From Rummeliibacillus pycnus (lineage in GTDB: Bacteria > Bacillota > Bacilli > Bacillales_A > Planococcaceae): 64,000 nucleotides of DNA. The stretch is taken from positions 124,001 through 188,000 of the forward strand of contig NZ_KZ614145.1 in NCBI RefSeq assembly GCF_002884495.1. The letters are read 5' to 3'. The notes below the pieces were generated by a model. The model saw nothing but the letters and a program-made list of their open reading frames with translations. It searched no databases and was not told the DNA's origin. The position numbers were made by a program, and so were the translations under genes. Below, piece by piece: positions 1 through 64,000 of this stretch. The number at the start of each line of letters is the position of its first letter. Position 1 is the stretch's first letter.

Positions 1-13
1 GAGATGTAACAAC

Positions 14-1216
14 ATGAAATGGCATGAAATTTTAATTCGTTACGGTGAAATTACAACGAAAGGTCGAAATCGAAAATTATTTATCAATCGCTTAAAAGAA
101 AATTTACGATATACATTTGCCGATATTCCAAATCTGCGCATTCGTTCAGAACGTGACAGAATGTATTTAAGCAGTGAAGTGGATACTGAAATGGAAGAAC
201 TCATTGAACGTTTACCACATATTTTCGGAATTCATTCATTTAGCCCAGTGGCGCAATGTGAACCTACATTGGAAGTGATGAAAGATTTAGCAGTTGAAAT
301 TGTAAAAGGAATGGACTATAAAGGAAAAACATTTAAAGTAAATGTAAAAAGATCTTTTAAAAAATTTCCTATGGAAACATACGAACTTCAACAAACTATC
401 GGTAGCTATGTGTTAGGATCGCTCCCAGGCATGACAGTTCAAATGAAAAATCCTGATATTGAATTACGTGTGGAAGTACGTGAAAAAGCTGTTTATATGA
501 TGGTTGACGTTATTCACGGTGCAGGTGGTTTACCTATTGGTTCAAATGGTAAGGCATTATTACTTCTATCTGGTGGTATTGATAGTCCAGTTGCAGCTTA
601 TTATATGATGAAACGTGGCGTAAGAGTAGAAGCAATTCACTTCTTTAGTCCACCATTTACAAGCGATCAATCTCTAGGTAAAGTAAAAGAACTTTGTGAA
701 AAAATAAGCCGCTTCGGTGGGAATATTCGCTTACATGTTATACCTTTTACAGAAATTCAACAAAAAATTCAAAGTAGTGTTCCGGAAAATGTAACAATGA
801 CTTCAACTCGTCGTATGATGATGAAAGTTGCAGATATAGTTCGTAAAGAAATTGATGCAAAGGCAATTGTTACTGGTGAAAATTTAGGACAAGTTGCAAG
901 CCAAACTTTAGAAAGTTTAGCCGCTATTAATGATGTAACGACTACACCTATTTTGCGTCCATTGATCACTTTTGATAAATTAGAAATTATCGAAGTTGCT
1001 CAAAAAATCGGTACTTATGATATTTCAATTCGACCTTTTGAAGATTGCTGTACAGTTTTTACACCAGCCAATCCAAAAACAAAACCTCGTGTAGAAAAAA
1101 TGAATTATTACGAAAGCTTCACTGATTTTGATGAAATGATTGAAAGAGCTGTGAAAAACCGTGAAATTCATTCATTCCCTAAAAAGAAAACAGATGAATT
1201 TCTAGATTTACTCTAA
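14..1216 (+). CDS. thiI: tRNA 4-thiouridine synthetase ThiI
   Basis: Cytoplasmic enzyme that adenylates U8 of tRNA and transfers sulfur to make 4-thiouridine; the family also supplies sulfur for thiamine thiazole. The 400-residue protein has the N-terminal ferredoxin-like and THUMP region (about 1-165) and a PP-loop ATP pyrophosphatase motif LLLLSGGIDSP near residue 184. There is no C-terminal rhodanese domain, as is usual for Bacillus ThiI. A GAG ATG TAA ends at base 9, probably the 3' end of an upstream gene; in B. subtilis that neighbour is the cysteine desulfurase nifZ, the sulfur donor. That assignment is inference because only two codons are visible. Confidence 0.96.
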   Translation: MKWHEILIRYGEITTKGRNRKLFINRLKENLRYTFADIPNLRIRSERDRMYLSSEVDTEMEELIERLPHIFGIHSFSPVAQCEPTLEVMKDLAVEIVKGMDYKGKTFKVNVKRSFKKFPMETYELQQTIGSYVLGSLPGMTVQMKNPDIELRVEVREKAVYMMVDVIHGAGGLPIGSNGKALLLLSGGIDSPVAAYYMMKRGVRVEAIHFFSPPFTSDQSLGKVKELCEKISRFGGNIRLHVIPFTEIQQKIQSSVPENVTMTSTRRMMMKVADIVRKEIDAKAIVTGENLGQVASQTLESLAAINDVTTTPILRPLITFDKLEIIEVAQKIGTYDISIRPFEDCCTVFTPANPKTKPRVEKMNYYESFTDFDEMIERAVKNREIHSFPKKKTDEFLDLL

Positions 1217-1245
1217 TAGAAGAATAAATTTCCTGTAAATATTGT

Positions 1246-1275
1246 TGTATGTTTTTTTTCCTCCAGCACATTCTA
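1246..1275 (+). promoter_or_regulatory. SigG-type promoter of first SASP gene
   Basis: TGTATG (1246-1251), a 17-bp spacer and CATTCTA (1269-1275) match the forespore SigG pattern. The same pair with the same spacing precedes the second SASP gene. The predicted start, about 1282, lies almost on the ribosome binding site, so the leader would be very short. Confidence 0.65.
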
Positions 1276-1297
1276 TATGCACAAGGAGGTGATTCAC

Positions 1298-1507
1298 ATG
1301 GCAAACAACAACTCAGGAAGTTCAAATCAATTAGAAGTACGAGGTGCTCGTCAAGCAATTGACCAAATGAAGTACGAAATCGCACAAGAATTTGGTGTAC
1401 AGCTAGGCGCAGATGCATCAGCGCGTGCTAACGGATCCGTTGGCGGAGAAATCACTAAGCGCTTAGTTGCAATGGCTGAACAACAGCTGAATGGTTATTC
1501 AAAATAA
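1298..1507 (+). CDS. Alpha/beta-type small acid-soluble spore protein (SASP), copy 1
   Basis: 69-residue spore DNA-binding protein. Proteins of this family saturate forespore DNA and protect it from UV, heat and peroxide, then are cleaved by the Gpr protease at germination. The family hallmarks are visible: a conserved N-terminal helix with [10 protein letters not shown], which includes the Gpr cleavage region, and the C-terminal [16 protein letters not shown] block. I chose the ATG at 1298 because AAGGAGGTGA lies 6 nt upstream; a longer reading would begin inside the promoter. It is a near-duplicate of the gene at 1719. Confidence 0.95.
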
Positions 1508-1546
1508 AAAGTCTTGAGTATTTAGTATACTCATAAGTAGTAAAAA

Positions 1547-1585
1547 AAACCGAGGAAAAATTCAATTGAATTTTTCCTCGGTTTT
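1547..1585 (+). terminator. Rho-independent terminator after SASP copy 1
   Basis: A long perfect hairpin whose left arm begins AAACCGAGG and whose right arm ends CCTCGGTTT, with an AATT centre, is followed by a short T-run. Confidence 0.85.
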
Positions 1586-1665
1586 CATTTCCTTTAAAAC
1601 ACCTTTTTAAGATTTTTTTGGTTAACAACTATTCATCTCCATAAATTAATTATTTTAAACTTGTG

Positions 1666-1695
1666 TGTATGATTTTTTCTCTCCGGTACATTCTA
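1666..1695 (+). promoter_or_regulatory. SigG-type promoter of second SASP gene
   Basis: TGTATG (1666-1671), 17 bp, then CATTCTA (1689-1695). This matches the first SASP promoter in both elements, the spacing and much of the spacer. Confidence 0.65.
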
Positions 1696-1718
1696 TATGT
1701 ACAAAGGAGGTGATTGAC

Positions 1719-1934
1719 ATGGCAAACAACAATTCAGGTAGTTCAAACCAACTTGAAGTACGAGGCGCAAGACAAGCAGTAGACCAAATGAAATACGAAA
1801 TCGCACAAGAATTTGGTGTAAGTCTTGGCGCAGATGCATCAGCGCGTGCTAACGGATCCGTTGGCGGAGAAATCACTAAGCGTTTAGTTGCAATGGCCCA
1901 ACAACAAATGAGCGGGTATCAAAATGGAAAATAA
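1719..1934 (+). CDS. Alpha/beta-type small acid-soluble spore protein (SASP), copy 2
   Basis: 71-residue spore DNA-protecting protein, nearly identical to copy 1 apart from a few substitutions and a two-residue longer C-terminus. It has its own promoter, an AAAGGAGGTGA ribosome binding site just before ATG 1719, and its own terminator, so the pair is two complete transcription units rather than one operon. In B. subtilis a single sspA sits at this place after thiI; here the locus has been tandemly duplicated. Confidence 0.95.
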
Positions 1935-1965
1935 CTAAATATATAAGAAGCTAAACGCTTTAGAG

Positions 1966-2004
1966 CCGGAGGAGAATAACATTCTTCTCCGGTTTCTTGT
2001 TTTC
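1966..2004 (+). terminator. Rho-independent terminator after SASP copy 2
   Basis: The hairpin CCGGAGGAGAAT-AAC-ATTCTTCTCCGG (one G-U pair) is followed by TTTCTTGTTTT. Confidence 0.8.
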
Positions 2005-2275
2005 TGAGCAAAGAGCATTACTAATACCTTTGGTCGCTGAAAAATGTGTAACACAAAATTTTTAAGCTTATCTGCTTTTAGCTCCGCTGTCTATGAACGA
2101 ACTGCCTTCTCGTATATAAAAGTATTGTATACTGCATCACGTGCAGGGTTCGTCTCAGAAAAATCTTTTTGCTTAAACAAAAGAAGAAGTGTTAGTGGAA
2201 TCTGGTATTAAATAACTTAAATAGTAGAAAACTCAGTTTTAGTACCAACTACTAATATTTGATATTGGTATTTAA

Positions 2276-2304
2276 TTGTAATCTTTCATCACATCCGATA
2301 TAAT
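2276..2304 (+). promoter_or_regulatory. SigA-type promoter of acyl-CoA synthetase gene
   Basis: TTGTAA (2276-2281), 17-bp spacer, TATAAT (2299-2304). It lies about 40 nt before the start codon. Between the SASP terminator and this promoter (2005-2275) I see no gene. Confidence 0.6.
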
Positions 2305-2344
2305 TAATTTGCTATTCCAATTCGTTATTCAAGGGGGATTATTT

Positions 2345-3925
2345 ATGAAACGAGAGGATTTAATTGCACCTGAAAATTACAATTTAGTAGAAGAAATTGA
2401 AAGATTTGCAGAAAATCCAGAAAAACTAGCTATTCTTTTTGAAAATGATCTTGGCAGCAAAGAGACTATAACATATGATGGTTTAATAAGAAGAGCTAAT
2501 CAAGTAGCAAATGTATTTGTAAATCATGGTTTACAAAAAGGGGATGTGGTACTAATAATGGTGCCACGATTAATCGATGCCTATATTACATATGTAGCGG
2601 CATTAAAAGCAGGTTTAGTTGTAATTCCAAGTTCTGAAATGTTAAGAGCAAAGGAAATTGACTATCGAATAGTGCATAGTAATGCTAAAGCAGTTATTGC
2701 ATACGAACCATTTATTGACCAATTTGATCAAGTGCAGCATCTAAAGAATATCCAACAATACGTGATTGGCCAAGCACATGAGCCTTGGATTCCAATGATT
2801 CAAGAGGCTGAAAAAGAGTCAGAAAAGTTTGAAAACGTGAAAACCAAAAGAGAAGATATGGCGTTTTTATCTTATACAAGTGGTACGACAGGTAATCCAA
2901 AAGGCGTTGTTCATACACACGGTTGGGCATATGCTCATTTAAAAACGGCAGCAGCCCATTGGTTAGGAATTAACGAAGGCGATGTTGTTTGGGCTACTGC
3001 GAGTCCAGGGTGGCAAAAATGGATTTGGAGTCCATTCTTATCGGTATTAGGTAGCGGGGCAACTGGATTTGTCTATAACGGAAGATTCAATGCAGATAAG
3101 TATTTATCATTGCTTGAACAATACAAAATCCAAGTACTTTGTTGTACACCAACTGAATACCGCGTAATGGCAAAAGTTGACCATTTAGCAAATTATGATT
3201 TATCAGCTTTGCATAGTGCAGTATCAGCTGGTGAACCTTTAAACCAAGAAGTTATTAACATTTTTAAACGAGTATTTGATCTTCATGTTAGAGATGGTTA
3301 TGGCCAAACAGAAAATACGCTACTTATTGGTAATTTAAAAGATGTTCCTACAAAACAAGGTGCAATGGGAAAACCTACGCCGGGTAATGTTGTAGAGGTA
3401 ATTGATGAAGATGGGCAACCATGTCCAGTAGGTGTAGTTGGAGATATTGCCGTACACCGTTCAACACCAGCGTTATTTAAAGAGTATCTTAATGATCCTG
3501 AGCGTACTGCGAGACAATTCCGTGGAGATTATTATGTAACGGGAGATCGTGCAAGAAAAGACGAAGACGGTTACTTCTTCTTTGAAGGACGTAGTGATGA
3601 TATAATTATTAGTTCGGGATATACAATTGGGCCATTTGAAGTGGAAGATGCCCTTGTAAAACATCCAGAAGTTCAAGAATGTGCGGTGATCGCAAGTCCA
3701 CATGAAGTTAGAGGTAGTATTGTAAAAGCATTCATCGTATTAAAAAATCCATCAAAGGCATCTGATGAGTTAGTAAAGGAATTACAAGAGCATACTAAGA
3801 ATCTAACGGCACCTTATAAATATCCACGTGCAATTGAATTTGTGGAAGAATTACCAAAAACAACATCTGGTAAAATCCGAAGAATTGAATTACGTGAACA
3901 AGAAAAAAATAAACAACATATTTAA
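2345..3925 (+). CDS. mbcS: Acyl-CoA synthetase (MbcS/YtcI-like, ANL superfamily)
   Basis: AMP-forming ligase that activates a carboxylic acid to its acyl-CoA through an acyl-adenylate. The 526-residue protein has the P-loop motif YTSGTTGNPKGVVHTHG near residue 175, a YGQTE motif, the hinge region TGDRARKDEDGY and the C-terminal lysine motif TTSGKIRRIEL. The start at 2345 follows AAGGGGGA. The position beside thiI and sspA matches B. subtilis ytcI (mbcS), described for branched or medium-chain acids. The substrate here is inferred from that synteny. It is a single gene ending in its own terminator. Confidence 0.88.
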   Translation: MKREDLIAPENYNLVEEIERFAENPEKLAILFENDLGSKETITYDGLIRRANQVANVFVNHGLQKGDVVLIMVPRLIDAYITYVAALKAGLVVIPSSEMLRAKEIDYRIVHSNAKAVIAYEPFIDQFDQVQHLKNIQQYVIGQAHEPWIPMIQEAEKESEKFENVKTKREDMAFLSYTSGTTGNPKGVVHTHGWAYAHLKTAAAHWLGINEGDVVWATASPGWQKWIWSPFLSVLGSGATGFVYNGRFNADKYLSLLEQYKIQVLCCTPTEYRVMAKVDHLANYDLSALHSAVSAGEPLNQEVINIFKRVFDLHVRDGYGQTENTLLIGNLKDVPTKQGAMGKPTPGNVVEVIDEDGQPCPVGVVGDIAVHRSTPALFKEYLNDPERTARQFRGDYYVTGDRARKDEDGYFFFEGRSDDIIISSGYTIGPFEVEDALVKHPEVQECAVIASPHEVRGSIVKAFIVLKNPSKASDELVKELQEHTKNLTAPYKYPRAIEFVEELPKTTSGKIRRIELREQEKNKQHI

Positions 3926-3932
3926 AAAAGTT

Positions 3933-3965
3933 AAGAACCACCAGCTGATGGTGGTTCTTTTTTTA
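3933..3965 (+). terminator. Rho-independent terminator after mbcS
   Basis: AAGAACCACC / GGTGGTTCTT stem with a 7-nt loop, followed by a run of T. Confidence 0.9.
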
Positions 3966-4044
3966 GTTTAGTGACATTTACTTTCTTATGTTAAAAAATT
4001 ATAATGATTAAATCGGTTATTAAAGTAAATGAGGTGAATATACT

Positions 4045-4956
4045 TTGCATAATGAAAAAAAGGGCATTTTAGCATCTATAGGAGCATATTTGTTATGGGG
4101 ACTCTTTCCACTCTATTGGAAAGTGATTCAACACGTATCGAGTGAAGAAATATTGGCTAGTCGGGTAATTTGGTCATTTGTTTTAACGTTAATCTTTGTA
4201 TTACTTTTAAAACAAGGTAAAACATTGATAGTAGATTTTAAAGAATTATGGCGTCATCAAAAAGCCTTTTGGTCATTATTTTTTGCAGCTTATTTAGTTT
4301 CGTTAAATTGGTTTATCTACATATGGGCAGTGAATCATGATCATATAGTCCAAACAAGTTTAGGGTATTATATGAACCCAATTATATCTATACTATTAGG
4401 AATTATTTTCTTGAAAGAAAAATTATCTAAATCACAAATTGTAGCATTTTTACTTGCTGCAATTGGTGTTGCAATTCTATGTGTATCTTATGGAGAGATT
4501 CCATGGGTTGCAATTGGTTTAGCATTAAGTTTTGGGATTTATGGATTATTAAAAAAACAAATCGTATTAGATGCAACCAGAGGATTGGTAATTGAAACGA
4601 TGTTTATTTTACCGGTCGCTTTAATTTATAATATGTATCTTTATTTCCAGGGAAATATGTCGTTTCTCCATGTCGATATGACGACTAATTTGTTTTTAAT
4701 TGGAACAGGTATCGTAACAGCAATTCCACTTATTTTATTTGCTACTGGTGCTCAAAATATTCCATTGTATTTGGTTGGCTTTATCCAATATATTTCTCCA
4801 ACAATGACACTTATTTTAGGGGTTATTGTTTATCATGAATCTTTCGGTGGAACAGAGTTCGTTTCGTTTTCGTTCATTTGGTTGGCTTTAGTAATTTTCT
4901 CCATATCAACTATTGCTGGAGTAAGAAAGTCACATCGAATTCATCAAAAAGCATGA
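4045..4956 (+). CDS. rarD: RarD-type permease (EamA drug/metabolite transporter superfamily)
   Basis: 303-residue integral membrane protein with about ten hydrophobic segments arranged as two EamA repeats. The N-terminus (GILASIGAYLLWGLFPLYWK) is characteristic of RarD. The family is named after a chloramphenicol-sensitivity locus, but its substrate is not settled. Translation begins at TTG 4045, supported by GAGGTGA 8 nt upstream. It lies between mbcS and sppA and appears to have its own transcript. Confidence 0.85.
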   Translation: MHNEKKGILASIGAYLLWGLFPLYWKVIQHVSSEEILASRVIWSFVLTLIFVLLLKQGKTLIVDFKELWRHQKAFWSLFFAAYLVSLNWFIYIWAVNHDHIVQTSLGYYMNPIISILLGIIFLKEKLSKSQIVAFLLAAIGVAILCVSYGEIPWVAIGLALSFGIYGLLKKQIVLDATRGLVIETMFILPVALIYNMYLYFQGNMSFLHVDMTTNLFLIGTGIVTAIPLILFATGAQNIPLYLVGFIQYISPTMTLILGVIVYHESFGGTEFVSFSFIWLALVIFSISTIAGVRKSHRIHQKA

Positions 4957-5011
4957 AACATTTGGAGTTTTCAATCGTATAAGTAGTAGAAGGATAAAAG
5001 GAGGAAAAGTA

Positions 5012-6022
5012 ATGACAGCAAAAAGATGGGTTGCACTAGGAATTGCAGCCTTATTATTTGTCGTATCTACCATCGCAAGTATTGCATGGTCATTTGCAAA
5101 ATTGGATTTTAAGAAGAGTTTTGACTCTGCGATTAATATGAGCAGTACATATGATAAAAATGTGATAAAAACTGGGAATCCTGCAAAGAAAATTGCGATA
5201 TTAACAGTTAATGGAACAATACAAGACACAGGTGATTCTAATTCTTTATTTAGTTCTGAAACATATAATCACCAATTCTTTATCAAACAATTAGATGATA
5301 TTTTAGATGATCACCAAGTAAAAGGTGTACTTTTAAAAGTAAACTCACCTGGTGGTGGTACAAACGAATCAAAACAAATCTATGAGAAAATCAAACAAAT
5401 ACAAAAAGAAAGAAATATCCCGGTTTATGTTTCAATGGGATCAATGGCTGCTTCAGGTGGTTATTATATTTCTGCACCAGCTGATAAAATCTTTGCGGAT
5501 GAAGAAACAATCACTGGATCAATTGGTGTTATTATGCAAGGGATGGATTATAGTAAGTTAGCAAAAAAATATGGAATTGAATTTAACACCATTAAAACGG
5601 GTCCATATAAAGACATTATGAGTGGCGCGAGAAGTATGACAGATGCAGATCGGAAACTTTTGCAAGGGATGGTGAATGACTCATATAATCGCTTTGTAAA
5701 AGTAGTAGCAGATGGACGTGGTATGTCTATCAAAGAAGTGAAGGCTATTGCTGATGGTCGTATTATGAATGGTTCTCAAGCAGTGAAGGCTGGATTAGTA
5801 GATAAGTTGGGATATAGTGAAGATGCACTTGCTGCACTTAAAAAGGAGAATAATCTTGAAGATGCAGAAGTTTATGAATACACATCTTCTCAAGATTGGA
5901 CATCACTATTTTCTTCAAAAATAAATACATTATTAGGTGGATCAGCTGAAAAAGAAGCTATTACTAAATTATTATCAAAAAATAGTGCACCTCGAATGAT
6001 GTATTTATACGGTGAAGAATAA
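5012..6022 (+). CDS. sppA: Signal peptide peptidase SppA
   Basis: Membrane-anchored serine protease that degrades cleaved signal peptides and membrane fragments. The 336 residues match the single-domain Bacillus form (335 in B. subtilis). One N-terminal transmembrane helix (about 7-26) precedes the ClpP-like fold. The catalytic serine lies in SMAASGGYYIS near residue 147 and the general-base lysine in KTGPYKDIMSG near 199. It is the first gene of a pair with the RDD protein, whose start lies 13 nt after its stop. Confidence 0.95.
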   Translation: MTAKRWVALGIAALLFVVSTIASIAWSFAKLDFKKSFDSAINMSSTYDKNVIKTGNPAKKIAILTVNGTIQDTGDSNSLFSSETYNHQFFIKQLDDILDDHQVKGVLLKVNSPGGGTNESKQIYEKIKQIQKERNIPVYVSMGSMAASGGYYISAPADKIFADEETITGSIGVIMQGMDYSKLAKKYGIEFNTIKTGPYKDIMSGARSMTDADRKLLQGMVNDSYNRFVKVVADGRGMSIKEVKAIADGRIMNGSQAVKAGLVDKLGYSEDALAALKKENNLEDAEVYEYTSSQDWTSLFSSKINTLLGGSAEKEAITKLLSKNSAPRMMYLYGEE

Positions 6023-6035
6023 GGGGGATGGGACT

Positions 6036-6659
6036 ATGTCAGAAGCAATTGATGTCAGAACACTAAGCCCAGAGCCAGTGCAAGTAGAGAAAGTTATAGA
6101 GTATCACTTGAAATCTGCAGGATTTTGGACTAGATTTTGGGCCTATATCATTGACTTGATCGTTATTTCATCCCTAACTGCTATCACAGTAAAGCCATTA
6201 TTTTACTTTACTGGTTGGGAAGAATTTCAAATCATGTATATCACACCTTATACATTTGCCACAGGTCTCATTTTTTATGGTTATTTTGTTATTATGACGA
6301 AAATTTGGGGTCAAACTATAGGGAAAATGGTACTTGGGATCCGAGTTATTTCGGAGAATGGGCAACCATTAACGTGGGGAACTGTGCTTTTCCGTGAATG
6401 CATTGGACGATTTATCTCAGTTACGATTAAACTTTTGTATATTATTGTAGCTTTTACACCGAATCATAAAGCAATTCATGATTTTATTGCAGATACAAAA
6501 GTTGTTTATGAGAGAAACTATGAAAAAACAGAAAAAGTCATGGCTGTTGAAAAAAATGAAAGCCAAAATTCACAAAAAAGCTTTGAAAATAAGTATGCGA
6601 CAAAAGGCCCTAATGATGATGAGCCTTCACAGTTGCAAGAGCCAGAAAGATTCGAGTAA
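6036..6659 (+). CDS. yteJ: RDD family membrane protein (YteJ-like)
   Basis: 207-residue protein with an RDD domain: the signature [14 protein letters not shown] near residue 29, then about three hydrophobic helices. The C-terminal tail (from about 155) is acidic, soluble and low in complexity. ATG 6036 is chosen because AAGGGGGAT precedes it; an upstream in-frame GTG lies inside sppA. B. subtilis has yteJ in the same position after sppA. RDD proteins have been linked to Na+/H+ exchange in some bacteria, but no specific role can be read here. Confidence 0.85.
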
Positions 6660-6682
6660 TATTATATCGAGGAGGCGTTGAA

Positions 6683-7189
6683 ATGGTACAAGTAACATTT
6701 AAAAACAACCCAGTAACATTAGTAGGACCAGAAATTAAAATAGGTGACAAAGCACCAGAGTTTACAGTTTTGTCAACTAGTCTAGAAGAAAAACACTTAT
6801 CAGACTTTGCAGGTAAAACTGTCTTAATCAGTGTAGTTCCTTCACTAGATACAGGTGTATGTGATGCACAAACTCGTCGCTTTAACGAAGAAGCAACAGG
6901 ATTGGGTGAAGATGTAGTTATTTTAACTATCTCTTGTGACCTTCCATTTGCTCAAAAACGTTGGTGCGGGGCAAACGGCATCGAAAATATTTATACTTTA
7001 TCAGATCATCGCGATTTATCATTTGGTGATGCATATGGTGTACATATGCAAGAATTACGTTTATTAGCACGTTCAATCTTTGTTGTTGATCAAGAAGGCA
7101 AAATTGCTTACGTAGAATATGTATCTGAAGGTACAAATCATCCTGATTACAATAGTGCATTAGAAGCTGTTAAAACACTTGCAAAATAA
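6683..7189 (+). CDS. tpx: Thiol peroxidase Tpx
   Basis: Atypical 2-Cys peroxiredoxin reducing hydrogen peroxide and organic hydroperoxides with thioredoxin. The 168 residues match the family. The peroxidatic cysteine is in [14 protein letters not shown] and the resolving cysteine in [13 protein letters not shown], both in the expected places. GAGGAGG precedes ATG 6683. A strong hairpin just after the stop probably ends this transcript before ytxK. Confidence 0.96.
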
Positions 7190-7214
7190 TTTCGATTAAT
7201 GCCAATAGACAATG

Positions 7215-7252
7215 GGAAACCCACTCGTATCTGAAGAGTGGGTTTCCGTTTT
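7215..7252 (+). terminator. Terminator-like hairpin between tpx and ytxK
   Basis: An 11-bp perfect stem, GGAAACCCACT / AGTGGGTTTCC, is followed by GTTTTGAAGG. The T-run is short and merges into the ytxK ribosome binding site, so it may act as a partial terminator or an mRNA-processing structure. Confidence 0.6.
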
Positions 7253-7265
7253 GAAGGAGAAAAAA

Positions 7266-8201
7266 ATGGAAAACATTGAAAAGTTATTTTCATTTATAGA
7301 TGAATATGCAGAAAAATTATCAAAAGAGCACGATTTAACTTATTTAGATAGTGTTCTAGAAACATTAAATACATGGTTAGATGGTGAAATCAGTCCCTCA
7401 GGAAGTGAACCTACAAAAGAAGAAATTAGAAAAGCAATTCAACTATGCATTTTAAAAGGTATGCGTCAAAGTGCACAACCAAACCACCAAATGACACCTG
7501 ATTCACTTGGTTTACTACTAGGTTATTTTGTGGAACAATTTTATGAAAAAGAATTTAAAACAAATCATAAAATAACTGTTCTTGACCCAGCAATTGGAAC
7601 AGGAAATCTACTATTAACAGTAATGAACTTGGTAGGAGATAAGATTCAAGGGGTCGGAGTTGAAATTGATGATTTGTTAATTCAACTTGCAGCAGCATCA
7701 GCAGAATTAGAGAAACAGCCGATTGCACTCTATCGACAAGACGCACTAGAAAATCTAATGATTGATCCTGTAGATGCTGCTATTTGTGATTTACCAGTTG
7801 GTTATTATCCAAATGATGAAGTTGCAAAAGAGTATGAAGTAAAGGCACAAGAAGGAATGACTTACGCACATCATCTATTTATAGAACAATCTCTAAAATA
7901 TGTTAAAGACGGCGGTTATCTATTCTTCCTCGTACCTGATCATCTTTTTGAATCAGAACAATCCGCATTACTTAACAAATTGATTACACAAAAAGCTTGG
8001 ATTCAAGCTTTGGTACAATTACCTAGTGAACTATTTTCCAGTAAAGCTCATGCAAAAAGCTTATTGATTATACAAAAGAAAAGTGAAACAGAAAAACCTG
8101 TAAAAGAGGTACTTCTTGCAAAAGTTCCAAATATGAAAAACATGAAAGCACTAGAATTATTCTTTGCCAAAGTCCAAAAATGGAAAAAAGAACAAAAGTA
8201 A
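7266..8201 (+). CDS. ytxK: Class I SAM-dependent methyltransferase, YtxK family
   Basis: 311-residue protein related to N6-adenine DNA methyltransferases. Motif I is DPAIGTGNLLLTV near residue 109; the usual (N/D)PPY motif IV is replaced by CDLPVGYYP. No restriction partner or specificity domain is nearby, so a DNA-modification role should not be assumed. B. subtilis ytxK also follows tpx but is followed there by ackA, which is absent here. The start at 7266 is supported by AAGGAGA. Confidence 0.85.
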   Translation: MENIEKLFSFIDEYAEKLSKEHDLTYLDSVLETLNTWLDGEISPSGSEPTKEEIRKAIQLCILKGMRQSAQPNHQMTPDSLGLLLGYFVEQFYEKEFKTNHKITVLDPAIGTGNLLLTVMNLVGDKIQGVGVEIDDLLIQLAAASAELEKQPIALYRQDALENLMIDPVDAAICDLPVGYYPNDEVAKEYEVKAQEGMTYAHHLFIEQSLKYVKDGGYLFFLVPDHLFESEQSALLNKLITQKAWIQALVQLPSELFSSKAHAKSLLIIQKKSETEKPVKEVLLAKVPNMKNMKALELFFAKVQKWKKEQK

Positions 8202-8205
8202 TATT

Positions 8206-8473
8206 AAAAGCGGAAAGTGCTCGTTTAGCTTTGTCGGTCAAATGTTCTTCACGCGAAGAGGCGTTCTGTGCCTCAAAGCGGGGAGGTTATTTGCCCCGAA
8301 AAGCTAGCACTTGCAGCTGGATAGAATAAAAGCGAAAAGTGCTTGTTTAGCTTTGTCGGTCAAATGTTCTTCACGCGAAGAGGCGTTCTATGCCTCAAAG
8401 CGGGGAGGTTATTTGCCCCGAAAAGCTAGCACTTGTAGCTGGATAGAATAAAAGCGGAAAGTGCTTGTTTAGC
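8206..8473 (+). repeat. Tandem 122-bp hairpin repeat (family A), 2.2 copies
   Basis: Copy 1 is 8206-8327, copy 2 is 8328-8449 and a partial copy 3 is 8450-8473. The period is exactly 122 bp and copies 1 and 2 differ at only a few bases. Each unit folds as a long imperfect palindrome: AAGTGCT..AGCTTT on the left pairs with AAAGCTAGCACTT on the right, with an inner GAGGC/GCCTC stem. A diverged copy lies at 44304-44424. This fills the gap between ytxK and the uspA terminator. Confidence 0.9.
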
Positions 8474-8495
8474 AAAAGTAGTCTAATAATAAGCA

Positions 8496-8534
8496 AAAAG
8501 CTTACAGAACATTTATGCTCTGTAAGCTTTTGTA
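8496..8534. terminator. Bidirectional terminator between ytxK and uspA
   Basis: AAAAGCTTACAG / CTGTAAGCTTTT stem with a 12-nt loop and A/T-runs on both sides. It can serve both convergent units. Confidence 0.85.
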
Positions 8535-8550
8535 TTTGAAAGGATATGAA

Positions 8551-9003
8551 TTATTCTGTAACAGAATCTGTACGGACAACAAGAACATCACATTTAGCAG
8601 AACGCACAATACTTTCAGAAACACTACCAATTAAGAATCTTTCAACAGCATTAAGACCAGTAGCACCACAGATAATTAAATCTGCTTCAAGTTTCTTAGA
8701 GATATCTCTTGTAATAATTGTTTTAGGTGAACCATATTCAATTAATACATTTACATTTTTTACGCCTGCAGCTTCGGCTTCTTTTTTGTATCCTTCTAAT
8801 AATTCTTCAGCGAACTCTTGAGCACGTTCCTGAATAGAGCGATCATAAGCTTCAATTGCAGCAAATGAACGAGTATCAATAATGTTTACTAAATTAAGAG
8901 TTGATTCATTACGATTTGCTACAGCAATTGCTTTTTTGAACGCATATTCAGCCTCTTTTGAACCATCTACTGCCACAACGATGTGTTTATAAGTTAATGC
9001 CAT
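8551..9003 (-). CDS. Universal stress protein (UspA family)
   Basis: 150-residue cytoplasmic protein with one Usp domain. The N-terminus (KHIVVAVDGSKEAEYAF) and the ATP-binding motif GATGLNAVERFLIGSVSES near the C-terminus are of the ATP-binding type. GGAGGAATCG precedes the ATG. It is divergent from ald across 301 bp. The exact stress it answers to cannot be read from the sequence. Confidence 0.93.
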   Translation of the reverse strand: MALTYKHIVVAVDGSKEAEYAFKKAIAVANRNESTLNLVNIIDTRSFAAIEAYDRSIQERAQEFAEELLEGYKKEAEAAGVKNVNVLIEYGSPKTIITRDISKKLEADLIICGATGLNAVERFLIGSVSESIVRSAKCDVLVVRTDSVTE

Positions 9004-9304
9004 AATCGATTCCTCCTTTTTATAAATCCATTATACCATTCTTCGTCTTTAAAAAAATCCCTTTAATTCCAAGTTTGAAAATTTGTAAAAAAGTCTAAAA
9101 ATCCAATAGAATGTAGCCTGTATGTTCATTTTTTGGACAAAATAATTTCCAATGTTTCAATGCCGTTATCTTAAAAAAGATAATTTTCTAAATAATCAAC
9201 AAAAGTATGGATAAATCTGATACAATTAACTTGTTTTTATGTAAGGTACAAATATATACATAAAAAACAAAGGATTACTTTTTTTAGTATGAGGAGGATG
9301 GAGT
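9004..9304. promoter_or_regulatory. Divergent uspA/ald promoter region with dyad
   Basis: On the minus strand, TATAAT at about 9030-9035 is a good -10 for uspA. On the plus strand, TACAAT (9221-9226) is a possible -10 for ald without a convincing -35. An inverted repeat follows: GTTTTTATGTA (9233-9243) and TACATAAAAAAC (9257-9268). It lies in the ald leader and could be an operator or RNA hairpin. The rest shows nothing. Confidence 0.4.
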
Positions 9305-10417
9305 ATGAAAATCGGCGTTCCAAAGGAGATCAAAAACAACGAAAACCGTGTAGCAATGACCCCAGCAGGTGTGCTGAACTTAACAGTGTTTGGACATGAA
9401 GTATTTATTGAAACAGGCGCTGGTCTTGGTTCAGGATTTACAGATGAGGATTACAAAGCTGCAGGTGCTCAAATAGTTCCAACAGCAGGTGAAGCTTGGA
9501 AACAAGAAATGGTGATGAAAGTGAAAGAACCAATTTCTTCTGAGTTCGATTATTTTTACGAAGGACAAATTCTATTCACTTATTTACATCTAGCTCCTGA
9601 GCCTGAATTAACTCAAGCTCTGCTTGATAAAAAAGTAGTAGCAATTGCTTATGAAACAGTGCAATTACCAAACCGCTCATTACCATTATTAACACCAATG
9701 AGTGAAGTAGCAGGGCGAATGGCTACACAAATCGGAGCACAATATTTAGAGAAGCAAGAAGGCGGTAAAGGAATTTTACTTGGTGGCGTGTCAGGGGTGC
9801 CACGTGCTAAAGTAACCATTATCGGTGGTGGTATGGCAGGTGCTAATGCAGCGAAAGTTGCAATCGGCATGGGCGCAGAAGTAACCATTATTGATTTAAG
9901 TCCTGAACGTTTACGTCAATTAGATGATCAATTTGGCAATGATGTGCAAACATTAATGTCGAATCCATATAATATAGCAGAGGCAGTGAAACAATCTGAT
10001 TTAGTAATCGGAGCAGTGCTAATTCCAGGAGCGAAAGCACCAAAATTAGTTACTGAAGAAATGATTAAATCAATGTCTCCTGGTTCTGTAGTTGTAGATA
10101 TTGCGATTGACCAAGGTGGTATTTTTGAAACATCTGATCGTATCACGACTCACGACGATCCAACATATATCAAACATGGCGTCGTACATTATGCAGTAGC
10201 TAATATGCCAGGTGCTGTACCTCGCACATCAACAATTGCATTAACAAATAACACAGTTCCTTATGCATTAGAAATTGCGAATAAAGGTTATAGACGAGCA
10301 TGCTTAACAAATGATGCTTTGAAAAAAGGAATCAATACATTAGAAGGACATGTTACATTCGAAGCAGTAGCAGAAGCTTTGGATTATCCATATGTTGCTG
10401 TAGATAGTCTTTTATAA
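9305..10417 (+). CDS. ald: Alanine dehydrogenase
   Basis: NAD-dependent interconversion of L-alanine with pyruvate and ammonia, needed in Bacillus for growth on alanine and for normal sporulation. The 370 residues match the family. The start [20 protein letters not shown] holds substrate-binding residues, [13 protein letters not shown] follows, and the Rossmann motif [10 protein letters not shown] lies near residue 176. GAGGAGG is 7 nt before ATG. Monocistronic, with a terminator at 10431. B. subtilis ald depends on the activator AdeR; no adeR-like gene is in this window. Confidence 0.97.
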
Positions 10418-10430
10418 TAATATGTTTGCG

Positions 10431-10464
10431 TAGACCTCTCAAACTATGAGAGGTCTATTTTTTT
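10431..10464 (+). terminator. Rho-independent terminator after ald
   Basis: TAGACCTCTC / GAGAGGTCTA stem with a 7-nt loop, then a run of eight T. Confidence 0.9.
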
Positions 10465-10500
10465 ATATCAGTTAAAATAGGGAGATTTTCAGTTTTTATT

Positions 10501-10584
10501 TACTCTCGTTTTAAGAGTGTTTACTCGCGTTCTTTCATCAAATACTCTCGACTTTTTGAATTGTATCCGCGAACTTTACAATTC
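10501..10584. repeat. Four degenerate 21-bp direct repeats
   Basis: Units begin at 10501, 10522, 10543 and 10564, exactly 21 bp apart, each opening with TACTCTCG, TACTCGCG or TATCCGCG followed by an A/T-rich remainder. They lie between two convergent terminators, so no gene uses them obviously. Confidence 0.5.
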
Positions 10585-10644
10585 ATATCCTCATATTCAA
10601 CAAATTATTGAATTTTACTTAAAGCTTTTTAGAAAATGTAAATA

Positions 10645-10680
10645 ATAAAAAACCGCAACTATTCACCATAGTTGCGGTTC
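10645..10680 (-). terminator. Rho-independent terminator after the Xaa-Pro peptidase gene
   Basis: AACCGCAACTA / TAGTTGCGGTT stem with a T-run on the minus strand (A-run at 10647-10652 on the plus strand). Confidence 0.85.
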
Positions 10681-10696
10681 TAACTAATCTATATTA

Positions 10697-11794
10697 TTAT
10701 TTTGGTTCAATGATTTGTAGTTCTTTAGGGAAGCTTGTTAGTACTTCTACACCATTAGCAGTTACGTAGACATCGTCTTCGATACGGACACCTGCTGTAT
10801 CACCTTTGTAGATTCCTGGTTCGATTGTGAAGACCATACCTTCTTTAATGGTCATTTCGTTTGCACCATGTACAGACGGGAATTCATGTACTGAAATTCC
10901 TAAACCATGGCCAAGGCGGTGAGTGAAGTATTCACCGTATCCAGCTTCACTGATAGCATCACGAGCAATTTTATCTAAGTCCATCGCAGGAACCCCTGGT
11001 TTAACTGCAGCAATTGCAGCTTCGTTGGCTTTTTTTACAGCTTCGTAAACAGCTTTTTGTGCTTCAGAAGGTTCACCGAATGCCACTGTACGCGTAATAT
11101 CAGAGCAATAACCTTCATATACAACACCAAGGTCGAATAATACTAAATCACCTTTTTGGATTTTTTGAGTACCTGGTGTTCCATGTGGTGAAGCGGCATT
11201 TAATCCAGTTAGTACCATTGTATCAAAAGACATGTAAACGCCTTTTGCTTTCATTGCAGATTCGATTGCAGATAATACCTCAATTTCAGTTTTACCTTCA
11301 GCTAATTCGTTACAACCAACTTCAATAGCATAGTCAGCTAATTTAGCAGCAACGCGCAATTTTTCTAATTCATCTTCTGATTTTACTAAACGCATATTGT
11401 TTAATTGTTCATCTAGACCAACAAATTTTGTAGTTGGATAAAAAGCTTGTAGCGCTTCTAAACGTTCAACTGTTAGGTGAGTTTTCTCAATTGCAATACT
11501 GTTTAATTGAACATTGCGAGCTTTAGCAGTGTTATGGAAGATTTCCCATGCATTTTCAGTATCGTCATGACCAACTGTTTCGAATGACCAGCCCGCAGCC
11601 TTTGCATCTGGAACTTCCATTTTAGGGCAAATCATAAAAGGTTCTGCATTTTTAAATACCATTACGCCAAGGAGACGCTCATGAGGATCGCTGCTGAAGC
11701 CTGAAAGATAAAATACATTATCAGGTGTTGTAATGAATGCAGCATCAATATTTTTTTCTTGTAAATAATTTTGAATAATTTGGACTTTGTTCAT
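10697..11794 (-). CDS. Xaa-Pro dipeptidase/aminopeptidase (M24B)
   Basis: 365-residue cytosolic metallopeptidase that cleaves peptides next to proline. It has an N-terminal creatinase-type domain (about 1-125) and a C-terminal pita-bread domain. The five metal ligands are visible: D in FDLGVVYEG, D in SDITRT, H in HRLGHGLG, E in TIEPGIY and E in RIEDDV. GGAGGATACTT precedes the ATG. It is transcribed against its neighbours and ends in its own terminator. PepQ and YpdF-type names both fit, so I leave the symbol open. Confidence 0.93.
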   Translation of the reverse strand: MNKVQIIQNYLQEKNIDAAFITTPDNVFYLSGFSSDPHERLLGVMVFKNAEPFMICPKMEVPDAKAAGWSFETVGHDDTENAWEIFHNTAKARNVQLNSIAIEKTHLTVERLEALQAFYPTTKFVGLDEQLNNMRLVKSEDELEKLRVAAKLADYAIEVGCNELAEGKTEIEVLSAIESAMKAKGVYMSFDTMVLTGLNAASPHGTPGTQKIQKGDLVLFDLGVVYEGYCSDITRTVAFGEPSEAQKAVYEAVKKANEAAIAAVKPGVPAMDLDKIARDAISEAGYGEYFTHRLGHGLGISVHEFPSVHGANEMTIKEGMVFTIEPGIYKGDTAGVRIEDDVYVTANGVEVLTSFPKELQIIEPK

Positions 11795-11952
11795 AAGTAT
11801 CCTCCTTAGAAATTCAGAGCTCTTGAATAATGATAAATGATTAAATCTATAATTTAAGTAACTCTTTTCAACTCTAGTCTAACAAAAAAGAGGAAAATAA
11901 GTAACAATAACGAATAAAATTGGAGAATATACATTGAAGGGATTGGTACACT

Positions 11953-12636
11953 ATGCAAATTTCTTATCATGGACATTCAATTGTAAAAGTTGAAACGAAT
12001 GATGGCTATACGATTTTATTTGATCCGTTTATTACAGGCAATAGTCTGACAGATTTAAAAGTGGAAGAGCAAAAACCAGATGTGATTTTATTAACGCATG
12101 GTCATAATGATCATGTTGGAGATACTGTGGAAATTGCAAAACGATCTGGAGCGCTCGTTGTAGCACCTAATGAATTAGCAGTATATCTATCTTGGCAAGG
12201 CATAGATACACATCCAATGCATATTGGAGGTGCACATCAATTCGACTTTGGTAAAGTAAAACTCACACAGGCTTTTCATGGCTCAGCTTATATAACAGAA
12301 GATCAACAAATAATCTATACAGGTATGCCCTCAGGAATTTTATTATTTGTAGAGGGTAAAACAATTTACCATGCAGGTGATACAGCGCTATTTAGTGATA
12401 TGAAATTAATTGGAGAAAACCATCCAATTGATGTGGCTTTTTTACCAATAGGTGATAATTTTACAATGGGACCAGAAGATGCAGCAAAAGCTGCTCAATT
12501 TTTGAAACCAAAAGAAGTAGTACCAATACATTACAATACTTTTCCTGTCATTGAACAAGATCCAGAAGAGTTTGCCGAAATGGTTTCAACAACTTCTGTT
12601 CAAGTGATGAAACCAGGAGATAAATTTGACATTTAA
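11953..12636 (+). CDS. ytkL: UPF0173 metal-dependent hydrolase (YtkL)
   Basis: 227-residue metallo-beta-lactamase-fold protein. It has the metal-binding motif [10 protein letters not shown] near residue 52, a central [10 protein letters not shown] and a C-terminal IHYNTF. The substrate is unknown in the family. The position just before ytoI is the same as in B. subtilis. The start ATG 11953 has only a weak upstream GGGATTGG. Confidence 0.9.
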
Positions 12637-12741
12637 TTGAAATTGTTGAAAGAATATTTATTTCTATTATCAAAATACTAAAGAAAATGAATGAAATATG
12701 TTACACTTAAGCCAGAATGATGTTGAGAAATAGGTGATTTT

Positions 12742-14052
12742 TTGGCTACAAAACATGAAAAGATTCTTCAATTTATTGAATCATTACCAGTAGGCGACAA
12801 AATTTCAGTTCGTCAAATTGCAAAAGAAATGTCTGTTAGTGAAGGAACAGCATATCGTGCGATTAAAGAAGCTGAAACAAGACGTTTGGTAAGTACAATT
12901 GAACGAGTAGGTACCATTCGAATTGAAAAGAAGAAAAAAGAAAATATTGAACGACTTACATTTGCAGAGATTGTCAATATTGTGGATGGACAAGTATTAG
13001 GTGGCAAGGGCGGTCTTCATAAAACATTGACAAAGTTCGTTATTGGTGCGATGAAACTTGAAGATATGATGCGTTATACAGATGCAGGTAGTCTACTAAT
13101 TGTTGGAAATCGCGAACGTACACATGAATATGCCCTCAAAGAAGGTGCAGCAGTACTGATTACAGGTGGTTTCGATACAACAGAAGAAACAAAGAAATTA
13201 GCAGATCAATTGGAGTTGCCAATTATTTCGACAAGTTATGATACTTTTACAGTTGCAACAATGATTAATCGCGCTATCTATGACCAATTGATTAAAAAAG
13301 AGATTTTATTAATTGAAGATATTGTTATTCCAATTAAAGACACATCTTATTTAAGGTCAACGGATACTGTCAAAGATTATAATCTGCTCAATTCTGAAAC
13401 TACACATGGTGGCTACCCAGTAGTCGATAAACACGGGAAAATAGTCGGCATTGTCACTTCACGTGATTTAATTGGAAAACAAGAGAGTGATCAAATTGAT
13501 CGTTTAATGACAAGAAATCCAATAACTGTAACCATGAAAACAAGTGTTGCAACAGCTGGGCATCGAATGATTTGGGAAGGTATAGATTTATTACCTGTTG
13601 CAGACGAACACGGAATCTTACAAGGGGTTGTAAGTCGTCAAGATGTACTTAAAGCATTACAAATGGCTCAAAGACAACCACAACATGGTGAAACAATTGA
13701 TGATTTAGTACGAAATGAGATGTCAATGGATTTATCAGAAGATGAAATAGATATTAAATTCTCTGTAACGCCTCAAATGACAAATCAATTCGGTGCAATT
13801 TCCTACGGTGCATTCACAACTTTAGTCGTTGAATCAGGTTCCTTCACATTGAAAAAAGTAAAACGTGGTGAGAGTGTATTAGAAAATATGACGATCTACT
13901 TTATCAAACCTATTCAAATGGAAACTTTAGTTACAGTCAAACCGCGAATATTAGATATGAGTCGTAAATTCGCCAAGATGGATTTTGAAGTATTTAGTGA
14001 AGATATGTTAGTGGGAAAAGCAATGGCTACCTTCCAATTACTTGAACGTTAA
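12742..14052 (+). CDS. ytoI: Multidomain regulator-like protein YtoI (HTH, DRTGG, CBS pair, hotdog)
   Basis: 436 residues in four parts: a winged-helix segment (about 1-60, with SVRQIAKEMSVSEGTAYRAIKEAE), a DRTGG domain (about 70-180), two CBS motifs (about 190-310) and a C-terminal hotdog thioesterase-like fold (about 325-435). This suggests a nucleotide-sensing protein that may bind DNA and an acyl thioester, but no function is established. Translation starts at TTG 12742, 3 nt after AGGTGAT. Synteny with ytkL and ytpI matches B. subtilis. Confidence 0.88.
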   Translation: MATKHEKILQFIESLPVGDKISVRQIAKEMSVSEGTAYRAIKEAETRRLVSTIERVGTIRIEKKKKENIERLTFAEIVNIVDGQVLGGKGGLHKTLTKFVIGAMKLEDMMRYTDAGSLLIVGNRERTHEYALKEGAAVLITGGFDTTEETKKLADQLELPIISTSYDTFTVATMINRAIYDQLIKKEILLIEDIVIPIKDTSYLRSTDTVKDYNLLNSETTHGGYPVVDKHGKIVGIVTSRDLIGKQESDQIDRLMTRNPITVTMKTSVATAGHRMIWEGIDLLPVADEHGILQGVVSRQDVLKALQMAQRQPQHGETIDDLVRNEMSMDLSEDEIDIKFSVTPQMTNQFGAISYGAFTTLVVESGSFTLKKVKRGESVLENMTIYFIKPIQMETLVTVKPRILDMSRKFAKMDFEVFSEDMLVGKAMATFQLLER

Positions 14053-14061
14053 TGTATACAA

Positions 14062-14098
14062 CAAAAAAGTGATGCGCATTATGCGCATCACTTTTTGT
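14062..14098. terminator. Bidirectional terminator between ytoI and ytpI
   Basis: AAAAAGTGATGCGCAT and its complement form a near-continuous stem with A- and T-runs on both sides. It overlaps the last codons of ytpI. Confidence 0.85.
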
Positions 14099-14405
14099 TC
14101 AATTCTTCTTCTTCAGCAATATACTGTCCATAGTGGCGAACTCGTTTATAATAATTGATACATGCAAATAACCCAAATACAATCATGATGAGGCAAACTA
14201 CATATGTAAGAACAGTATGGTATAAAATTATTTGATTAATGCCAAATAAAATCAGAATAATACCAAGTGCAACGCCTGCACGGTTCGTATACCATTTTTT
14301 ACGAATTGGTAAGTTTGTGCGAATTTGTTTTGTTTTAAAATATAAGTAAAACACAAATGAAATAACGATTAAAAATGCTAAAATAATATTTAAGATATTA
14401 CTCAT
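14088..14405 (-). CDS. ytpI: YtpI-like small membrane protein
   Basis: 105-residue protein with three hydrophobic helices (roughly 3-22, 43-60 and 64-84) and an acidic C-terminal end. I chose the ATG at 14405 because AGGAGGA lies just upstream and the family begins here; the longer open frame has no ribosome binding site. It lies between ytoI and nrnA as ytpI does in B. subtilis. Its function is unknown. Confidence 0.8.
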   Translation of the reverse strand: MSNILNIILAFLIVISFVFYLYFKTKQIRTNLPIRKKWYTNRAGVALGIILILFGINQIILYHTVLTYVVCLIMIVFGLFACINYYKRVRHYGQYIAEEEELNKK

Positions 14406-14520
14406 GGTGTTCCTCCTAAAAAGTAAATCTACCTTTATTTTAACGATACTGGTAAAAAAAAGATAGTAGAAACTAGGAGATATTACTATAAGTAAAAAAC
14501 AAATCATTGGAGGAGTTTTC

Positions 14521-15462
14521 TTGAAAAAAGATATAATTGAAACCATTTCATTGTATGATACGATTATTTTGCATCGCCATGTGCGTCCGGATCCAGATGC
14601 ATATGGTTCACAATTAGGCTTACAAGCTATATTAAAAACAACTTATCCAGAAAAAAAGATATATGCAGTTGGTGAACATGATCAAGCATTTGATTATTTA
14701 GGACATCCTGAAAATATTGCTGATGATATCTATGAAAATGCATTAGTTATTTGTACGGATACCGCAAATACAGAGCGAATAGATGATCAACGTTATCGTA
14801 ATGGAAAATTTTTAATTAAAATCGATCATCATCCGAATGACGATGCTTATGGTGATTTGTTATGGGTAAATACTGCGGCAAGTTCATGTAGTGAGATGAT
14901 TTACGAATTATTTAAAGAAGGTCAAGAAACAGCAGGATGGAAAATGGATGCTACTGGTGCACGACTACTGTTTGCGGGTATAGTTGGTGATACAGGTCGT
15001 TTTATTTATCCGAGTACTACTGAAACTACATTCAATGTAGTAGGTGAGCTTATTCAGTATGATTTTGATCGTACAGAGCTATTCAATGGTATGTATGAAT
15101 TAGATCGTTCGCTTTTACATTTACAAGGTTATATTTATCAAAACTTTTCTATTGACGAGAATGGAGCAGCTTTTATTAAATTACCGATCCATATTTTAGA
15201 GGAATTTGGTGTTACAGCAAGTGACACTTCAGCATTAGTTGGCTCACTAGGGGATGTAAAAGGAATAAAGGCGTGGCTTATGTTCGTAGAGGAAGAAGAT
15301 CAAATTCGTGTTCGTTTACGTTCAAAAGGACCTGTTATTAATACTTTAGCCAAACAATATCGTGGCGGTGGTCATCCAATGGCTTCAGGGGCTAAAATTT
15401 TTGAATGGTCTGAAGCAGAAGAAATGATTGAAAAACTACAGTTGCTTTGTAAGGAAGTATAG
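14521..15462 (+). CDS. nrnA: Bifunctional oligoribonuclease / pAp phosphatase NrnA
   Basis: DHH/DHHA1 phosphoesterase that degrades nano-RNA and hydrolyses 3'-phosphoadenosine 5'-phosphate. 313 residues. Metal motifs are RPDPDAYGS, ICTDTAN and KIDHHPNDD; the C-terminal substrate motif is RGGGHPMASGA. Start TTG 14521 follows GGAGGAG. The gene runs 15 nt into dnaE. In B. subtilis the sporulation genes ytrH and ytrI lie between them; they are missing from this spot. Confidence 0.95.
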   Translation: MKKDIIETISLYDTIILHRHVRPDPDAYGSQLGLQAILKTTYPEKKIYAVGEHDQAFDYLGHPENIADDIYENALVICTDTANTERIDDQRYRNGKFLIKIDHHPNDDAYGDLLWVNTAASSCSEMIYELFKEGQETAGWKMDATGARLLFAGIVGDTGRFIYPSTTETTFNVVGELIQYDFDRTELFNGMYELDRSLLHLQGYIYQNFSIDENGAAFIKLPIHILEEFGVTASDTSALVGSLGDVKGIKAWLMFVEEEDQIRVRLRSKGPVINTLAKQYRGGGHPMASGAKIFEWSEAEEMIEKLQLLCKEV

Positions 15463-15477
15463 AAAAGAAAGGAAGCG

Positions 15478-18400
15478 ATGAGGTTGCAACCTGTATACTC
15501 ACAAATTGTAACAGCTGCGGACATGCTAAAGAGTACAATTCGCATAGGTGAGCTCATTTCCTTCCTTCAACATGAAAATGCGAAGGCAGTAGCTATTACG
15601 AATTCAAAATTATATGGGCTGCTGCCTTTTTGGCGTGCTCTGAAAAAGACATCGATTCACCCTGTAATTGGTTTAACAGTGCAAGTTGAAGTTAGTCAAG
15701 GAGATATTAGACCTCTCGTATTATATGCAAAGAATATGAATGGTTATAAAAATTTATTGAAAATTACCTCCTCTACTTCTTTACGAGACAATGAATCAAT
15801 ACCATTAAGATGGCTAGAAGGTTATCGAGAAGGTTGTATCACATTAGTACCAGTCACCAGTGATGCCTGGCAACAAGAAGAATCGCCCTTCATTGCAATT
15901 GAAAAGCTTTTGAGTTTATTAGAAGTCAACCACTTAGTAATTGGTATTGATAGGCCTGGTGGTATAAAAAATCATATGGAAGATGAAGTCGTGCAATTTT
16001 GTAGTGAACACTCTATTAAAATTTGCGCTACTCATTTAAGTACTTTTGCTAAAGAAGAGGATGCTTTTACTTTTGAAGTTGCTAAGGCGATTTCAACAGG
16101 CGTTAAAATGGCTGATCAGGAAAAACTTACTTTAAGAGAAAGTAAGCAGTTTTTACCGACTTCTCAGCAATATATCGATTGGTTTAATGATCATCCTGAA
16201 TGGCTAAAGGCAACGGATGAAATGCTTTTGTCTTGCAGAGTAGAACTAGATTATCACCATTTTTATATGCCGAAATTTCCTGTACCAGATGGTGAAACAG
16301 CAGAGGAAATTTTAAGGAAAAACTGTTTAGAGGGATTACATAATCGTATTCCTGATGCAGGAAAAGAATATCATGACAGATTGTCCTATGAATTAGGTAT
16401 TATAACAAAAATGGGGTATGCTGATTACTTTCTCATTGTTGCTGATTATATCCAATTTGCAAGAAATAAGCATATTTTAACAGGACCTGGCCGTGGATCA
16501 TCAGCTAGTTCACTCGTTGCATATACGCTTCGTATTACAGATGTAGATCCATTACAGTACGGTTTGTTATTTGAACGATTTTTAAATCCAGAGCGTATTA
16601 CCATGCCAGATATTGATGTAGATTTTGCAGATTATCGTAGACAAGAAGTAATTGAATATGTAGCAGAAAAATACGGAGCCAATTACACATCACAAATCAT
16701 CACTTTTGGAACATTATCAGCAAAAGCTGTAGCACGGGATGTTGCAAGGGTATTTGGCTTTAGCAATGAAGAACTTGCTCAGATTTCTGCTCTAATACCT
16801 GGGAAAGTGGGAATCACTCTGCAAGAAGCTTTGGATCAATCAGAGGCCTTAAGAGGTTTTGCACATTCAAGTGAAATTAGGCAACAATGGATGCAAGTGG
16901 CCATGAATTTAGAAGGATTACCAAGGAATGCATCTACACATGCGGCAGGTGTTGTATTATGTCCTGAACCTTTAGTTAACGTTGTTCCTATTGAAAAAGG
17001 AAATGAAGGACTTTTTTTAACACAATGGCCAATGCAGGAAGTAGAATCGATCGGTTTATTGAAAATGGACTTTTTAGGTTTGCGTAATTTAACGATATTA
17101 GAAAGAATTCGTTCAATGATTTACTATGATCAAAAGCGATTTTTACAATTTGAAAAAATTCCATTACACGATCAAAAAACATTTGAACTTCTTCAAAATG
17201 GTGATACTACTGGTGTATTTCAATTAGAATCAGAAGGAATGAGACAGGCATTACGTGAAATACGGCCAACAATATTTCAGGATATCGTAGCAGTAAATGC
17301 ATTATATCGTCCAGGTCCAATGGATTTTATACCGATCTATAGTAGAAGAAAGCATGGACAAGAAAAAATAGAAATGCCACATTCAGTACTAGAACCTATT
17401 TTGGGTGAAACGTATGGTGTTATCGTATATCAAGAACAAATCATGCTAATTGCTTCACGTATGGCAGGTTTCTCAATGGGAGAAGCAGATATACTACGCC
17501 GTGCTGTGAGTAAAAAGAAAAAAGAAGTGCTTGATGCTGAAAAAGATCATTTTGTAAAAAATTCGATTAATAATGGATTTTCAGAACAAACTGCAGAAGA
17601 TATATACAATTTAATTGTTCGTTTTGCCAATTATGGTTTCCCAAAAAGTCATGCAGTAGCTTATAGCATGATTTCATATCAAATGGCGTATCTAAAAGCA
17701 AATTTTCCAGCCTATTTTTATGCAGCATTACTGACTTCGACCATGGGGAATCATGAGAAGTTTAATAGAATATTACAAGAAGCAAAGAAAAAAGGAATTG
17801 TTATTTTACCTCCTTCCATTAATCATAGTGGGCAATCCTTCCGTGTTCAAAATGGTGCTATTCGATTTGCATTAACTGCAATTAAAGGCGTACCGCATAC
17901 TTTTTTGAACAAAGTAATGGAAATTCGTAAGGAAACGCATAAGAATTGGCAAGATATATTCGATATGGCACTAGACTTGACGGCATTACATTTTACACGT
18001 AAAGCTTTAGAACCACTTATAAAAGCTGGTGCTCTTGATGAGTTTGGGAAAGATCGGGCGGAATTACTAGCAACAATCGATGCGGCTGTTAAACATGCAG
18101 AATTGTATCGACCAGATGAAGAAAATCAGCTATTAGATGATCTCTCCTTCTTCTTTGGTAAACCTAAACATGCTAAAGCAAGTCCAATTCCGGACAAAAT
18201 AAAATTACAATTTGAAAAAGAAGTGTTAGGATTCTATATTTCTACACACCCGGTTCAAAAGGTGAAGCAAGATCAACAGATTCAATCAACAACTACAGAT
18301 TTGATTAGACATATGAAAGGTAGACAATATGTCAAAATTGTAGGATTAATAGCTTCTGTTAAACAAATTAGAACGAAAAAAGGCGAATTAATGGGATTTA

Positions 18401-18573
18401 TAGAATTAGAGGATGAATTCGGGAGTATCTCTGTAACTATTTTTCCCAAAGAATATTTATCGTTAGTAGAATGGATAAAAGAGGACCAAATACTTATTGT
18501 AGAAGGGTTTGTTGAAGTAAGAAAAGGACAACCACAAATTATATTAAAGAAATATACAGTTATTTCATCATAA
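15478..18573 (+). CDS. dnaE: DNA polymerase III alpha subunit DnaE
   Basis: Replicative DNA polymerase of the C family; in Bacillus it extends primers on the lagging strand before PolC takes over. 1031 residues, shorter than B. subtilis DnaE (1115). The polymerase core is intact: GPGRGSSASSLVAYTL, PDIDVDFAD (catalytic D378 and D380) and VYQEQIM. A helix-hairpin-helix region and a C-terminal OB fold (about 950-1030) follow. The N-terminal PHP domain is unusual: the HLHVHSxYS metal-binding motif is replaced by LQPVYSQIVT. The start has AAAGGAAG upstream. Confidence 0.95.
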   Translation: MRLQPVYSQIVTAADMLKSTIRIGELISFLQHENAKAVAITNSKLYGLLPFWRALKKTSIHPVIGLTVQVEVSQGDIRPLVLYAKNMNGYKNLLKITSSTSLRDNESIPLRWLEGYREGCITLVPVTSDAWQQEESPFIAIEKLLSLLEVNHLVIGIDRPGGIKNHMEDEVVQFCSEHSIKICATHLSTFAKEEDAFTFEVAKAISTGVKMADQEKLTLRESKQFLPTSQQYIDWFNDHPEWLKATDEMLLSCRVELDYHHFYMPKFPVPDGETAEEILRKNCLEGLHNRIPDAGKEYHDRLSYELGIITKMGYADYFLIVADYIQFARNKHILTGPGRGSSASSLVAYTLRITDVDPLQYGLLFERFLNPERITMPDIDVDFADYRRQEVIEYVAEKYGANYTSQIITFGTLSAKAVARDVARVFGFSNEELAQISALIPGKVGITLQEALDQSEALRGFAHSSEIRQQWMQVAMNLEGLPRNASTHAAGVVLCPEPLVNVVPIEKGNEGLFLTQWPMQEVESIGLLKMDFLGLRNLTILERIRSMIYYDQKRFLQFEKIPLHDQKTFELLQNGDTTGVFQLESEGMRQALREIRPTIFQDIVAVNALYRPGPMDFIPIYSRRKHGQEKIEMPHSVLEPILGETYGVIVYQEQIMLIASRMAGFSMGEADILRRAVSKKKKEVLDAEKDHFVKNSINNGFSEQTAEDIYNLIVRFANYGFPKSHAVAYSMISYQMAYLKANFPAYFYAALLTSTMGNHEKFNRILQEAKKKGIVILPPSINHSGQSFRVQNGAIRFALTAIKGVPHTFLNKVMEIRKETHKNWQDIFDMALDLTALHFTRKALEPLIKAGALDEFGKDRAELLATIDAAVKHAELYRPDEENQLLDDLSFFFGKPKHAKASPIPDKIKLQFEKEVLGFYISTHPVQKVKQDQQIQSTTTDLIRHMKGRQYVKIVGLIASVKQIRTKKGELMGFIELEDEFGSISVTIFPKEYLSLVEWIKEDQILIVEGFVEVRKGQPQIILKKYTVISS

Positions 18574-18604
18574 ATATTACTATGAAATTATAGGAAAAAT
18601 GTCT

Positions 18605-18636
18605 AAACTGTGTGACCATCGCACAGTTTTTTTACT
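18605..18636 (+). terminator. Rho-independent terminator after dnaE
   Basis: AAACTGTG / CACAGTTT stem followed by seven T. Confidence 0.85.
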
Positions 18637-18642
18637 TTTTGC

Positions 18643-18671
18643 TTTACTAACTATAACAATTTCTGTATCAT
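18643..18671 (+). promoter_or_regulatory. Promoter of the FadR/GntR-accDA operon
   Basis: TTTACT (18643-18648), 17-bp spacer, TATCAT (18666-18671). The expected start point, about 18678, coincides with the first base of the palindromic operator. Confidence 0.55.
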
Positions 18672-18677
18672 ATTATT

Positions 18678-18700
18678 CAAAAGTGGTCAGACCACTTTTG
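18678..18700 (+). promoter_or_regulatory. Palindromic operator for the FadR-type regulator
   Basis: A perfect 11-bp inverted repeat around one central base, core TGGTCAGACCA flanked by CAAAAG and CTTTTG. It matches the TGGTN3ACCA pattern of FadR-subfamily GntR regulators and lies over the predicted transcription start, 30 nt before the regulator's own ATG, so autorepression is likely. Confidence 0.75.
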
Positions 18701-18730
18701 AGTATATAAGGAACACTGAGGAGACTAGGT

Positions 18731-19378
18731 ATGAGCGTAGAAAAAGCTGCTTCGAAAATGTTTATACAAATTGTACGTGAATTACGTGGGATTATTCAAG
18801 ATGAAAAAATTCCGCCTGGGGGTAAAATTCCGTCTGAACGTGTTCTTGCAGAACGATTAAATGTAGGCCGTTCATCCATTAGAGAAGCGCTACGCAGTCT
18901 AGAACTACTAGGCTTGATTGAAACCCGTAGAGGTGGGGGTACCTTTGTAGCGGATTTTAACAATCATCAATTAGTCGAAGTGTTATCGACTTTTATTTTA
19001 CAAGAGGAAAAAGATTTAAGAAATGTTCACGAAACAAGGATGATTTTAGAACGTGATGCAATCCGCATTGTAGCGGAAGATGAAACACTTCGGAATTTAC
19101 CGGTGTGGGAGAGTTTGTTAACAAATGTGATTGCTGAGGGACGGATTGCACGTGAAGATTTGATGAGAGAAATCATTATTACCTCAAATAACCGACTAGT
19201 GCTTAAAATTTGGATACTTTTAAAACAATATGGAAAAGAACCATATAGTGGACTATCTACAGAAGAAGAACAACCACTACTACAAATTTTTATAAGTGAA
19301 ATAATGCTTGGACATACCAAAAAGGCAATTCAGGCCTATGGAGATTGGACAAAGATACTACATAAAGGGAGAGAATAG
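18731..19378 (+). CDS. FadR-subfamily GntR transcriptional regulator
   Basis: 215 residues. The N-terminal winged helix (about 8-75) contains [43 protein letters not shown] in shortened blocks typical of GntR proteins; the C-terminal FCD-like helical domain (about 90-200) binds an effector. It is immediately upstream of accD (2-nt gap) and preceded by a palindromic operator, so it probably controls the operon for malonyl-CoA synthesis. The effector is unknown. B. subtilis has the malic enzyme gene ytsJ here instead. Confidence 0.88.
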
Positions 19379-19380
19379 TT

Positions 19381-20238
19381 ATGAGTATTCGAGATTTATT
19401 TAAAAAAAATAAACCTAATAAGAATATAACGATTACGCGTGAACAACATGAAGTACCTGAAGGTATCATGACAAAATGTCCAGAATGTAATCATGTAATG
19501 CTGACAAAAGATTTACAAAAGAACAAAAAGGTTTGTCCTAATTGTCAGTACCATCATAAAATGACAGCAAAAGAACGAATCGAGGACTTCTTAGATGAAG
19601 GATCATTCCAATCAATCGATGATCATTTACAAACTGTAAATCCGCTCAATTTCCCGGGATATGTTGAAAAAGTAAAATCAGATATGAAAAAGACTGGATT
19701 AAATGAAGCTGTTTTGACAGGTGTAGGTAAAATTGAAAATCGTCCAGTTGTGGTTGCAGTAATGGATTCGTTTTTCCGAATGGGATCTATGGGGTCTGTT
19801 GTAGGGGAAAAAATTACACGAGCAATTGAAAAGGCTACAGAGCTCGGTGTACCTTTTATTATCTTTACTGCAAGTGGTGGCGCTAGAATGCAAGAAGGAG
19901 TTATCTCACTTATGCAAATGGCAAAAACAAGTGTTGCACTTGAACGTCACGGCGCAAAAGGTAACTTATTCATTTCAATTATGACTCATCCAACAACTGG
20001 TGGTGTATCTGCAAGTTTTGCTTCCTTAGGCGATATAAATTTGGCAGAACCACAAGCTTTGATTGGTTTTGCTGGAAGAAGAGTTATTGAACAAACGGTG
20101 AGAGAAAAACTTCCAAACGATTTCCAAACAGCTGAATTTTTGTTAGCTCATGGTCAATTAGATGCTGTGGTAAATCGTCACGATTTGCGTAAGACAGTTA
20201 GCACAATTGTGAAATTGCATGTAAAGGAGGCAATCTAA
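19381..20238 (+). CDS. accD: Acetyl-CoA carboxylase, carboxyltransferase subunit beta
   Basis: Beta subunit of the carboxyltransferase that forms malonyl-CoA for fatty acid synthesis. 285 residues, with the N-terminal zinc ribbon (C33, C36, C52, C55) and the crotonase-like core containing [11 protein letters not shown] and [12 protein letters not shown]. It is co-transcribed with the regulator before it and with accA, which starts directly after its stop codon. Confidence 0.97.
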
Positions 20239-21192
20239 ATGGTAAAGACATTACCTTTTGAAGAGCCACTTGTTCAATTACGCTCTAAAATAACAGAGTT
20301 GAAAGATTTTACATCAAATGCTGAAGTAGACTTATCTAAAGAAATTAATCAGTTAGAACAACGTTTTACAAAACTTGAAAAAGAAATCTATCATAATCTT
20401 AAACCTTGGGATCGAGTACAAATTGCACGACACCCAGAACGTCCAACAACACTAGACTATGTTCATGAAATTTTTAACGATTTCATCGAATTGCATGGCG
20501 ATCGTAATTTTGGCGATGATGCAGCAATTGTTGGAGGTATTGCTTCCTTTGAGGGAACTCCTATCACTATTATCGGTCACCAACGTGGTAAAGATACAAA
20601 AGAAAATATTCGCCGTAATTTTGGTATGCCTCATCCAGAAGGATATCGAAAAGCACTACGTTTAATGAAACAAGCAGAGAAATTTAGACGCCCGATTATT
20701 TGTTTCATTGATACAAAAGGTGCCTATCCTGGTAAAGCAGCTGAGGAACGTGGTCAAAGTGAAGCGATTGCAAGAAACCTATTAGAGATGGCTGGATTAA
20801 AGGTTCCAATCATCAGTGTAATAATTGGTGAAGGCGGAAGTGGTGGAGCTTTAGCATTGGGAGTTGCTAATCATGTTCATATGCTAGAGAATTCAACTTA
20901 TTCGGTTATTTCACCAGAAGGTGCTGCTTCAATTCTTTGGAAAGATGCTGCCCTTGCACAAAAAGCAGCTGAGGCTATGAGAATCACAGCTCCAAACTTA
21001 AAAGAAGAAGATATAATAGAAGCTATTGTACCTGAAGTTTTAGGTGGAGCACACAAAGATGTTAAAAAGCAAGCACAATTCTTAAAAGAAATCTTATTAA
21101 AATCACTAGAGGAATTAGAAGATTTATCAGAAGATGAATTAGTTGATCAACGTTACAATAAATTTAGAAAAATAGGCATTTTTTCAGAATAA
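20239..21192 (+). CDS. accA: Acetyl-CoA carboxylase, carboxyltransferase subunit alpha
   Basis: Alpha subunit partner of AccD, 317 residues. Motifs include [20 protein letters not shown] and [14 protein letters not shown], which form the oxyanion holes for biotin and acetyl-CoA. The ribosome binding site AAAGGAGG lies within the end of accD, implying translational coupling and equal subunit amounts. Confidence 0.97.
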
Positions 21193-21243
21193 TTGTTTCT
21201 AAAAGACGTCTGACAAGTTAAAATAATGTTATATTAAGATAAA

Positions 21244-21294
21244 AGGCTGTTTTAAACGAATGTTTACGATCGTTTGAATCAGCCTCTTTCTTTC
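21244..21294 (+). terminator. Probable terminator after accA
   Basis: AGGCTG..TTAAACGA pairs with TCGTTTGAA..CAGCCT, followed by CTTTCTTTC. The pyrimidine tract is interrupted, so efficiency is uncertain. Confidence 0.6.
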
Positions 21295-21357
21295 AGACAT
21301 TCGAACATTTTGAAAAGCTATACATATACATCTAGTCTTTACAATATGCTCGAGTGA

Positions 21358-22341
<984 letters not shown>

Positions 22342-22361
22342 CAAATTGGAGTGGTAAATCA

Positions 22362-24122
22362 ATGAGAAAAACTAAAATTGTCTGTACTATTGGACCCGCA
22401 AGTGAATCGCAAGAAACATTAGTTGCATTAATCGAAGCAGGTATGAATGTAGCTCGCTTAAACTTTTCTCATGGTAGTCATGAGGAACATGCAGTACGTA
22501 TTAAAGCAATTCGTGAAGCAGCGAAAAAAACAGGGAAGGTTGTAGCTATTTTACTTGATACAAAAGGACCTGAAATACGTACTCATAATATGGAAGATGG
22601 AGCAATTGAACTTGTAACAGGCCAAAATATTGATATCTCGATGACTGAAGTTCTTGGTAACAAAGAAGTCTTCTCTATCACTTATGAAAGACTAATCGAA
22701 GATGTAGAGGTTGGATCCGTTATATTACTTGACGATGGATTAGTTGAATTACATGTAACAGGTATTGATCAAGAAGCAGGTTTAATCCATACAAGAGTTG
22801 AAAATGCAGGCGTATTAAAAAATAAAAAAGGTGTCAATGTACCAGGAGTCTCTGTTCAATTACCAGGTATAACAGAAAAAGACGCACAAGATATTCTATT
22901 TGGTATTGAACAAAAAGTAGACTTCATCGCTGCTTCCTTTGTTCGTCGTTCATCAGATGTTATGGAAATTCGAGAATTACTTGAACAAAATGGTGGTAAT
23001 CATATTCACATCATTCCAAAAATCGAAAACCAAGAAGGTGTCGATAATATCGATGAAATTATTCAAGTATCAGACGGTCTCATGGTTGCTCGAGGTGATC
23101 TTGGTGTTGAAATTCCTGCTGAGGAAGTACCAATTGTTCAAAAGAATTTAATCCATAAATGTAACAGAGCAGGAAAACCTGTTATTACAGCTACTCAAAT
23201 GTTAGATTCGATGCAACGTAATCCACGTCCAACACGTGCTGAAGCGAGTGACGTTGCTAATGCCATTCTTGATGGTACTGATGCCATCATGCTATCAGGT
23301 GAAACAGCTGCTGGCCTTTATCCTGTTGAATCTGTGAAAACAATGGATAAAATAGCAAACAGAATAGAAAAAACCTTAGATCATAAACGAATTGTAAATG
23401 AGCGTAGTAAAGAAAAAGGATCTAACATGACTGAAGCAATTAGCCAAGCTGTTGTTCACACATCTTTGAATCTTCAAGTATCTGCTATTTTAGCACCGAC
23501 TGAAAGTGGTAATACGGCTAAGATGATTGCAAAATATCGACCAGGTGTACCAATTATTGCAATGACATCTTCAGATGAAGTTTGTCGAAACCTTGCACTT
23601 GTGTGGGGCGTCATTCCTATTGTAGCTCCTCAAGTAACTTCAACGGATGAAGTATTAGAACAAGTTGTCCAACAAAGTTTAGATAAGGGTTATGTAAAAC
23701 ATGGCAATTTAGTAGTGATTACTGCTGGTGTGCCAGTAGGTCAGGCAGGTACAACTAACTTGATGAAACTACATGTAATTGGAGATATGCTTACAAAAGG
23801 ACAAGGCATTGGAAAATCTACTGCAATTGGTAAAGCATTAGTTGTGCGTAATGCAGCTGAAGCATTAGCAGAAGATACAAAAGATCGTATTATTGTGACA
23901 ATTGGTTCAGATCGCGAAATGATGCCTGCAATTTCGAATTGTGCTGGTTTGATAACAGAAGAAGGCGGATTAACAAGCCATGCTGCTGTGGTAGGTTTAA
24001 GTTTAGGCATCCCTGTTATAGTTGGAGTTAAAGATGCAACTAAACTAATAAAAAATAACCAAGAAGTTTCAATGGATGCCGTTTCAGGTGTTATCTACTA
24101 TGGTGCTTCCAGAATTCTATAG
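22362..24122 (+). CDS. pyk: Pyruvate kinase with C-terminal phosphohistidine-type domain
   Basis: Makes pyruvate and ATP from phosphoenolpyruvate. 586 residues, the long Bacillus form: a catalytic barrel with [15 protein letters not shown], and ATQMLDSM blocks, then an extra PEP-utiliser mobile domain (about 475-586) holding the [10 protein letters not shown] histidine motif. Second gene of the pfkA operon. No clear terminator separates it from fxsA 62 nt downstream. Confidence 0.97.
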
Positions 24123-24184
24123 TACAAAAAACCGCATTCATATAGATTTTAAATCTATAGAACTCTAAAAAAGAGGTGAAGACA

Positions 24185-24574
24185 ATGCGGAAATTTTTAA
24201 TGTTCTTAATTTTAGTTCCGATTATTGAAATATGTGTTGTTTTATTATCTGGTAAATTAATTGGCGCTTTTCCAACTCTATTATTAATAGTTGTAACAGG
24301 GATGCTTGGTGTATATCTAGCTAAAACAAAAGGTATAAAAGCTTTCCAACAACTAAAGATAGCAATTGAAAGAGGGCAAGCACCAGGAGATGCGATTATT
24401 GATGGAGTTTTAACATTTGTTGGTTCCGTCTTACTCGTTCTACCTGGGTTTATCTCAGATATTCTTGGTATTTTATTGGTAATGCCAGCAACAAGAAAGT
24501 TATTTAAACCAATGATTTATTATTGGTTGCGTAAAAAAATGAAAAAAGGTCAAATTATTTTGATGCAAAAATAG
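24185..24574 (+). CDS. fxsA: FxsA family membrane protein
   Basis: 129-residue membrane protein with about three helices and the FxsA signature, including PIIEICVV and a cytoplasmic KTKGIKAF segment. E. coli FxsA overproduction alleviates phage T7 exclusion by F plasmid, but the normal role is unknown. ATG 24185 is preferred because AAGAGGTG precedes it. The 3' end overlaps the convergent ytvI-like gene by 20 bp. B. subtilis ytzA holds the same position after pyk. Confidence 0.88.
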   Translation: MRKFLMFLILVPIIEICVVLLSGKLIGAFPTLLLIVVTGMLGVYLAKTKGIKAFQQLKIAIERGQAPGDAIIDGVLTFVGSVLLVLPGFISDILGILLVMPATRKLFKPMIYYWLRKKMKKGQIILMQK

Positions 24575-25553
24575 GGTGACGTTTTAATTTAACTGCGATT
24601 AATAATATGAATGGGCTAATAATTATACCTGCAACCCCAAATAGTAGTAAGCTGATTGCACTTAAGATGAAGGCGTGTACCGAGCGAATCTGCATGGTAG
24701 ACGCCCACATCATAGATTCGGCGAATTGCCTTGTAAGCTGTATCACTACATATAAAATTAGTAATTGGATGCCCAATGCTACTTTTCCTATCGTTATGAA
24801 AATAATACTAATAGGAATTAAGAAAATGCCAATTCCTAAAAATGGCAAGAAATCGCAAATTGAAATCAGTAGTGCTTTTCCAACTGGTTGTGAAAATCCT
24901 AGTATAAAAAAGCCAATTGATAATAACGCTAAAGTGATCATTAATAGACGAACTTCAACAGAGATAAAATAACTAAATATTGTAGTCGCCTCTTCAAAAA
25001 TACTTTGAAAAGACTTTCGAAAACGAGCAGGAATATAGGTGAAAAACCAATATTTATTCCTGCTCGTTTCGTATAATGCGAAGTAAAAAGCAACGATAAA
25101 AATAGTAACCTCAACAAGATTTTGCATGATATCCTGTATAGATTGAAAAATTTTGCTCAACATTATATCGAATAGATTAAATAATTGTTCTCTAATTTGA
25201 GTAACGATCGCCGAAGGGATATGAATGAATGATGAGGCTTCTGATAAATTTTCTTTTAAAACAGGTAATGTATCAATAAGTACTGAAGCGAGGAATAGTA
25301 ATCCTACTGCTAAGCCTACAACTATAAGTATTTCAGTTAGAAGTGCAGAAAGAAATGAAGGTAATTTTACTCGTTTATGGAATAATTGAAGTAAAGGAGA
25401 CAGAAAATAAGCAAGAACGATTGCTAAAGTTACTGGAAGAATGAGCCATGCGAAAAGAACTAAAAAGAGTATGAAACTCCATAATTTTATATTATTTATG
25501 ATGTTTTTGTCTGAAATTTTAAAAATGTGGTCACCAGCTTCCTTATTTACCAA
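24555..25553 (-). CDS. ytvI: AI-2E family transporter, YtvI-like sporulation membrane protein
   Basis: 332-residue polytopic protein with about seven to eight helices and the family motif AYFLSPLLQLF near the N-terminus. Position between fxsA and citZ matches B. subtilis ytvI, a sporulation-associated AI-2E-type permease of about 370 residues. The start is uncertain: the open frame begins at TTG without a good ribosome binding site, and the protein is shorter than usual at the N-terminus. It converges on fxsA with a 20-bp overlap and no separating terminator. Confidence 0.75.
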   Translation of the reverse strand: MVNKEAGDHIFKISDKNIINNIKLWSFILFLVLFAWLILPVTLAIVLAYFLSPLLQLFHKRVKLPSFLSALLTEILIVVGLAVGLLFLASVLIDTLPVLKENLSEASSFIHIPSAIVTQIREQLFNLFDIMLSKIFQSIQDIMQNLVEVTIFIVAFYFALYETSRNKYWFFTYIPARFRKSFQSIFEEATTIFSYFISVEVRLLMITLALLSIGFFILGFSQPVGKALLISICDFLPFLGIGIFLIPISIIFITIGKVALGIQLLILYVVIQLTRQFAESMMWASTMQIRSVHAFILSAISLLLFGVAGIIISPFILLIAVKLKRHPIFASK

Positions 25554-25642
25554 TTTATGTTTTCTTAATAGTTTTAATATTTTCTATAAAATGCTTATAT
25601 TTTCTCCATAAAAGCGTTTTTTCATGATTTGAGGGTTTTTCA

Positions 25643-25690
25643 TTCACAAAGACGTCATAATTTATTATAATATCAATGTAAGCGATTTAC
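25643..25690 (+). promoter_or_regulatory. citZ promoter with cre-like element
   Basis: TTCACA (25643-25648), 17 bp, TATAAT (25666-25671). Just downstream, TGTAAGCGATTTAC (25677-25690) resembles a CcpA cre site (mismatched at its last two positions) and lies over the expected start, as for carbon-repressed citrate synthase genes. The cre reading is tentative. Confidence 0.55.
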
Positions 25691-25770
25691 TTATAGGTTC
25701 ATATTGATTTTTTAAGTGTCGAAATTTGATTTTTTACACTACTTTAATACCTAAAAAGGAGCGAGAAATA

Positions 25771-26886
25771 ATGGCAACAACTAAAGGTTTAGAAGGCGTT
25801 GTAGCAGCTGAAACTAAGATTAGCTCAATCATTGATGATACTCTTACATATGTAGGCTACAACATTGATGATTTAGCAGAAAACGCATCTTTTGAAGAGG
25901 TAGTTTACTTACTATGGCACACACGTTTACCGAAAGCGGACGAATTAGCTGAACTTAAACAACAACTAGCAGATAATATGGCAGTGCCACAAGCAGTATT
26001 AGATCACTTCAAAACTTACGATCTTAAATCAGTTCACCCAATGGCAGCTCTACGTACTGTAGTATCTTTATTAGCTTTATATGATGAAGACGCAGAAGAT
26101 ATGTCAGATGAAGCGAACTACCGTAAAGCTATCAAATTACAAGCTCGTATGGCAACTGTAGTTACAGCATTTGGTCGTATGCGTGCTGGTAAAGAACCAG
26201 TTGCACCTAAAAAAGATTTATCTTATGCAGCTAACTTCTTGTACATGTTAACTGGTAAAGAACCAGAACCAATTGAAGAAGAAGCTTTCAACAAAGCTTT
26301 AGTTCTTCATGCAGACCATGAATTGAATGCATCTACATTTACTGCTCGTGTATGTGTAGCAACATTATCTGATATGTATTCAGGTGTTACTGCTGCAATT
26401 GGTGCTCTTAAAGGACCTCTTCACGGTGGCGCAAACGAACAAGTTATGAAAATGTTATCTGAAATTGGTTCTATCGATAACGTAGAATCATACATCCAAA
26501 ACAAATTGGATAACAAACAAAAAATCATGGGATTCGGACACCGTGTATACCGTAAAGGTGACCCACGTGCAAAACATTTACGTTTAATGTCTGAAAAATT
26601 GACTAAACTAAAAGGTAAACCTGAACTTTACGAAATGTCAGTTAAAATCCATGACATGATTCAAGAACAAAAACATTTACCAGCAAACGTAGACTTCTTC
26701 TCAGCATCAGTTTACGATTCACTAGGTATTGATCATGATTTATTCACTCCAGTATTCGCTGTTTCACGTGTATCTGGTTGGGTAGCTCATATCCTAGAAC
26801 AATATGCTAATAACCGCTTAATTCGCCCACGTGCAGAATATGTTGGACCTGGTATGCAAAAATATGTACCAGTTGAAGAAAGATAA
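25771..26886 (+). CDS. citZ: Citrate synthase
   Basis: Condenses oxaloacetate and acetyl-CoA into citrate. 371 residues from ATG 25771, preceded by AAAAAGGAGCG; a longer open frame has no binding site. Catalytic residues are seen in LHGGANEQV (His), [13 protein letters not shown] (His) and [14 protein letters not shown] (Asp). First gene of citZ-icd-mdh. Confidence 0.97.
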
Positions 26887-26904
26887 TTGTTATAATGGTA
26901 TTAT

Positions 26905-26938
26905 CGTAGGGCGGCGCTTATTTAGCTCCTGCCCTACG
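26905..26938 (+). other. Stem-loop between citZ and icd
   Basis: CGTAGGGC pairs with GCCCTACG around an 18-nt loop, with no T-run. It is probably an mRNA stabilising or processing hairpin in the operon rather than a terminator. Confidence 0.55.
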
Positions 26939-26965
26939 TGTATGAATATAGGAGGCAAGGAACAA

Positions 26966-28231
26966 ATGTCTAACGAGAAAATCGTAGTAGAAAACGGTGT
27001 ACTTAATGTACCAAACAACCCAGTTATTCCATTCATCGAAGGTGACGGAATCGGCCCTGATATCTGGGCAGCTGCTTCACGTGTAATCGATGCAGCAGTA
27101 GAGAAAGCTTATAATGGCGAAAAGAAAATTCAATGGCTTGAAGTTTTGGCTGGTCAAAAAGCATTCGACAAAACTGGCGAATGGTTACCACAAGAAACTC
27201 TAGATAAAATCAATGAATATTTAATCGCTATTAAAGGCCCTCTTACAACACCAATCGGTGGAGGTATTCGTTCACTAAACGTAGCATTACGTCAACAACT
27301 TGACTTATATGTTTGCTTACGTCCAGTGCGTCACTTTGAAGGTGTTCCTTCTCCAGTTAAACGCCCAGATGATATTGATATGGTAATCTTCCGTGAAAAC
27401 ACTGAAGATATCTATGCTGGTATCGAATACAAAGAAGGTTCAGACGAAGTTAAAAAAGTTCTTAACTTCTTACAAAACGAAATGGGTGTAAACAAAATTC
27501 GTTTCCCAGAAACTTCTGGTATCGGTATTAAACCAGTATCAAAAGAAGGTACAGAACGTCTTGTACGTGCTGCTATCAACTATGCAATCAAAGAAGGCCG
27601 TAAATCAGTTACTTTAGTTCATAAAGGTAACATTATGAAATTCACTGAAGGTGCATTCAAAGCTTGGGGTTATGCTGTAGCTGAAAATGAATTCGCTGAT
27701 AAAACTTTCACTTGGAACCAATACGATGCTATTAAAGCTGAACAAGGTCAAGAAGCTGCTGATAAAGCTCAAGCTGAAGCTTTAGCTGCTGGCAAAATCT
27801 TAGTAAAAGATTCTATCGCAGATATCTTCTTACAACAAATCTTAACTCGTCCTAAAGAGTTCGATGTTGTTGCAACAATGAACTTAAACGGTGACTATAT
27901 CTCTGATGCACTTGCTGCACAAGTTGGTGGTATCGGTATTGCTCCAGGTGCTAACATTAACTATGTAACTGGACATGCAATTTTCGAAGCTACTCACGGT
28001 ACAGCTCCAAAATATACTGGTTTAGATAAAGTAAACCCATCTTCAGTACTTCTTTCAGGCGTACTTATGCTTGAACACTTAGGATGGAAGGAAGCTGCTG
28101 ACATGATCACTGCTTCAGTTGAAAAAACAATTGCTTCTAAAGTTGTAACTTACGACTTTGCTCGTCTAATGGATGGCGCTACAGAAGTTAAATGTTCTGA
28201 ATTCGCTAATGAATTAATCAAAAATCTTTAA
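26966..28231 (+). CDS. icd: NADP-dependent isocitrate dehydrogenase
   Basis: Oxidative decarboxylation of isocitrate to 2-oxoglutarate. 421 residues from ATG 26966 (GGAGGCAAGG upstream). Motifs: [13 protein letters not shown], the phosphorylatable serine loop [12 protein letters not shown] and [13 protein letters not shown]. Second gene of the TCA operon. A terminator-like hairpin separates it from mdh, so mdh levels may be lower or separately promoted. Confidence 0.97.
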
Positions 28232-28253
28232 TTCACATATGTGTAACATATGA

Positions 28254-28286
28254 GGGAAAAGGGTTCATCCCTTTTCCCTTTTTTAT
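28254..28286 (+). terminator. Terminator-like hairpin between icd and mdh
   Basis: GGGAAAAGGG / CCCTTTTCCC stem with a 5-nt loop and a six-T run. Confidence 0.85.
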
Positions 28287-28309
28287 ATTATTAAGGGAGG
28301 TTTTTTATA

Positions 28310-29248
28310 ATGGTTTCTAATCGTAAAAAAATCTCAGTAATCGGCGCTGGCTTCACTGGTGCTACTTCTGCATTCTTAATAGCACAAAAAGAACTTGGAG
28401 ATGTTGTTTTAGTTGATATTCCACAAGCTGAAAAACCAACAATAGGGAAAGCTTTAGACATGGCTGAAGCTGCTCCAGTTCAAGGCTTTGACTGTCATAT
28501 CATTGGCACTTCAAATTACGAAGACACGAAAGATTCAGATGTTATTATTATCACTGCAGGTGTTGCCAGAAAACCTGGTATGAGCCGTGACGACTTAGTT
28601 CAAATCAATCAAAATATTATGAAAACGGTAACAGGAGAAGTGGTTAAATATTCTCCGAACGCAACGATTATTGTATTAACGAACCCAGTGGATGCAATGA
28701 CTTATACAGTCTATAAAGAATCAGAATTTCCTAAAAACCGAGTTATAGGTCAATCAGGTGTTCTTGATACTGCTCGTTTCCGTACTTTCGTAGCAGAGGA
28801 ATTAAACATTTCTGTTAAAGATGTAACTGGTTTTGTACTTGGTGGTCATGGTGATACGATGGTACCACTTACTCGATACTCTTATGCAGGCGGTATCCCA
28901 CTAGAAACTTTAATTTCTAAAAAGCGATTAGATGAAATCGTAGCACGTACTCGTACAGGTGGTGGCGAAATCGTTAACTTACTTGGTAATGGTTCTGCTT
29001 ACTACGCTCCAGCAGCTTCTCTTGTAGAGATGGCTGAAGCAATCCTTAAAGATCAACGTCGTGTATTACCTTCAATTGCATACCTAGAAGGAGAATATGG
29101 TTACAATAGTATATACCTAGGTGTACCAACTATATTAGGTGGTAACGGTATTGAACAAATTATCGAATTAGATTTGACTGCTGAAGAAAAAGCTGCTTTA
29201 GATCAATCTGCTGAGGCAGTTAAAAACGTTATGAGCCTTCTTGCTTAA
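28310..29248 (+). CDS. mdh: Malate dehydrogenase
   Basis: NAD-dependent oxidation of malate to oxaloacetate; LDH-like type, 312 residues. Rossmann start [15 protein letters not shown], then [13 protein letters not shown] and the catalytic-histidine motif [10 protein letters not shown]. The substrate-loop arginines fit malate. GGGAGG precedes the ATG. Third gene of citZ-icd-mdh. Confidence 0.97.
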
Positions 29249-29262
29249 TAATTTTATTTCCA

Positions 29263-29298
29263 AAAATCGGGTAGGCATTTGCCTATCCGATTTTTTAT
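29263..29298 (+). terminator. Rho-independent terminator after mdh
   Basis: AAAATCGGgTAGGCA pairs with TGCCTATCCGATTTT and is followed by T residues. Confidence 0.9.
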
Positions 29299-29512
29299 AG
29301 AAAATTCAGTTTTAAAAGATAAAGAAACTTATTAAGTAAACTAAAAGGATCACTCTAATCAATTTCATCATGCAAAAACGAATAAAAACTAGAGAATAGA
29401 TTTTGGGAATGGATTAGGATCAACTGAAAATAATACTTTTCGCTTTCGTACTCGATTTTTCTTTGGATTATTGATACTATGAAATTACTGAATATTTCAA
29501 AGGGGGAATCCT

Positions 29513-29959
29513 GTGTTACTTGATAAAAAAAGAAAGCTGGGCAAACAGCTTGAAGAATTATCAGTCGGGGAGTCGATTCAGCTTACAGAAAAAATTGAGG
29601 ATAAAGATTTGTTATTATACTTAGGAATAACAAATGATAATAATCCTTTGTACATACAACATGACTATGCTGCTCAAACCACTTATGAAAAACCAGTTGT
29701 ACCAACTATTATGTTGATAGGAATTGTGACATCAGCTATTTCAAAATATTTACCTGGTGCAGGTTCATATATACGTGAACAAACATTCCAATTTCCTAAG
29801 CCTTTATACCATTATGAAACCATTCAAATACAACTAATTGTTGAGCAAATAAATTTAGTTGATCGTGAAATTATCATAAAGGTAGAAGGTACAAATGATA
29901 AGGAAGAGATTGTGCTAGTGGGAACTGTTGTAGCAATCCCACCAATTCATCCAAAATAA
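29513..29959 (+). CDS. MaoC-like hotdog-fold dehydratase-family protein
   Basis: 148 residues with a single hotdog domain. The region YLGITNDNNPLYIQHDYA corresponds to the hydratase-2 motif of (R)-enoyl-CoA hydratases, but the usual histidine after NPL or NPx is a tyrosine here, so activity is uncertain. Start GTG 29513 follows AGGGGGAA. It lies between mdh and phoP, 63 nt before phoP, and may be co-transcribed with it. A substrate cannot be assigned. Confidence 0.75.
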   Translation: MLLDKKRKLGKQLEELSVGESIQLTEKIEDKDLLLYLGITNDNNPLYIQHDYAAQTTYEKPVVPTIMLIGIVTSAISKYLPGAGSYIREQTFQFPKPLYHYETIQIQLIVEQINLVDREIIIKVEGTNDKEEIVLVGTVVAIPPIHPK

Positions 29960-30021
29960 ATTTCAACTTAAAGCAAGTAGATTTGAGATGGGGGTTTCAA
30001 ATCAGCTGCGGAGGCATAAAA

Positions 30022-30741
30022 ATGACAAACAAAATATTAGTAGTAGAAGATGAAATATCGATTGCAACCTTATTACAATATAATCTAAAACAAGCTGGCT
30101 ATGAAGTTGTTACAGCAAACGATGGACGTGCCGGTTTAGATCAAGCTATTTCTGAAAAACCGGATTTAATCTTGTTAGATTTAATGTTACCGAAATTGGA
30201 TGGCATGGAAGTTTGTAAAGAATTACGTATGAAGAAAATCAACACGCCTATAATTATGCTTACAGCAAAAGATGATGAATTTGATAAAGTGCTAGGACTT
30301 GAATTAGGTGCAGATGATTATATGACAAAACCATTTAGTCCAAGAGAAGTAATGGCACGTGTAAAAGCAGTATTGAGACGTTCAAAAGTTATCGATCAAC
30401 CTCAGGATGAAAATGAACAAGCTATGGGTGAAAAATCATATCATATAGGCCATCTAAACGTTTATCCTGATCGTTTTGAAGCGTTCTTGGATGACCGATT
30501 ACTAGAATTTACACCTAAAGAGTTTGAATTACTGTTGTATCTTTTAGAAAATAAAAATCGGGTGTTAACACGCGATCAATTATTAAGTGCTGTGTGGCAT
30601 TATGACTTTGCGGGTGATACGCGTATAGTAGATGTGCATATTAGTCATTTGCGTGATCAAATTGAAGAGAATAGCCGAAAACCAAAATTTATTAAAACAA
30701 TTCGAGGATTAGGCTACAAATTTGAGGAGCCAAAAAATTGA
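30022..30741 (+). CDS. phoP: Phosphate-response regulator PhoP
   Basis: OmpR-type response regulator of the phosphate starvation system. 239 residues from ATG 30022 (GCGGAGGC upstream): receiver domain with phospho-acceptor D53 in LLLDLMLPKLDG, and a winged-helix output domain (about 135-235). It overlaps phoR by 4 nt, and the mdh-phoP-phoR order matches B. subtilis. A PhoP box is visible downstream at 32794. Confidence 0.95.
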   Translation: MTNKILVVEDEISIATLLQYNLKQAGYEVVTANDGRAGLDQAISEKPDLILLDLMLPKLDGMEVCKELRMKKINTPIIMLTAKDDEFDKVLGLELGADDYMTKPFSPREVMARVKAVLRRSKVIDQPQDENEQAMGEKSYHIGHLNVYPDRFEAFLDDRLLEFTPKEFELLLYLLENKNRVLTRDQLLSAVWHYDFAGDTRIVDVHISHLRDQIEENSRKPKFIKTIRGLGYKFEEPKN

Positions 30742-32276
30742 TACAGTCATTACGTTTACGTTTATTGTTTGCTTTTGGATTGTTATATATCATCACTTTA
30801 GCTGGCCTCGGCTTTACATTAGGTCAGCTATTTCCACTTCTAGTGAAAGACTCAATCAGAACAAATGTTATCAAATCAAGAGAAAATGTCACACATGCTA
30901 TAGAAAAAGGACAAATAGATTTAACAAACTCACAAAAAAATTCAATCCTTGATGCGATTACTTATCATACAAAGATTCAAGATATATCGGATATTCGCCT
31001 ACAGCTATGGATCTTACTGGCTATAATTTTTGTGATTACTTTTATTATCTTAATAGTAATCACATATCGACTTATCAAAAACCTATCTCAGCCGATTGAT
31101 AATGTTATGATGACTGCTCATGAACTTTCAAAAGGAAATTATCTTGCTAGGGCATATGAAGTAACTGGATCGCCAACATTACAATTGAGCAAGGCAGTGA
31201 ATGGACTTGCAAGAAATTTGCAAGATATCATGATTGTTCGTGAAATTGAACAAGAACGCTTGAAGACATTAATTGAAAATATGGGAAGCGCTCTTATTAT
31301 GATCGGTAGAGAAGGAGATATTACGATTGTCAATCGAGTTTTTACCGAGTTATTTGATCAACAATACGAAGATGTACAAAGCCAACTTTTCCGTGAATTA
31401 GGGTTACCTCATGAATTAGAAGAATTTGTAGATTATGTCTTTAGAACAGAAGTACCATATAGAAAACAAATTCACATTAAAATTCAACATGAATACCGTG
31501 ATATGGAAGTATATGGTGCACCTGTAGTTGGAGAGCATGGCTTGTGGCTTGGCGTTGTGATTGTGATGCATGACATTACAGAATTAAAAATGTTAGAACA
31601 AATAAGAAAAGATTTTGTCGCAAATGTATCTCATGAACTTCGAACACCGATTACATCTATAAAAGGTTTTTCGGAAACACTTTTAGATGGTGCATATAAG
31701 GAAGAAGAAACGCTTCTAAGCTTTTTAGAAATCATAAATAAAGAAAGTAATCGATTACAAATATTGGTGAATGATCTACTCGATTTATCGAAAATTGAAA
31801 AGACGGGCTTTACTGTTAATATGGAAAAAACAAGTTTACGTGATGTGATTATACGAACAATTGAAATGACGCATCAAAAGATAGAAGAAAAACATATGCG
31901 GTTTGAAGCGAAAATTGATGAAGAAGTTTATATTTATGGTGATCCCAATCGCTTAGTGCAAGTGGTGATGAATTTAATGGTCAATGCGATTAACTATTCA
32001 CCAGAAAGAACGAAAATTACGGTTCATCTTTTTGAAAAAGATCAAAATGCCATTCTTGAGATTTCTGATGAAGGAATTGGGATAAGTAAAGAAGAAATTC
32101 CACGAGTATTTGAACGATTTTATCGTATAGATAAAGCACGAAGTCGAAATTCTGGTGGAACGGGATTAGGGTTAGCAATCGTAAAACACCTAGTTGAAGC
32201 GCATCATGGGAAAATACAAGTGGATAGTGTTGTTGGAAAAGGAACAACAATGCGTCTCATTTTTCCAAAAATTTAA
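30738..32276 (+). CDS. phoR: Phosphate-sensing histidine kinase PhoR
   Basis: 512-residue membrane kinase, shorter than B. subtilis PhoR (579). Order: transmembrane helix (about 8-30), a short outside segment of about 55-60 residues, second helix (about 88-110), HAMP, PAS (about 170-280), HisKA with phospho-acceptor H299 in VSHELRTPITS, and HATPase (N-box NLMVNAINYS, then GTGLGLAIVK). The outside segment is too small for the extracytoplasmic PAS-like domain of B. subtilis PhoR. Start TTG 30738 follows GAGGAGCC and overlaps phoP. Confidence 0.93.
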   Translation: MIQSLRLRLLFAFGLLYIITLAGLGFTLGQLFPLLVKDSIRTNVIKSRENVTHAIEKGQIDLTNSQKNSILDAITYHTKIQDISDIRLQLWILLAIIFVITFIILIVITYRLIKNLSQPIDNVMMTAHELSKGNYLARAYEVTGSPTLQLSKAVNGLARNLQDIMIVREIEQERLKTLIENMGSALIMIGREGDITIVNRVFTELFDQQYEDVQSQLFRELGLPHELEEFVDYVFRTEVPYRKQIHIKIQHEYRDMEVYGAPVVGEHGLWLGVVIVMHDITELKMLEQIRKDFVANVSHELRTPITSIKGFSETLLDGAYKEEETLLSFLEIINKESNRLQILVNDLLDLSKIEKTGFTVNMEKTSLRDVIIRTIEMTHQKIEEKHMRFEAKIDEEVYIYGDPNRLVQVVMNLMVNAINYSPERTKITVHLFEKDQNAILEISDEGIGISKEEIPRVFERFYRIDKARSRNSGGTGLGLAIVKHLVEAHHGKIQVDSVVGKGTTMRLIFPKI

Positions 32277-32384
32277 CTCTAAGATTATTTTATAGGACTG
32301 TTTAGGGGAAAAGTGATATTACTGCTTAAATAGCTAGATAAAAACTAAAGATAAGATGAACTTTATGGTTAAACTAAGTTAGAT

Positions 32385-32414
32385 CAAAAAACGGGGAATT
32401 CCTCGTTTTTTGTA
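32385..32414 (+). terminator. Rho-independent terminator after phoR
   Basis: AAAAAACGGGG / CCTCGTTTTTT stem with an AATT loop and T-run. Confidence 0.85.
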
Positions 32415-32418
32415 TTTA

Positions 32419-32745
32419 CTTAAATCAATTTCATAATTCAAAGATACGCTATATCTATTTGAACGTTGTCTAAGAAGCGAAAGATGGCGAGTCCTCGAAA
32501 ATGCATTCGCATTTTCTTTGTGCGGTGGTAATTCAAGGAAGCTTATTCAATGTCCTGCGGGAAAGCGAGACAGGTGAGATCCCGCAGGTAGCATCAGCGA
32601 ACGAGGAGGCTCACCGCTCGCTTAGCACGAAAGCACCATCTGGAGTGGCATATTAAGAAAAACTATATATAAAGTATAATCCGAATTATGGTTTGTACAT
32701 TTATAAATCATTCGTTTTTTTTAACTGGAAAAGCATTTATGAAAT
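32419..32745. repeat. Dispersed repeat family B, copy 1
   Basis: About 325 bp, alignable over most of its length with 58691-58994. The core carries GTCTAAGAAGCG..GATGGCG at the left and ACCATCTGGAGTGGCATATTAAG at the right (compare CGCCATC in copy 2), with inner blocks such as CCCGCAGGTAGC and GAGGAGGCTCACCGCTCGC. Copy 1 has an extra A/T-rich insertion around 32497-32550. No open frame of interest. Confidence 0.75.
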
Positions 32746-32793
32746 GGACTCCCTTAAAGGAAAAATAAGAAAAAGATAGCTATGTTTATTGAC

Positions 32794-32847
32794 TTTACAA
32801 TATCTTTACAATGTCTTTATATAAACCAAAAATAGCAGCTTTATACT
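32794..32847 (+). promoter_or_regulatory. PhoP box and promoter of a candidate small RNA
   Basis: Three hexamers at exact 11-bp spacing, TTTACA (32794), TTTACA (32805) and TTTATA (32816), match the Bacillus PhoP box (TT-rich hexamer repeats separated by 5 bp). TATACT (32842-32847) is a good -10, placing the box at about -35 to -60, the position of activated Pho promoters. Confidence 0.6.
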
Positions 32848-32850
32848 AAT

Positions 32851-32916
32851 AGTTGAAGCCCCCTTCAAATTCTTTCTAAAAAGAGAGTCGCAGTTTCATA
32901 GCGCTCTCTTTTTATT
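32851..32916 (+). ncRNA. Candidate PhoP-activated small RNA (about 65 nt)
   Basis: From the predicted start near 32851-32854 the transcript has a 5' hairpin TTGAAG-CCCC-CTTCAA, an A/U-rich linker, then a terminator hairpin. No start codon with a binding site lies in it. The C-only loop resembles the C-rich, Shine-Dalgarno-targeting loops of Firmicute small RNAs such as RsaE/RoxS, but there is no sequence homology claim. Expression is inferred only from the PhoP box, -10 and terminator. Confidence 0.4.
32878..32916 (+). terminator. Rho-independent terminator of the candidate small RNA
   Basis: AAAAAGAGAG / CTCTCTTTTT with an inner CGC/GCG pair, followed by TATTTTATT. No gene lies upstream within 600 bp. 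The rest to polA (32917-33080) shows only a weak possible -10 (TAAAAT, 32985). Confidence 0.8.
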
Positions 32917-33080
32917 TTATTATAAAACCGAACGTTTTTTCGTATATTGAACAGCACTCTTTTCCTTTCCGCTAATAAGCATGTTAAAATAGAGAATGAG
33001 AAATAGCTAATGAAATCTCTATAATATGCAGAAAATGAATATAAAGAATAAGCGATTTAACTATTTAGGAGTGTGCCTAT

Positions 33081-35708
33081 ATGACAAAGGAAAAGTTACT
33101 TTTATTAGATGGTAATAGTTTGGCGTATCGAGCGTTTTTTGCGTTACCATTATTAACAAATGACCATGGTATCCATACGAATGCAGTATATGGATTTACA
33201 ACGATGTTGCAAAAAATAGTAGAAGAAGAAAAGCCAACCAAAATGCTTGTAGCATTCGATGCTGGTAAAACAACATTTCGACATAAAACCTATTCAGAAT
33301 ATAAAGGTGGTAGACAAAAGACCCCTCCTGAATTATCGGAGCAATTTCCATATTTGCGAAAACTGCTAGATGCATATCAAATTAAACAATACGAGTTAGA
33401 AATGTACGAAGCAGATGATATTATTGGCACATTGAGTAAACAAGCAGATGAACAAGGCCTTGAAGTAATTATTGTTTCAGGTGATAAGGACTTAACGCAA
33501 TTAGCATCTACTAATACAACAGTTTATATTACTCGAAAAGGTATGACAGATATTGAACACTATACACCGGAGCATATAGGAGAAAAATATGGCCTAATGC
33601 CACATCAAATTATTGACATGAAAGGCTTAATGGGCGATTCATCTGATAATATTCCTGGTGTTCCAGGTGTTGGTGAAAAAACTGCGATCAAACTACTTAC
33701 CCAATTTCCAACTGTTGAAGAAGTGTATGAACATATTGATGAAGTAAGTGGAGCAAAGCTAAAAGAAAAACTTGTGAATAACGAAGCGCAAGCGAAAATG
33801 AGTAAACAACTTGCGACAATTAACCGTGAAGCACCTATTGAAATAACAATTGATGAATTACATTACGAGGGACCAGATGTTGATAAGTTATTTGGTTTAT
33901 GGCAAGATCTTTCATTCAAATCTTTAATTGAAAAAAGCAGTTATAAAGCAGAAGCTAAAGAAACAACCGCATTAAAATTTGAAATTGTGAACGATCTAAC
34001 AGAAGAACAATTGACAAGCCCAATGGCTATGCATTTAGAGTTAGCAGATGAACATTATCATACTTGCGAAAAATTTGGAATTGCGCTAACTGCAGGCGAA
34101 ATAGCTTATTATATTCCATTTGAAAATGCTTTAAAATCCAAAGAATTTATCGCATGGCTTGAAGACGAGACAAAAAGAAAGTACTTATTTGATTCAAAAG
34201 CAACACAAGCAGCATTATTAAGAAGTGGAATCAAACTAAATGGTGTTGATTTTGACTTTTTATTAGCAGCATATATTCTTAATCCTGCAATGTCATCTGA
34301 TGATGTAGCAGCCGTTGCAAAGGAATTTGGTTACTCAGATGTTCAATCAAATGATGTTGTATATGGTAAGGGCGCAAAAAAAGCCATTCCAGAACAAAAG
34401 GTTATTGCAGAGCATGCAGGACGCAAGGCAACTGCTGTTTTTAGTCTTCAACCAAAACTTGAACAACGTTTAAACGAAAACGAGCAATATGATTTATATC
34501 GTAATCTAGAATTGCCACTTGCTACGATTCTTAGTCAAATGGAGAGCCAAGGTGTATCTGTTGATCGTCATCGATTAGTTGAAATGGGAGCTGAATTAAC
34601 AGCTAAATTGAAAGATATCGAGGAAGATATTTATGAAGTTGCAGGAGAAAAATTTAATATTAATTCGCCTAAACAATTAGGTGTTATTTTATTTGAAAAA
34701 TTAGGATTACCTGTTATTAAAAAAACAAAGACAGGTTATTCAACAGCTGCTGATGTACTAGAAAAATTAGCCCCAGAGCATGAAATTATTCAGCATATTT
34801 TACAATACCGTCAATTAGGAAAGTTACAGTCGACTTATATTGAGGGGCTTTTAAAAGTCATTCATCAGGATGATCAAAAAATTCATACTCGTTATCAACA
34901 AGCATTAACTTCAACAGGTCGTCTAAGTTCAACAGATCCTAACCTTCAAAACATTCCAGTGAGATTAGAAGAGGGGCGTAAAATCCGCCAAGCATTTGTG
35001 CCTTCTCATGAAGGTTGGAAAATGTTCGCTGCCGATTATTCTCAAATTGAATTACGGGTACTTGCACATATGTCAAATGATGAAAATCTAATTAACGCTT
35101 TTAAACATGGTATGGATATTCATATGAAAACAGCTATGGATGTTTTCCATGTAGAGGCAGAAGATGTCACTTCAAATATGAGACGGGCAGCAAAAGCAGT
35201 TAACTTTGGAATTGTTTATGGTATTAGTGATTATGGTTTATCTCAAAACTTGAATATTACGCGAAAAGAAGCGGCTGATTTTATCGAACGTTATTTCAAA
35301 AGCTTCCCTGGTGTTCAAGAATATATGAAGAATATTGTGGAAGAAGCGAAGAAAAAAGGGTATGTGACAACAATTTTGAACCGTCGACGTTATCTACCTG
35401 ATTTAAATAGTTCGAACTTTAATTTGCGTAGTTTCGCAGAACGCACTGCGATGAATACCCCAATTCAAGGTAGCGCAGCAGATATTATCAAAAAAGCTAT
35501 GATTGATATGGCAAAAGCATTAAAAGAACATCATTTACAAGCAAAAATGTTATTACAAGTACATGATGAATTAATCTTTGAAGCACCAGAGGAAGAAATT
35601 GCAACATTAGAAAAACTGGTACCAGAAGTGATGGCTAACTGTATACAACTAAAAGTACCATTAAAAGCAGATTTCGCATCAGGTGCTACTTGGTATGAAA
35701 CGAAATAA
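33081..35708 (+). CDS. polA: DNA polymerase I
   Basis: Repair and Okazaki-fragment polymerase, 875 residues. The N-terminal 5'-3' exonuclease (about 1-290) carries LLDGNSLAYRAFFA and the GDSSDNIPGVPGVG motif. The central 3'-5' exonuclease-like domain is inactive as in other Bacillus enzymes: the DxE motif is replaced by HLELAD. The polymerase domain has DYSQIELRVLAH, RRAAKAVNFGIVYG and QVHDELIFE. It heads the polA-mutM-coaE operon (16-nt gap to mutM). Confidence 0.97.
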   Translation: MTKEKLLLLDGNSLAYRAFFALPLLTNDHGIHTNAVYGFTTMLQKIVEEEKPTKMLVAFDAGKTTFRHKTYSEYKGGRQKTPPELSEQFPYLRKLLDAYQIKQYELEMYEADDIIGTLSKQADEQGLEVIIVSGDKDLTQLASTNTTVYITRKGMTDIEHYTPEHIGEKYGLMPHQIIDMKGLMGDSSDNIPGVPGVGEKTAIKLLTQFPTVEEVYEHIDEVSGAKLKEKLVNNEAQAKMSKQLATINREAPIEITIDELHYEGPDVDKLFGLWQDLSFKSLIEKSSYKAEAKETTALKFEIVNDLTEEQLTSPMAMHLELADEHYHTCEKFGIALTAGEIAYYIPFENALKSKEFIAWLEDETKRKYLFDSKATQAALLRSGIKLNGVDFDFLLAAYILNPAMSSDDVAAVAKEFGYSDVQSNDVVYGKGAKKAIPEQKVIAEHAGRKATAVFSLQPKLEQRLNENEQYDLYRNLELPLATILSQMESQGVSVDRHRLVEMGAELTAKLKDIEEDIYEVAGEKFNINSPKQLGVILFEKLGLPVIKKTKTGYSTAADVLEKLAPEHEIIQHILQYRQLGKLQSTYIEGLLKVIHQDDQKIHTRYQQALTSTGRLSSTDPNLQNIPVRLEEGRKIRQAFVPSHEGWKMFAADYSQIELRVLAHMSNDENLINAFKHGMDIHMKTAMDVFHVEAEDVTSNMRRAAKAVNFGIVYGISDYGLSQNLNITRKEAADFIERYFKSFPGVQEYMKNIVEEAKKKGYVTTILNRRRYLPDLNSSNFNLRSFAERTAMNTPIQGSAADIIKKAMIDMAKALKEHHLQAKMLLQVHDELIFEAPEEEIATLEKLVPEVMANCIQLKVPLKADFASGATWYETK

Positions 35709-35723
35709 AGGAGCAGTGATCGC

Positions 35724-36596
35724 ATGCCAGAATTACCTGAAGTAGAAGGAGTTGTGCGTGCACTTCAACCTGTCGTGTCGGAGAAAGTAATCCGTCATGT
35801 ACAGGTTTCCAAAACAATCTGTACCTCCATTAATCAAGGAAAAGCCTGTATCATTAAGGGAATGGATCCGGAAATTTTTTCGGATGCATTAGTAAACATG
35901 ACAATTAGAGAAGTCAAAAGACGTTCAAAGTATATCTTCTTCTATCTGGAAAAAGGTGACAAAAACTATGTGTTGGTCAATCATTTAGGTATGACTGGAG
36001 CATGGTTCCATGTTCACTCATTAAAAGAAATTACGGAAAATAAGTTTCAAAAGCATATTCATATTGTATTGACTTTTGAACAAGATGAATTTCTTGTGTA
36101 TGCTGATATTCGACGTTTTGGGGAATTACGTCTCTTACATTCTATCGATGAGTATCCGCCACTTTTAGAAATCGCACCAGAGCCCTTTCTAGAAGAAGCG
36201 TTGCCCTATTTTTTAACAAAATCAAAGTTACCTAAATATGCAAACAAGCCAGTGAAAGAAGTCATTATGGATGGGCATGTCATTGCAGGTTGTGGCAATA
36301 TCTACGCAACAGAGTCGTTGTTCAGGATGAAAATTCATCCTTCTAGAAAGATTTCTCGCATAAGTGATAAAAGAAAAAAGGAGCTATTCCAAACAATTGT
36401 ATCGATTTTACAAGAAAGTATCGATGCTGGAGGTTCAAGTATTTCAGATTATCGAAATATAAATGGTGAAGCAGGTGGAATGCAAGATCGTTTACAGATG
36501 TATGGGAAGAAAGCGTGTCCAATATGTCATACTAATACAAAGCAAATGGTTATTTCAGGAAGGAATTCAGTGTATTGTCCGAAATGCCAACATTAA
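35724..36596 (+). CDS. mutM: Formamidopyrimidine-DNA glycosylase
   Basis: Base-excision repair of 8-oxoguanine and formamidopyrimidines, 290 residues. It opens with MPELPEVE, giving the catalytic P2 and E3 after Met removal. The helix-two-turn-helix carries CGNIYATESLF, and a C-terminal zinc finger CPICHTNTKQM..CPKCQ ends the protein. RBS AAAGGAGCAG. Same operon order as B. subtilis. Confidence 0.97.
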   Translation: MPELPEVEGVVRALQPVVSEKVIRHVQVSKTICTSINQGKACIIKGMDPEIFSDALVNMTIREVKRRSKYIFFYLEKGDKNYVLVNHLGMTGAWFHVHSLKEITENKFQKHIHIVLTFEQDEFLVYADIRRFGELRLLHSIDEYPPLLEIAPEPFLEEALPYFLTKSKLPKYANKPVKEVIMDGHVIAGCGNIYATESLFRMKIHPSRKISRISDKRKKELFQTIVSILQESIDAGGSSISDYRNINGEAGGMQDRLQMYGKKACPICHTNTKQMVISGRNSVYCPKCQH

Positions 36597-36602
36597 AGGT
36601 GT

Positions 36603-37205
36603 GTGAATAAATTGATTATTGGTTTAACTGGAAGTATTGCTAGTGGCAAAAGCACAGTAGCTAATATGTTAAAAGAATTAGATTTAAAGATTGTTGATGC
36701 GGACGTAGTTGCTAGAGATGTTGTAGAACCAGGAACAGAGACATTACAAAAAATTGTAAAAGTATTTGGCGAAGATATTTTACTAGAAAATGGTGCTTTA
36801 AACCGTGCAAAACTAGGAGAAATTATTTTCCATAACCCTGCAAAAAGAAAAGAATTAAACGAAATTATTCATCCTGCAATTCGTAAAGAAATGTTGAGAC
36901 AAAGGGATGAATGGCTTGAAAAAGGGGAAAAACATATAGTAATGGATATTCCGTTACTTTTTGAAAGTAAATTACAACATTTTGTAGAAAAAATTCTAGT
37001 CGTTTCTGTTACTGAGGAAACCCAACTAACAAGATTAATGGAACGTAATCATTTATCCGAAGAAGAGGCGAAAGCTAGAATCGCCTCGCAGCTTCCACTT
37101 TCTGTAAAAGAAAAAGGTGCTGATGCAGTTATTTATAATAATGGGAATTTTGAAAATACACGCGAACAACTATTGAAAATACTCATTTCGTGGGACGTTA
37201 TATAA
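36603..37205 (+). CDS. coaE: Dephospho-CoA kinase
   Basis: Last step of coenzyme A synthesis, 200 residues. Walker A GLTGSIASGKST at the N-terminus and a LID region with RNHLSEEEAKARI. Start is ambiguous: GTG 36603 is only 3 nt from AAAGG, while TTG 36612 has ideal spacing and would shorten the protein by three residues. Third gene after polA and mutM. B. subtilis ytaF, normally next, is absent. Confidence 0.93.
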   Translation: MNKLIIGLTGSIASGKSTVANMLKELDLKIVDADVVARDVVEPGTETLQKIVKVFGEDILLENGALNRAKLGEIIFHNPAKRKELNEIIHPAIRKEMLRQRDEWLEKGEKHIVMDIPLLFESKLQHFVEKILVVSVTEETQLTRLMERNHLSEEEAKARIASQLPLSVKEKGADAVIYNNGNFENTREQLLKILISWDVI

Positions 37206-37255
37206 GAATACTCTATAATATTCTGAAAATATAAACATTAAAATATAGCTTATAA

Positions 37256-37287
37256 TATGTTTTACTTTCTGAGAAATGTGCTATACT
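37256..37287 (+). promoter_or_regulatory. gapB promoter with two CcpN-type sites
   Basis: TGTGCTATACT (37277-37287) matches the CcpN consensus TRTGHYATAYW exactly and contains the -10 TATACT. TATGTTTTACT (37256-37266) matches at 10 of 11 positions and covers the -35 TTTTAC (spacer 16 bp). This is the arrangement expected for glycolytic repression of gapB. Confidence 0.6.
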
Positions 37288-37340
37288 ATTTGAGAATAAA
37301 ACAAATGAAGTATAACGGTTTAACAGGGAGGATTTTATTC

Positions 37341-38363
37341 ATGACAGTCTCAATTGCTATTAACGGATTTGGCCGTATTGGTCGTATGGTTTTCCGTCAA
37401 GCGATACTGCAAGATGATTTAAATATTGTAGCAATAAATGCGAGCTATCCAGCCGAAACATTGGCTCATTTGATAAAGTATGACACAACTCATGGCAGAT
37501 TTGATGGTGAAGTAAAAGCAGAAGAAGATGCATTAGTTGTTAATGGTAAACGCGTTCAACTTGTAAACGATCGTAACCCTCAAAACTTACCTTGGAAAGA
37601 AATGGGTGTAGATATCGTTATTGAAGCAACAGGTAAATTTAATGAACGTAGTAAAGCAGCATTACACCTTGAAGCTGGTGCTAAAAAAGTTATTTTAACA
37701 GCACCTGGTAAAAATGAAGATGTTACAATCGTAATGGGTGTTAATGATGATAAATTAGATCTTTCAAAACACGATATTATCTCCAATGCTAGTTGTACTA
37801 CAAACTGTCTTGCACCAGTTGCAAAAGTTCTAAATGATACATTTGGAATTGATAACGGCTTAATGACAACAGTTCATTCATATACAAACGATCAAAAAAA
37901 TATTGACAATCCACATAAAGATTTACGTCGTGCTCGTGCATGTGCTGAATCGATTATTCCAACTTCTACAGGTGCTGCGAAAGCCTTGACATTAGTATTA
38001 CCTGAATTACAAGGTAAATTACATGGTATGGCTCTACGTGTTCCTACACCTAACGTTTCATTAGTAGACTTAGTTGTAGACTTACAACGTGATGTTACAG
38101 CTGAAGAAGTAAATGAAGCATTCAAAAAAGCGGCTGCAGGAGCACTAAAAGGTATTTTAGATTTCACAATGGAACCACTTGTATCTCGTGACTATAATAC
38201 AAATCCTGCATCAGCAACAGTTGATGGTCTTACTACAATGACAATCGGTTCTCGTAAAGTAAAAGTACTTGCTTGGTATGACAACGAATGGGGTTACTCT
38301 TCACGCGTTGTAGACCTTACAAAAAAAGTTGTAGCTGAGTTGAAAGAAACAGTAAACGCATAA
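37341..38363 (+). CDS. gapB: Gluconeogenic glyceraldehyde-3-phosphate dehydrogenase GapB
   Basis: 340 residues from ATG 37341 (GGGAGG upstream), exactly the B. subtilis GapB length. Motifs: INGFGRIGRMVFRQA, the catalytic cysteine in SNASCTTNCLAP, and the early AINASYPAETLAHL typical of GapB rather than GapA. GapB is the NADP-preferring enzyme used in gluconeogenesis. Position after coaE and CcpN-like sites both support the call. Terminator at 38379. Confidence 0.95.
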   Translation: MTVSIAINGFGRIGRMVFRQAILQDDLNIVAINASYPAETLAHLIKYDTTHGRFDGEVKAEEDALVVNGKRVQLVNDRNPQNLPWKEMGVDIVIEATGKFNERSKAALHLEAGAKKVILTAPGKNEDVTIVMGVNDDKLDLSKHDIISNASCTTNCLAPVAKVLNDTFGIDNGLMTTVHSYTNDQKNIDNPHKDLRRARACAESIIPTSTGAAKALTLVLPELQGKLHGMALRVPTPNVSLVDLVVDLQRDVTAEEVNEAFKKAAAGALKGILDFTMEPLVSRDYNTNPASATVDGLTTMTIGSRKVKVLAWYDNEWGYSSRVVDLTKKVVAELKETVNA

Positions 38364-38378
38364 TTATTCGTTTCGATA

Positions 38379-38417
38379 AAATCCTTCTAACCGAATTGGT
38401 TGGAAGGATTTTTTTTC
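38379..38417 (+). terminator. Rho-independent terminator after gapB
   Basis: AAATCCTTCtAACC pairs with GGTTgGAAGGATTT, followed by eight T. Confidence 0.9.
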
Positions 38418-38575
38418 TAAAATTGAGCGAAAATAGATAATAGAATCGAAATTTGTCATATTCTGAACAGTTTTTTTAGTGTAAAGGACAATTTCTACTC
38501 TTTTTTTCGATTTATATCATTATTTTTTGATATAATAGGTAAACTAATATGTTTCGAAATCAGGAGAGAAAAGTT

Positions 38576-39055
38576 ATGAAATGTCCAGCATGTCAGTATA
38601 ACGGAACGAAAGTCATCGATAGCAGACCAGTTGATGATAATAAAGCCATTCGCAGGCGTAGAGAATGTGAATCATGTAGTTTTCGTTTTACGACTTTTGA
38701 AAAAGTAGAAGAGATGCCACTAATTGTTATAAAAAAAGATGGATCGCGTGAAGAATTTAGTCGAGAAAAAGTACTTCGAGGTCTTATTCGGGCATGCGAA
38801 AAGCGTCCTGTAGCTTTAAGTGTGTTAGAGGATTTAGTGTTTAATATTGAGCAAGATTTACGAAGAATTGGTAATGCTGAGGTAAAAACAGAAGATGTTG
38901 GGGAAATGGTAATGGATAGACTTTCTAAAATAGATGAAGTTTCCTATGTTCGTTTTGCATCCGTTTATCGCCAATTCAAGGACATTAATGTATTTATTGA
39001 TGAGTTAAGAGAATTAATCGAAAAACAATCTAAAGAACATGAAAATGAAAAGTAA
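38576..39055 (+). CDS. nrdR: Ribonucleotide reductase repressor NrdR
   Basis: 159-residue ATP/dATP-sensing repressor of ribonucleotide reductase genes. A zinc ribbon (C3, C6, C31, C34) precedes an ATP-cone (about 48-140) with [15 protein letters not shown]. Start at ATG 38576 (CAGGAGAG upstream). It begins the nrdR-dnaB-dnaI group, as in B. subtilis; TATAAT at 38531 is a plausible -10. Confidence 0.96.
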
Positions 39056-39082
39056 GTGTAGGTTTTGGAAGGAGAATCGTTG

Positions 39083-40894
39083 GTGAATTTATATAAAGAA
39101 TTGCAACCTGTTGATCGCCTATCCATTCGCGTACCTTTTCCTCTATCTAGTTATGACCGAAAGCTGATTACTCTTTTGTATCAACCGCTTATTGGAGCAG
39201 AACCAATTAGCCTCTATTTTTTGTTATGGGCTGAGGGAGAAAATGTAGATGATAGTACAAGATCACACTATCATTTGATGAACTCTTTAGACATGCCGAT
39301 TGGTAAAATTTTCAAATCAAGAATAGCTCTTGAAGCGATTGGATTATTACGCACTTGGCGTAAAGATCAGCAAGAAATGCGTTCTTTCATCTATGATGTG
39401 ATGCCACCTCTAGATGCAGCTACATTCTTTGATGATCCACTACTATCAATGTTCCTATTCAGTAAAATTGGTGAATCAGCATACCGAAATTTACGGCAAC
39501 GTTTTGTTTCAAAAGGAATGTCCAATTATGGCTATCAGGAAGTTTCAAGAACATTTACAGATGTTTATCGACCTGTTCAGCATAGTTTGCCATCTGATGA
39601 AATACAGCTTACAGGATTACAAGAAAAGCCAAAAGAATTGCCTTTTCACTATGAGGATTTTGATTTCAACCTATTAAGAGCGGGCTTATCGGAGCAACTT
39701 ATTCCGTCATCCGTATTAACAGCAGAAATCAAAGCAACGATTGCAAAATTAGCTTTTCTTTATCATTTAACACCACTTGATATGCAGAAAATTGTTTTAT
39801 TAGCGCTGGATGATCAAATGGTTTTGAGTGATTTACGTTTAAAAAAAGAAGCAGCAGATTATTATAAACTAACAGTATCGAAAGAACCTCCATCGATGCA
39901 ATCTGTCATCAAAAATCAACCGAAACAAGAAGTATTCACACAAACATCTTTAATAGATGAGGAAATCGATCCTATGGAGGCAGAGCTGATACGCTGGTTC
40001 GAAACATCTTCGCCAATTGATGTATTGACTGCAGTAGCAGGTGGCAAGGAGCCATTTCCTAATGATCGGCAGTTAGTAGAAGATTTGGTGATGCAATATG
40101 AAATTCCAACACCTGTTGTGAACGTATTAATTCATTATGTTTTTTTACGTAATAATGGGAAATTAAACCGCAAATATATTGAAACTATCGCATCCCATTG
40201 GCGTAATACAGGCGTCAAAACAGCCAGAGAAGCGATGAAGTTAGCAAGAGAGTTTGAAGAAAATAATGCAACTGATTCAAAAACAACAGCAATAAAAGAA
40301 ACAAAAGATTATTCAAAAGAATACAAATTGCTAAAAGCTGGGGCAGGTGTTTTTTATCAACTACCACAGTTTGTTGATTCGGAGTATTCAAATATAGAAG
40401 AATTAAAAAAAGAGTTAATTTCAATCTTTGATCGTGTAAAACCAATTGATTTATTAACAATGCTTGTAAAAGGGAAGACGCCTTTTGAAAAGGATGTAAA
40501 AGTGGTACAAGATTTTACTTCTAAGTATGATATGCAAACGCCTGTTGTGAATGTTCTTATTCATTATGCATATTACCTAAGTAATGCCAACTTAAATAGT
40601 GCATTCCTGCAAGCAATTGCTTCTAATTGGCAAAAAAACAGTGTTCAAACAGCTGAACAAGCTTTGGATTTTGCAAAAGAATATCAAGTTCAGAAAAGCC
40701 GAAAACAATTTATCCCAAAAGGAAAACAAACGGCAAAGCCTAAAAATGTTCCTGATTGGTACTATGAAAACAAATTAAAACAACAGAAGAAAAAAGAAGG
40801 ACAATCATCCGAAGAGAAGCAAACAGATTATGAAAAGAAACGTCGAGAAATATTGAAAAAACTAGGTATGAATGAAGGAGAGGTGGATTCATAA
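39083..40894 (+). CDS. dnaB: Replication initiation and membrane attachment protein DnaB, with duplicated C-terminal domain
   Basis: Gram-positive DnaB, which with DnaD and DnaI loads the replicative helicase at oriC and restart sites. It is 603 residues from GTG 39083 (AGGAG 8 nt upstream), against 472 in B. subtilis. The N-terminal winged-helix region includes LYQPLIGAEPISLYFLLW. Two collinear 81-residue copies of the DDBH2/DnaB_2 domain lie at 311-391 and 454-534; they share TPVVNVLIHY and about 44 percent identity in my hand alignment. The tail is basic and rich in lysine. dnaI overlaps its stop by one base. Confidence 0.93.
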   Translation: MNLYKELQPVDRLSIRVPFPLSSYDRKLITLLYQPLIGAEPISLYFLLWAEGENVDDSTRSHYHLMNSLDMPIGKIFKSRIALEAIGLLRTWRKDQQEMRSFIYDVMPPLDAATFFDDPLLSMFLFSKIGESAYRNLRQRFVSKGMSNYGYQEVSRTFTDVYRPVQHSLPSDEIQLTGLQEKPKELPFHYEDFDFNLLRAGLSEQLIPSSVLTAEIKATIAKLAFLYHLTPLDMQKIVLLALDDQMVLSDLRLKKEAADYYKLTVSKEPPSMQSVIKNQPKQEVFTQTSLIDEEIDPMEAELIRWFETSSPIDVLTAVAGGKEPFPNDRQLVEDLVMQYEIPTPVVNVLIHYVFLRNNGKLNRKYIETIASHWRNTGVKTAREAMKLAREFEENNATDSKTTAIKETKDYSKEYKLLKAGAGVFYQLPQFVDSEYSNIEELKKELISIFDRVKPIDLLTMLVKGKTPFEKDVKVVQDFTSKYDMQTPVVNVLIHYAYYLSNANLNSAFLQAIASNWQKNSVQTAEQALDFAKEYQVQKSRKQFIPKGKQTAKPKNVPDWYYENKLKQQKKKEGQSSEEKQTDYEKKRREILKKLGMNEGEVDS

Positions 40895-41841
40895 TGGAAC
40901 CAATCAACAATGAATTGAAAAAGATGATGGATTCACAATTTCAAGCACGTTACAATGAAATGCAAAGAGAAATACTTGAGAATAAAGGAGTTCAAAAATT
41001 CTTAGCTGATCATGATCAAGTAGCAAACCGTGAAATGGTTGAAAGAGGTTTAGGAAAACTTTACGAATATGTTAATCAACAACATGATTGTGGCCAATGT
41101 GAGTCTGTCGCTACTTGTAAAAACGCTATAAACGGATTTGTTCCAAAACTAACCATTATTCGAGGGCAAATAGATGTAGAATACGTTCCTTGTCAAACAA
41201 AGAGAATGGAGGATGCCCGTCGCAAAGCAGCTTCTATGATTTCGAGTATGCATATGCCAAAAGATGTTCTCAAGGCGAAAATCAGTGACTTAGATACGAG
41301 CAATGAGTCTAAAAAGGCAATTCGAACGTTTGCAGAATTATTTATACAAAAAGTACGCAATACAGGGAACTTACCGAGAAGTGGATATTATATCTATGGT
41401 AATTTTGGTGTCGGTAAATCGTATGTACTTGGAGCAATTGCGAATGAGCTTGCTACAATGGAGATCAAAACGGTTATGGTTTATGTACCTGATTTCCTAA
41501 GTGAATTGAAAAGTTCCATTCAAGATCAGTCACTACAAGAAAAGGTTGACTTTGTAAAAAAAGCACCTGTCCTTATGTTAGATGACTTAGGTGCTGAAAG
41601 CTTATCTGCTTGGACTAGAGATGAAATTATCGGAACGATTTTACAATTCCGTATGAATGAAGGATTACCAGTCTTCATCACATCTAATTATAATTACGAT
41701 CAGCTTGAAAATCATTTTGCAACAACTCAAAAAGGCGACGTAGATGTGATTAAAGCAGCCAGAATAATGGAACGTATTAAAGCATTAACGACAGACTTTG
41801 AAATGATTGGGGAAAATAGACGACTTTATCAAATTGATTAA
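40894..41841 (+). CDS. dnaI: Primosomal protein DnaI (helicase loader)
   Basis: AAA+ ATPase that loads the DnaC-type helicase. 315 residues: N-terminal helicase-binding domain with zinc ligands around HDCGQCESVATCKN, then the ATPase with Walker A GNFGVGKS near residue 170 and Walker B VLMLDDLGAE. The ATG overlaps the dnaB stop codon, so translation is coupled. Confidence 0.96.
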   Translation: MEPINNELKKMMDSQFQARYNEMQREILENKGVQKFLADHDQVANREMVERGLGKLYEYVNQQHDCGQCESVATCKNAINGFVPKLTIIRGQIDVEYVPCQTKRMEDARRKAASMISSMHMPKDVLKAKISDLDTSNESKKAIRTFAELFIQKVRNTGNLPRSGYYIYGNFGVGKSYVLGAIANELATMEIKTVMVYVPDFLSELKSSIQDQSLQEKVDFVKKAPVLMLDDLGAESLSAWTRDEIIGTILQFRMNEGLPVFITSNYNYDQLENHFATTQKGDVDVIKAARIMERIKALTTDFEMIGENRRLYQID

Positions 41842-41904
41842 GACGTAAATTGATACTTGATTTTTAAAAGTATTCAGTATATAATTTCAGTCATAATCTA
41901 AATT

Positions 41905-42160
41905 GAAATGCTTAGAAAAGGACAACAATTTTCTGCACGACTCAAAGAGAGGGAAGCCTTGGCTGAAAGCTTCTTAGTAACGGCACAAAATTTACCGCCT
42001 TGGAGCAGCGACAGTGAATGAAAAGTAATTGTCGACGGTTGCGGCCCGTTAGCCGATCTAGAGCTTCATCTATGTAATGCTTTTTAGCTTACTTAGAAGG
42101 AAGAAGGGTGGAACCACGAGTATAATCTCGTCCCTTTGTGGACGGGATTTTTTTTATGCA
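41905..42160 (+). promoter_or_regulatory. T-box riboswitch leader of thrS
   Basis: The T-box core AGGGTGGAACCACG (42105-42118) is preceded by a stem I region with AAGAGAGGGAAGCC and followed by a terminator, ATCTCGTCC..GGACGGGAT with a T8 run (42125-42158). Uncharged tRNA-Thr should stabilise the antiterminator and allow thrS transcription. I did not assign the specifier codon with certainty. Confidence 0.92.
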
Positions 42161-42200
42161 ATTATTTAAGTGCTGAGGGATCTTGGGTTTAAGGTAGAGC

Positions 42201-42271
42201 GTCTAAGTGCGCCGCGTCCTGTGACAACGACTATCTGACTCACATTCTTGGCGCTCTCGAGGGCTGATCAG
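42201..42271. repeat. 71-bp repeat module D, copy in the thrS leader
   Basis: Begins GTCTAAGTGCGCC and ends GGCTGATCAG; alignable without gaps to 44707-44777 at roughly three of four positions. It lies between the T-box terminator and the thrS ribosome binding site, so it is part of the long untranslated region. Confidence 0.65.
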
Positions 42272-42367
42272 GAAAGTGCTGTAGCTTCTCAATTTAAATT
42301 GTGCATAGAAAATTTCTCCAGCTTGTGGCCCAGAGCTCTTGAATATATAAAAAAAGGAGAGATTATT

Positions 42368-44305
42368 ATGGCAGACATGATCAAATTAACATTCCCTGAC
42401 AGCTCAGTAAAAGAGTTTGAAAAAGGTATTACTACTGATGCAGTTGCACTATCAATTAGCCCAGGATTACGTAAAAAAGCAATTGTGGGTAAATTTAATG
42501 GCGTATTAGTTGATACTAAGACTCCTCTTAATGAAGACGGTTCAATTGCAATCATTACACCTTCTGATGATGAAGCACTTGAAGTATTACGTCACTCAAC
42601 AGCCCATCTATTAGCTCAAGCTGTTAAACGTTTATTCCCTGGTGTAAAACTTGGTGTTGGTCCTGTAATTGAAGGTGGTTTCTACTACGATATTGATTCT
42701 CCAGAACCAATCACTTCTGAGGATTTTCAACGTATTGAAAAAGAAATGAAGAAAATTGTTGCAGAAAATATTGAAATCGTACGTCATGATGTTTCACGTG
42801 CAGAAGCGAAAAAACGCTTTGAAGAAATTAGTGATGAGTATAAACTAGAGCTTCTTGAAGCAATTCCTGAAGACGAACAAGTTTCAATCTACGAACAAGG
42901 TGATTTCTTCGATCTATGCCGTGGGGTACATGTACCTTCTACAGGTAAAATTAAAGAATTTAAATTATTATCAATTGCTGGTGCCTATTGGAGAGGTAAC
43001 TCAGACAACAAAATGCTTCAACGTATTTACGGTACAGCTTTCTTCGATAAAAAAGATTTAAAAGCACATCTTGAAATGCTTGAAGAAGCAAAAGAACGTG
43101 ACCACCGTAAAATTGGTAAAGAACTCGAACTATTCACTACAAACAAATTAGTAGGTCAAGGTTTACCACTATGGTTACCAAATGGTGCTACAATTCGCCG
43201 TACAATCGAACGATACATTGTGGATAAAGAAGTATCTCTTGGTTACAAACACGTTTACACTCCAGTACTAGGTTCTAAAGAACTTTACGTAACATCAGGT
43301 CACTGGGATCACTACCAAGAAGATATGTTCCCACCAATGGAAATGGACAACGAGACATTAGTGCTTCGTCCAATGAACTGCCCTCACCACATGATGGTCT
43401 ATAAATCAGCAATGCGTTCATACCGCGATCTGCCATTCCGTGTTGCAGAACTTGGTACAATGCACCGTTATGAAATGAGTGGCGCTGTTTCTGGTTTACA
43501 ACGTGTTCGAGGCATGACTTTAAATGACGCTCACCTTTTCGTTCGTCCAGACCAAATCAAAGAAGAATTCAAAAAAGTAGTTGAATTAATCCTATCTGTT
43601 TATAAAGACTTCGATTTAAACGACTATGAATTCCGTCTTTCATACCGTGATCCAGAAGATACTGAAAAGTACTTCGATGACGATGAAATGTGGGAAAAAG
43701 CACAAAGTATGCTAAAAGAAGCAATGGATGACCTTGGCTTAAGTTATTACGAAGCTGAAGGTGAAGCAGCATTCTATGGTCCAAAACTTGACGTTCAAGT
43801 GAAAACTGCAATTGGTAAACAAGAAACTTTATCTACAGTTCAACTTGACTTCTTATTACCAGAACGCTTTGACTTACACTACATTGGTGAAGATGGTAAA
43901 CAACATCGTCCAGTCGTTATTCACCGTGGTGTTGTATCTACTATGGAACGTTTTGTAGCCTTCCTAATCGAAGAGTACAAAGGTGCATTCCCAACTTGGT
44001 TAGCGCCAGTTCAAGTTCAAGTAATTCCTGTTTCTAACGATGTACACTTCGATTACGCGAAAGGTGTACAAGAAAAACTTCAAGCAGCAGGCTTCCGTGT
44101 AGAAATGGATTACCGTGACGAAAAACTTGGTTATAAAATCCGTGAAGCACAAATGAAGAAAATCCCTTACATGCTTGTATTAGGTGATAAAGAATTAGAA
44201 GATGGCAGCGTAAACGTTCGTCGTTATGGCTCAAAAGATTCTGAAACAGTACCATTTGAAGAATTCTTAAAAGCCATTCAAGAAGACGTAGCTCATAAAG
44301 GTTAA
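42368..44305 (+). CDS. thrS: Threonyl-tRNA synthetase
   Basis: 645 residues from ATG 42368 (AAAAGGAGAG upstream). TGS domain (about 1-63), editing domain with [12 protein letters not shown], class II core with zinc-binding RPMNCPHHM and DAHLF, motif 3 [11 protein letters not shown], and a C-terminal anticodon-binding domain. A longer reading frame back to 42248 runs through repeat D and is not translated. Controlled by the T-box above. Confidence 0.97.
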
Positions 44306-44424
44306 AAGCGAATGGCGCTCGTTAAGCTTTGTCGGTCAGATGTTCTACACGCGAAGAGGCGCTCTTTGCCTCACAGCGGGGAGGTTATCTGGTCCGAAAA
44401 GCTAGCGCCAGTAGCTGGATAAGG
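44304..44424. repeat. Hairpin repeat family A, distal copy
   Basis: About 121 bp similar to the tandem units at 8206-8449. Where those pair AAGTGCT with AGCACTT, this copy pairs TGGCGCT with AGCGCCA, so both arms changed together. It directly abuts the thrS stop codon. Confidence 0.85.
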
Positions 44425-44468
44425 TTAAAGAGCGAAGAAAGCTTATTTTACTAATTATAATAGAAGAT

Positions 44469-44508
44469 AAAGCACATCCTTACTACTAAGGTAAGAATGT
44501 GCTTTTTT
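44469..44508 (+). terminator. Rho-independent terminator downstream of thrS
   Basis: AAAGCACATcc TTAC pairs with GTAAgaATGTGCTTT, followed by a T-run. Confidence 0.8.
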
Positions 44509-44632
44509 ATGACAATGTTTAAAATAACTCTAGTACTCCTATTCCAGTAGAAATAGAATTGGCATATGATTTGGTAGAAAGTAAATATATAGATGAAATT
44601 TTTTAAGGGAATTTTGTATAGCCATCTTAGTT

Positions 44633-44810
44633 GAAGTGGAATTAGCGAAGACTCCTGTGGGAAAACGGACTAGACGAGACCCCGCAGGAAGCGATTAAGG
44701 AACAGAGTCTAAGAACGCCACGTCCTGTGGCAAGGACTCCGTGACCAACATCCTGTTGCCCTGAGGAAGCTCGTCAGTTCGCCCACGGAAAGCGATGCTA
44801 AATCCACTTC
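44633..44810. repeat. 178-bp palindrome-ended repeat containing module D
   Basis: Ends are inverted: GAAGTGGAATTAGC (44633) and GCTAAATCCACTTC (to 44810), 13 of 14 complementary. Inside are CTCCTGTGGGAAA, GAGACCCCGCAGGAAGCG and GCCCACGGAAAGCG, shared with repeat family B, and module D (44707-44777). No coding potential. Confidence 0.75.
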
Positions 44811-44924
44811 CACTTCATGAAAATGCAGATTTAAATCGATCTAATATATAAAAGAAAATATATAAAAGAAATTATAATAATCATTGACAAAGTTTATATG
44901 ACATGATAAACTAATAAAGGTTAA

Positions 44925-45082
44925 TGAATACAAGTTTGTGGTTGAAGAAGAGGCTGCCCGCTTCTCACCTGATCGATCTAAGCAATTAGTGTTGACAGGT
45001 TACATGATAGAACGGATCACGCATTTCGGCGTGTACATATATCTTGCGGGCGGACATTTCGACTATGTCCGCCCTTTTTTAG
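44925..45082 (+). promoter_or_regulatory. Ribosomal protein L20 leader of infC operon
   Basis: The region before infC holds GAAGAGGCTGCCCGCTTCTC and a strong terminator, GGGCGGACAT / ATGTCCGCCC plus T6 (45048-45081), matching the Bacillus L20 leader in which excess L20 promotes premature termination. An apparent open frame across it has no ribosome binding site. Confidence 0.85.
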
Positions 45083-45164
45083 TGGACATCGAAATAACCG
45101 TACCGATTCATCGGGCAACTAGCCCAAACCATGTATTCGCGACACTACTTGGAGGTGGATTGTT

Positions 45165-45683
45165 ATTAGCAAAGACATGTATGTAAACGAAGGCATTCGC
45201 GCTCGTGAACTTCGTCTAATCGATCATAATGGTGATCAGCTTGGAGTAAAATCACGCAATGAAGCCTTAACTATTGCAGAACGTGCAAATTTGGATCTTG
45301 TCCTTGTGGCTCCTCAAGCCAAGCCACCGGTCGCTCGTATCATGGACTATGGTAAATTCAAATTCGAGCAACAAAAGAAAGATCGCGAAGTACGCAAAAA
45401 CCAAAAAGTTATCGTGATGAAAGAAGTAAGACTAAGTCCTACTATTGACGAACACGATTTCCAAACAAAATTGCGTAACGGGATTAAGTTCCTTGAAAAA
45501 GGGGACAAAGTGAAAGCATCTATTCGCTTTAAAGGTCGTGCAATTACGCACAAAGAAATCGGCCAAAAAGTATTAGATCGCTTCGCAGAAGCTTGTGCTG
45601 AAGTTGCAACGGTTGAACAAAAACCGAAAATGGAAGGCAGAAGCATGTTCTTAGTACTTCAACCTAAGAACGAAAAAAAATAA
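45165..45683 (+). CDS. infC: Translation initiation factor IF-3, probable ATT start
   Basis: 172 residues if read from ATT 45165, giving [15 protein letters not shown], the N-terminus found in B. subtilis InfC, which also uses an AUU start. GGAGGTG (45151-45157) is 7 nt from this ATT but 19 nt from the first in-frame ATG (45177). IF-3 rejects non-standard starts, so the AUU codon allows self-limiting synthesis. Motifs include [12 protein letters not shown] and [14 protein letters not shown]. First gene of infC-rpmI-rplT. Confidence 0.93.
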
Positions 45684-45715
45684 GTTTTAGTCGAACAGTT
45701 TAGGAGGAATTCGAA

Positions 45716-45916
45716 ATGCCAAAAATGAAAACTCACCGTGGCGCAGCTAAACGTTTCAAAAAAACGGGTACTGGTAAATTAAAATATGACCGTGCTTTCG
45801 GTAGCCACTTATTCGCAAACAAATCTACAAAAGCAAAACGTCACTTACGTAAAGCAAACATCGTTTCTTCAGGTGACTTCAAACGCATCAAATCTTTACT
45901 TACGAACATTAAATAA
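45716..45916 (+). CDS. rpmI: 50S ribosomal protein L35
   Basis: 66-residue very basic protein beginning [20 protein letters not shown], the L35 signature. GGAGGAATTCG ribosome binding site. It lies 32 nt after infC and is co-regulated by the L20 leader. Confidence 0.98.
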
Positions 45917-45966
45917 TTCGAAAATAACAATATATTCATGTAATTGAATAGCAGGAGGTAATTAGT

Positions 45967-46326
45967 ATGCCACGCGTAAAAGGCGGTACTGTAACACGCG
46001 CTCGTCGTAAAAAAGTTTTAAAATTAGCTAAAGGTTACTTTGGCTCTAAACACACATTATATAAAGTTGCTAACCAAGCAGTCATGAAATCAGGTCAATA
46101 TGCATACCGTGACCGTCGTCAAAAGAAACGTGATTTCCGTAAATTATGGATTACTCGTATCAACGCTGCTGCTCGCATCAACGGTCTTTCTTACAGCCGT
46201 TTAATGCATGGTTTAAAAGTTGCTGAAATCGAAGTTAACCGTAAAATGTTAGCTGATTTAGCAGTAAACGATGCAGCTGCATTCGCTCAATTAGCAGACG
46301 CTGCTAAAAAAGCAATCGTTAAATAA
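45967..46326 (+). CDS. rplT: 50S ribosomal protein L20
   Basis: 119-residue basic protein that binds 23S rRNA early in assembly and represses its own operon at the leader. Begins [26 protein letters not shown] ribosome binding site. Last gene of the operon, followed by a strong terminator. Confidence 0.98.
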
Positions 46327-46347
46327 TATATGCAATTAGCATATTTT

Positions 46348-46385
46348 AAGCCTATGAATGTTATACATTCATAGGCTTTTTTTTA
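46348..46385 (+). terminator. Rho-independent terminator after rplT
   Basis: AAGCCTATGAATG / CATTCATAGGCTT stem with a 5-nt loop and T8. Confidence 0.92.
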
Positions 46386-46462
46386 AAGCTATATTCTATT
46401 TTGGGGGTATTCATTCAATATAGCGAAGAGTAATAGAAAAAAGTAAAGTTTCATTAAATAAA

Positions 46463-46501
46463 GGAAAAACCTTTCGCTCACAACGAACGAAAGGTTTTTC
46501 G
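46463..46501 (-). terminator. Terminator after nsrR (bidirectional shape)
   Basis: GAAAAACCTTTCG / CGAAAGGTTTTTC stem. It lies just downstream of the minus-strand nsrR gene and has T-rich flank in that direction. Confidence 0.85.
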
Positions 46502-46513
46502 CTATTTTAGGAA

Positions 46514-46951
46514 CTACTCCTTGAAAAGTATAGCTGCCATTTCCTCTTTTGAATGAAGAAAATCACTTAGTCTATATTCGTCTAAAACTGATATATAAGC
46601 ATGAAGTGCCTTATTTAATGCACCTTTCAAATTACATACGGGAGAGATGATACAACCAATAGATTCAGGATTAAAACAATCGACTAGATAGAAATCTTCC
46701 TCAGTTTGTCGAATAACCTTACCGATAACAATATCCTCAGGCTTCATTGCAAGATGAATACCACCACCACGACCACGAATGGTTTCAATATATCCAAGCT
46801 TACCAAGCTCATGTGTAACTTTCATTAAATGATTCTTTGAAATTCCATATGCATCCGATATTTCTTTAATCGTGGCTAGCTTCTCAGGTTCCATGGCACC
46901 AAGATAGAGCAGGACACGTAAAGAATAATCGGTATATAAAGTTAATCGCAT
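46514..46951 (-). CDS. nsrR: Rrf2-family nitric-oxide sensing repressor NsrR
   Basis: 145 residues from the ATG at 46951: N-terminal winged helix (LRVLLYLGAM.. ISKNHLMKVTHELGKLGYI) and three cysteines at 92, 100 and 106, the positions of the iron-sulfur ligands in B. subtilis NsrR. NsrR represses genes until NO damages its cluster. It is divergent from hmp, the main NO-detoxifying gene, across 201 bp with three operator-like palindromes. A longer frame upstream of the ATG lacks a binding site. Confidence 0.92.
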   Translation of the reverse strand: MRLTLYTDYSLRVLLYLGAMEPEKLATIKEISDAYGISKNHLMKVTHELGKLGYIETIRGRGGGIHLAMKPEDIVIGKVIRQTEEDFYLVDCFNPESIGCIISPVCNLKGALNKALHAYISVLDEYRLSDFLHSKEEMAAILFKE

Positions 46952-47011
46952 CCAAAACACCACCATTTCTATAACTATTATACCATGTAAAGTAAAACCC
47001 ACGTTAATTTT

Positions 47012-47100
47012 AAAAGATACTTTTTAAATATGTCTTTTTCGTCAAAAGATATATTTAAAATATGTCTTTTTTGTTAAAGATGTATTTTTAATATTGCTTT
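47012..47100. promoter_or_regulatory. Three phased NsrR-type operators between nsrR and hmp
   Basis: Three related dyads start at 47012, 47044 and 47076, each 32 bp apart. Each reads approximately AAAGAT-A/T run-(T/A)TGTCTTT or a variant; the middle one, AAGATATATTT / AAATATGTCTT, is the most symmetric. The third overlaps the hmp -35. Confidence 0.65.
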
Positions 47101-47122
47101 AAAGAAAAAACGGGTGTATCTT
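47094..47122 (+). promoter_or_regulatory. hmp promoter
   Basis: TTGCTT (47094-47099), 17 bp, TATCTT (47117-47122), 31 nt before the ATG. The -35 is inside the third operator, consistent with repression. Confidence 0.5.
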
Positions 47123-47152
47123 TTAGTTGTTAAAAGAAAAGGAGTGTTGATC

Positions 47153-48343
47153 ATGTTATCTCAACAAACTATGGATATCGTAAAATCTACTGCACCAGTA
47201 TTAGAAGTACACGGAACAGCCATTACAAAAACTTTTTATAAAAATATGTTCGCAGCACATCCAGAATTATTAAACATCTTCAACCATGCTAACCAAGCAA
47301 AAGGTCGTCAACAAGCAGCGTTAGCTAACACAGTTTATGCAGCAGCAGTGCACATTGAAAATTTAGGAGCAATTATGCCAGTTGTTCGCCAAATTGCACA
47401 AAAACACCGTAGCTTAGGGATTAAACCAGAACATTACCCAATCGTTGGAGAATTTTTACTAGGCGCAATTAAGGAAGTTCTTGGGGATGCAGCAACTGAT
47501 GAAATTATCAATGCTTGGGCAGAAGCATATGGCGTAATTGCTGATGCATTCATGGCAACTGAAGAAGAAATGTATAAAGAAGCTGAAAGCCAAGAAGGTG
47601 GTTGGAGATTCTTCAAAGAATTTGAAATCGCTGATAAAGTGAAAGAAAACGATGAAATTACTTCATTCTACTTAAGACCAGTTGCAGGAAAAGAATTACC
47701 TGAATATAAACCAGGTCAATACATTACAGTTCAAGTTCAAATCCCTGGTGAAGAATACGCTCATAACCGTCAATATAGCTTATCAAGAGCTCCAAAAAAA
47801 GATGCATTCTTCCGTATTTCAGTGAAACGTGAAGATTTAAACGATCCACAAGGTAAAGTATCCGTTTATCTACACAACCAAGCGCAAATTGGTGATCGTA
47901 TTAAAGTTAGTGCACCTGCAGGAGATTTCCAATTAGACCTTGCATCTAAAGCACCAGTAACATTCATCGCCGGTGGTGTTGGGATTACGCCATTAATGAG
48001 TATGTTCGATACTTTAGCTGCACTTGATGCAAATAGAAAAACAACACTTATCCACAGTGCACGTACAGCAAAATTACATGTTTTCGACAAAGAAATTTCT
48101 TCAAACTTAGAAAAAATGCCTAATGCAAGTTATATCGCATTAAATACAGATGAAGTTGGGCACATCACAAAAGAATTCTTAGAAGAAAACGTAAGTCTTG
48201 AAAATGATGTTTATGTTTGTGGACCAGCAGTATTCATGGAAGCAATTATCAACCATTTATATGAAATTGGTTTCAAAGAATCTCAAATCCATTTCGAATT
48301 CTTCGGACCAGCAATGCAACTAAAAGTAAACGCTAACGCATAA
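47153..48343 (+). CDS. hmp: Flavohemoglobin Hmp (nitric oxide dioxygenase)
   Basis: Converts NO and oxygen to nitrate using NAD(P)H. 396 residues from ATG 47153 (AAAAGGAGTG upstream): globin domain (about 1-137) with proximal heme ligand H85 in QKHRSLGIKPEHY, FAD domain with RQYSLS, and NAD domain with AGGVGITPLMSMF. It pairs with the divergent nsrR. This block is not at this place in B. subtilis. Confidence 0.97.
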   Translation: MLSQQTMDIVKSTAPVLEVHGTAITKTFYKNMFAAHPELLNIFNHANQAKGRQQAALANTVYAAAVHIENLGAIMPVVRQIAQKHRSLGIKPEHYPIVGEFLLGAIKEVLGDAATDEIINAWAEAYGVIADAFMATEEEMYKEAESQEGGWRFFKEFEIADKVKENDEITSFYLRPVAGKELPEYKPGQYITVQVQIPGEEYAHNRQYSLSRAPKKDAFFRISVKREDLNDPQGKVSVYLHNQAQIGDRIKVSAPAGDFQLDLASKAPVTFIAGGVGITPLMSMFDTLAALDANRKTTLIHSARTAKLHVFDKEISSNLEKMPNASYIALNTDEVGHITKEFLEENVSLENDVYVCGPAVFMEAIINHLYEIGFKESQIHFEFFGPAMQLKVNANA

Positions 48344-48373
48344 TAGCAAAATAAAAAAATAGCAAAGAGCCAA

Positions 48374-48411
48374 AAAAGTAGCCAGAGAAGTATATCTGGC
48401 TGCTTTTTAAT
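48374..48411 (+). terminator. Rho-independent terminator after hmp
   Basis: AAAGTAGCCAGA / TCTGGCTGCTTT stem (one wobble) with an 8-nt loop, then T5. Confidence 0.85.
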
Positions 48412-48834
48412 GGGGAAATAATTTAGAAATTAGCCGAAAATATTGAGTTATGAGTTAACGTAGAAGACGCGAGTGAAGCAAAAGGGGGCTCGTCAGTCGG
48501 CAGCTGCTAACCCAGAAGGAAAGTAAATTCTATATATACAGCAAAGTTAGCAGATTCATACGATTTCCAAACTTATAAGAGCCTTAAAGGTAGTGCTGCT
48601 AAGTCGAAGTGTACAGTACGAGACAGGCTAGTGAATCTGTTAAAATTCCACATATAAAAGCCTAAATTGATTCATTTTGATAAAAAATTCAATTTATTGT
48701 AACAAAATCAATTAATAATAATAAAAATTGTTAATTTCCTTATATATGAATCTTTATACCTAGTAAAAATTTGTTATTCTATTAGTAAAGAGTTAGGTAT
48801 ATAGATACATTAATTGAAAAGGAGATTAGCATCG
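48412..48834. other. Intergenic region before the first GH25 gene
   Basis: About 420 bp without a gene. It holds a fragment resembling the palindromic repeats (GGGGGCTCGTCAGTCGGCAGC near 48484 in shortened form) and an inverted pair TTAGCAGATTCA (48547) / TGAATCTGTTAA (48632). The last 170 bp are A/T-rich and probably contain the GH25 promoter, which I could not assign with confidence. Confidence 0.4.
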
Positions 48835-50358
48835 ATGAAGAAAATGAAAGTATTAATCGCAGTATTTGTCGCGATGATTGTATTTACAGTTAGTATGCAT
48901 CGTGCTCATGCTGAAGAGTTAGGGCCGGCGAATCCTGATAGTACAACTAAATGGGAAACAACACCTACAGTAGTAGATACCTCAAGCAATAAATTACGCT
49001 TAATGAAGTCAGAACCAATTATTGCGGATATTTCAAAATGGCAAGGGAATATCGATTGGGCAAAAGCGAGTAAAAAGTTGGATTTAGTAATTATTCGTAC
49101 ACAGCATGGTAGTACGGATGAAGATACATATCATAAGAAAAATGAAGCAGGTGCGAAAAAATACGGTGTACCATTTGGCGTATATGCTTATAATTTGGCT
49201 GTCTCATCTGCAGATGCAAAGGTAGAAGCAAATGACTTTTATAATCGAGCAGACAAAGATGCTCAATTCTATGTAATTGATGTGGAACAAAATACAAGTT
49301 TATCAGGAGAAAGTATGCGAACGATTACAAACGCATATATCAAACAACTCCGTACAAAAACAGATAAGAAAATTGGGATATATGTTGCACATCATTTGTA
49401 CAAAAGTTTTAATTTAGATACGTCCAAAGCAGATTTTGTATGGATACCTCGATATAGTACATCCAAACCAGACTATGACTACGATCTATGGCAATATACA
49501 GACAAAGGAAGAATCGATGGAATTAATGCAAATGTTGATTTGAATCGATTAAATCCAAATCTTACATTAGATGAATTTTTAAACGACACTGACTCATCAA
49601 AAGATGATAATAGTGAGAGTTCGGAAGAAAAAGCAAATGGAGATAATTCAGAGACTGAAACAGCAAGTGTCCATGTCGATTACCATTCAACGAATCCTAA
49701 ACAGATTGTTTTAAATATGGATACTGCCCAATATAGAAACAGTAATTTAGATGGAACAACAAAAACAGCAACCTTAAAAAAAGGGCAAGTACTTGAAACA
49801 ACTGCACTTGTGAATAGTACACAAGGTAAAAAGGCATTACAATTAGCGAATGGTCAATATATTACTGCCGATAAAAAAATTGCGATTCAATTATCAGCAG
49901 ATATAAATTCATATTATACGAAAAAGCCGTCTTATGTGATTTTAAGCAAAGATGTAGGTGCATATTCTTCTACTAGTTTTGCTAATTCCACTAAAATGTT
50001 CAATGTCAAGAAGAATACCATTTTAACAATTAAGGATATAGCGTATACTTCGACCGGTATTCCAAGATTAAAAACAGTTTCTGGTAGTTATATTACAGCA
50101 AACAAATCGTATGTAAATGTCCTAACTTCACAGTTCAAAGACTATGTTTTAACAAAACCGAATTACGTTAAACTTACTAAAAATGTAAATCAATATAGTA
50201 GTATTTCTTTTACATCATCTACAAAAAGCGCTGTTCTAAAAAAAGGTAAATTAGTAAATATTAAAAGTATACGTTTTACATCTGCAGGTACACCGCGACT
50301 ACAACTCACAAATGGTTTATATATTACAGCCAATAAGAGTTGTTTAGTAGCCTATTAG
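48835..50358 (+). CDS. Secreted GH25 muramidase with C-terminal DUF5776-like repeats, copy 1
   Basis: 507 residues. A signal peptide ends near AHA-EE (about 1-26). The GH25 lysozyme domain (about 58-260) has IADISKWQG (D65) and VIDVEQN (D149, E151), the catalytic aspartate and glutamate, and closes with VDLNRLN. An acidic Ser/Asp/Glu/Asn linker (about 262-292) follows, then three repeats of about 75 residues with YxT..P and GTPRL..NGxYITANK, like DUF5776 wall-binding repeats. It should cut peptidoglycan, either its own in growth or germination, or that of competitors. Start at 48835 follows AAAGGAG. Confidence 0.88.
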   Translation: MKKMKVLIAVFVAMIVFTVSMHRAHAEELGPANPDSTTKWETTPTVVDTSSNKLRLMKSEPIIADISKWQGNIDWAKASKKLDLVIIRTQHGSTDEDTYHKKNEAGAKKYGVPFGVYAYNLAVSSADAKVEANDFYNRADKDAQFYVIDVEQNTSLSGESMRTITNAYIKQLRTKTDKKIGIYVAHHLYKSFNLDTSKADFVWIPRYSTSKPDYDYDLWQYTDKGRIDGINANVDLNRLNPNLTLDEFLNDTDSSKDDNSESSEEKANGDNSETETASVHVDYHSTNPKQIVLNMDTAQYRNSNLDGTTKTATLKKGQVLETTALVNSTQGKKALQLANGQYITADKKIAIQLSADINSYYTKKPSYVILSKDVGAYSSTSFANSTKMFNVKKNTILTIKDIAYTSTGIPRLKTVSGSYITANKSYVNVLTSQFKDYVLTKPNYVKLTKNVNQYSSISFTSSTKSAVLKKGKLVNIKSIRFTSAGTPRLQLTNGLYITANKSCLVAY

Positions 50359-50365
50359 TTAATAG

Positions 50366-50401
50366 AAACGTGGATTCGAAGAATAGAATCTGCGTTTTTA
50401 A
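50366..50401 (+). terminator. Probable terminator after first GH25 gene
   Basis: AAACGTGGATTC / GAATCTGCGTTT stem with wobble pairs and a following T-run. Confidence 0.7.
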
Positions 50402-50578
50402 TTTCAATCTCTAATAAAAATAGGATCATTGTTAGATGAATGTAAAGTAAGTGTAACTATCGTAATCTATTTGAAGGCAAGATGTTTTATATTTTATCTT
50501 CAACTTTTGGTATTCTTTAGTTGGCGGAGATTTAGACATCTTAGAAATTACTAAAATACATACAAGGAGAAGAGAATA

Positions 50579-52027
50579 GTGAAAGTTATTAGGAACATTG
50601 TGGGTATTCTTTTTTTGACGATTGCGTGTCTCGTAACCGTCCATACAGCATCTGCAGAAGAACTTGCACCAGCAAACCCAGACCACACAACAAAGTGGGA
50701 AACAGCACCAATTACAAATAATCTATTAAAAAAAGCTTCGTCAGAACCAGTCATTGCGGATATTTCGTACTATCAAAAGAACGTTGATTGGAGTCAAGCA
50801 AGTAAAGTATTAGATCTAGTAATAATCCGTACTCAATATGGTAGTACGTTTGAAGATCCAATGCATTCGACCTATGAAGCAGGAGCCCAAAAATATGGCG
50901 TTCCCTTTGGTGTGTATGCTTATAGTTTGGCTGAGTCGTCAAGTGATGCCAAAATTGAGGCGAACAATTTTTATAATAGAGCTAGTAAAAATACGAAATT
51001 TTACGTGCTAGATGTTGAGCAAAATACGAGTAAATCAGGCGAAAGCATGCGTACGATTATAAATGCATATGTAAAGCAATTACGTACAAAAACAGATAAG
51101 AAAATTGGTTTGTACATTGCAAATCATTTATATGATGATTTTAATTTGGATACATCTAAATTTGATTTTGTATGGATTCCACGGTACAACAATAGTACTG
51201 CTGCACCATCACATCCATATGATTTATGGCAATACACTGACCAAGGAAGAGTAGCAGGGATTAGTACATATGTTGACTTAAACCGTCTAAATCCTAATGT
51301 GAGTTTGAGCTACCTAACAGGTAATAGTAATATTACAACTGCAAGTAGACCAAGATATTACACTACAAATCCAGGTAAAATAGCTGCTAAGGTACAACTG
51401 AATCAATATTCGTCTACCAATTTTACCAATGCTACAAAAGGAAAATCTATTGCAAAAAATACATTAATCGACGTAGTAGGTATTGAAAAAACGGCTGCTG
51501 GAACACCAAGACTCAAGCTAAAAAATGGCATGTATTTAACAGCTAATCGAGACTATGTGGTAAAAGTAACCTCTAGTATTGATCAATACTACACAAAAAC
51601 ACCAAGTAAAATTCTAGTAAAATCAAATTTATATGCTTATAACAATGCAGATTTAGATAAGAGACTTGTAAGTGTTAAGAAAAATACAGTATTGAGTATC
51701 AAAGATCTTGCCTACTCTTCAGGTGGTACACCTCGTTTAAAAACAGTCTCAGGATCGTACATCACAGCAAGTAAAGACTTTGTAAGAGTGGTGACACCAT
51801 CGATTACGAATTATATTTACGTAAATCCTGGAACTGTTCAATTAAAGAAAAGTGTATACCAATATAGTCGTACAACCTTTACGTCAGCAACACGAGGAAA
51901 AGTTCTAACAAAAGGCAAAAAGTTAACGGTTAAAGCTGTTTCATTTACATCTGCAGGTACACCAAGACTCAAATTATCAAATGGTTACTACATTACTGCA
52001 AATAAGTCATACGTAGTAGCTAGATAA
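50579..52027 (+). CDS. Secreted GH25 muramidase with C-terminal DUF5776-like repeats, copy 2
   Basis: 482-residue tandem paralogue of the preceding gene. Signal peptide ending near ASA-EE, then the shared EELAPANPDHTTKWET segment, the GH25 domain with IADISYYQ and VLDVEQN catalytic motifs, and three DUF5776-like repeats. It lacks most of the acidic linker of copy 1. Start GTG 50579, with AAGGAG 9 nt upstream. Each copy has its own terminator, so they are likely independent transcripts. Confidence 0.88.
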   Translation: MKVIRNIVGILFLTIACLVTVHTASAEELAPANPDHTTKWETAPITNNLLKKASSEPVIADISYYQKNVDWSQASKVLDLVIIRTQYGSTFEDPMHSTYEAGAQKYGVPFGVYAYSLAESSSDAKIEANNFYNRASKNTKFYVLDVEQNTSKSGESMRTIINAYVKQLRTKTDKKIGLYIANHLYDDFNLDTSKFDFVWIPRYNNSTAAPSHPYDLWQYTDQGRVAGISTYVDLNRLNPNVSLSYLTGNSNITTASRPRYYTTNPGKIAAKVQLNQYSSTNFTNATKGKSIAKNTLIDVVGIEKTAAGTPRLKLKNGMYLTANRDYVVKVTSSIDQYYTKTPSKILVKSNLYAYNNADLDKRLVSVKKNTVLSIKDLAYSSGGTPRLKTVSGSYITASKDFVRVVTPSITNYIYVNPGTVQLKKSVYQYSRTTFTSATRGKVLTKGKKLTVKAVSFTSAGTPRLKLSNGYYITANKSYVVAR

Positions 52028-52058
52028 TTAATAGTAATAAAATGCAGTTCATAAATAG

Positions 52059-52094
52059 TGCATATAGAGAATAATTTCTCTATATGCTTTTTTA
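52059..52094 (+). terminator. Rho-independent terminator after second GH25 gene
   Basis: GCATATAGAGA / TCTCTATATGC stem with a short loop, then T6. Confidence 0.9.
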
Positions 52095-52137
52095 TTCTTA
52101 ACGATTTACTATAAGAAAGGAGATTATAGGAGGAGCA

Positions 52138-52407
52138 ATGGATACTGATTTATCAACTATACTAAATGGTTACTTTTTACTTATGTTTATAATAGGATTT
52201 CTAACAATGGGTATTGATAAATGGAAAGCAATAAATAATCGATGGCGTATTCCAGAAAAGAGATTATGGTTAATTGCCTGGATGGGTGGAGCAGCGGGTA
52301 CTTGGTTAGGCATGATTCTATTTCATCATAAAACACGCCATCTTCATTTTGTTTATGGTTTTACAATTTTAGCAATAGCAGAAGCGTTTATTATTTATAA
52401 TATTTAA
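52138..52407 (+). CDS. ysdA: DUF1294 membrane protein (YsdA-like)
   Basis: 89 residues, two to three helices, with the DUF1294 pattern MGIDKWKAINNRWRIPE, then LIAWMGGAAGTWLGM and KTRHLHFVYG. Function unknown. In B. subtilis ysdA directly follows rplT; here about 5.8 kb of accessory genes separate them. AGGAGGAGCA precedes ATG. Confidence 0.9.
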   Translation: MDTDLSTILNGYFLLMFIIGFLTMGIDKWKAINNRWRIPEKRLWLIAWMGGAAGTWLGMILFHHKTRHLHFVYGFTILAIAEAFIIYNI

Positions 52408-52532
52408 ATGACAAGATAACAAGTAATACAGGATCTCATATTGGTGTTAAATTTCTACGATATTTCTTTTCAATAGTAGACTTTTTCGATACGATGAATA
52501 AGTAGAAATTTTTATTAAAAAAGGTAGGTAAT

Positions 52533-52973
52533 ATGATGGATTTCACATTAAAAGTACAACTTATTCATGAAGAGGCGAAAATGCCATATCGTGCTAATCC
52601 AGGGGATGCAGGATTAGATTTATATGCAGTGGAAGAACAAGTAATCAAGGCAGGGGAGTCTGCATTAATTCCTACAGGTATTATTATTGAATTACCAAAA
52701 GGTACGGAAGCACAGATTCGCCCAAGAAGTGGCCTTGCCCTAAAACATTCTGTAACAGTACTAAATAGCCCAGGAACTGTCGATGAAGGTTATCGTGGTG
52801 AAATCAAAATCATATTAATTAATCATGGTAAGAAGGATTTCTTAGTAGAAAAGCATATGCGAATTGCACAAATGGTTATTGCACCGGTTCTTCAAGTACA
52901 ATTAGAACAAGTACAAGAGGTTTCCGATTCAACTCGTTCAGAACAAGGATTTGGCTCATCAGGAAAATTCTAA
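52533..52973 (+). CDS. dut: Deoxyuridine triphosphatase (dUTPase)
   Basis: Hydrolyses dUTP to dUMP, keeping uracil out of DNA. 146 residues, with motif 1 DAGLDLYA, motif 2 PRSGLALK, motif 3 [13 protein letters not shown] and the C-terminal motif 5 [19 protein letters not shown] is the ribosome binding site; the second ATG (52536) is also possible. Confidence 0.96.
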
Positions 52974-53043
52974 ATATTCTTTTGAATTTACCTACTATTG
53001 GATTTATAATGAACAAGTACTGAATATTTAGGGGGTCTAAATA

Positions 53044-54132
53044 ATGGTTCAATATGATGAAACACTGACGCTTTTAAAAGATTTAACGGATGCACGTGCA
53101 ATTGCGGGCAATGAAAAAGAATCAAGAGATGTTATGACTAAGTATATTACTCCATATGCTGATCAAGTAGAGACTGATAACCTAGGTTCTGTCATTGCTG
53201 AGAAAGTTGGCGATGCAAATGGACCGAAAATCATGGTGGCTGGTCATCTAGATGAAGTAGGCTTTATGGTTACTCAAATTGATGACAAAGGATTTTTGAA
53301 ATTTCAAACGGTAGGTGGCTGGTGGTCACAAGTTATGCTTGCTCAACGAGTACAAGTCGTAACTCGTTCTGGTGAAACAATTGTAGGGGTTATTGGTTCA
53401 AAACCACCACATATTTTACCTGCATCTGCTCGTAAACAACCTTATGAAATTAAAGATATGTTCATCGATATCGGTGCATCTTCTAAAGAAGAAGCATTAA
53501 GCTGGGGTGTAAAACCTGGTGATATGGTAACACCTTATTTTGAATTTACAGTAATGAAAAACGAAAAACATTTACTAGCTAAAGCATGGGATAATCGAAT
53601 CGGCTGTGCAATTGCTATTGAAGTTTTAAAAGGATTAAAAGATGTGAAACACCCAAATGTTGTTTATGGTTGTGGGGTAGTTCAAGAAGAAGTAGGGCTT
53701 CGTGGCTCTAAAACTGCTGCTCATAAGATTAATCCTGATATCGGTTTTGCGGTTGATGTAGGGATTGCGGGAGATACCCCTGGAATCTCCTCAAAAGAAT
53801 CAAACAGTAAAATGGGTGCTGGACCACAAATTATTATTTACGATGGTTCTATGGTTGCTCATAAAGGTTTACGCGATCTTGTAGTAGATACTGCAGAAGA
53901 AAACGGAATTCCATATCAATATGAAGCAATTCCTGGTGGGGGTACAGATGCAGGCTCCATCCATTTAACAGCAAATGGTGTACCCGCATTATCCATCGGT
54001 ATCGCAACACGTTATATACACTCACATGCAGGAATCTTACATCGTGATGATTTCGAAAACACAGTAAAATTAGTGATTGAAGTCATTAAAAAGTTAGATC
54101 GTGAAACTGTTAATAAGATTATTTTTGAATAA
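53044..54132 (+). CDS. ysdC: M42-family metallo-aminopeptidase (YsdC-like)
   Basis: 362 residues. Two-metal peptidase with ligands in [27 protein letters not shown] (catalytic and metal glutamates), [10 protein letters not shown] and a final [10 protein letters not shown]. Such proteins form dodecameric tetrahedral shells and trim peptides in the cytoplasm. Older annotations call them endoglucanases, which is likely wrong. Same neighbourhood as B. subtilis ysdC. Confidence 0.92.
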
Positions 54133-54198
54133 AAGAAAATAGTTGAATTGTAAAGAACGAGTAAAACCAATTTTATAAATTCTCTAAACTTTGCTATT

Positions 54199-54235
54199 AA
54201 CTACCTCCTACCGGGTTTGTAGGGGGTAGTTTTTT
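54199..54235 (+). terminator. Rho-independent terminator after M42 peptidase gene
   Basis: AACTACCTCCTAC / GTAGGGGGTAGTT stem (wobble) with T6. Confidence 0.85.
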
Positions 54236-54322
54236 ATGCACAAAAAATTAGGAATATCTAATGAAGAATTAATTGAACAATTTAAAATGGAAATTTTCTT
54301 AGAACAAGAATTTAACTTTTGA
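54236..54322 (+). CDS. Possible 28-residue peptide or gene remnant
   Basis: An open frame starts at the ATG that directly abuts the terminator T-run and encodes MHKKLGISNEELIEQFKMEI plus eight residues. The hairpin's AGGGGGT arm could serve as a ribosome binding site, but it is inside the stem. It may be the remnant of a larger gene. I do not recognise it. Confidence 0.2.
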   Translation: MHKKLGISNEELIEQFKMEIFLEQEFNF

Positions 54323-54412
54323 GTATTCAATATACTATCATGAAACCCCAAATTTGCATTTGTATGTTTACAATATATAATAATGATGAACCCTTATTTG
54401 GAGGTATAAAAT

Positions 54413-54667
54413 TTGGACATTGACCTGGAATTGCAGGGCAAAGATGCCTTGTGTGAAGTTATTTTAGAAGGGGATTTTGAACGGATTGCAATATGGTTAG
54501 ATGGGGAATGGTCAGTTGTTGGTTCTCCGTTGTATCAAACAAAATCTAGAGAAGAAGAGCCCATATGCATTCTTCATGAAAAGGACTTATTAGGTTCGTA
54601 TGAAGATGAGGACTTCTTAGAGAAGTTAATGCATCAAATTGACGAATTAATGGGTAGAGTATGTTAA
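54413..54667 (+). CDS. Small acidic hypothetical protein
   Basis: 84 residues from TTG 54413, with a good GGAGGT 7 nt upstream. Predicted soluble and acidic, with no helix long enough to cross a membrane, two cysteines (residue 14 and the last) and one internal Cys in EEPICILHEKD. I do not recognise the family. It stands alone between two terminators, so it is a one-gene unit. Confidence 0.65.
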   Translation: MDIDLELQGKDALCEVILEGDFERIAIWLDGEWSVVGSPLYQTKSREEEPICILHEKDLLGSYEDEDFLEKLMHQIDELMGRVC

Positions 54668-54727
54668 TAGGAACATTTTTACATGGATCAGTTATAAAGT
54701 AAACAAACTGTAATATTGATATTCTTT

Positions 54728-54757
54728 ACACGCTAAATTGAGTAGCGTGTTTTTTGT
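54728..54757 (+). terminator. Rho-independent terminator after the 84-residue gene
   Basis: ACACGCTA / TAGCGTGT stem with a 7-nt loop and T6. Confidence 0.85.
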
Positions 54758-54786
54758 TGAAAAGAGAAATGTAGTGACTATAAAGT

Positions 54787-54826
54787 AAAAACCGATGATT
54801 CTTTATGAAGAATCATCGGTTTTTGA
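54787..54826. terminator. Bidirectional terminator downstream of corA
   Basis: AAAAACCGATGATT / AATCATCGGTTTTT stem, with A/T-runs on both sides; it ends the minus-strand corA transcript. Confidence 0.88.
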
Positions 54827-54832
54827 AATTTA

Positions 54833-55771
54833 TTAAAATAATCTTTTTCTCCAAAAAATAAATGCAGTTGTACTAGATAAAAAGATAGAAATAGTAATAG
54901 CAATCCAAAAAGCATGTTTATAATGCTGAAATGGAACTGGCACATTCATACCGTAAAAACTTGCCACCATAGTTGGTAAAGATAAGATAATCGTAAAGGA
55001 TGTCAAAAATTTCATTACCATATTTAAGTTATTTGAAATAACCGATGCAAAAGCGTCCATCATCCCACTTAAAATGGATGAATGCGTTTCAGCCATCTCA
55101 ATGGCTTGCTGATTTTCAACAATTACATCCTCTAACAATTCTTTGTCATCTTCAAACATTTTTAAGTAATTACTTTTTAACATTTTCTGCATGACTATGT
55201 TATTTGATTTTAAAGAAGTGGTAATATAAACTAAGCTTTTTTCCAAGTTTAATAATGTAAATAATTCTTTATTTTTCATTGACTGATGTAATTCTTTTTC
55301 AATTTCATCTGTCTTTTTGTTGATTAATTTTAGATTTTTAAGAAACGAAGTTGCGATTACATAAAGAATTTGAAAAGCAAATCTTGTTTTTTTATAGGTG
55401 AAAAATTGTTTTACTTTATTTTGTACAAACATTTGGAAGATCGGATTGTCTTTTAAACAAACTGTGATAAAGCAACCCTTAGTGATAATCATTCCTAGAG
55501 GAATCGTATCATATATTGTTAAACCACTATCGTCCTTTGACATTAAAGGTACATTAACGATAATCAATATATTATCATCATCTTTTTCAATCCTTGATCT
55601 TTCCTCTTCGTCCAGTGGATCTTTTAAAAAGTCTAATGGAATTTGAACTTTACTTGCAACATCGTTTATCTCTTCTTCTGTTGGGGATATTAAATTAATC
55701 CAACATCCTTTTGTAATTTCTTTAGTTTCTTCTAATTTACAATTTTCATTTGTCAAATATATGTTCAACAT
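54833..55771 (-). CDS. corA: CorA-family magnesium/divalent-metal channel
   Basis: 312 residues: a large cytoplasmic N-terminal domain with a long helical stalk (about 130-245), then two C-terminal transmembrane helices separated by a loop with the selectivity signature YGMNV. The family forms pentameric Mg2+ channels; the actual ion cannot be decided here. GAGGAGG precedes the ATG. No M-box could be made out in its 5' region. Confidence 0.92.
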   Translation of the reverse strand: MLNIYLTNENCKLEETKEITKGCWINLISPTEEEINDVASKVQIPLDFLKDPLDEEERSRIEKDDDNILIIVNVPLMSKDDSGLTIYDTIPLGMIITKGCFITVCLKDNPIFQMFVQNKVKQFFTYKKTRFAFQILYVIATSFLKNLKLINKKTDEIEKELHQSMKNKELFTLLNLEKSLVYITTSLKSNNIVMQKMLKSNYLKMFEDDKELLEDVIVENQQAIEMAETHSSILSGMMDAFASVISNNLNMVMKFLTSFTIILSLPTMVASFYGMNVPVPFQHYKHAFWIAITISIFLSSTTAFIFWRKRLF

Positions 55772-55814
55772 AAACTAACCTCCTCATTGATTGAGAAAGC
55801 CGATAAAGTTCCAG

Positions 55815-55928
55815 TCATTGTAAAGAGTTGATTCTTTTGAAAGTAATCAACCTTTTTAGGAGTGGGACAATTATGACTTCCTCTTTACACTCCCTGGGAT
55901 CAGGATCGTTACAACTTCGACTACCCAA
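55815..55928 (-). CDS. Possible 37-residue protein upstream of corA
   Basis: A TTG start at 55928 has AAAAGGAG 9 nt upstream, an ideal arrangement. The product begins GSRSCNDPDPRECKEEVI and ends with a hydrophobic then basic segment. It has two cysteines and no recognised family. It lies 43 nt before corA on the same strand, with a TTGATT/AATCAA hairpin between. It could be a leader peptide, a small protein or chance. Confidence 0.35.
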   Translation of the reverse strand: MGSRSCNDPDPRECKEEVIIVPLLKRLITFKRINSLQ

Positions 55929-56142
55929 AAAAATCAACTCCTTTTCATTCATAAATAAATATAAATAAGAACATTTTATATCATATACTGTCAGTATCAA
56001 CTTGTAAACTCGTAAAAGATAACTAAATCATTAAATTTATAATTCAATCTCATCAATCTCTTATCGGTTTTTAAATACGAATGGATACTTTAACCAGATG
56101 CTTTTCATGTTCAGATTAGGTGTTTGCTTTATATCTAAAAAA

Positions 56143-56204
56143 ATAAGTGACACAAGTGTAACTTATATGTATAATAATACTGTAGTGACACAAGTGTAAC
56201 TTAT
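56143..56204 (+). promoter_or_regulatory. Promoter flanked by twin palindromic operators
   Basis: AAGTGACACAAGTGTAACTT (56145-56164) is a palindrome of form AAGTNACACNNGTGTNACTT. A second copy lies 38 bp downstream (56183-56204). Between them GTGACA (56147), 17 bp, and TATAAT (56170-56175) make a strong promoter. Copy 1 covers the -35; copy 2 begins near +2. This is the layout of a TetR-type repressed promoter. Confidence 0.7.
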
Positions 56205-56325
56205 TAAAGAATCTTACTACATCAAGTGCTGCAACAATAAAAACTTTGGTACAGATTATGTAGCGTGTGAAGGTGGAGCTAAAGTAACAGTTAGTAAATC
56301 TTTTAACTTTAATAAATCATATTAA
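56200..56325 (+). pseudogene. Remnant of a protein 3' end
   Basis: A 41-codon open stretch without start encodes IKCCNNKNFGTDYVACEGG and then AKVTVSKSFNFNKSY before TAA. Composition (cysteines, alternating beta-like pattern) resembles the end of a secreted protein. No start or ribosome binding site exists. A second startless frame (56335-56481) leads into the MFS gene. I do not recognise either fragment. Confidence 0.35.
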
Positions 56326-56481
56326 GAAGAATAGAGATATGGAAGATACAACACCATTTGGTCTAGCAATACAGCAATTTCACATGTTAAATCAGAGGAA
56401 GAAAAACAGATGTTGCAATTCTACGGAATTAAACTAGGAAAGTTGATCAAACCGAAATCGATGAATTCAAGGAGGATTTTT

Positions 56482-58098
56482 ATGTCTGAAAAAACTTCGA
56501 GCCAGACGTGGGCACTTGTTCTTTTCTCGATTGGTGTATTTATAGCCGCGCTTGATAACGGAATTATTTCAGCTGCTCTTACGACTATAAACAGCTCGTT
56601 TGGCGTTTCTGCAAACTGGGGTGCTTGGGGAATTACCCTTTACACATTAGGATTAGCGATTAGTGTTCCAATTGTCGGGAAACTATCTGACCGATATGGT
56701 CGAAAAAAATTATTTATTGTTGAGATTGCGTTGTTTGGGATAGGCTCATTAGCTGTAGCACTAAGTCCATCGTTTAGTTTTTATTTAGTTGCACGTCTTA
56801 TTCAAGCACTAGGTGGTGGAGGAATATTCATCATTGGTAGCTCGCATATTTTAAGTACTTTACCCGAAGAAAAACAAGGTAAAGCTTTAGGGATGCTTGG
56901 CGGTATGAATGGGATTGCTGCGGTATTAGGACCTAATTTAGGCAGTGTGTTACTCGATTTAACAGGAAATTGGCATTATTTATTTTTGATTAATGTGCCA
57001 ATTGCGCTTGTTTTAGTTATTTTAGGTACTTTCAAACTTCAGGAAACAAAGGACACTGCTTCGGGTAAACTCGATTTAGTTGGAACAATCCTACTATCAT
57101 TCTCCATTTTAGGTTTTATGTATGGTCTTACAAATATCGAGGGGACAGAATTCTTTAAAAGTATAGCTCAACTGAACGTATATGGGTATATTCTCGCAGG
57201 GATTATTTTCTTTATCATCTTATTAATTCACGAAAAACATTTAGATGCAAAAGAAGATGGTGATCCTATTCTACCTTTTTATTTATTAATAAAACCTACT
57301 TATTTAGTAACTCTTTTAATTGGTGCTCTTTCAGGTGCTTTGTTAGCCGGAATGATTTTTATCCCTGCTTTTTCAGAACAAGTATTAGGTGTGAGTGCTG
57401 AAAATGCTGGCTATTGGATGACGCCTCTTGCTCTTGCTTCTGGTGTTGGTGCTGCAATGGGCGGAATACTTGTTGATAAAAAAGGACCGGTATTGGCTGT
57501 TTTCTTATCAGGGATTATTTCAGCGATTGGGTTTCTATTATTCCCAACATGGATTGAATGGAAATGGCAATTTATCATTTCATCTAGTATTGCTGGTATT
57601 GGTATCGGTATTATTTTAGGTGCTCCTTTAAATATTTTAGCGACTGAAAAATTAAAATCTGATAAAGGCTCTGCGTTAGCAGCTTTATCACTTAGTAGAC
57701 AAATTGGTATGACCTTAGCGCCGACCATTTATGCTGGATTTATCGCACGTGGATTTGCTGAAATTCCATCATTATTTAAAACAGAGTTTCCACAAATTTT
57801 ACAAGATCATTTAAAAACGGCTAATTTATCACAAGAGGCTACCACCGAATTACAACAACTATTACAACATATGATGACAAGTGGTCGCCTAGTAGAAAAA
57901 GATTACACAGCAATCCTGAACCAAATTCAAGATCCAACTTTAAAAAGTACCATTCAAACTTCAATTTATCAAATTACGAAAATTGCTGCTCAAAATGGGT
58001 ATGGAGGATTATTCTATACCGCTATGGTAATAGCTATTTTGATTATAATAGCATCGGTTATTTTAATTCCAATTCGTAAAAAGAATGCTACCTTATAA
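56482..58098 (+). CDS. MFS multidrug exporter, DHA2 (14-helix) family
   Basis: 538-residue membrane protein. The start at 56482 follows AAGGAGG. It has MFS motif A (GKLSDRYGRKKLF) between helices 2 and 3, motif C-like GGMNGIAAVLGPNLGSVL, and about fourteen helices. A long loop (about 445-505), rich in Gln and Thr, lies before the last helix. EmrB/QacA-like drug export by proton antiport is the likely function. The promoter with twin operators lies 280 bp upstream. The next gene, 74 nt on, encodes an IsdG-like enzyme. Confidence 0.88.
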   Translation: MSEKTSSQTWALVLFSIGVFIAALDNGIISAALTTINSSFGVSANWGAWGITLYTLGLAISVPIVGKLSDRYGRKKLFIVEIALFGIGSLAVALSPSFSFYLVARLIQALGGGGIFIIGSSHILSTLPEEKQGKALGMLGGMNGIAAVLGPNLGSVLLDLTGNWHYLFLINVPIALVLVILGTFKLQETKDTASGKLDLVGTILLSFSILGFMYGLTNIEGTEFFKSIAQLNVYGYILAGIIFFIILLIHEKHLDAKEDGDPILPFYLLIKPTYLVTLLIGALSGALLAGMIFIPAFSEQVLGVSAENAGYWMTPLALASGVGAAMGGILVDKKGPVLAVFLSGIISAIGFLLFPTWIEWKWQFIISSSIAGIGIGIILGAPLNILATEKLKSDKGSALAALSLSRQIGMTLAPTIYAGFIARGFAEIPSLFKTEFPQILQDHLKTANLSQEATTELQQLLQHMMTSGRLVEKDYTAILNQIQDPTLKSTIQTSIYQITKIAAQNGYGGLFYTAMVIAILIIIASVILIPIRKKNATL

Positions 58099-58172
58099 AA
58101 ACGAGTGGTTCATTCATCATTTCACTTGTAAAACGAATAAAAAATAAATGATAAAATTAAGGAGAGATTAAC

Positions 58173-58493
58173 ATGTTTGTTATTACAAATCGTATCAAAA
58201 CTAAAAAAGGGTTCGCTAGTCGTATGGCGCCAGCTTTTACAGCTGATAAACAAATTGGAGAATTCGAAGGATTTATTAAAACGGAAGTATTAGTTTGCAC
58301 ATCCAATGAAGAATTCGATGAAATGGATGTAAATATGTATTGGAAAAGTTTAGAAAATTTTAACGTCTGGCGTGAAAGTGATGCCTTCAAAAACGCACAT
58401 AAACAATCACCTAATGATGCGACAAAAGAATCTCCTTTACTTGGAAGCCAAATCGTTATTTCTGAACTTGCTTCTTCAACAGAGAACTACTGA
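58173..58493 (+). CDS. IsdG/HmoA-like heme-degrading monooxygenase
   Basis: 106-residue ferredoxin-like (ABM) protein. The heme-oxygenase triad of IsdG (N7, W67, H77) is present one residue earlier as N6, W66 and H76, which separates it from general antibiotic-biosynthesis monooxygenases. Such enzymes open heme to release iron. AAGGAGAG precedes ATG. It probably shares a transcript with the MFS exporter before it. Confidence 0.82.
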   Translation: MFVITNRIKTKKGFASRMAPAFTADKQIGEFEGFIKTEVLVCTSNEEFDEMDVNMYWKSLENFNVWRESDAFKNAHKQSPNDATKESPLLGSQIVISELASSTENY

Positions 58494-58540
58494 AATAGTA
58501 TCGGAAAAGGAAGTTTTTAGATAGAACTTTGAATTATGTA

Positions 58541-58566
58541 GTGAATATTGTAATATCAATATTCAC
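58541..58566 (+). other. Perfect stem-loop after the heme monooxygenase gene
   Basis: GTGAATATTG / CAATATTCAC, a perfect 10-bp inverted repeat with a 6-nt loop and no T-run. It could end or stabilise the upstream mRNA or bind a protein. Confidence 0.5.
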
Positions 58567-58690
58567 ACACATGCAAAAATCTTTACATTGTGATGGCTTT
58601 GGAAAATAGTAAAGTTTGTTAGTACAAAATTGAACTGTTACCTAGTTAATAAGTTCGGATAAAAAGTTTAGGTTCGTGAAATACGCTCTA

Positions 58691-58994
58691 CTTGAGTCAA
58701 TGTCATAATTTAAAGTTTTGATATAAAATACGAACATTAAAAGTTTAAATTGTTGTGCAATACCTATTAGGATATTGTCTAAGGAGCGGAAGATGGCGAC
58801 TCCTGTGGGAAAGCGAGAAAAGTGAGACCCCGCAGGTAGCGTAAGCGGACGAGGAGGCTCACTGCTCGCCCACGGAAAGCGCCATCTGGAGCGGCATATT
58901 AAGTAAATAGTATAGTTGAAGTGTAATCCGAATTATTGGATCGTATATTTCAATAGCATTCGTTTTTTACGACTAGAATAGTATTTATGAAATT
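58691..58994. repeat. Dispersed repeat family B, copy 2
   Basis: Counterpart of 32419-32745. Core: GTCTAAGGAGCGGAAGATGG, ACTCCTGTGGGAAAGCGAG, GACCCCGCAGGTAGCG, GAGGAGGCTCACTGCTCGCC and CGCCATCTGGAGCGGC. The right part, including TAATCCGAATTAT and TATTTATGAAAT, also matches copy 1. No coding potential; fills the space before argF. Confidence 0.75.
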
Positions 58995-59056
58995 GATTCA
59001 TTTAAGCTTTTAAAATAATTTTGATCCTTACTTTTATAAAAAATAGCTTTTCAGTT

Positions 59057-59096
59057 AAAATCCTTTACGCGTTACTGCAAAGGATTTTAATTTTTT
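59057..59096 (+). terminator. Orphan terminator upstream of argF
   Basis: AAAATCCTTT / AAAGGATTTT stem with a 12-nt loop, then AATTTTTT. The nearest upstream gene ends 560 bp away. Confidence 0.8.
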
Positions 59097-59116
59097 GAAA
59101 AAACATAAAAATACAA

Positions 59117-59145
59117 TTGATTTAATAAATATACAAATGTATAAT
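59117..59145 (+). promoter_or_regulatory. argF promoter
   Basis: TTGATT (59117-59122), 17 bp, TATAAT (59140-59145), 36 nt before the start codon. I could not identify a convincing ArgR box. Confidence 0.6.
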
Positions 59146-59181
59146 GTTCATTATCACAAGGAAATGTAAGGAGCGATTTTG

Positions 59182-60150
59182 ATGAAATTATTAGAACTTG
59201 TTCAGCTTAAGCTGGTTACATCTTTAAAAGATAAGGATTTACTTGCACTTACTGATTACACAAGTGAGGAAGTAAAAGGATTACTTGACCTTGCTATGAA
59301 GTTAAAAGTTATTACGAAGGAAGGTAGTTGTCCTCCATTATTAGAAGGAAAAACATTGGGAATGATTTTTGAGAAGAATTCAACTCGTACTCGTATTTCG
59401 TTTGAAGTTGGGATGAATCAGCTAGGTGGTAAAGGAATGTATATGAATGCACGCGATTTACAAATTGGTCGTGGTGAATCGATTCATGATACAGGTCACG
59501 TTCTATCAGGCTACCTAGATGGTATTATGATTCGAGCAAACTCACATGAAATGGTGAAAGAACTTGCAGAGCATGCATCAATTCCTGTTATCAATGGCTT
59601 AACAGATCTAGCGCATCCTTGCCAAGCTTTAGCAGATTTAGAAACAATCGCTGAAGAAAAAGGGGAACTAAAAGGTTTAAAACTTGCGTATATTGGCGAT
59701 GGCAATAATGTTGCCCATTCACTTGTGGTAGCTTGTGCTCATGTTGGAATAGATGTTGTTGTTGCAACTCCGAAAAACTATGAGCCAAGTGAAGATGTGA
59801 TGAAAAAAGCAGCAGAAATTGCATTAAATAATGGAAGTACAGTTGCCCATACTTATGATCCTGTTGAGGCAGCAAAAGACGCTGATATCATCTATACAGA
59901 TGTATGGACATCGATGGGTCAAGAAGAAGAATCGGCAAAACGTCTTAAAGACTTTAAAGGATATCAAATTAACGATGAACTTGTAGCACATGCAAAACCT
60001 AATTATATGTTCCTGCACTGTTTGCCTGCTCACCGTGAAGAAGAAGTGGCTACATCCGTAATTGACGGTCCAAATTCCTTTATTTTCGAACAAGCAGAAA
60101 ATCGTCTACATGCACAAAAAGCAGTACTTGCTTCTATCTTGGGAGAATAA
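59182..60150 (+). CDS. argF: Ornithine carbamoyltransferase
   Basis: Forms citrulline from ornithine and carbamoyl phosphate. 322 residues from ATG 59182 (AAGGAGCG upstream). Motifs: carbamoyl-phosphate binding EKNSTRTRISFE, HPCQALADL, and the ornithine motif FLHCLPAHREEE. It is a solitary argF, apart from the rest of the arginine genes, so biosynthetic versus catabolic (arcB-like) use is unresolved. Confidence 0.95.
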   Translation: MKLLELVQLKLVTSLKDKDLLALTDYTSEEVKGLLDLAMKLKVITKEGSCPPLLEGKTLGMIFEKNSTRTRISFEVGMNQLGGKGMYMNARDLQIGRGESIHDTGHVLSGYLDGIMIRANSHEMVKELAEHASIPVINGLTDLAHPCQALADLETIAEEKGELKGLKLAYIGDGNNVAHSLVVACAHVGIDVVVATPKNYEPSEDVMKKAAEIALNNGSTVAHTYDPVEAAKDADIIYTDVWTSMGQEEESAKRLKDFKGYQINDELVAHAKPNYMFLHCLPAHREEEVATSVIDGPNSFIFEQAENRLHAQKAVLASILGE

Positions 60151-60159
60151 TTATTGTAA

Positions 60160-60305
60160 GAGACTTCCCATAAGTATAATTTAATAAGAAATGTAGTTAC
60201 TTAATTCATTAAAAGTTGCTCTTCTGCATTATGTAGAAGAGCAACTTTTTTCATAAATTAAGTTTATTGGAGCATCGCATGGTGATTTCAGTAGATAGAC
60301 TTTTG
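60160..60305. repeat. Repeat family C, copy 1 (carries argF terminator)
   Basis: Begins GAGACTTCCCATAAGTATAA and includes the argF terminator. It aligns with 61622-61802 across the opening block, the terminator hairpin and a following GGTGAT..CAGT block. Confidence 0.6.
60212..60253 (+). terminator. Rho-independent terminator after argF
   Basis: GTTGCTCTTCT / AGAAGAGCAAC stem, 9-nt loop, T7. Its stem sequence is nearly the same as that of the livK terminator. Confidence 0.9.
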
Positions 60306-60345
60306 GGTAAGTGATTAATAATTAAAAGTAAAAATTAATAAAAAT

Positions 60346-60405
60346 AAATATCAGAAAATAATAATAATTTTGATTTTTCTATTTACATATTCGTGTAAAT
60401 ATAAT
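60346..60405 (+). promoter_or_regulatory. livK upstream region: CodY-like box and dyad
   Basis: AAATATCAGAAAATA (60346-60360) matches the CodY consensus AATTTTCWGAAAATT at 12 of 15 positions. An inverted repeat TATTTACA / TGTAAATA (60380-60401) overlaps the -10 TATAAT (60400-60405). A branched-chain amino acid transporter is an expected CodY target. Confidence 0.45.
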
Positions 60406-60451
60406 TTAATAGAATAGTATTTACATTAAAACCAACATTAGGAGGGCACAT

Positions 60452-61609
60452 ATGAATAAAATAACCAAAAAAATTCTAGTTTTTGTTTCAGCATTGATGT
60501 TAATTGTATTGGCTGGATGTGGCGCAAAATCAAGTAGTAATGGAAAAACAAGTGGCGAACAATCTAATGGGAAAATTAATGCTAAATTTGGTGTTATTGC
60601 ATATATGACAGGAGCAGGAGCTGCATACGGGGAAGCAATTACAAATGGATTTAAACTGGCTCAAAAAGAGATCAATAAACAAGGTGATGTTAACATTGAA
60701 CTTGTAACTGAAGACTCAGCTGGTAAACAAGAACAAGCACTATCAGCTGCTCAAAAATTAATGAGTGACAATGACATCATCGCTCTATTAGGACCAACTT
60801 TAAGTACAGAATTTAAAGTAGTAGCTCCAGAATCAGATTTAGAAGGCATTTCAATTATGGGTACATCTACAACTGCGGAAGGTATTCCTCAAATCGGAGA
60901 TTATGTATTTAGAAATTCAATTCCAGAAGCATTGGCCATTCCTGCAGCTATGGAAAAAGTAGTATCTAAAACTGGTGCCAAAAAAGTAGCAATTATTTAT
61001 GGAAATGATGATGTGTTTACAAAATCAGGTTATGATACGATGAAAAAAGAAGCAGAAAAAATGGGATTAGATATCGTAACTACTGAAACCTTCCAAAAAG
61101 GTCAAAGTGATTATAATGCACAGTTAACGAAAATTAAAAGCAAAAAACCTGATTTTATATTAGCTTCCGCTTTATATAATGAGGGTGCTGTTATTATGGA
61201 CCAAGCTCGAAAAATGGGTATTGATGTTCCGTTTGTTGGTGGGAATGGATTTAACTCACCTGAGGTTATTAAAATTGCAGGAAATGCTGCAAATGGTTTA
61301 GTGGTTGCAACACCATGGTTTGGCGATTCAAAAGAACAAAAAGTGGTTGATTTTAATAACAAATACAAAAAAGCATATGGTAAATTACCAGACCAATTTG
61401 CTGCTCAAGCTTACGATGCTTTATATATCTATGCGGATGCATTGAAAAGAGCAGGAAAAGCAGATCGTGAAGCATTCCATAAAGCATTAGCAGAGACAAA
61501 GGATTTTGATGGTATTCTTGGTAAGTTCTCATTTGACAAAGAAGGCGACGTAGTAATGGAACCTAAAGTTGTCGAAATAAAAGACGGAAAATTCGTCGAA
61601 TTTAAATAA
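60452..61609 (+). CDS. livK: Branched-chain amino acid ABC transporter, substrate-binding lipoprotein
   Basis: 385 residues with a lipoprotein signal: hydrophobic stretch then lipobox LAGC, lipidated C23. A Gly/Ser-rich linker precedes a type I periplasmic-binding fold (Leu/Ile/Val-receptor family) beginning FGVIAYMTGAGAAYG. It captures the substrate outside the membrane for LivH/LivM. Branched-chain substrate is inferred from family; related proteins bind amides or other amino acids. A 363-bp gap with a terminator follows before livH. Confidence 0.9.
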   Translation: MNKITKKILVFVSALMLIVLAGCGAKSSSNGKTSGEQSNGKINAKFGVIAYMTGAGAAYGEAITNGFKLAQKEINKQGDVNIELVTEDSAGKQEQALSAAQKLMSDNDIIALLGPTLSTEFKVVAPESDLEGISIMGTSTTAEGIPQIGDYVFRNSIPEALAIPAAMEKVVSKTGAKKVAIIYGNDDVFTKSGYDTMKKEAEKMGLDIVTTETFQKGQSDYNAQLTKIKSKKPDFILASALYNEGAVIMDQARKMGIDVPFVGGNGFNSPEVIKIAGNAANGLVVATPWFGDSKEQKVVDFNNKYKKAYGKLPDQFAAQAYDALYIYADALKRAGKADREAFHKALAETKDFDGILGKFSFDKEGDVVMEPKVVEIKDGKFVEFK

Positions 61610-61621
61610 TTGAAATAACTA

Positions 61622-61877
61622 GAGGCTGTCCAATAAGTATAGTCGAATAGGAAATGTAATTAGTAAAAATTGCTCTTCCACACTTTGTGAAGAAGAGCAA
61701 TTTTCTTTAAATTTTTTTAAGTGGATTTACATTTCGGGTGATGACTGCAGTGGGATTTTCTGTAACGAAGCGCAATGCTCGCTAAGAGAAAGCATCCACT
61801 TTTCAATGCATGAACCTGATCTAAAAATTCCTACTCACTATAAATTAGATATTTGTTTATGACGATCTGGACAACCC
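61622..61877. repeat. Repeat family C, copy 2 (MITE-like, carries livK terminator)
   Basis: Opens AGGCTGTCCA (61623) and a partly complementary TGGACAACCC ends at 61877, 8 of 10 matching as inverted ends. Inside are the livK terminator and an AAGTGGAT / ATCCACTT inverted pair (61719 and 61795). AGGCTGTCC-type ends resemble some insertion-sequence tips. No transposase is present. From 61878 to the livH start I see only A/T-rich sequence. Confidence 0.5.
61666..61707 (+). terminator. Rho-independent terminator after livK
   Basis: AAAATTGCTCTTC / GAAGAGCAATTTT perfect 13-bp stem with a 13-nt loop, then CTTT. It may lower expression of the permease genes relative to the binding protein. Confidence 0.85.
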
Positions 61878-61972
61878 TTACCGTATTGTGCAGTGACTAA
61901 AAGTTAATCCACATTTTTTACTTTTTTCATTCATATTCGGACTCACAAAAATGAATTAAAGGGTGATTTATT

Positions 61973-62857
61973 TTGCTACTTGAGCAATTAGTTAATGGAA
62001 TTACGTTAGGCAGTATATACGCAATTGTAGCACTCGGTTTTACCCTTGTATTTGGCGTATTGGGCATTATCAATATGGCACATGGTGAAATCTTTATGGT
62101 AGGTGCTTATGTAGGTGTTTTGACAACAGGTGTTTTAGGTTGGCCATTATGGTTGGGGTTCTTAGCCGCAATTCTTGTAACTGCAATCTTAGGGTATTTA
62201 TTGGAGAGTCTTTCTCTTCGTCCATTACGTGGGAAAAAAGGAGTTTCTCATTTAGCGCCTTTAATAAGTACCATTGGGGTATCAATGTTTCTAGAAAATA
62301 TGTCACATCAATTATTTGGCGCTGGAAACAGACCATTCCGTACACCTTTTGCAGAACTTAGTATTCAAATTGGCTCTGTTACCATCTATGCAGTTCAGAT
62401 TGTGATCTTTATGATTTCCATTCTTTTAATGATGGGGCTTTCTTTCTGGCTTTCGAAAACAAAAGCAGGAAAAGCGTTGCGAGCTACAGCAGAAAACCTA
62501 GAGACTGCCAGTATTCTTGGGGTCAATACGAAACGTACGATTACGATGACAGTTATTATTGCATCTGCAATGGGAGGTATTGCTGGCGTTTTAGTAGGAA
62601 TGGCATTTAACTCAGTCAATCCGCAAATGGGATTATCGATTGGATTAAAGGGATTAGCCATTATTATTTTAGGTGGTATGGGAAATGTGAAAGGAGCCAT
62701 GGCTGGCGGTTTAATACTTGGATTGTCAGAAACGGTCCTTGTTGCTTATGGAGACTCAGGTTATCGAGACGCAATAGCCTTTATTATGATTATTGTTATT
62801 CTTCTATTAAAACCACAAGGTCTTTTTGGTTCAAAGACATCTACAGAAGGAAGGTAA
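61973..62857 (+). CDS. livH: Branched-chain amino acid ABC transporter permease LivH
   Basis: 294-residue polytopic permease with about eight helices and the family start LVNGITLGSIYAIVALGFTL, plus the cytoplasmic loop KAGKALRATAENLETASILG that contacts the ATPase. Start TTG 61973 follows AGGGTGAT. livM starts 5 nt after its stop. Confidence 0.93.
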   Translation: MLLEQLVNGITLGSIYAIVALGFTLVFGVLGIINMAHGEIFMVGAYVGVLTTGVLGWPLWLGFLAAILVTAILGYLLESLSLRPLRGKKGVSHLAPLISTIGVSMFLENMSHQLFGAGNRPFRTPFAELSIQIGSVTIYAVQIVIFMISILLMMGLSFWLSKTKAGKALRATAENLETASILGVNTKRTITMTVIIASAMGGIAGVLVGMAFNSVNPQMGLSIGLKGLAIIILGGMGNVKGAMAGGLILGLSETVLVAYGDSGYRDAIAFIMIIVILLLKPQGLFGSKTSTEGR

Positions 62858-62861
62858 TCAT

Positions 62862-63824
62862 ATGTTAGCTGAACTTTTAAATCCATATCAATTACAAATA
62901 GCGTCTTTCGTTCTTATTAATATTATTTTGGCGATTAGTGTATATATCACGCTTTCTTCAGGTCAATTATCCTTAGGGAGTGCGGGTTTTATGGGGATCG
63001 GTGCGTATACATCCTCATTAGTGACCATTCATTTTGAATTACCTATATTTGTAGGTGTTTTGGTTGGAGCAGCCGTAGCAGGAATTCTCGGTATTTTAAT
63101 AGGAATTCCAGCGTTAAGATTATCAGGTGTTTATCTAGCAATTGCAACACTTGGATTAGGTGAAGTTATTCGCGTTATTTTTGTAAACTGGGAATCTCTC
63201 ACAAATGGCGCAGTTGGTATTTCGAATATTCCACAAATTAGTAGAAGTATTTTGTATTTTGCAAGAGATAAAGGATTTAATCCGACAGTTCTAGGTTTAC
63301 AAAATAGCCAATTTGCAGGACTGTGTGTGTTTCTTATTTTGTTAGTGTTAACGATTTTAATTATTTGGTTTATCGCTCGTCAAAGAAAATCACGCGTAGG
63401 TAGAGCTTTTTCAGCCATTCAATTAGATGAAAAAGCAGCTGAATCAATGGGTATTAATATTACCTATTATAAAGTATTATCATTCGCACAAAGTGCAGTA
63501 TTTGCGGGACTTGCTGGTGCATTATTTGCCCATGTAATGGGGTATATATCCCCATCTGATTTTGCCTATCATCGTGCAGTTGAGATATTAATATTTACCG
63601 TATTTGGTGGTAGTGAAGTGATTACAGGATCTATTTTCGGTGCAACTTTTTTAACACTAATGCCAGAGGTATTACGATTCCTAAGTGAATATCGTTATAT
63701 CATTTACGGAGTACTGCTTGTATTATTAATGGCAATTCGCCCTCAAGGAATTATCGATATTAACGTTCTAAACTGGTTTAAAAAGTTGAAACGAGTAAAA
63801 GGGGAAGATGTTCATGGTTCTTAA
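62862..63824 (+). CDS. livM: Branched-chain amino acid ABC transporter permease LivM
   Basis: 320 residues from ATG 62862 (GAAGGAAGG upstream), with eight to nine helices and the LivM signature GQLSLGSAGFMGIGAYTSS. The ATPase-contact loop is KSRVGRAFSAIQLDEKAAESMG. livG overlaps its 3' end by 11 bp. Confidence 0.93.
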   Translation: MLAELLNPYQLQIASFVLINIILAISVYITLSSGQLSLGSAGFMGIGAYTSSLVTIHFELPIFVGVLVGAAVAGILGILIGIPALRLSGVYLAIATLGLGEVIRVIFVNWESLTNGAVGISNIPQISRSILYFARDKGFNPTVLGLQNSQFAGLCVFLILLVLTILIIWFIARQRKSRVGRAFSAIQLDEKAAESMGINITYYKVLSFAQSAVFAGLAGALFAHVMGYISPSDFAYHRAVEILIFTVFGGSEVITGSIFGATFLTLMPEVLRFLSEYRYIIYGVLLVLLMAIRPQGIIDINVLNWFKKLKRVKGEDVHGS

Positions 63825-64000
63825 GATTCAACATGTATCTAAAAACTTTGGAGGTATTTCCGCTTTGACGGATGTTTCTTTTTCAATCAATGAAGGAGAG
63901 ATATACGGATTAATTGGCCCAAATGGTGCGGGAAAAACGACAATGTTTAATTTGATTACGAATATTTTTTCTCCTACATCTGGAGAAATCATTTTTAATG
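63814..64000 (+). CDS. livG: Branched-chain amino acid ABC transporter ATPase LivG (partial)
   Basis: The first 62 codons only, cut by the window end. Walker A is GPNGAGKTTMFNLIT near residue 36, following VSKNFGGISALTDVSFSI, typical of LivG. It overlaps livM and has GGGGAAG upstream. A LivF gene is expected to follow. Confidence 0.92.
   Translation, partial: MVLKIQHVSKNFGGISALTDVSFSINEGEIYGLIGPNGAGKTTMFNLITNIFSPTSGEIIFN

Follow-up and report, generated by a model that had tools for sequence, protein, structure and literature searches.

A putative PhoP-activated small RNA with a C-rich loop, encoded at phoR, is predicted to block the pstC and pstB ribosome-binding sites within the pst operon

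What is encoded between phoR and polA in Rummeliibacillus, where a Pho-type promoter is followed shortly by a terminator, and which mRNAs might the product of this locus act on? The window analysed here, that is, the whole stretch of 64 kb under study, belongs to a genome of the genus Rummeliibacillus (G000) that consists of one contig of 3.85 Mb, and the start of its PolA is nearest, among the named loci, to those of Rummeliibacillus sp. POC4 (95%) and R. suwonensis (94%). The best 25 NCBIfam matches of the first open reading frame of the locus are OmpR/PhoB-type regulators, each below its cut-off, and the name PhoP is taken from the operon context; the kinase encoded next to it reaches 456.2 bits with the NCBIfam model PnpS (cut-off 400). 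The features of the locus are the following:

29983..30741, + strand: phoP response regulator, listed open reading frame with an ATG start at 30022
30738..32276, + strand: phoR, PnpS/PhoR-type histidine kinase, open reading frame
32385..32412, + strand: terminator 3' of phoR, distinct from that of the small RNA (terminator scan)
32455..32665, no strand given: dispersed repeat of 211 bp between phoR and the small RNA gene (matches within the same genome)
32794..32821, + strand: Pho-type box, hexamers TTTACA/TTTACA/TTTATA at 11-bp spacing (read directly; consensus of 65 copies)
32827..32832, + strand: fourth 11-bp repeat, degenerate here (CAAAAA), TT.A.A in most relatives
32842..32847, + strand: -10 hexamer TATACT (read directly)
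32853..32868, + strand: 5' hairpin TTGAAG-CCCC-CTTCAA with a C-only loop, the predicted pairing head
32854..32921, + strand: predicted small RNA of about 65–70 nt (start from the -10 hexamer, end from the T tract)
32877..32921, + strand: intrinsic terminator, stem 32877–32914 followed by TTTTATT (from the fold)
33081..35708, + strand: polA, the next gene downstream (open reading frame list; protein-family search)

The unit begins 517 bp past the end of phoR, and in between lies the dispersed repeat, which has 43 matches in this genome, itself included. As the original prediction had stated, direct reading gave three hexamers after phoR at a spacing of exactly 11 bp (TTTACA at 32794–32799, TTTACA at 32805–32810 and TTTATA at 32816–32821), and the TATACT -10 region, the TTGAAG-CCCC-CTTCAA hairpin and a terminator reached without an intervening gene were likewise recovered from the sequence, the open reading frame list and the fold; the start of the transcript, originally placed at about 32851, was moved to about 32854 on the basis of the -10 position. 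The arrangement is that of a PhoP-type promoter, with TT.A.A-type hexamers every 11 bp upstream of the -10 region, three of them in the window. No open reading frame of at least 80 aa was found in the phoR–polA interval and none of at least 20 aa on the + strand of 32790–32930, and at the level of sequence the locus has all parts of an independent unit: a promoter, a short RNA, an intrinsic terminator and no open reading frame. The triple-hexamer pattern occurs once in the 64 kb (mean of 0.16 in shuffles), and because 15 of 100 shuffled windows carry at least one, the box on its own is only moderately unusual. The predicted RNA of 68 nt folds at -20.6 kcal/mol (z -6.0), which none of 200 shuffles equalled. 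The terminator at 32877–32921 was absent from the list of the consensus terminator scanner, since its bulged stem and 9-nt loop fall outside the rule of that program. Neither of the two gathering-level Rfam matches in the window lies at the unit, and the four sub-threshold matches within 32700–33000 are all far below cut-off, so that at the gathering cut-off the RNA belongs to neither RoxS/RsaE nor FsrA nor any other Rfam family. A second, weak DNA match in the same genome (L002) was rejected, being A+T-rich and having no C-hairpin. Elsewhere in the window, a T-box leader (RF00230, 106.7 bits) is present at 41904–42138 and a Bacillaceae-1 RNA (RF01690, 68.6 bits) at 44693–44759 within a GC-rich stretch, both on the + strand.

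A conservation search around phoR in related genomes, which had been proposed as a check, showed that the unit is kept at phoR over many families. Covariance model R1 (alignment A2), built from six sequences and running from the box to the hairpin with the terminator excluded, gave 35 matches up to an E-value of 10 over 76 sources, one per source and all on the polA strand; 41 of the 76 sources, L. sphaericus/fusiformis-type loci among them, gave no match. In 32 of the 35 matches, the distance between the upstream long open reading frame and the start of the box was -4 to +45 nt, the exceptions being the window (517), R. suwonensis (132) and L018, where the upstream frame was not measurable. 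The expectation that box, hairpin and terminator are kept in close relatives held for R. suwonensis and Rummeliibacillus sp. POC4 and failed for R. stabekisii, whose locus lacks the unit; in Kurthia senegalensis (L014) the head of the small RNA has decayed. PhoR was found in all 151 genomes of the family and R1 matches at E <= 1 in 129 of them, the weak ones including other Pho promoters. When the R1 and PhoR places, 150 of each as listed, were matched up (R1 on the phoR strand and up to 1.5 kb 3' of the gene), at least 71 of the 151 genomes had a match 3' of phoR on its strand (at least 70 within 521 nt and one at 1232 nt), with a median distance of 15 nt among the matches listed; the best 23 R1 matches were all located 3' of phoR on the same strand, and at least 13 of 19 genera have the unit at phoR, one of them solely through the 1232-nt case. 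A second model, R2, built from Metabacillus, Anoxybacillus and Jeotgalibacillus, was run over 398 genomes of the class and gave matches at E <= 0.05 in 44 genomes. Among the 30 loci read, all 20 with E <= 3.3e-4 follow a PhoR C-terminus, as do the weaker loci L153 and L154, one (L152) lies about 1.2 kb from phoR, and seven (L147–L151, L155 and L156) lie elsewhere, some of them plainly other Pho-box promoters such as that of pstS. Two Alkalicoccobacillus loci (L058, 3751–3900, and L062, 3742–3900) keep the Pho box and have a different head (GAACGGT...) and a terminator loop that contains CCCCC.

For the anatomy 65 copies were analysed, and for the heads the 64 distinct ones; the copy counts leave out R1 matches from the Alkalihalobacillus side that keep the box and have a different head (L057, L058, L059 and L062), L154, repeats of named loci and Pho-box promoters such as L103 and L107. 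In the 65 copies the repeats at positions 1, 12, 23 and 34 read TT(A/T)ACA, TTTACA, TTTATA and TT.A.A, most copies carrying all four, and TATAAT is matched at 5 or 6 of 6 positions in 39 of the 65 (best placement in a 14-nt stretch). The box and the C-run sit in the models, so that their conservation among matches is partly built in; the terminator is part of neither R1 nor R2, and one of -11 kcal/mol or below occurs within about 140 nt of the start in 60 of the 65 copies vs 6 of 325 shuffles. A run of at least four C near the 5' end, as in CRR-type small RNA families, is present in 64 of 64 distinct copies, partly by construction of the model, and in 38 of them the predicted fold of the first 34 nt places it in a hairpin loop. 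Several types of head can be distinguished: type I (GAAG-CCCC-CTTC) in Rummeliibacillus, Viridibacillus and Kurthia, type II (GAAAC-CCCn-GTTTC) in Ureibacillus, some Lysinibacillus and genus g14, type III (GAAAACCCCTTCATCCAAGGAGCCAAT) in families of the Bacillaceae side, and type IIIb in genus g32, which we take from its PolA start to be Bacillus-like, where the 5' arm is missing from the RNA and pstC has no G-run. In Bacillaceae-type RNAs an internal AAGG is able to pair with part of the C-run. The hairpin arms of different head types were not aligned by MAFFT, and changes of arm pairs were therefore counted in 36 of the 64 heads, arranged by hand in a table that is biased towards the structure: in this table the loop-closing pair is G-C in 14, A-U in 14 and A.C in 8 heads, and the second pair is A-U in 33, U-A in 2 and U.U in 1. 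The terminator loop reads GACCCCG in L052, L133, L134, L136, L137 and L142, from several families, and may be a second C-rich pairing site.

To which mRNAs are these heads complementary? The complement of the type III core (TTGGATGAAGGGG), searched with one mismatch in 6 genomes, occurred at 54 places, of which 30 loci were read, and it matched the start region of pstB in one genome. The pst operon was picked through this pstB match, pstC having played no part in the choice; the pst operons were then inspected around PstB in 28 genomes that carry the RNA. In the 25 genomes with pstSCAB, 30 nt of each RNA were compared with the start regions of the same genome (-35 to +15, pstC start codons placed by eye) against 200 dinucleotide shuffles each. 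In line with the original proposal that the RNA targets Shine-Dalgarno sequences, the heads of these relatives are complementary to the pstC ribosome-binding-site region in 15 of 25 genomes at p <= 0.045, and pairing at p <= 0.01 is predicted for pstC in 12 of 25 and for pstB in 8 of 25, numbers that do not count independent events since the genomes are related. The signal at pstC is strongest for type III, with p <= 0.01 in 10 of 12 genomes (0.015 and 0.045 in the others), followed by type I with 2 of 5 (0.015, 0.060 in Kurthia G046 and 0.50 in Kurthia G088 in the others), where two Viridibacillus and one Rummeliibacillus pair at pstC through other sequences; it was found in 0 of 5 genomes of type IIIb and 0 of 3 of type II, though the RNA is retained there. 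At pstB, type III reached p <= 0.01 in 6 of 12, type I in 2 of 5, type IIIb in 0 of 5 and type II in 0 of 3 genomes, the lowest value above the threshold being 0.020 (G034). Within the operon the complementarity is restricted to these two genes: at p <= 0.01 it was found for pstS in 0 of 25 genomes (lowest 0.090) and for pstA in 0 of 24 (lowest 0.025), and a perfect complement of at least 9 nt is present at pstC in 11 of 25, at pstB in 8 of 25, at pstS in 0 of 25 and at pstA in 0 of 24, the one at pstC of G240 being located upstream of the ribosome-binding site. For type III, the complement at pstC differs from that at pstS and pstA together with a Mann-Whitney p of 9e-7. The sequences that pair differ by lineage, among them AAGGGGTTTTCAC at pstC of G200 (13 nt), ATTTGAAGGGGG at pstC of G001 (12 nt) and AGGGGGCTTC at pstB of G008 and G043 (10 nt). 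G008 also has a site of 9 nt at pstC, and G478 has sites of 12 nt at pstC and 11 nt at pstB. C-runs pair with G-rich ribosome-binding sites generally, a concern that the pstS and pstA controls and the shuffles answer in part; AGGGGG occurs at many pstS starts, as does GGGAGG at many starts of pstA, and because these starts are G-rich too, a G-rich ribosome-binding site alone is not a sufficient explanation. Swapping the RNA types changed the energies at pstC modestly (III x III -25.3, III x I -18.8, I x I -20.1, I x III -18.7 and IIIb x III -22.1).

On the evidence of the sequences, we consider it likely that the unit encodes a trans-acting, PhoP-activated C-loop small RNA that blocks the ribosome-binding sites of pstC and pstB inside the pst operon. 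Phosphorylated PhoP would bind the 11-bp repeats and drive a short transcript ending at its own terminator, and the RNA would start with a hairpin or an open stretch presenting CCCC(C). This C-rich head would pair with the pstC ribosome-binding site in the pstSCAB mRNA, whose own synthesis is turned on by the Pho response; in one third of the genomes compared, the pstB ribosome-binding site would be paired as well. Translation of pstC and pstB would be blocked and that of pstS would not, keeping the amounts of the membrane and ATPase subunits below that of the phosphate-binding protein PstS; since we infer the same activator for the RNA and the pst operon, the circuit would be an incoherent feed-forward loop that sets subunit ratios. 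Should the paired part be cleaved, the pstS mRNA could be shielded by a hairpin in the pstS–pstC interval, at -15 kcal/mol or below in 24 of 25 genomes and at -7 or below in 25 of 25, and this hairpin could then be the trimmed 3' end of pstS. The count at -7 kcal/mol was rejected as a specific signal, such a hairpin being present before pstA in 18 of 24 as well.

In 3 of the 28 genomes, that of the window (G000), R. suwonensis (G003) and G344, only pstB was found, with no adjoining pstS, pstC or pstA; each has one PstB at E <= 1e-80, the absence of the other genes having been read beside pstB. These three genomes keep the small RNA despite the missing genes, so that the copy in the window is an unusual one, with the RNA kept and its conserved target missing beside pstB. 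A Pho-type box, judged by eye, persists upstream of the lone pstB in G000; the loci with a lone pstB are L421 (about 3760–4443) in G000 and L422 and L403 in the other two genomes. If functional, the RNA therefore needs another target in the genome of the window, and Shine-Dalgarno targeting there rests on the relatives and on one candidate site, at gpsA. The gene encodes glycerol-3-phosphate dehydrogenase, the entry to phospholipid and teichoic-acid synthesis. In G000, where gpsA was chosen through a pattern, the site reaches -29.9 kcal/mol with paired stretches of 10 and 7 bp on either side of a single bulge and a further 7 bp, and 0 of 107 pooled control start regions are as good, which makes gpsA the best candidate target in this genome.

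That the RNA is PhoP-activated and acts mainly on other mRNAs (gpsA, dgk, transporters), the pst match being one of many, is a serious possibility that we nevertheless find rather doubtful. It is favoured by gpsA being the strongest site seen in the genome of the window and ranking 0, 3, 5 and 7 of 107 in four of the six genomes of genus g14, which is of type II (G091, G149, G049 and G100), by the persistence of the RNA in genomes without a pstC site, and by GAAGGGGG at dgk in G000 and three Kurthia genomes. As a general target, however, gpsA had to be rejected, since most of the 38 genomes ranked have no site there (ranks of 99 in G001, 36 in G072, 85 in G034 and 105–106 in the Bacillus-like G214, G300 and G368). 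The examined start sites with GAAGGGGG (60 of 195 places in the other 13 genomes) or TGAAGGGG (80 of 314 places in eight Bacillaceae-side genomes) cluster at dgk, transporter ATPases and a few housekeeping genes and at no gene with a clear link to phosphate, and the 118 proteins from the examined pattern matches included no other conserved phosphate-related gene, which also argues against a main role elsewhere. The excess of GAAGGGGG before ATG in the own genome (18 vs 5 in the reversed control) was set aside as ordinary enrichment at ribosome-binding sites. In G000 and three Kurthia genomes, the start of a deoxynucleoside-kinase-like gene, named by eye, reads GAAGGGGGAYTTCTGATG (L124, L167, L178 and L180), a G-loop hairpin that mirrors the C-loop hairpin of the small RNA.

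It is improbable that the unit is no separate gene and belongs to phoPR as a stabilising element or 3' untranslated region. The phoR stop and the start of the box are no more than about 20 nt apart in most relatives, and for this reason the terminator of the unit probably ends phoPR transcripts there too; such an element would, however, have no use for a conserved promoter made up of PhoP-type repeats and a -10 region, and in the window, where phoPR has its own terminator at 32385–32412, the unit is still intact 517 bp away. A leader or attenuator of polA is more improbable still, and we do not think that polA is a target: it is the next gene in the window, but a terminator and about 160 bp stand between the two, the inspected Ureibacillus and Lysinibacillus loci with the unit have another open reading frame before polA, and the units of Metabacillus and Jeotgalibacillus lie 2.2–2.3 kb upstream of polA. 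A chance look-alike or a mere DNA-level operator, to which the only mildly unusual box might have pointed, is scarcely credible beside the terminators and matching target sites, and chance is refuted by the conservation of the unit at one position across many families. Those parts of the original interpretation that can be computed are supported by the sequence comparisons.

How does the predicted phoR RNA relate to known systems? In B. subtilis, the PHO box is characterised by its exact hexamer and its placing at -60 to -22. Allenby et al. 2004 reportedly found PstS of B. subtilis to be in excess through differential mRNA processing after transcription from one promoter, and we know of no RNA regulator named in that work; an excess of PstS is likewise predicted here, and the five Bacillus-like genomes of our set are without the pstC site. 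PHO boxes have repeat units of 11 nt, in B. subtilis as elsewhere (PMC4415409, in excerpt). FsrA and RoxS use C-rich regions against mRNAs, ribosome-binding sites included (excerpts of PMC8216469 and PMC8464778), and the available text of PMC8216469 counts three small RNAs with C-rich regions in B. subtilis and ties FsrA to Fur, RoxS to oxidative stress and CsfG to sigma-F/G. The phoR RNA resembles these in having a C-rich region aimed at mRNAs, and differs from them in its location at phoR, its Pho-type box and the lack of an Rfam match. IsrR of Staphylococcus is an iron-sparing RNA predicted to target mRNAs (PMC9410917, in part), like the phoR RNA a nutrient-starvation RNA with predicted mRNA targets; the nutrient is iron in the one case and phosphate in the other, where the predicted targets lie in an operon taken to share its activator. 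Pairing at an internal gene start within one operon has a precedent in Spot 42 of E. coli, which pairs at the galK start and causes discoordinate operon expression (portions of PMC8577784), whereas the phoR RNA is from another phylum, would act on two internal genes, pstC and pstB, and would have an activator in common with them. A link to phosphate stress is shared with S1326, an RNA detected after such stress that has a sigma-B promoter and is antisense to cwlO (PMC8464778, in excerpt), and which, unlike the phoR RNA, is neither PhoP-controlled nor located at phoR. The literature searched, as far as the excerpts of it go, names no phoR-adjacent or PhoP-controlled small RNA for these bacteria, and supplementary tables or the 2012 expression atlas may list the segment without a function. 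The phoR RNA would thus work like known C-rich RNAs, and its family, place and regulator appear to be new.

A wider reading, which we put forward tentatively as somewhat short of probable, is that of a PhoP-controlled RNA family, encoded at the 3' end of phoR and dating back to the ancestor of much of Bacillales, as the dedicated cause of unequal expression within the pst operon: it would silence pstC and pstB and spare pstS, the RNA and its sites would change together from one lineage to the next, and upon loss of the pst operon or decay of the sites the RNA would be turned to other targets such as gpsA. Few bacterial responses have been studied as thoroughly as the Pho response, and a phoR RNA that matches two pst genes offers a testable answer to the question of how PstS could exceed PstCAB. 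It would add a phosphate counterpart to the C-rich RNAs of iron and redox control, and suggests that the phosphate alarm may use the phoR RNA to fine-tune the amount of each part of the transporter.
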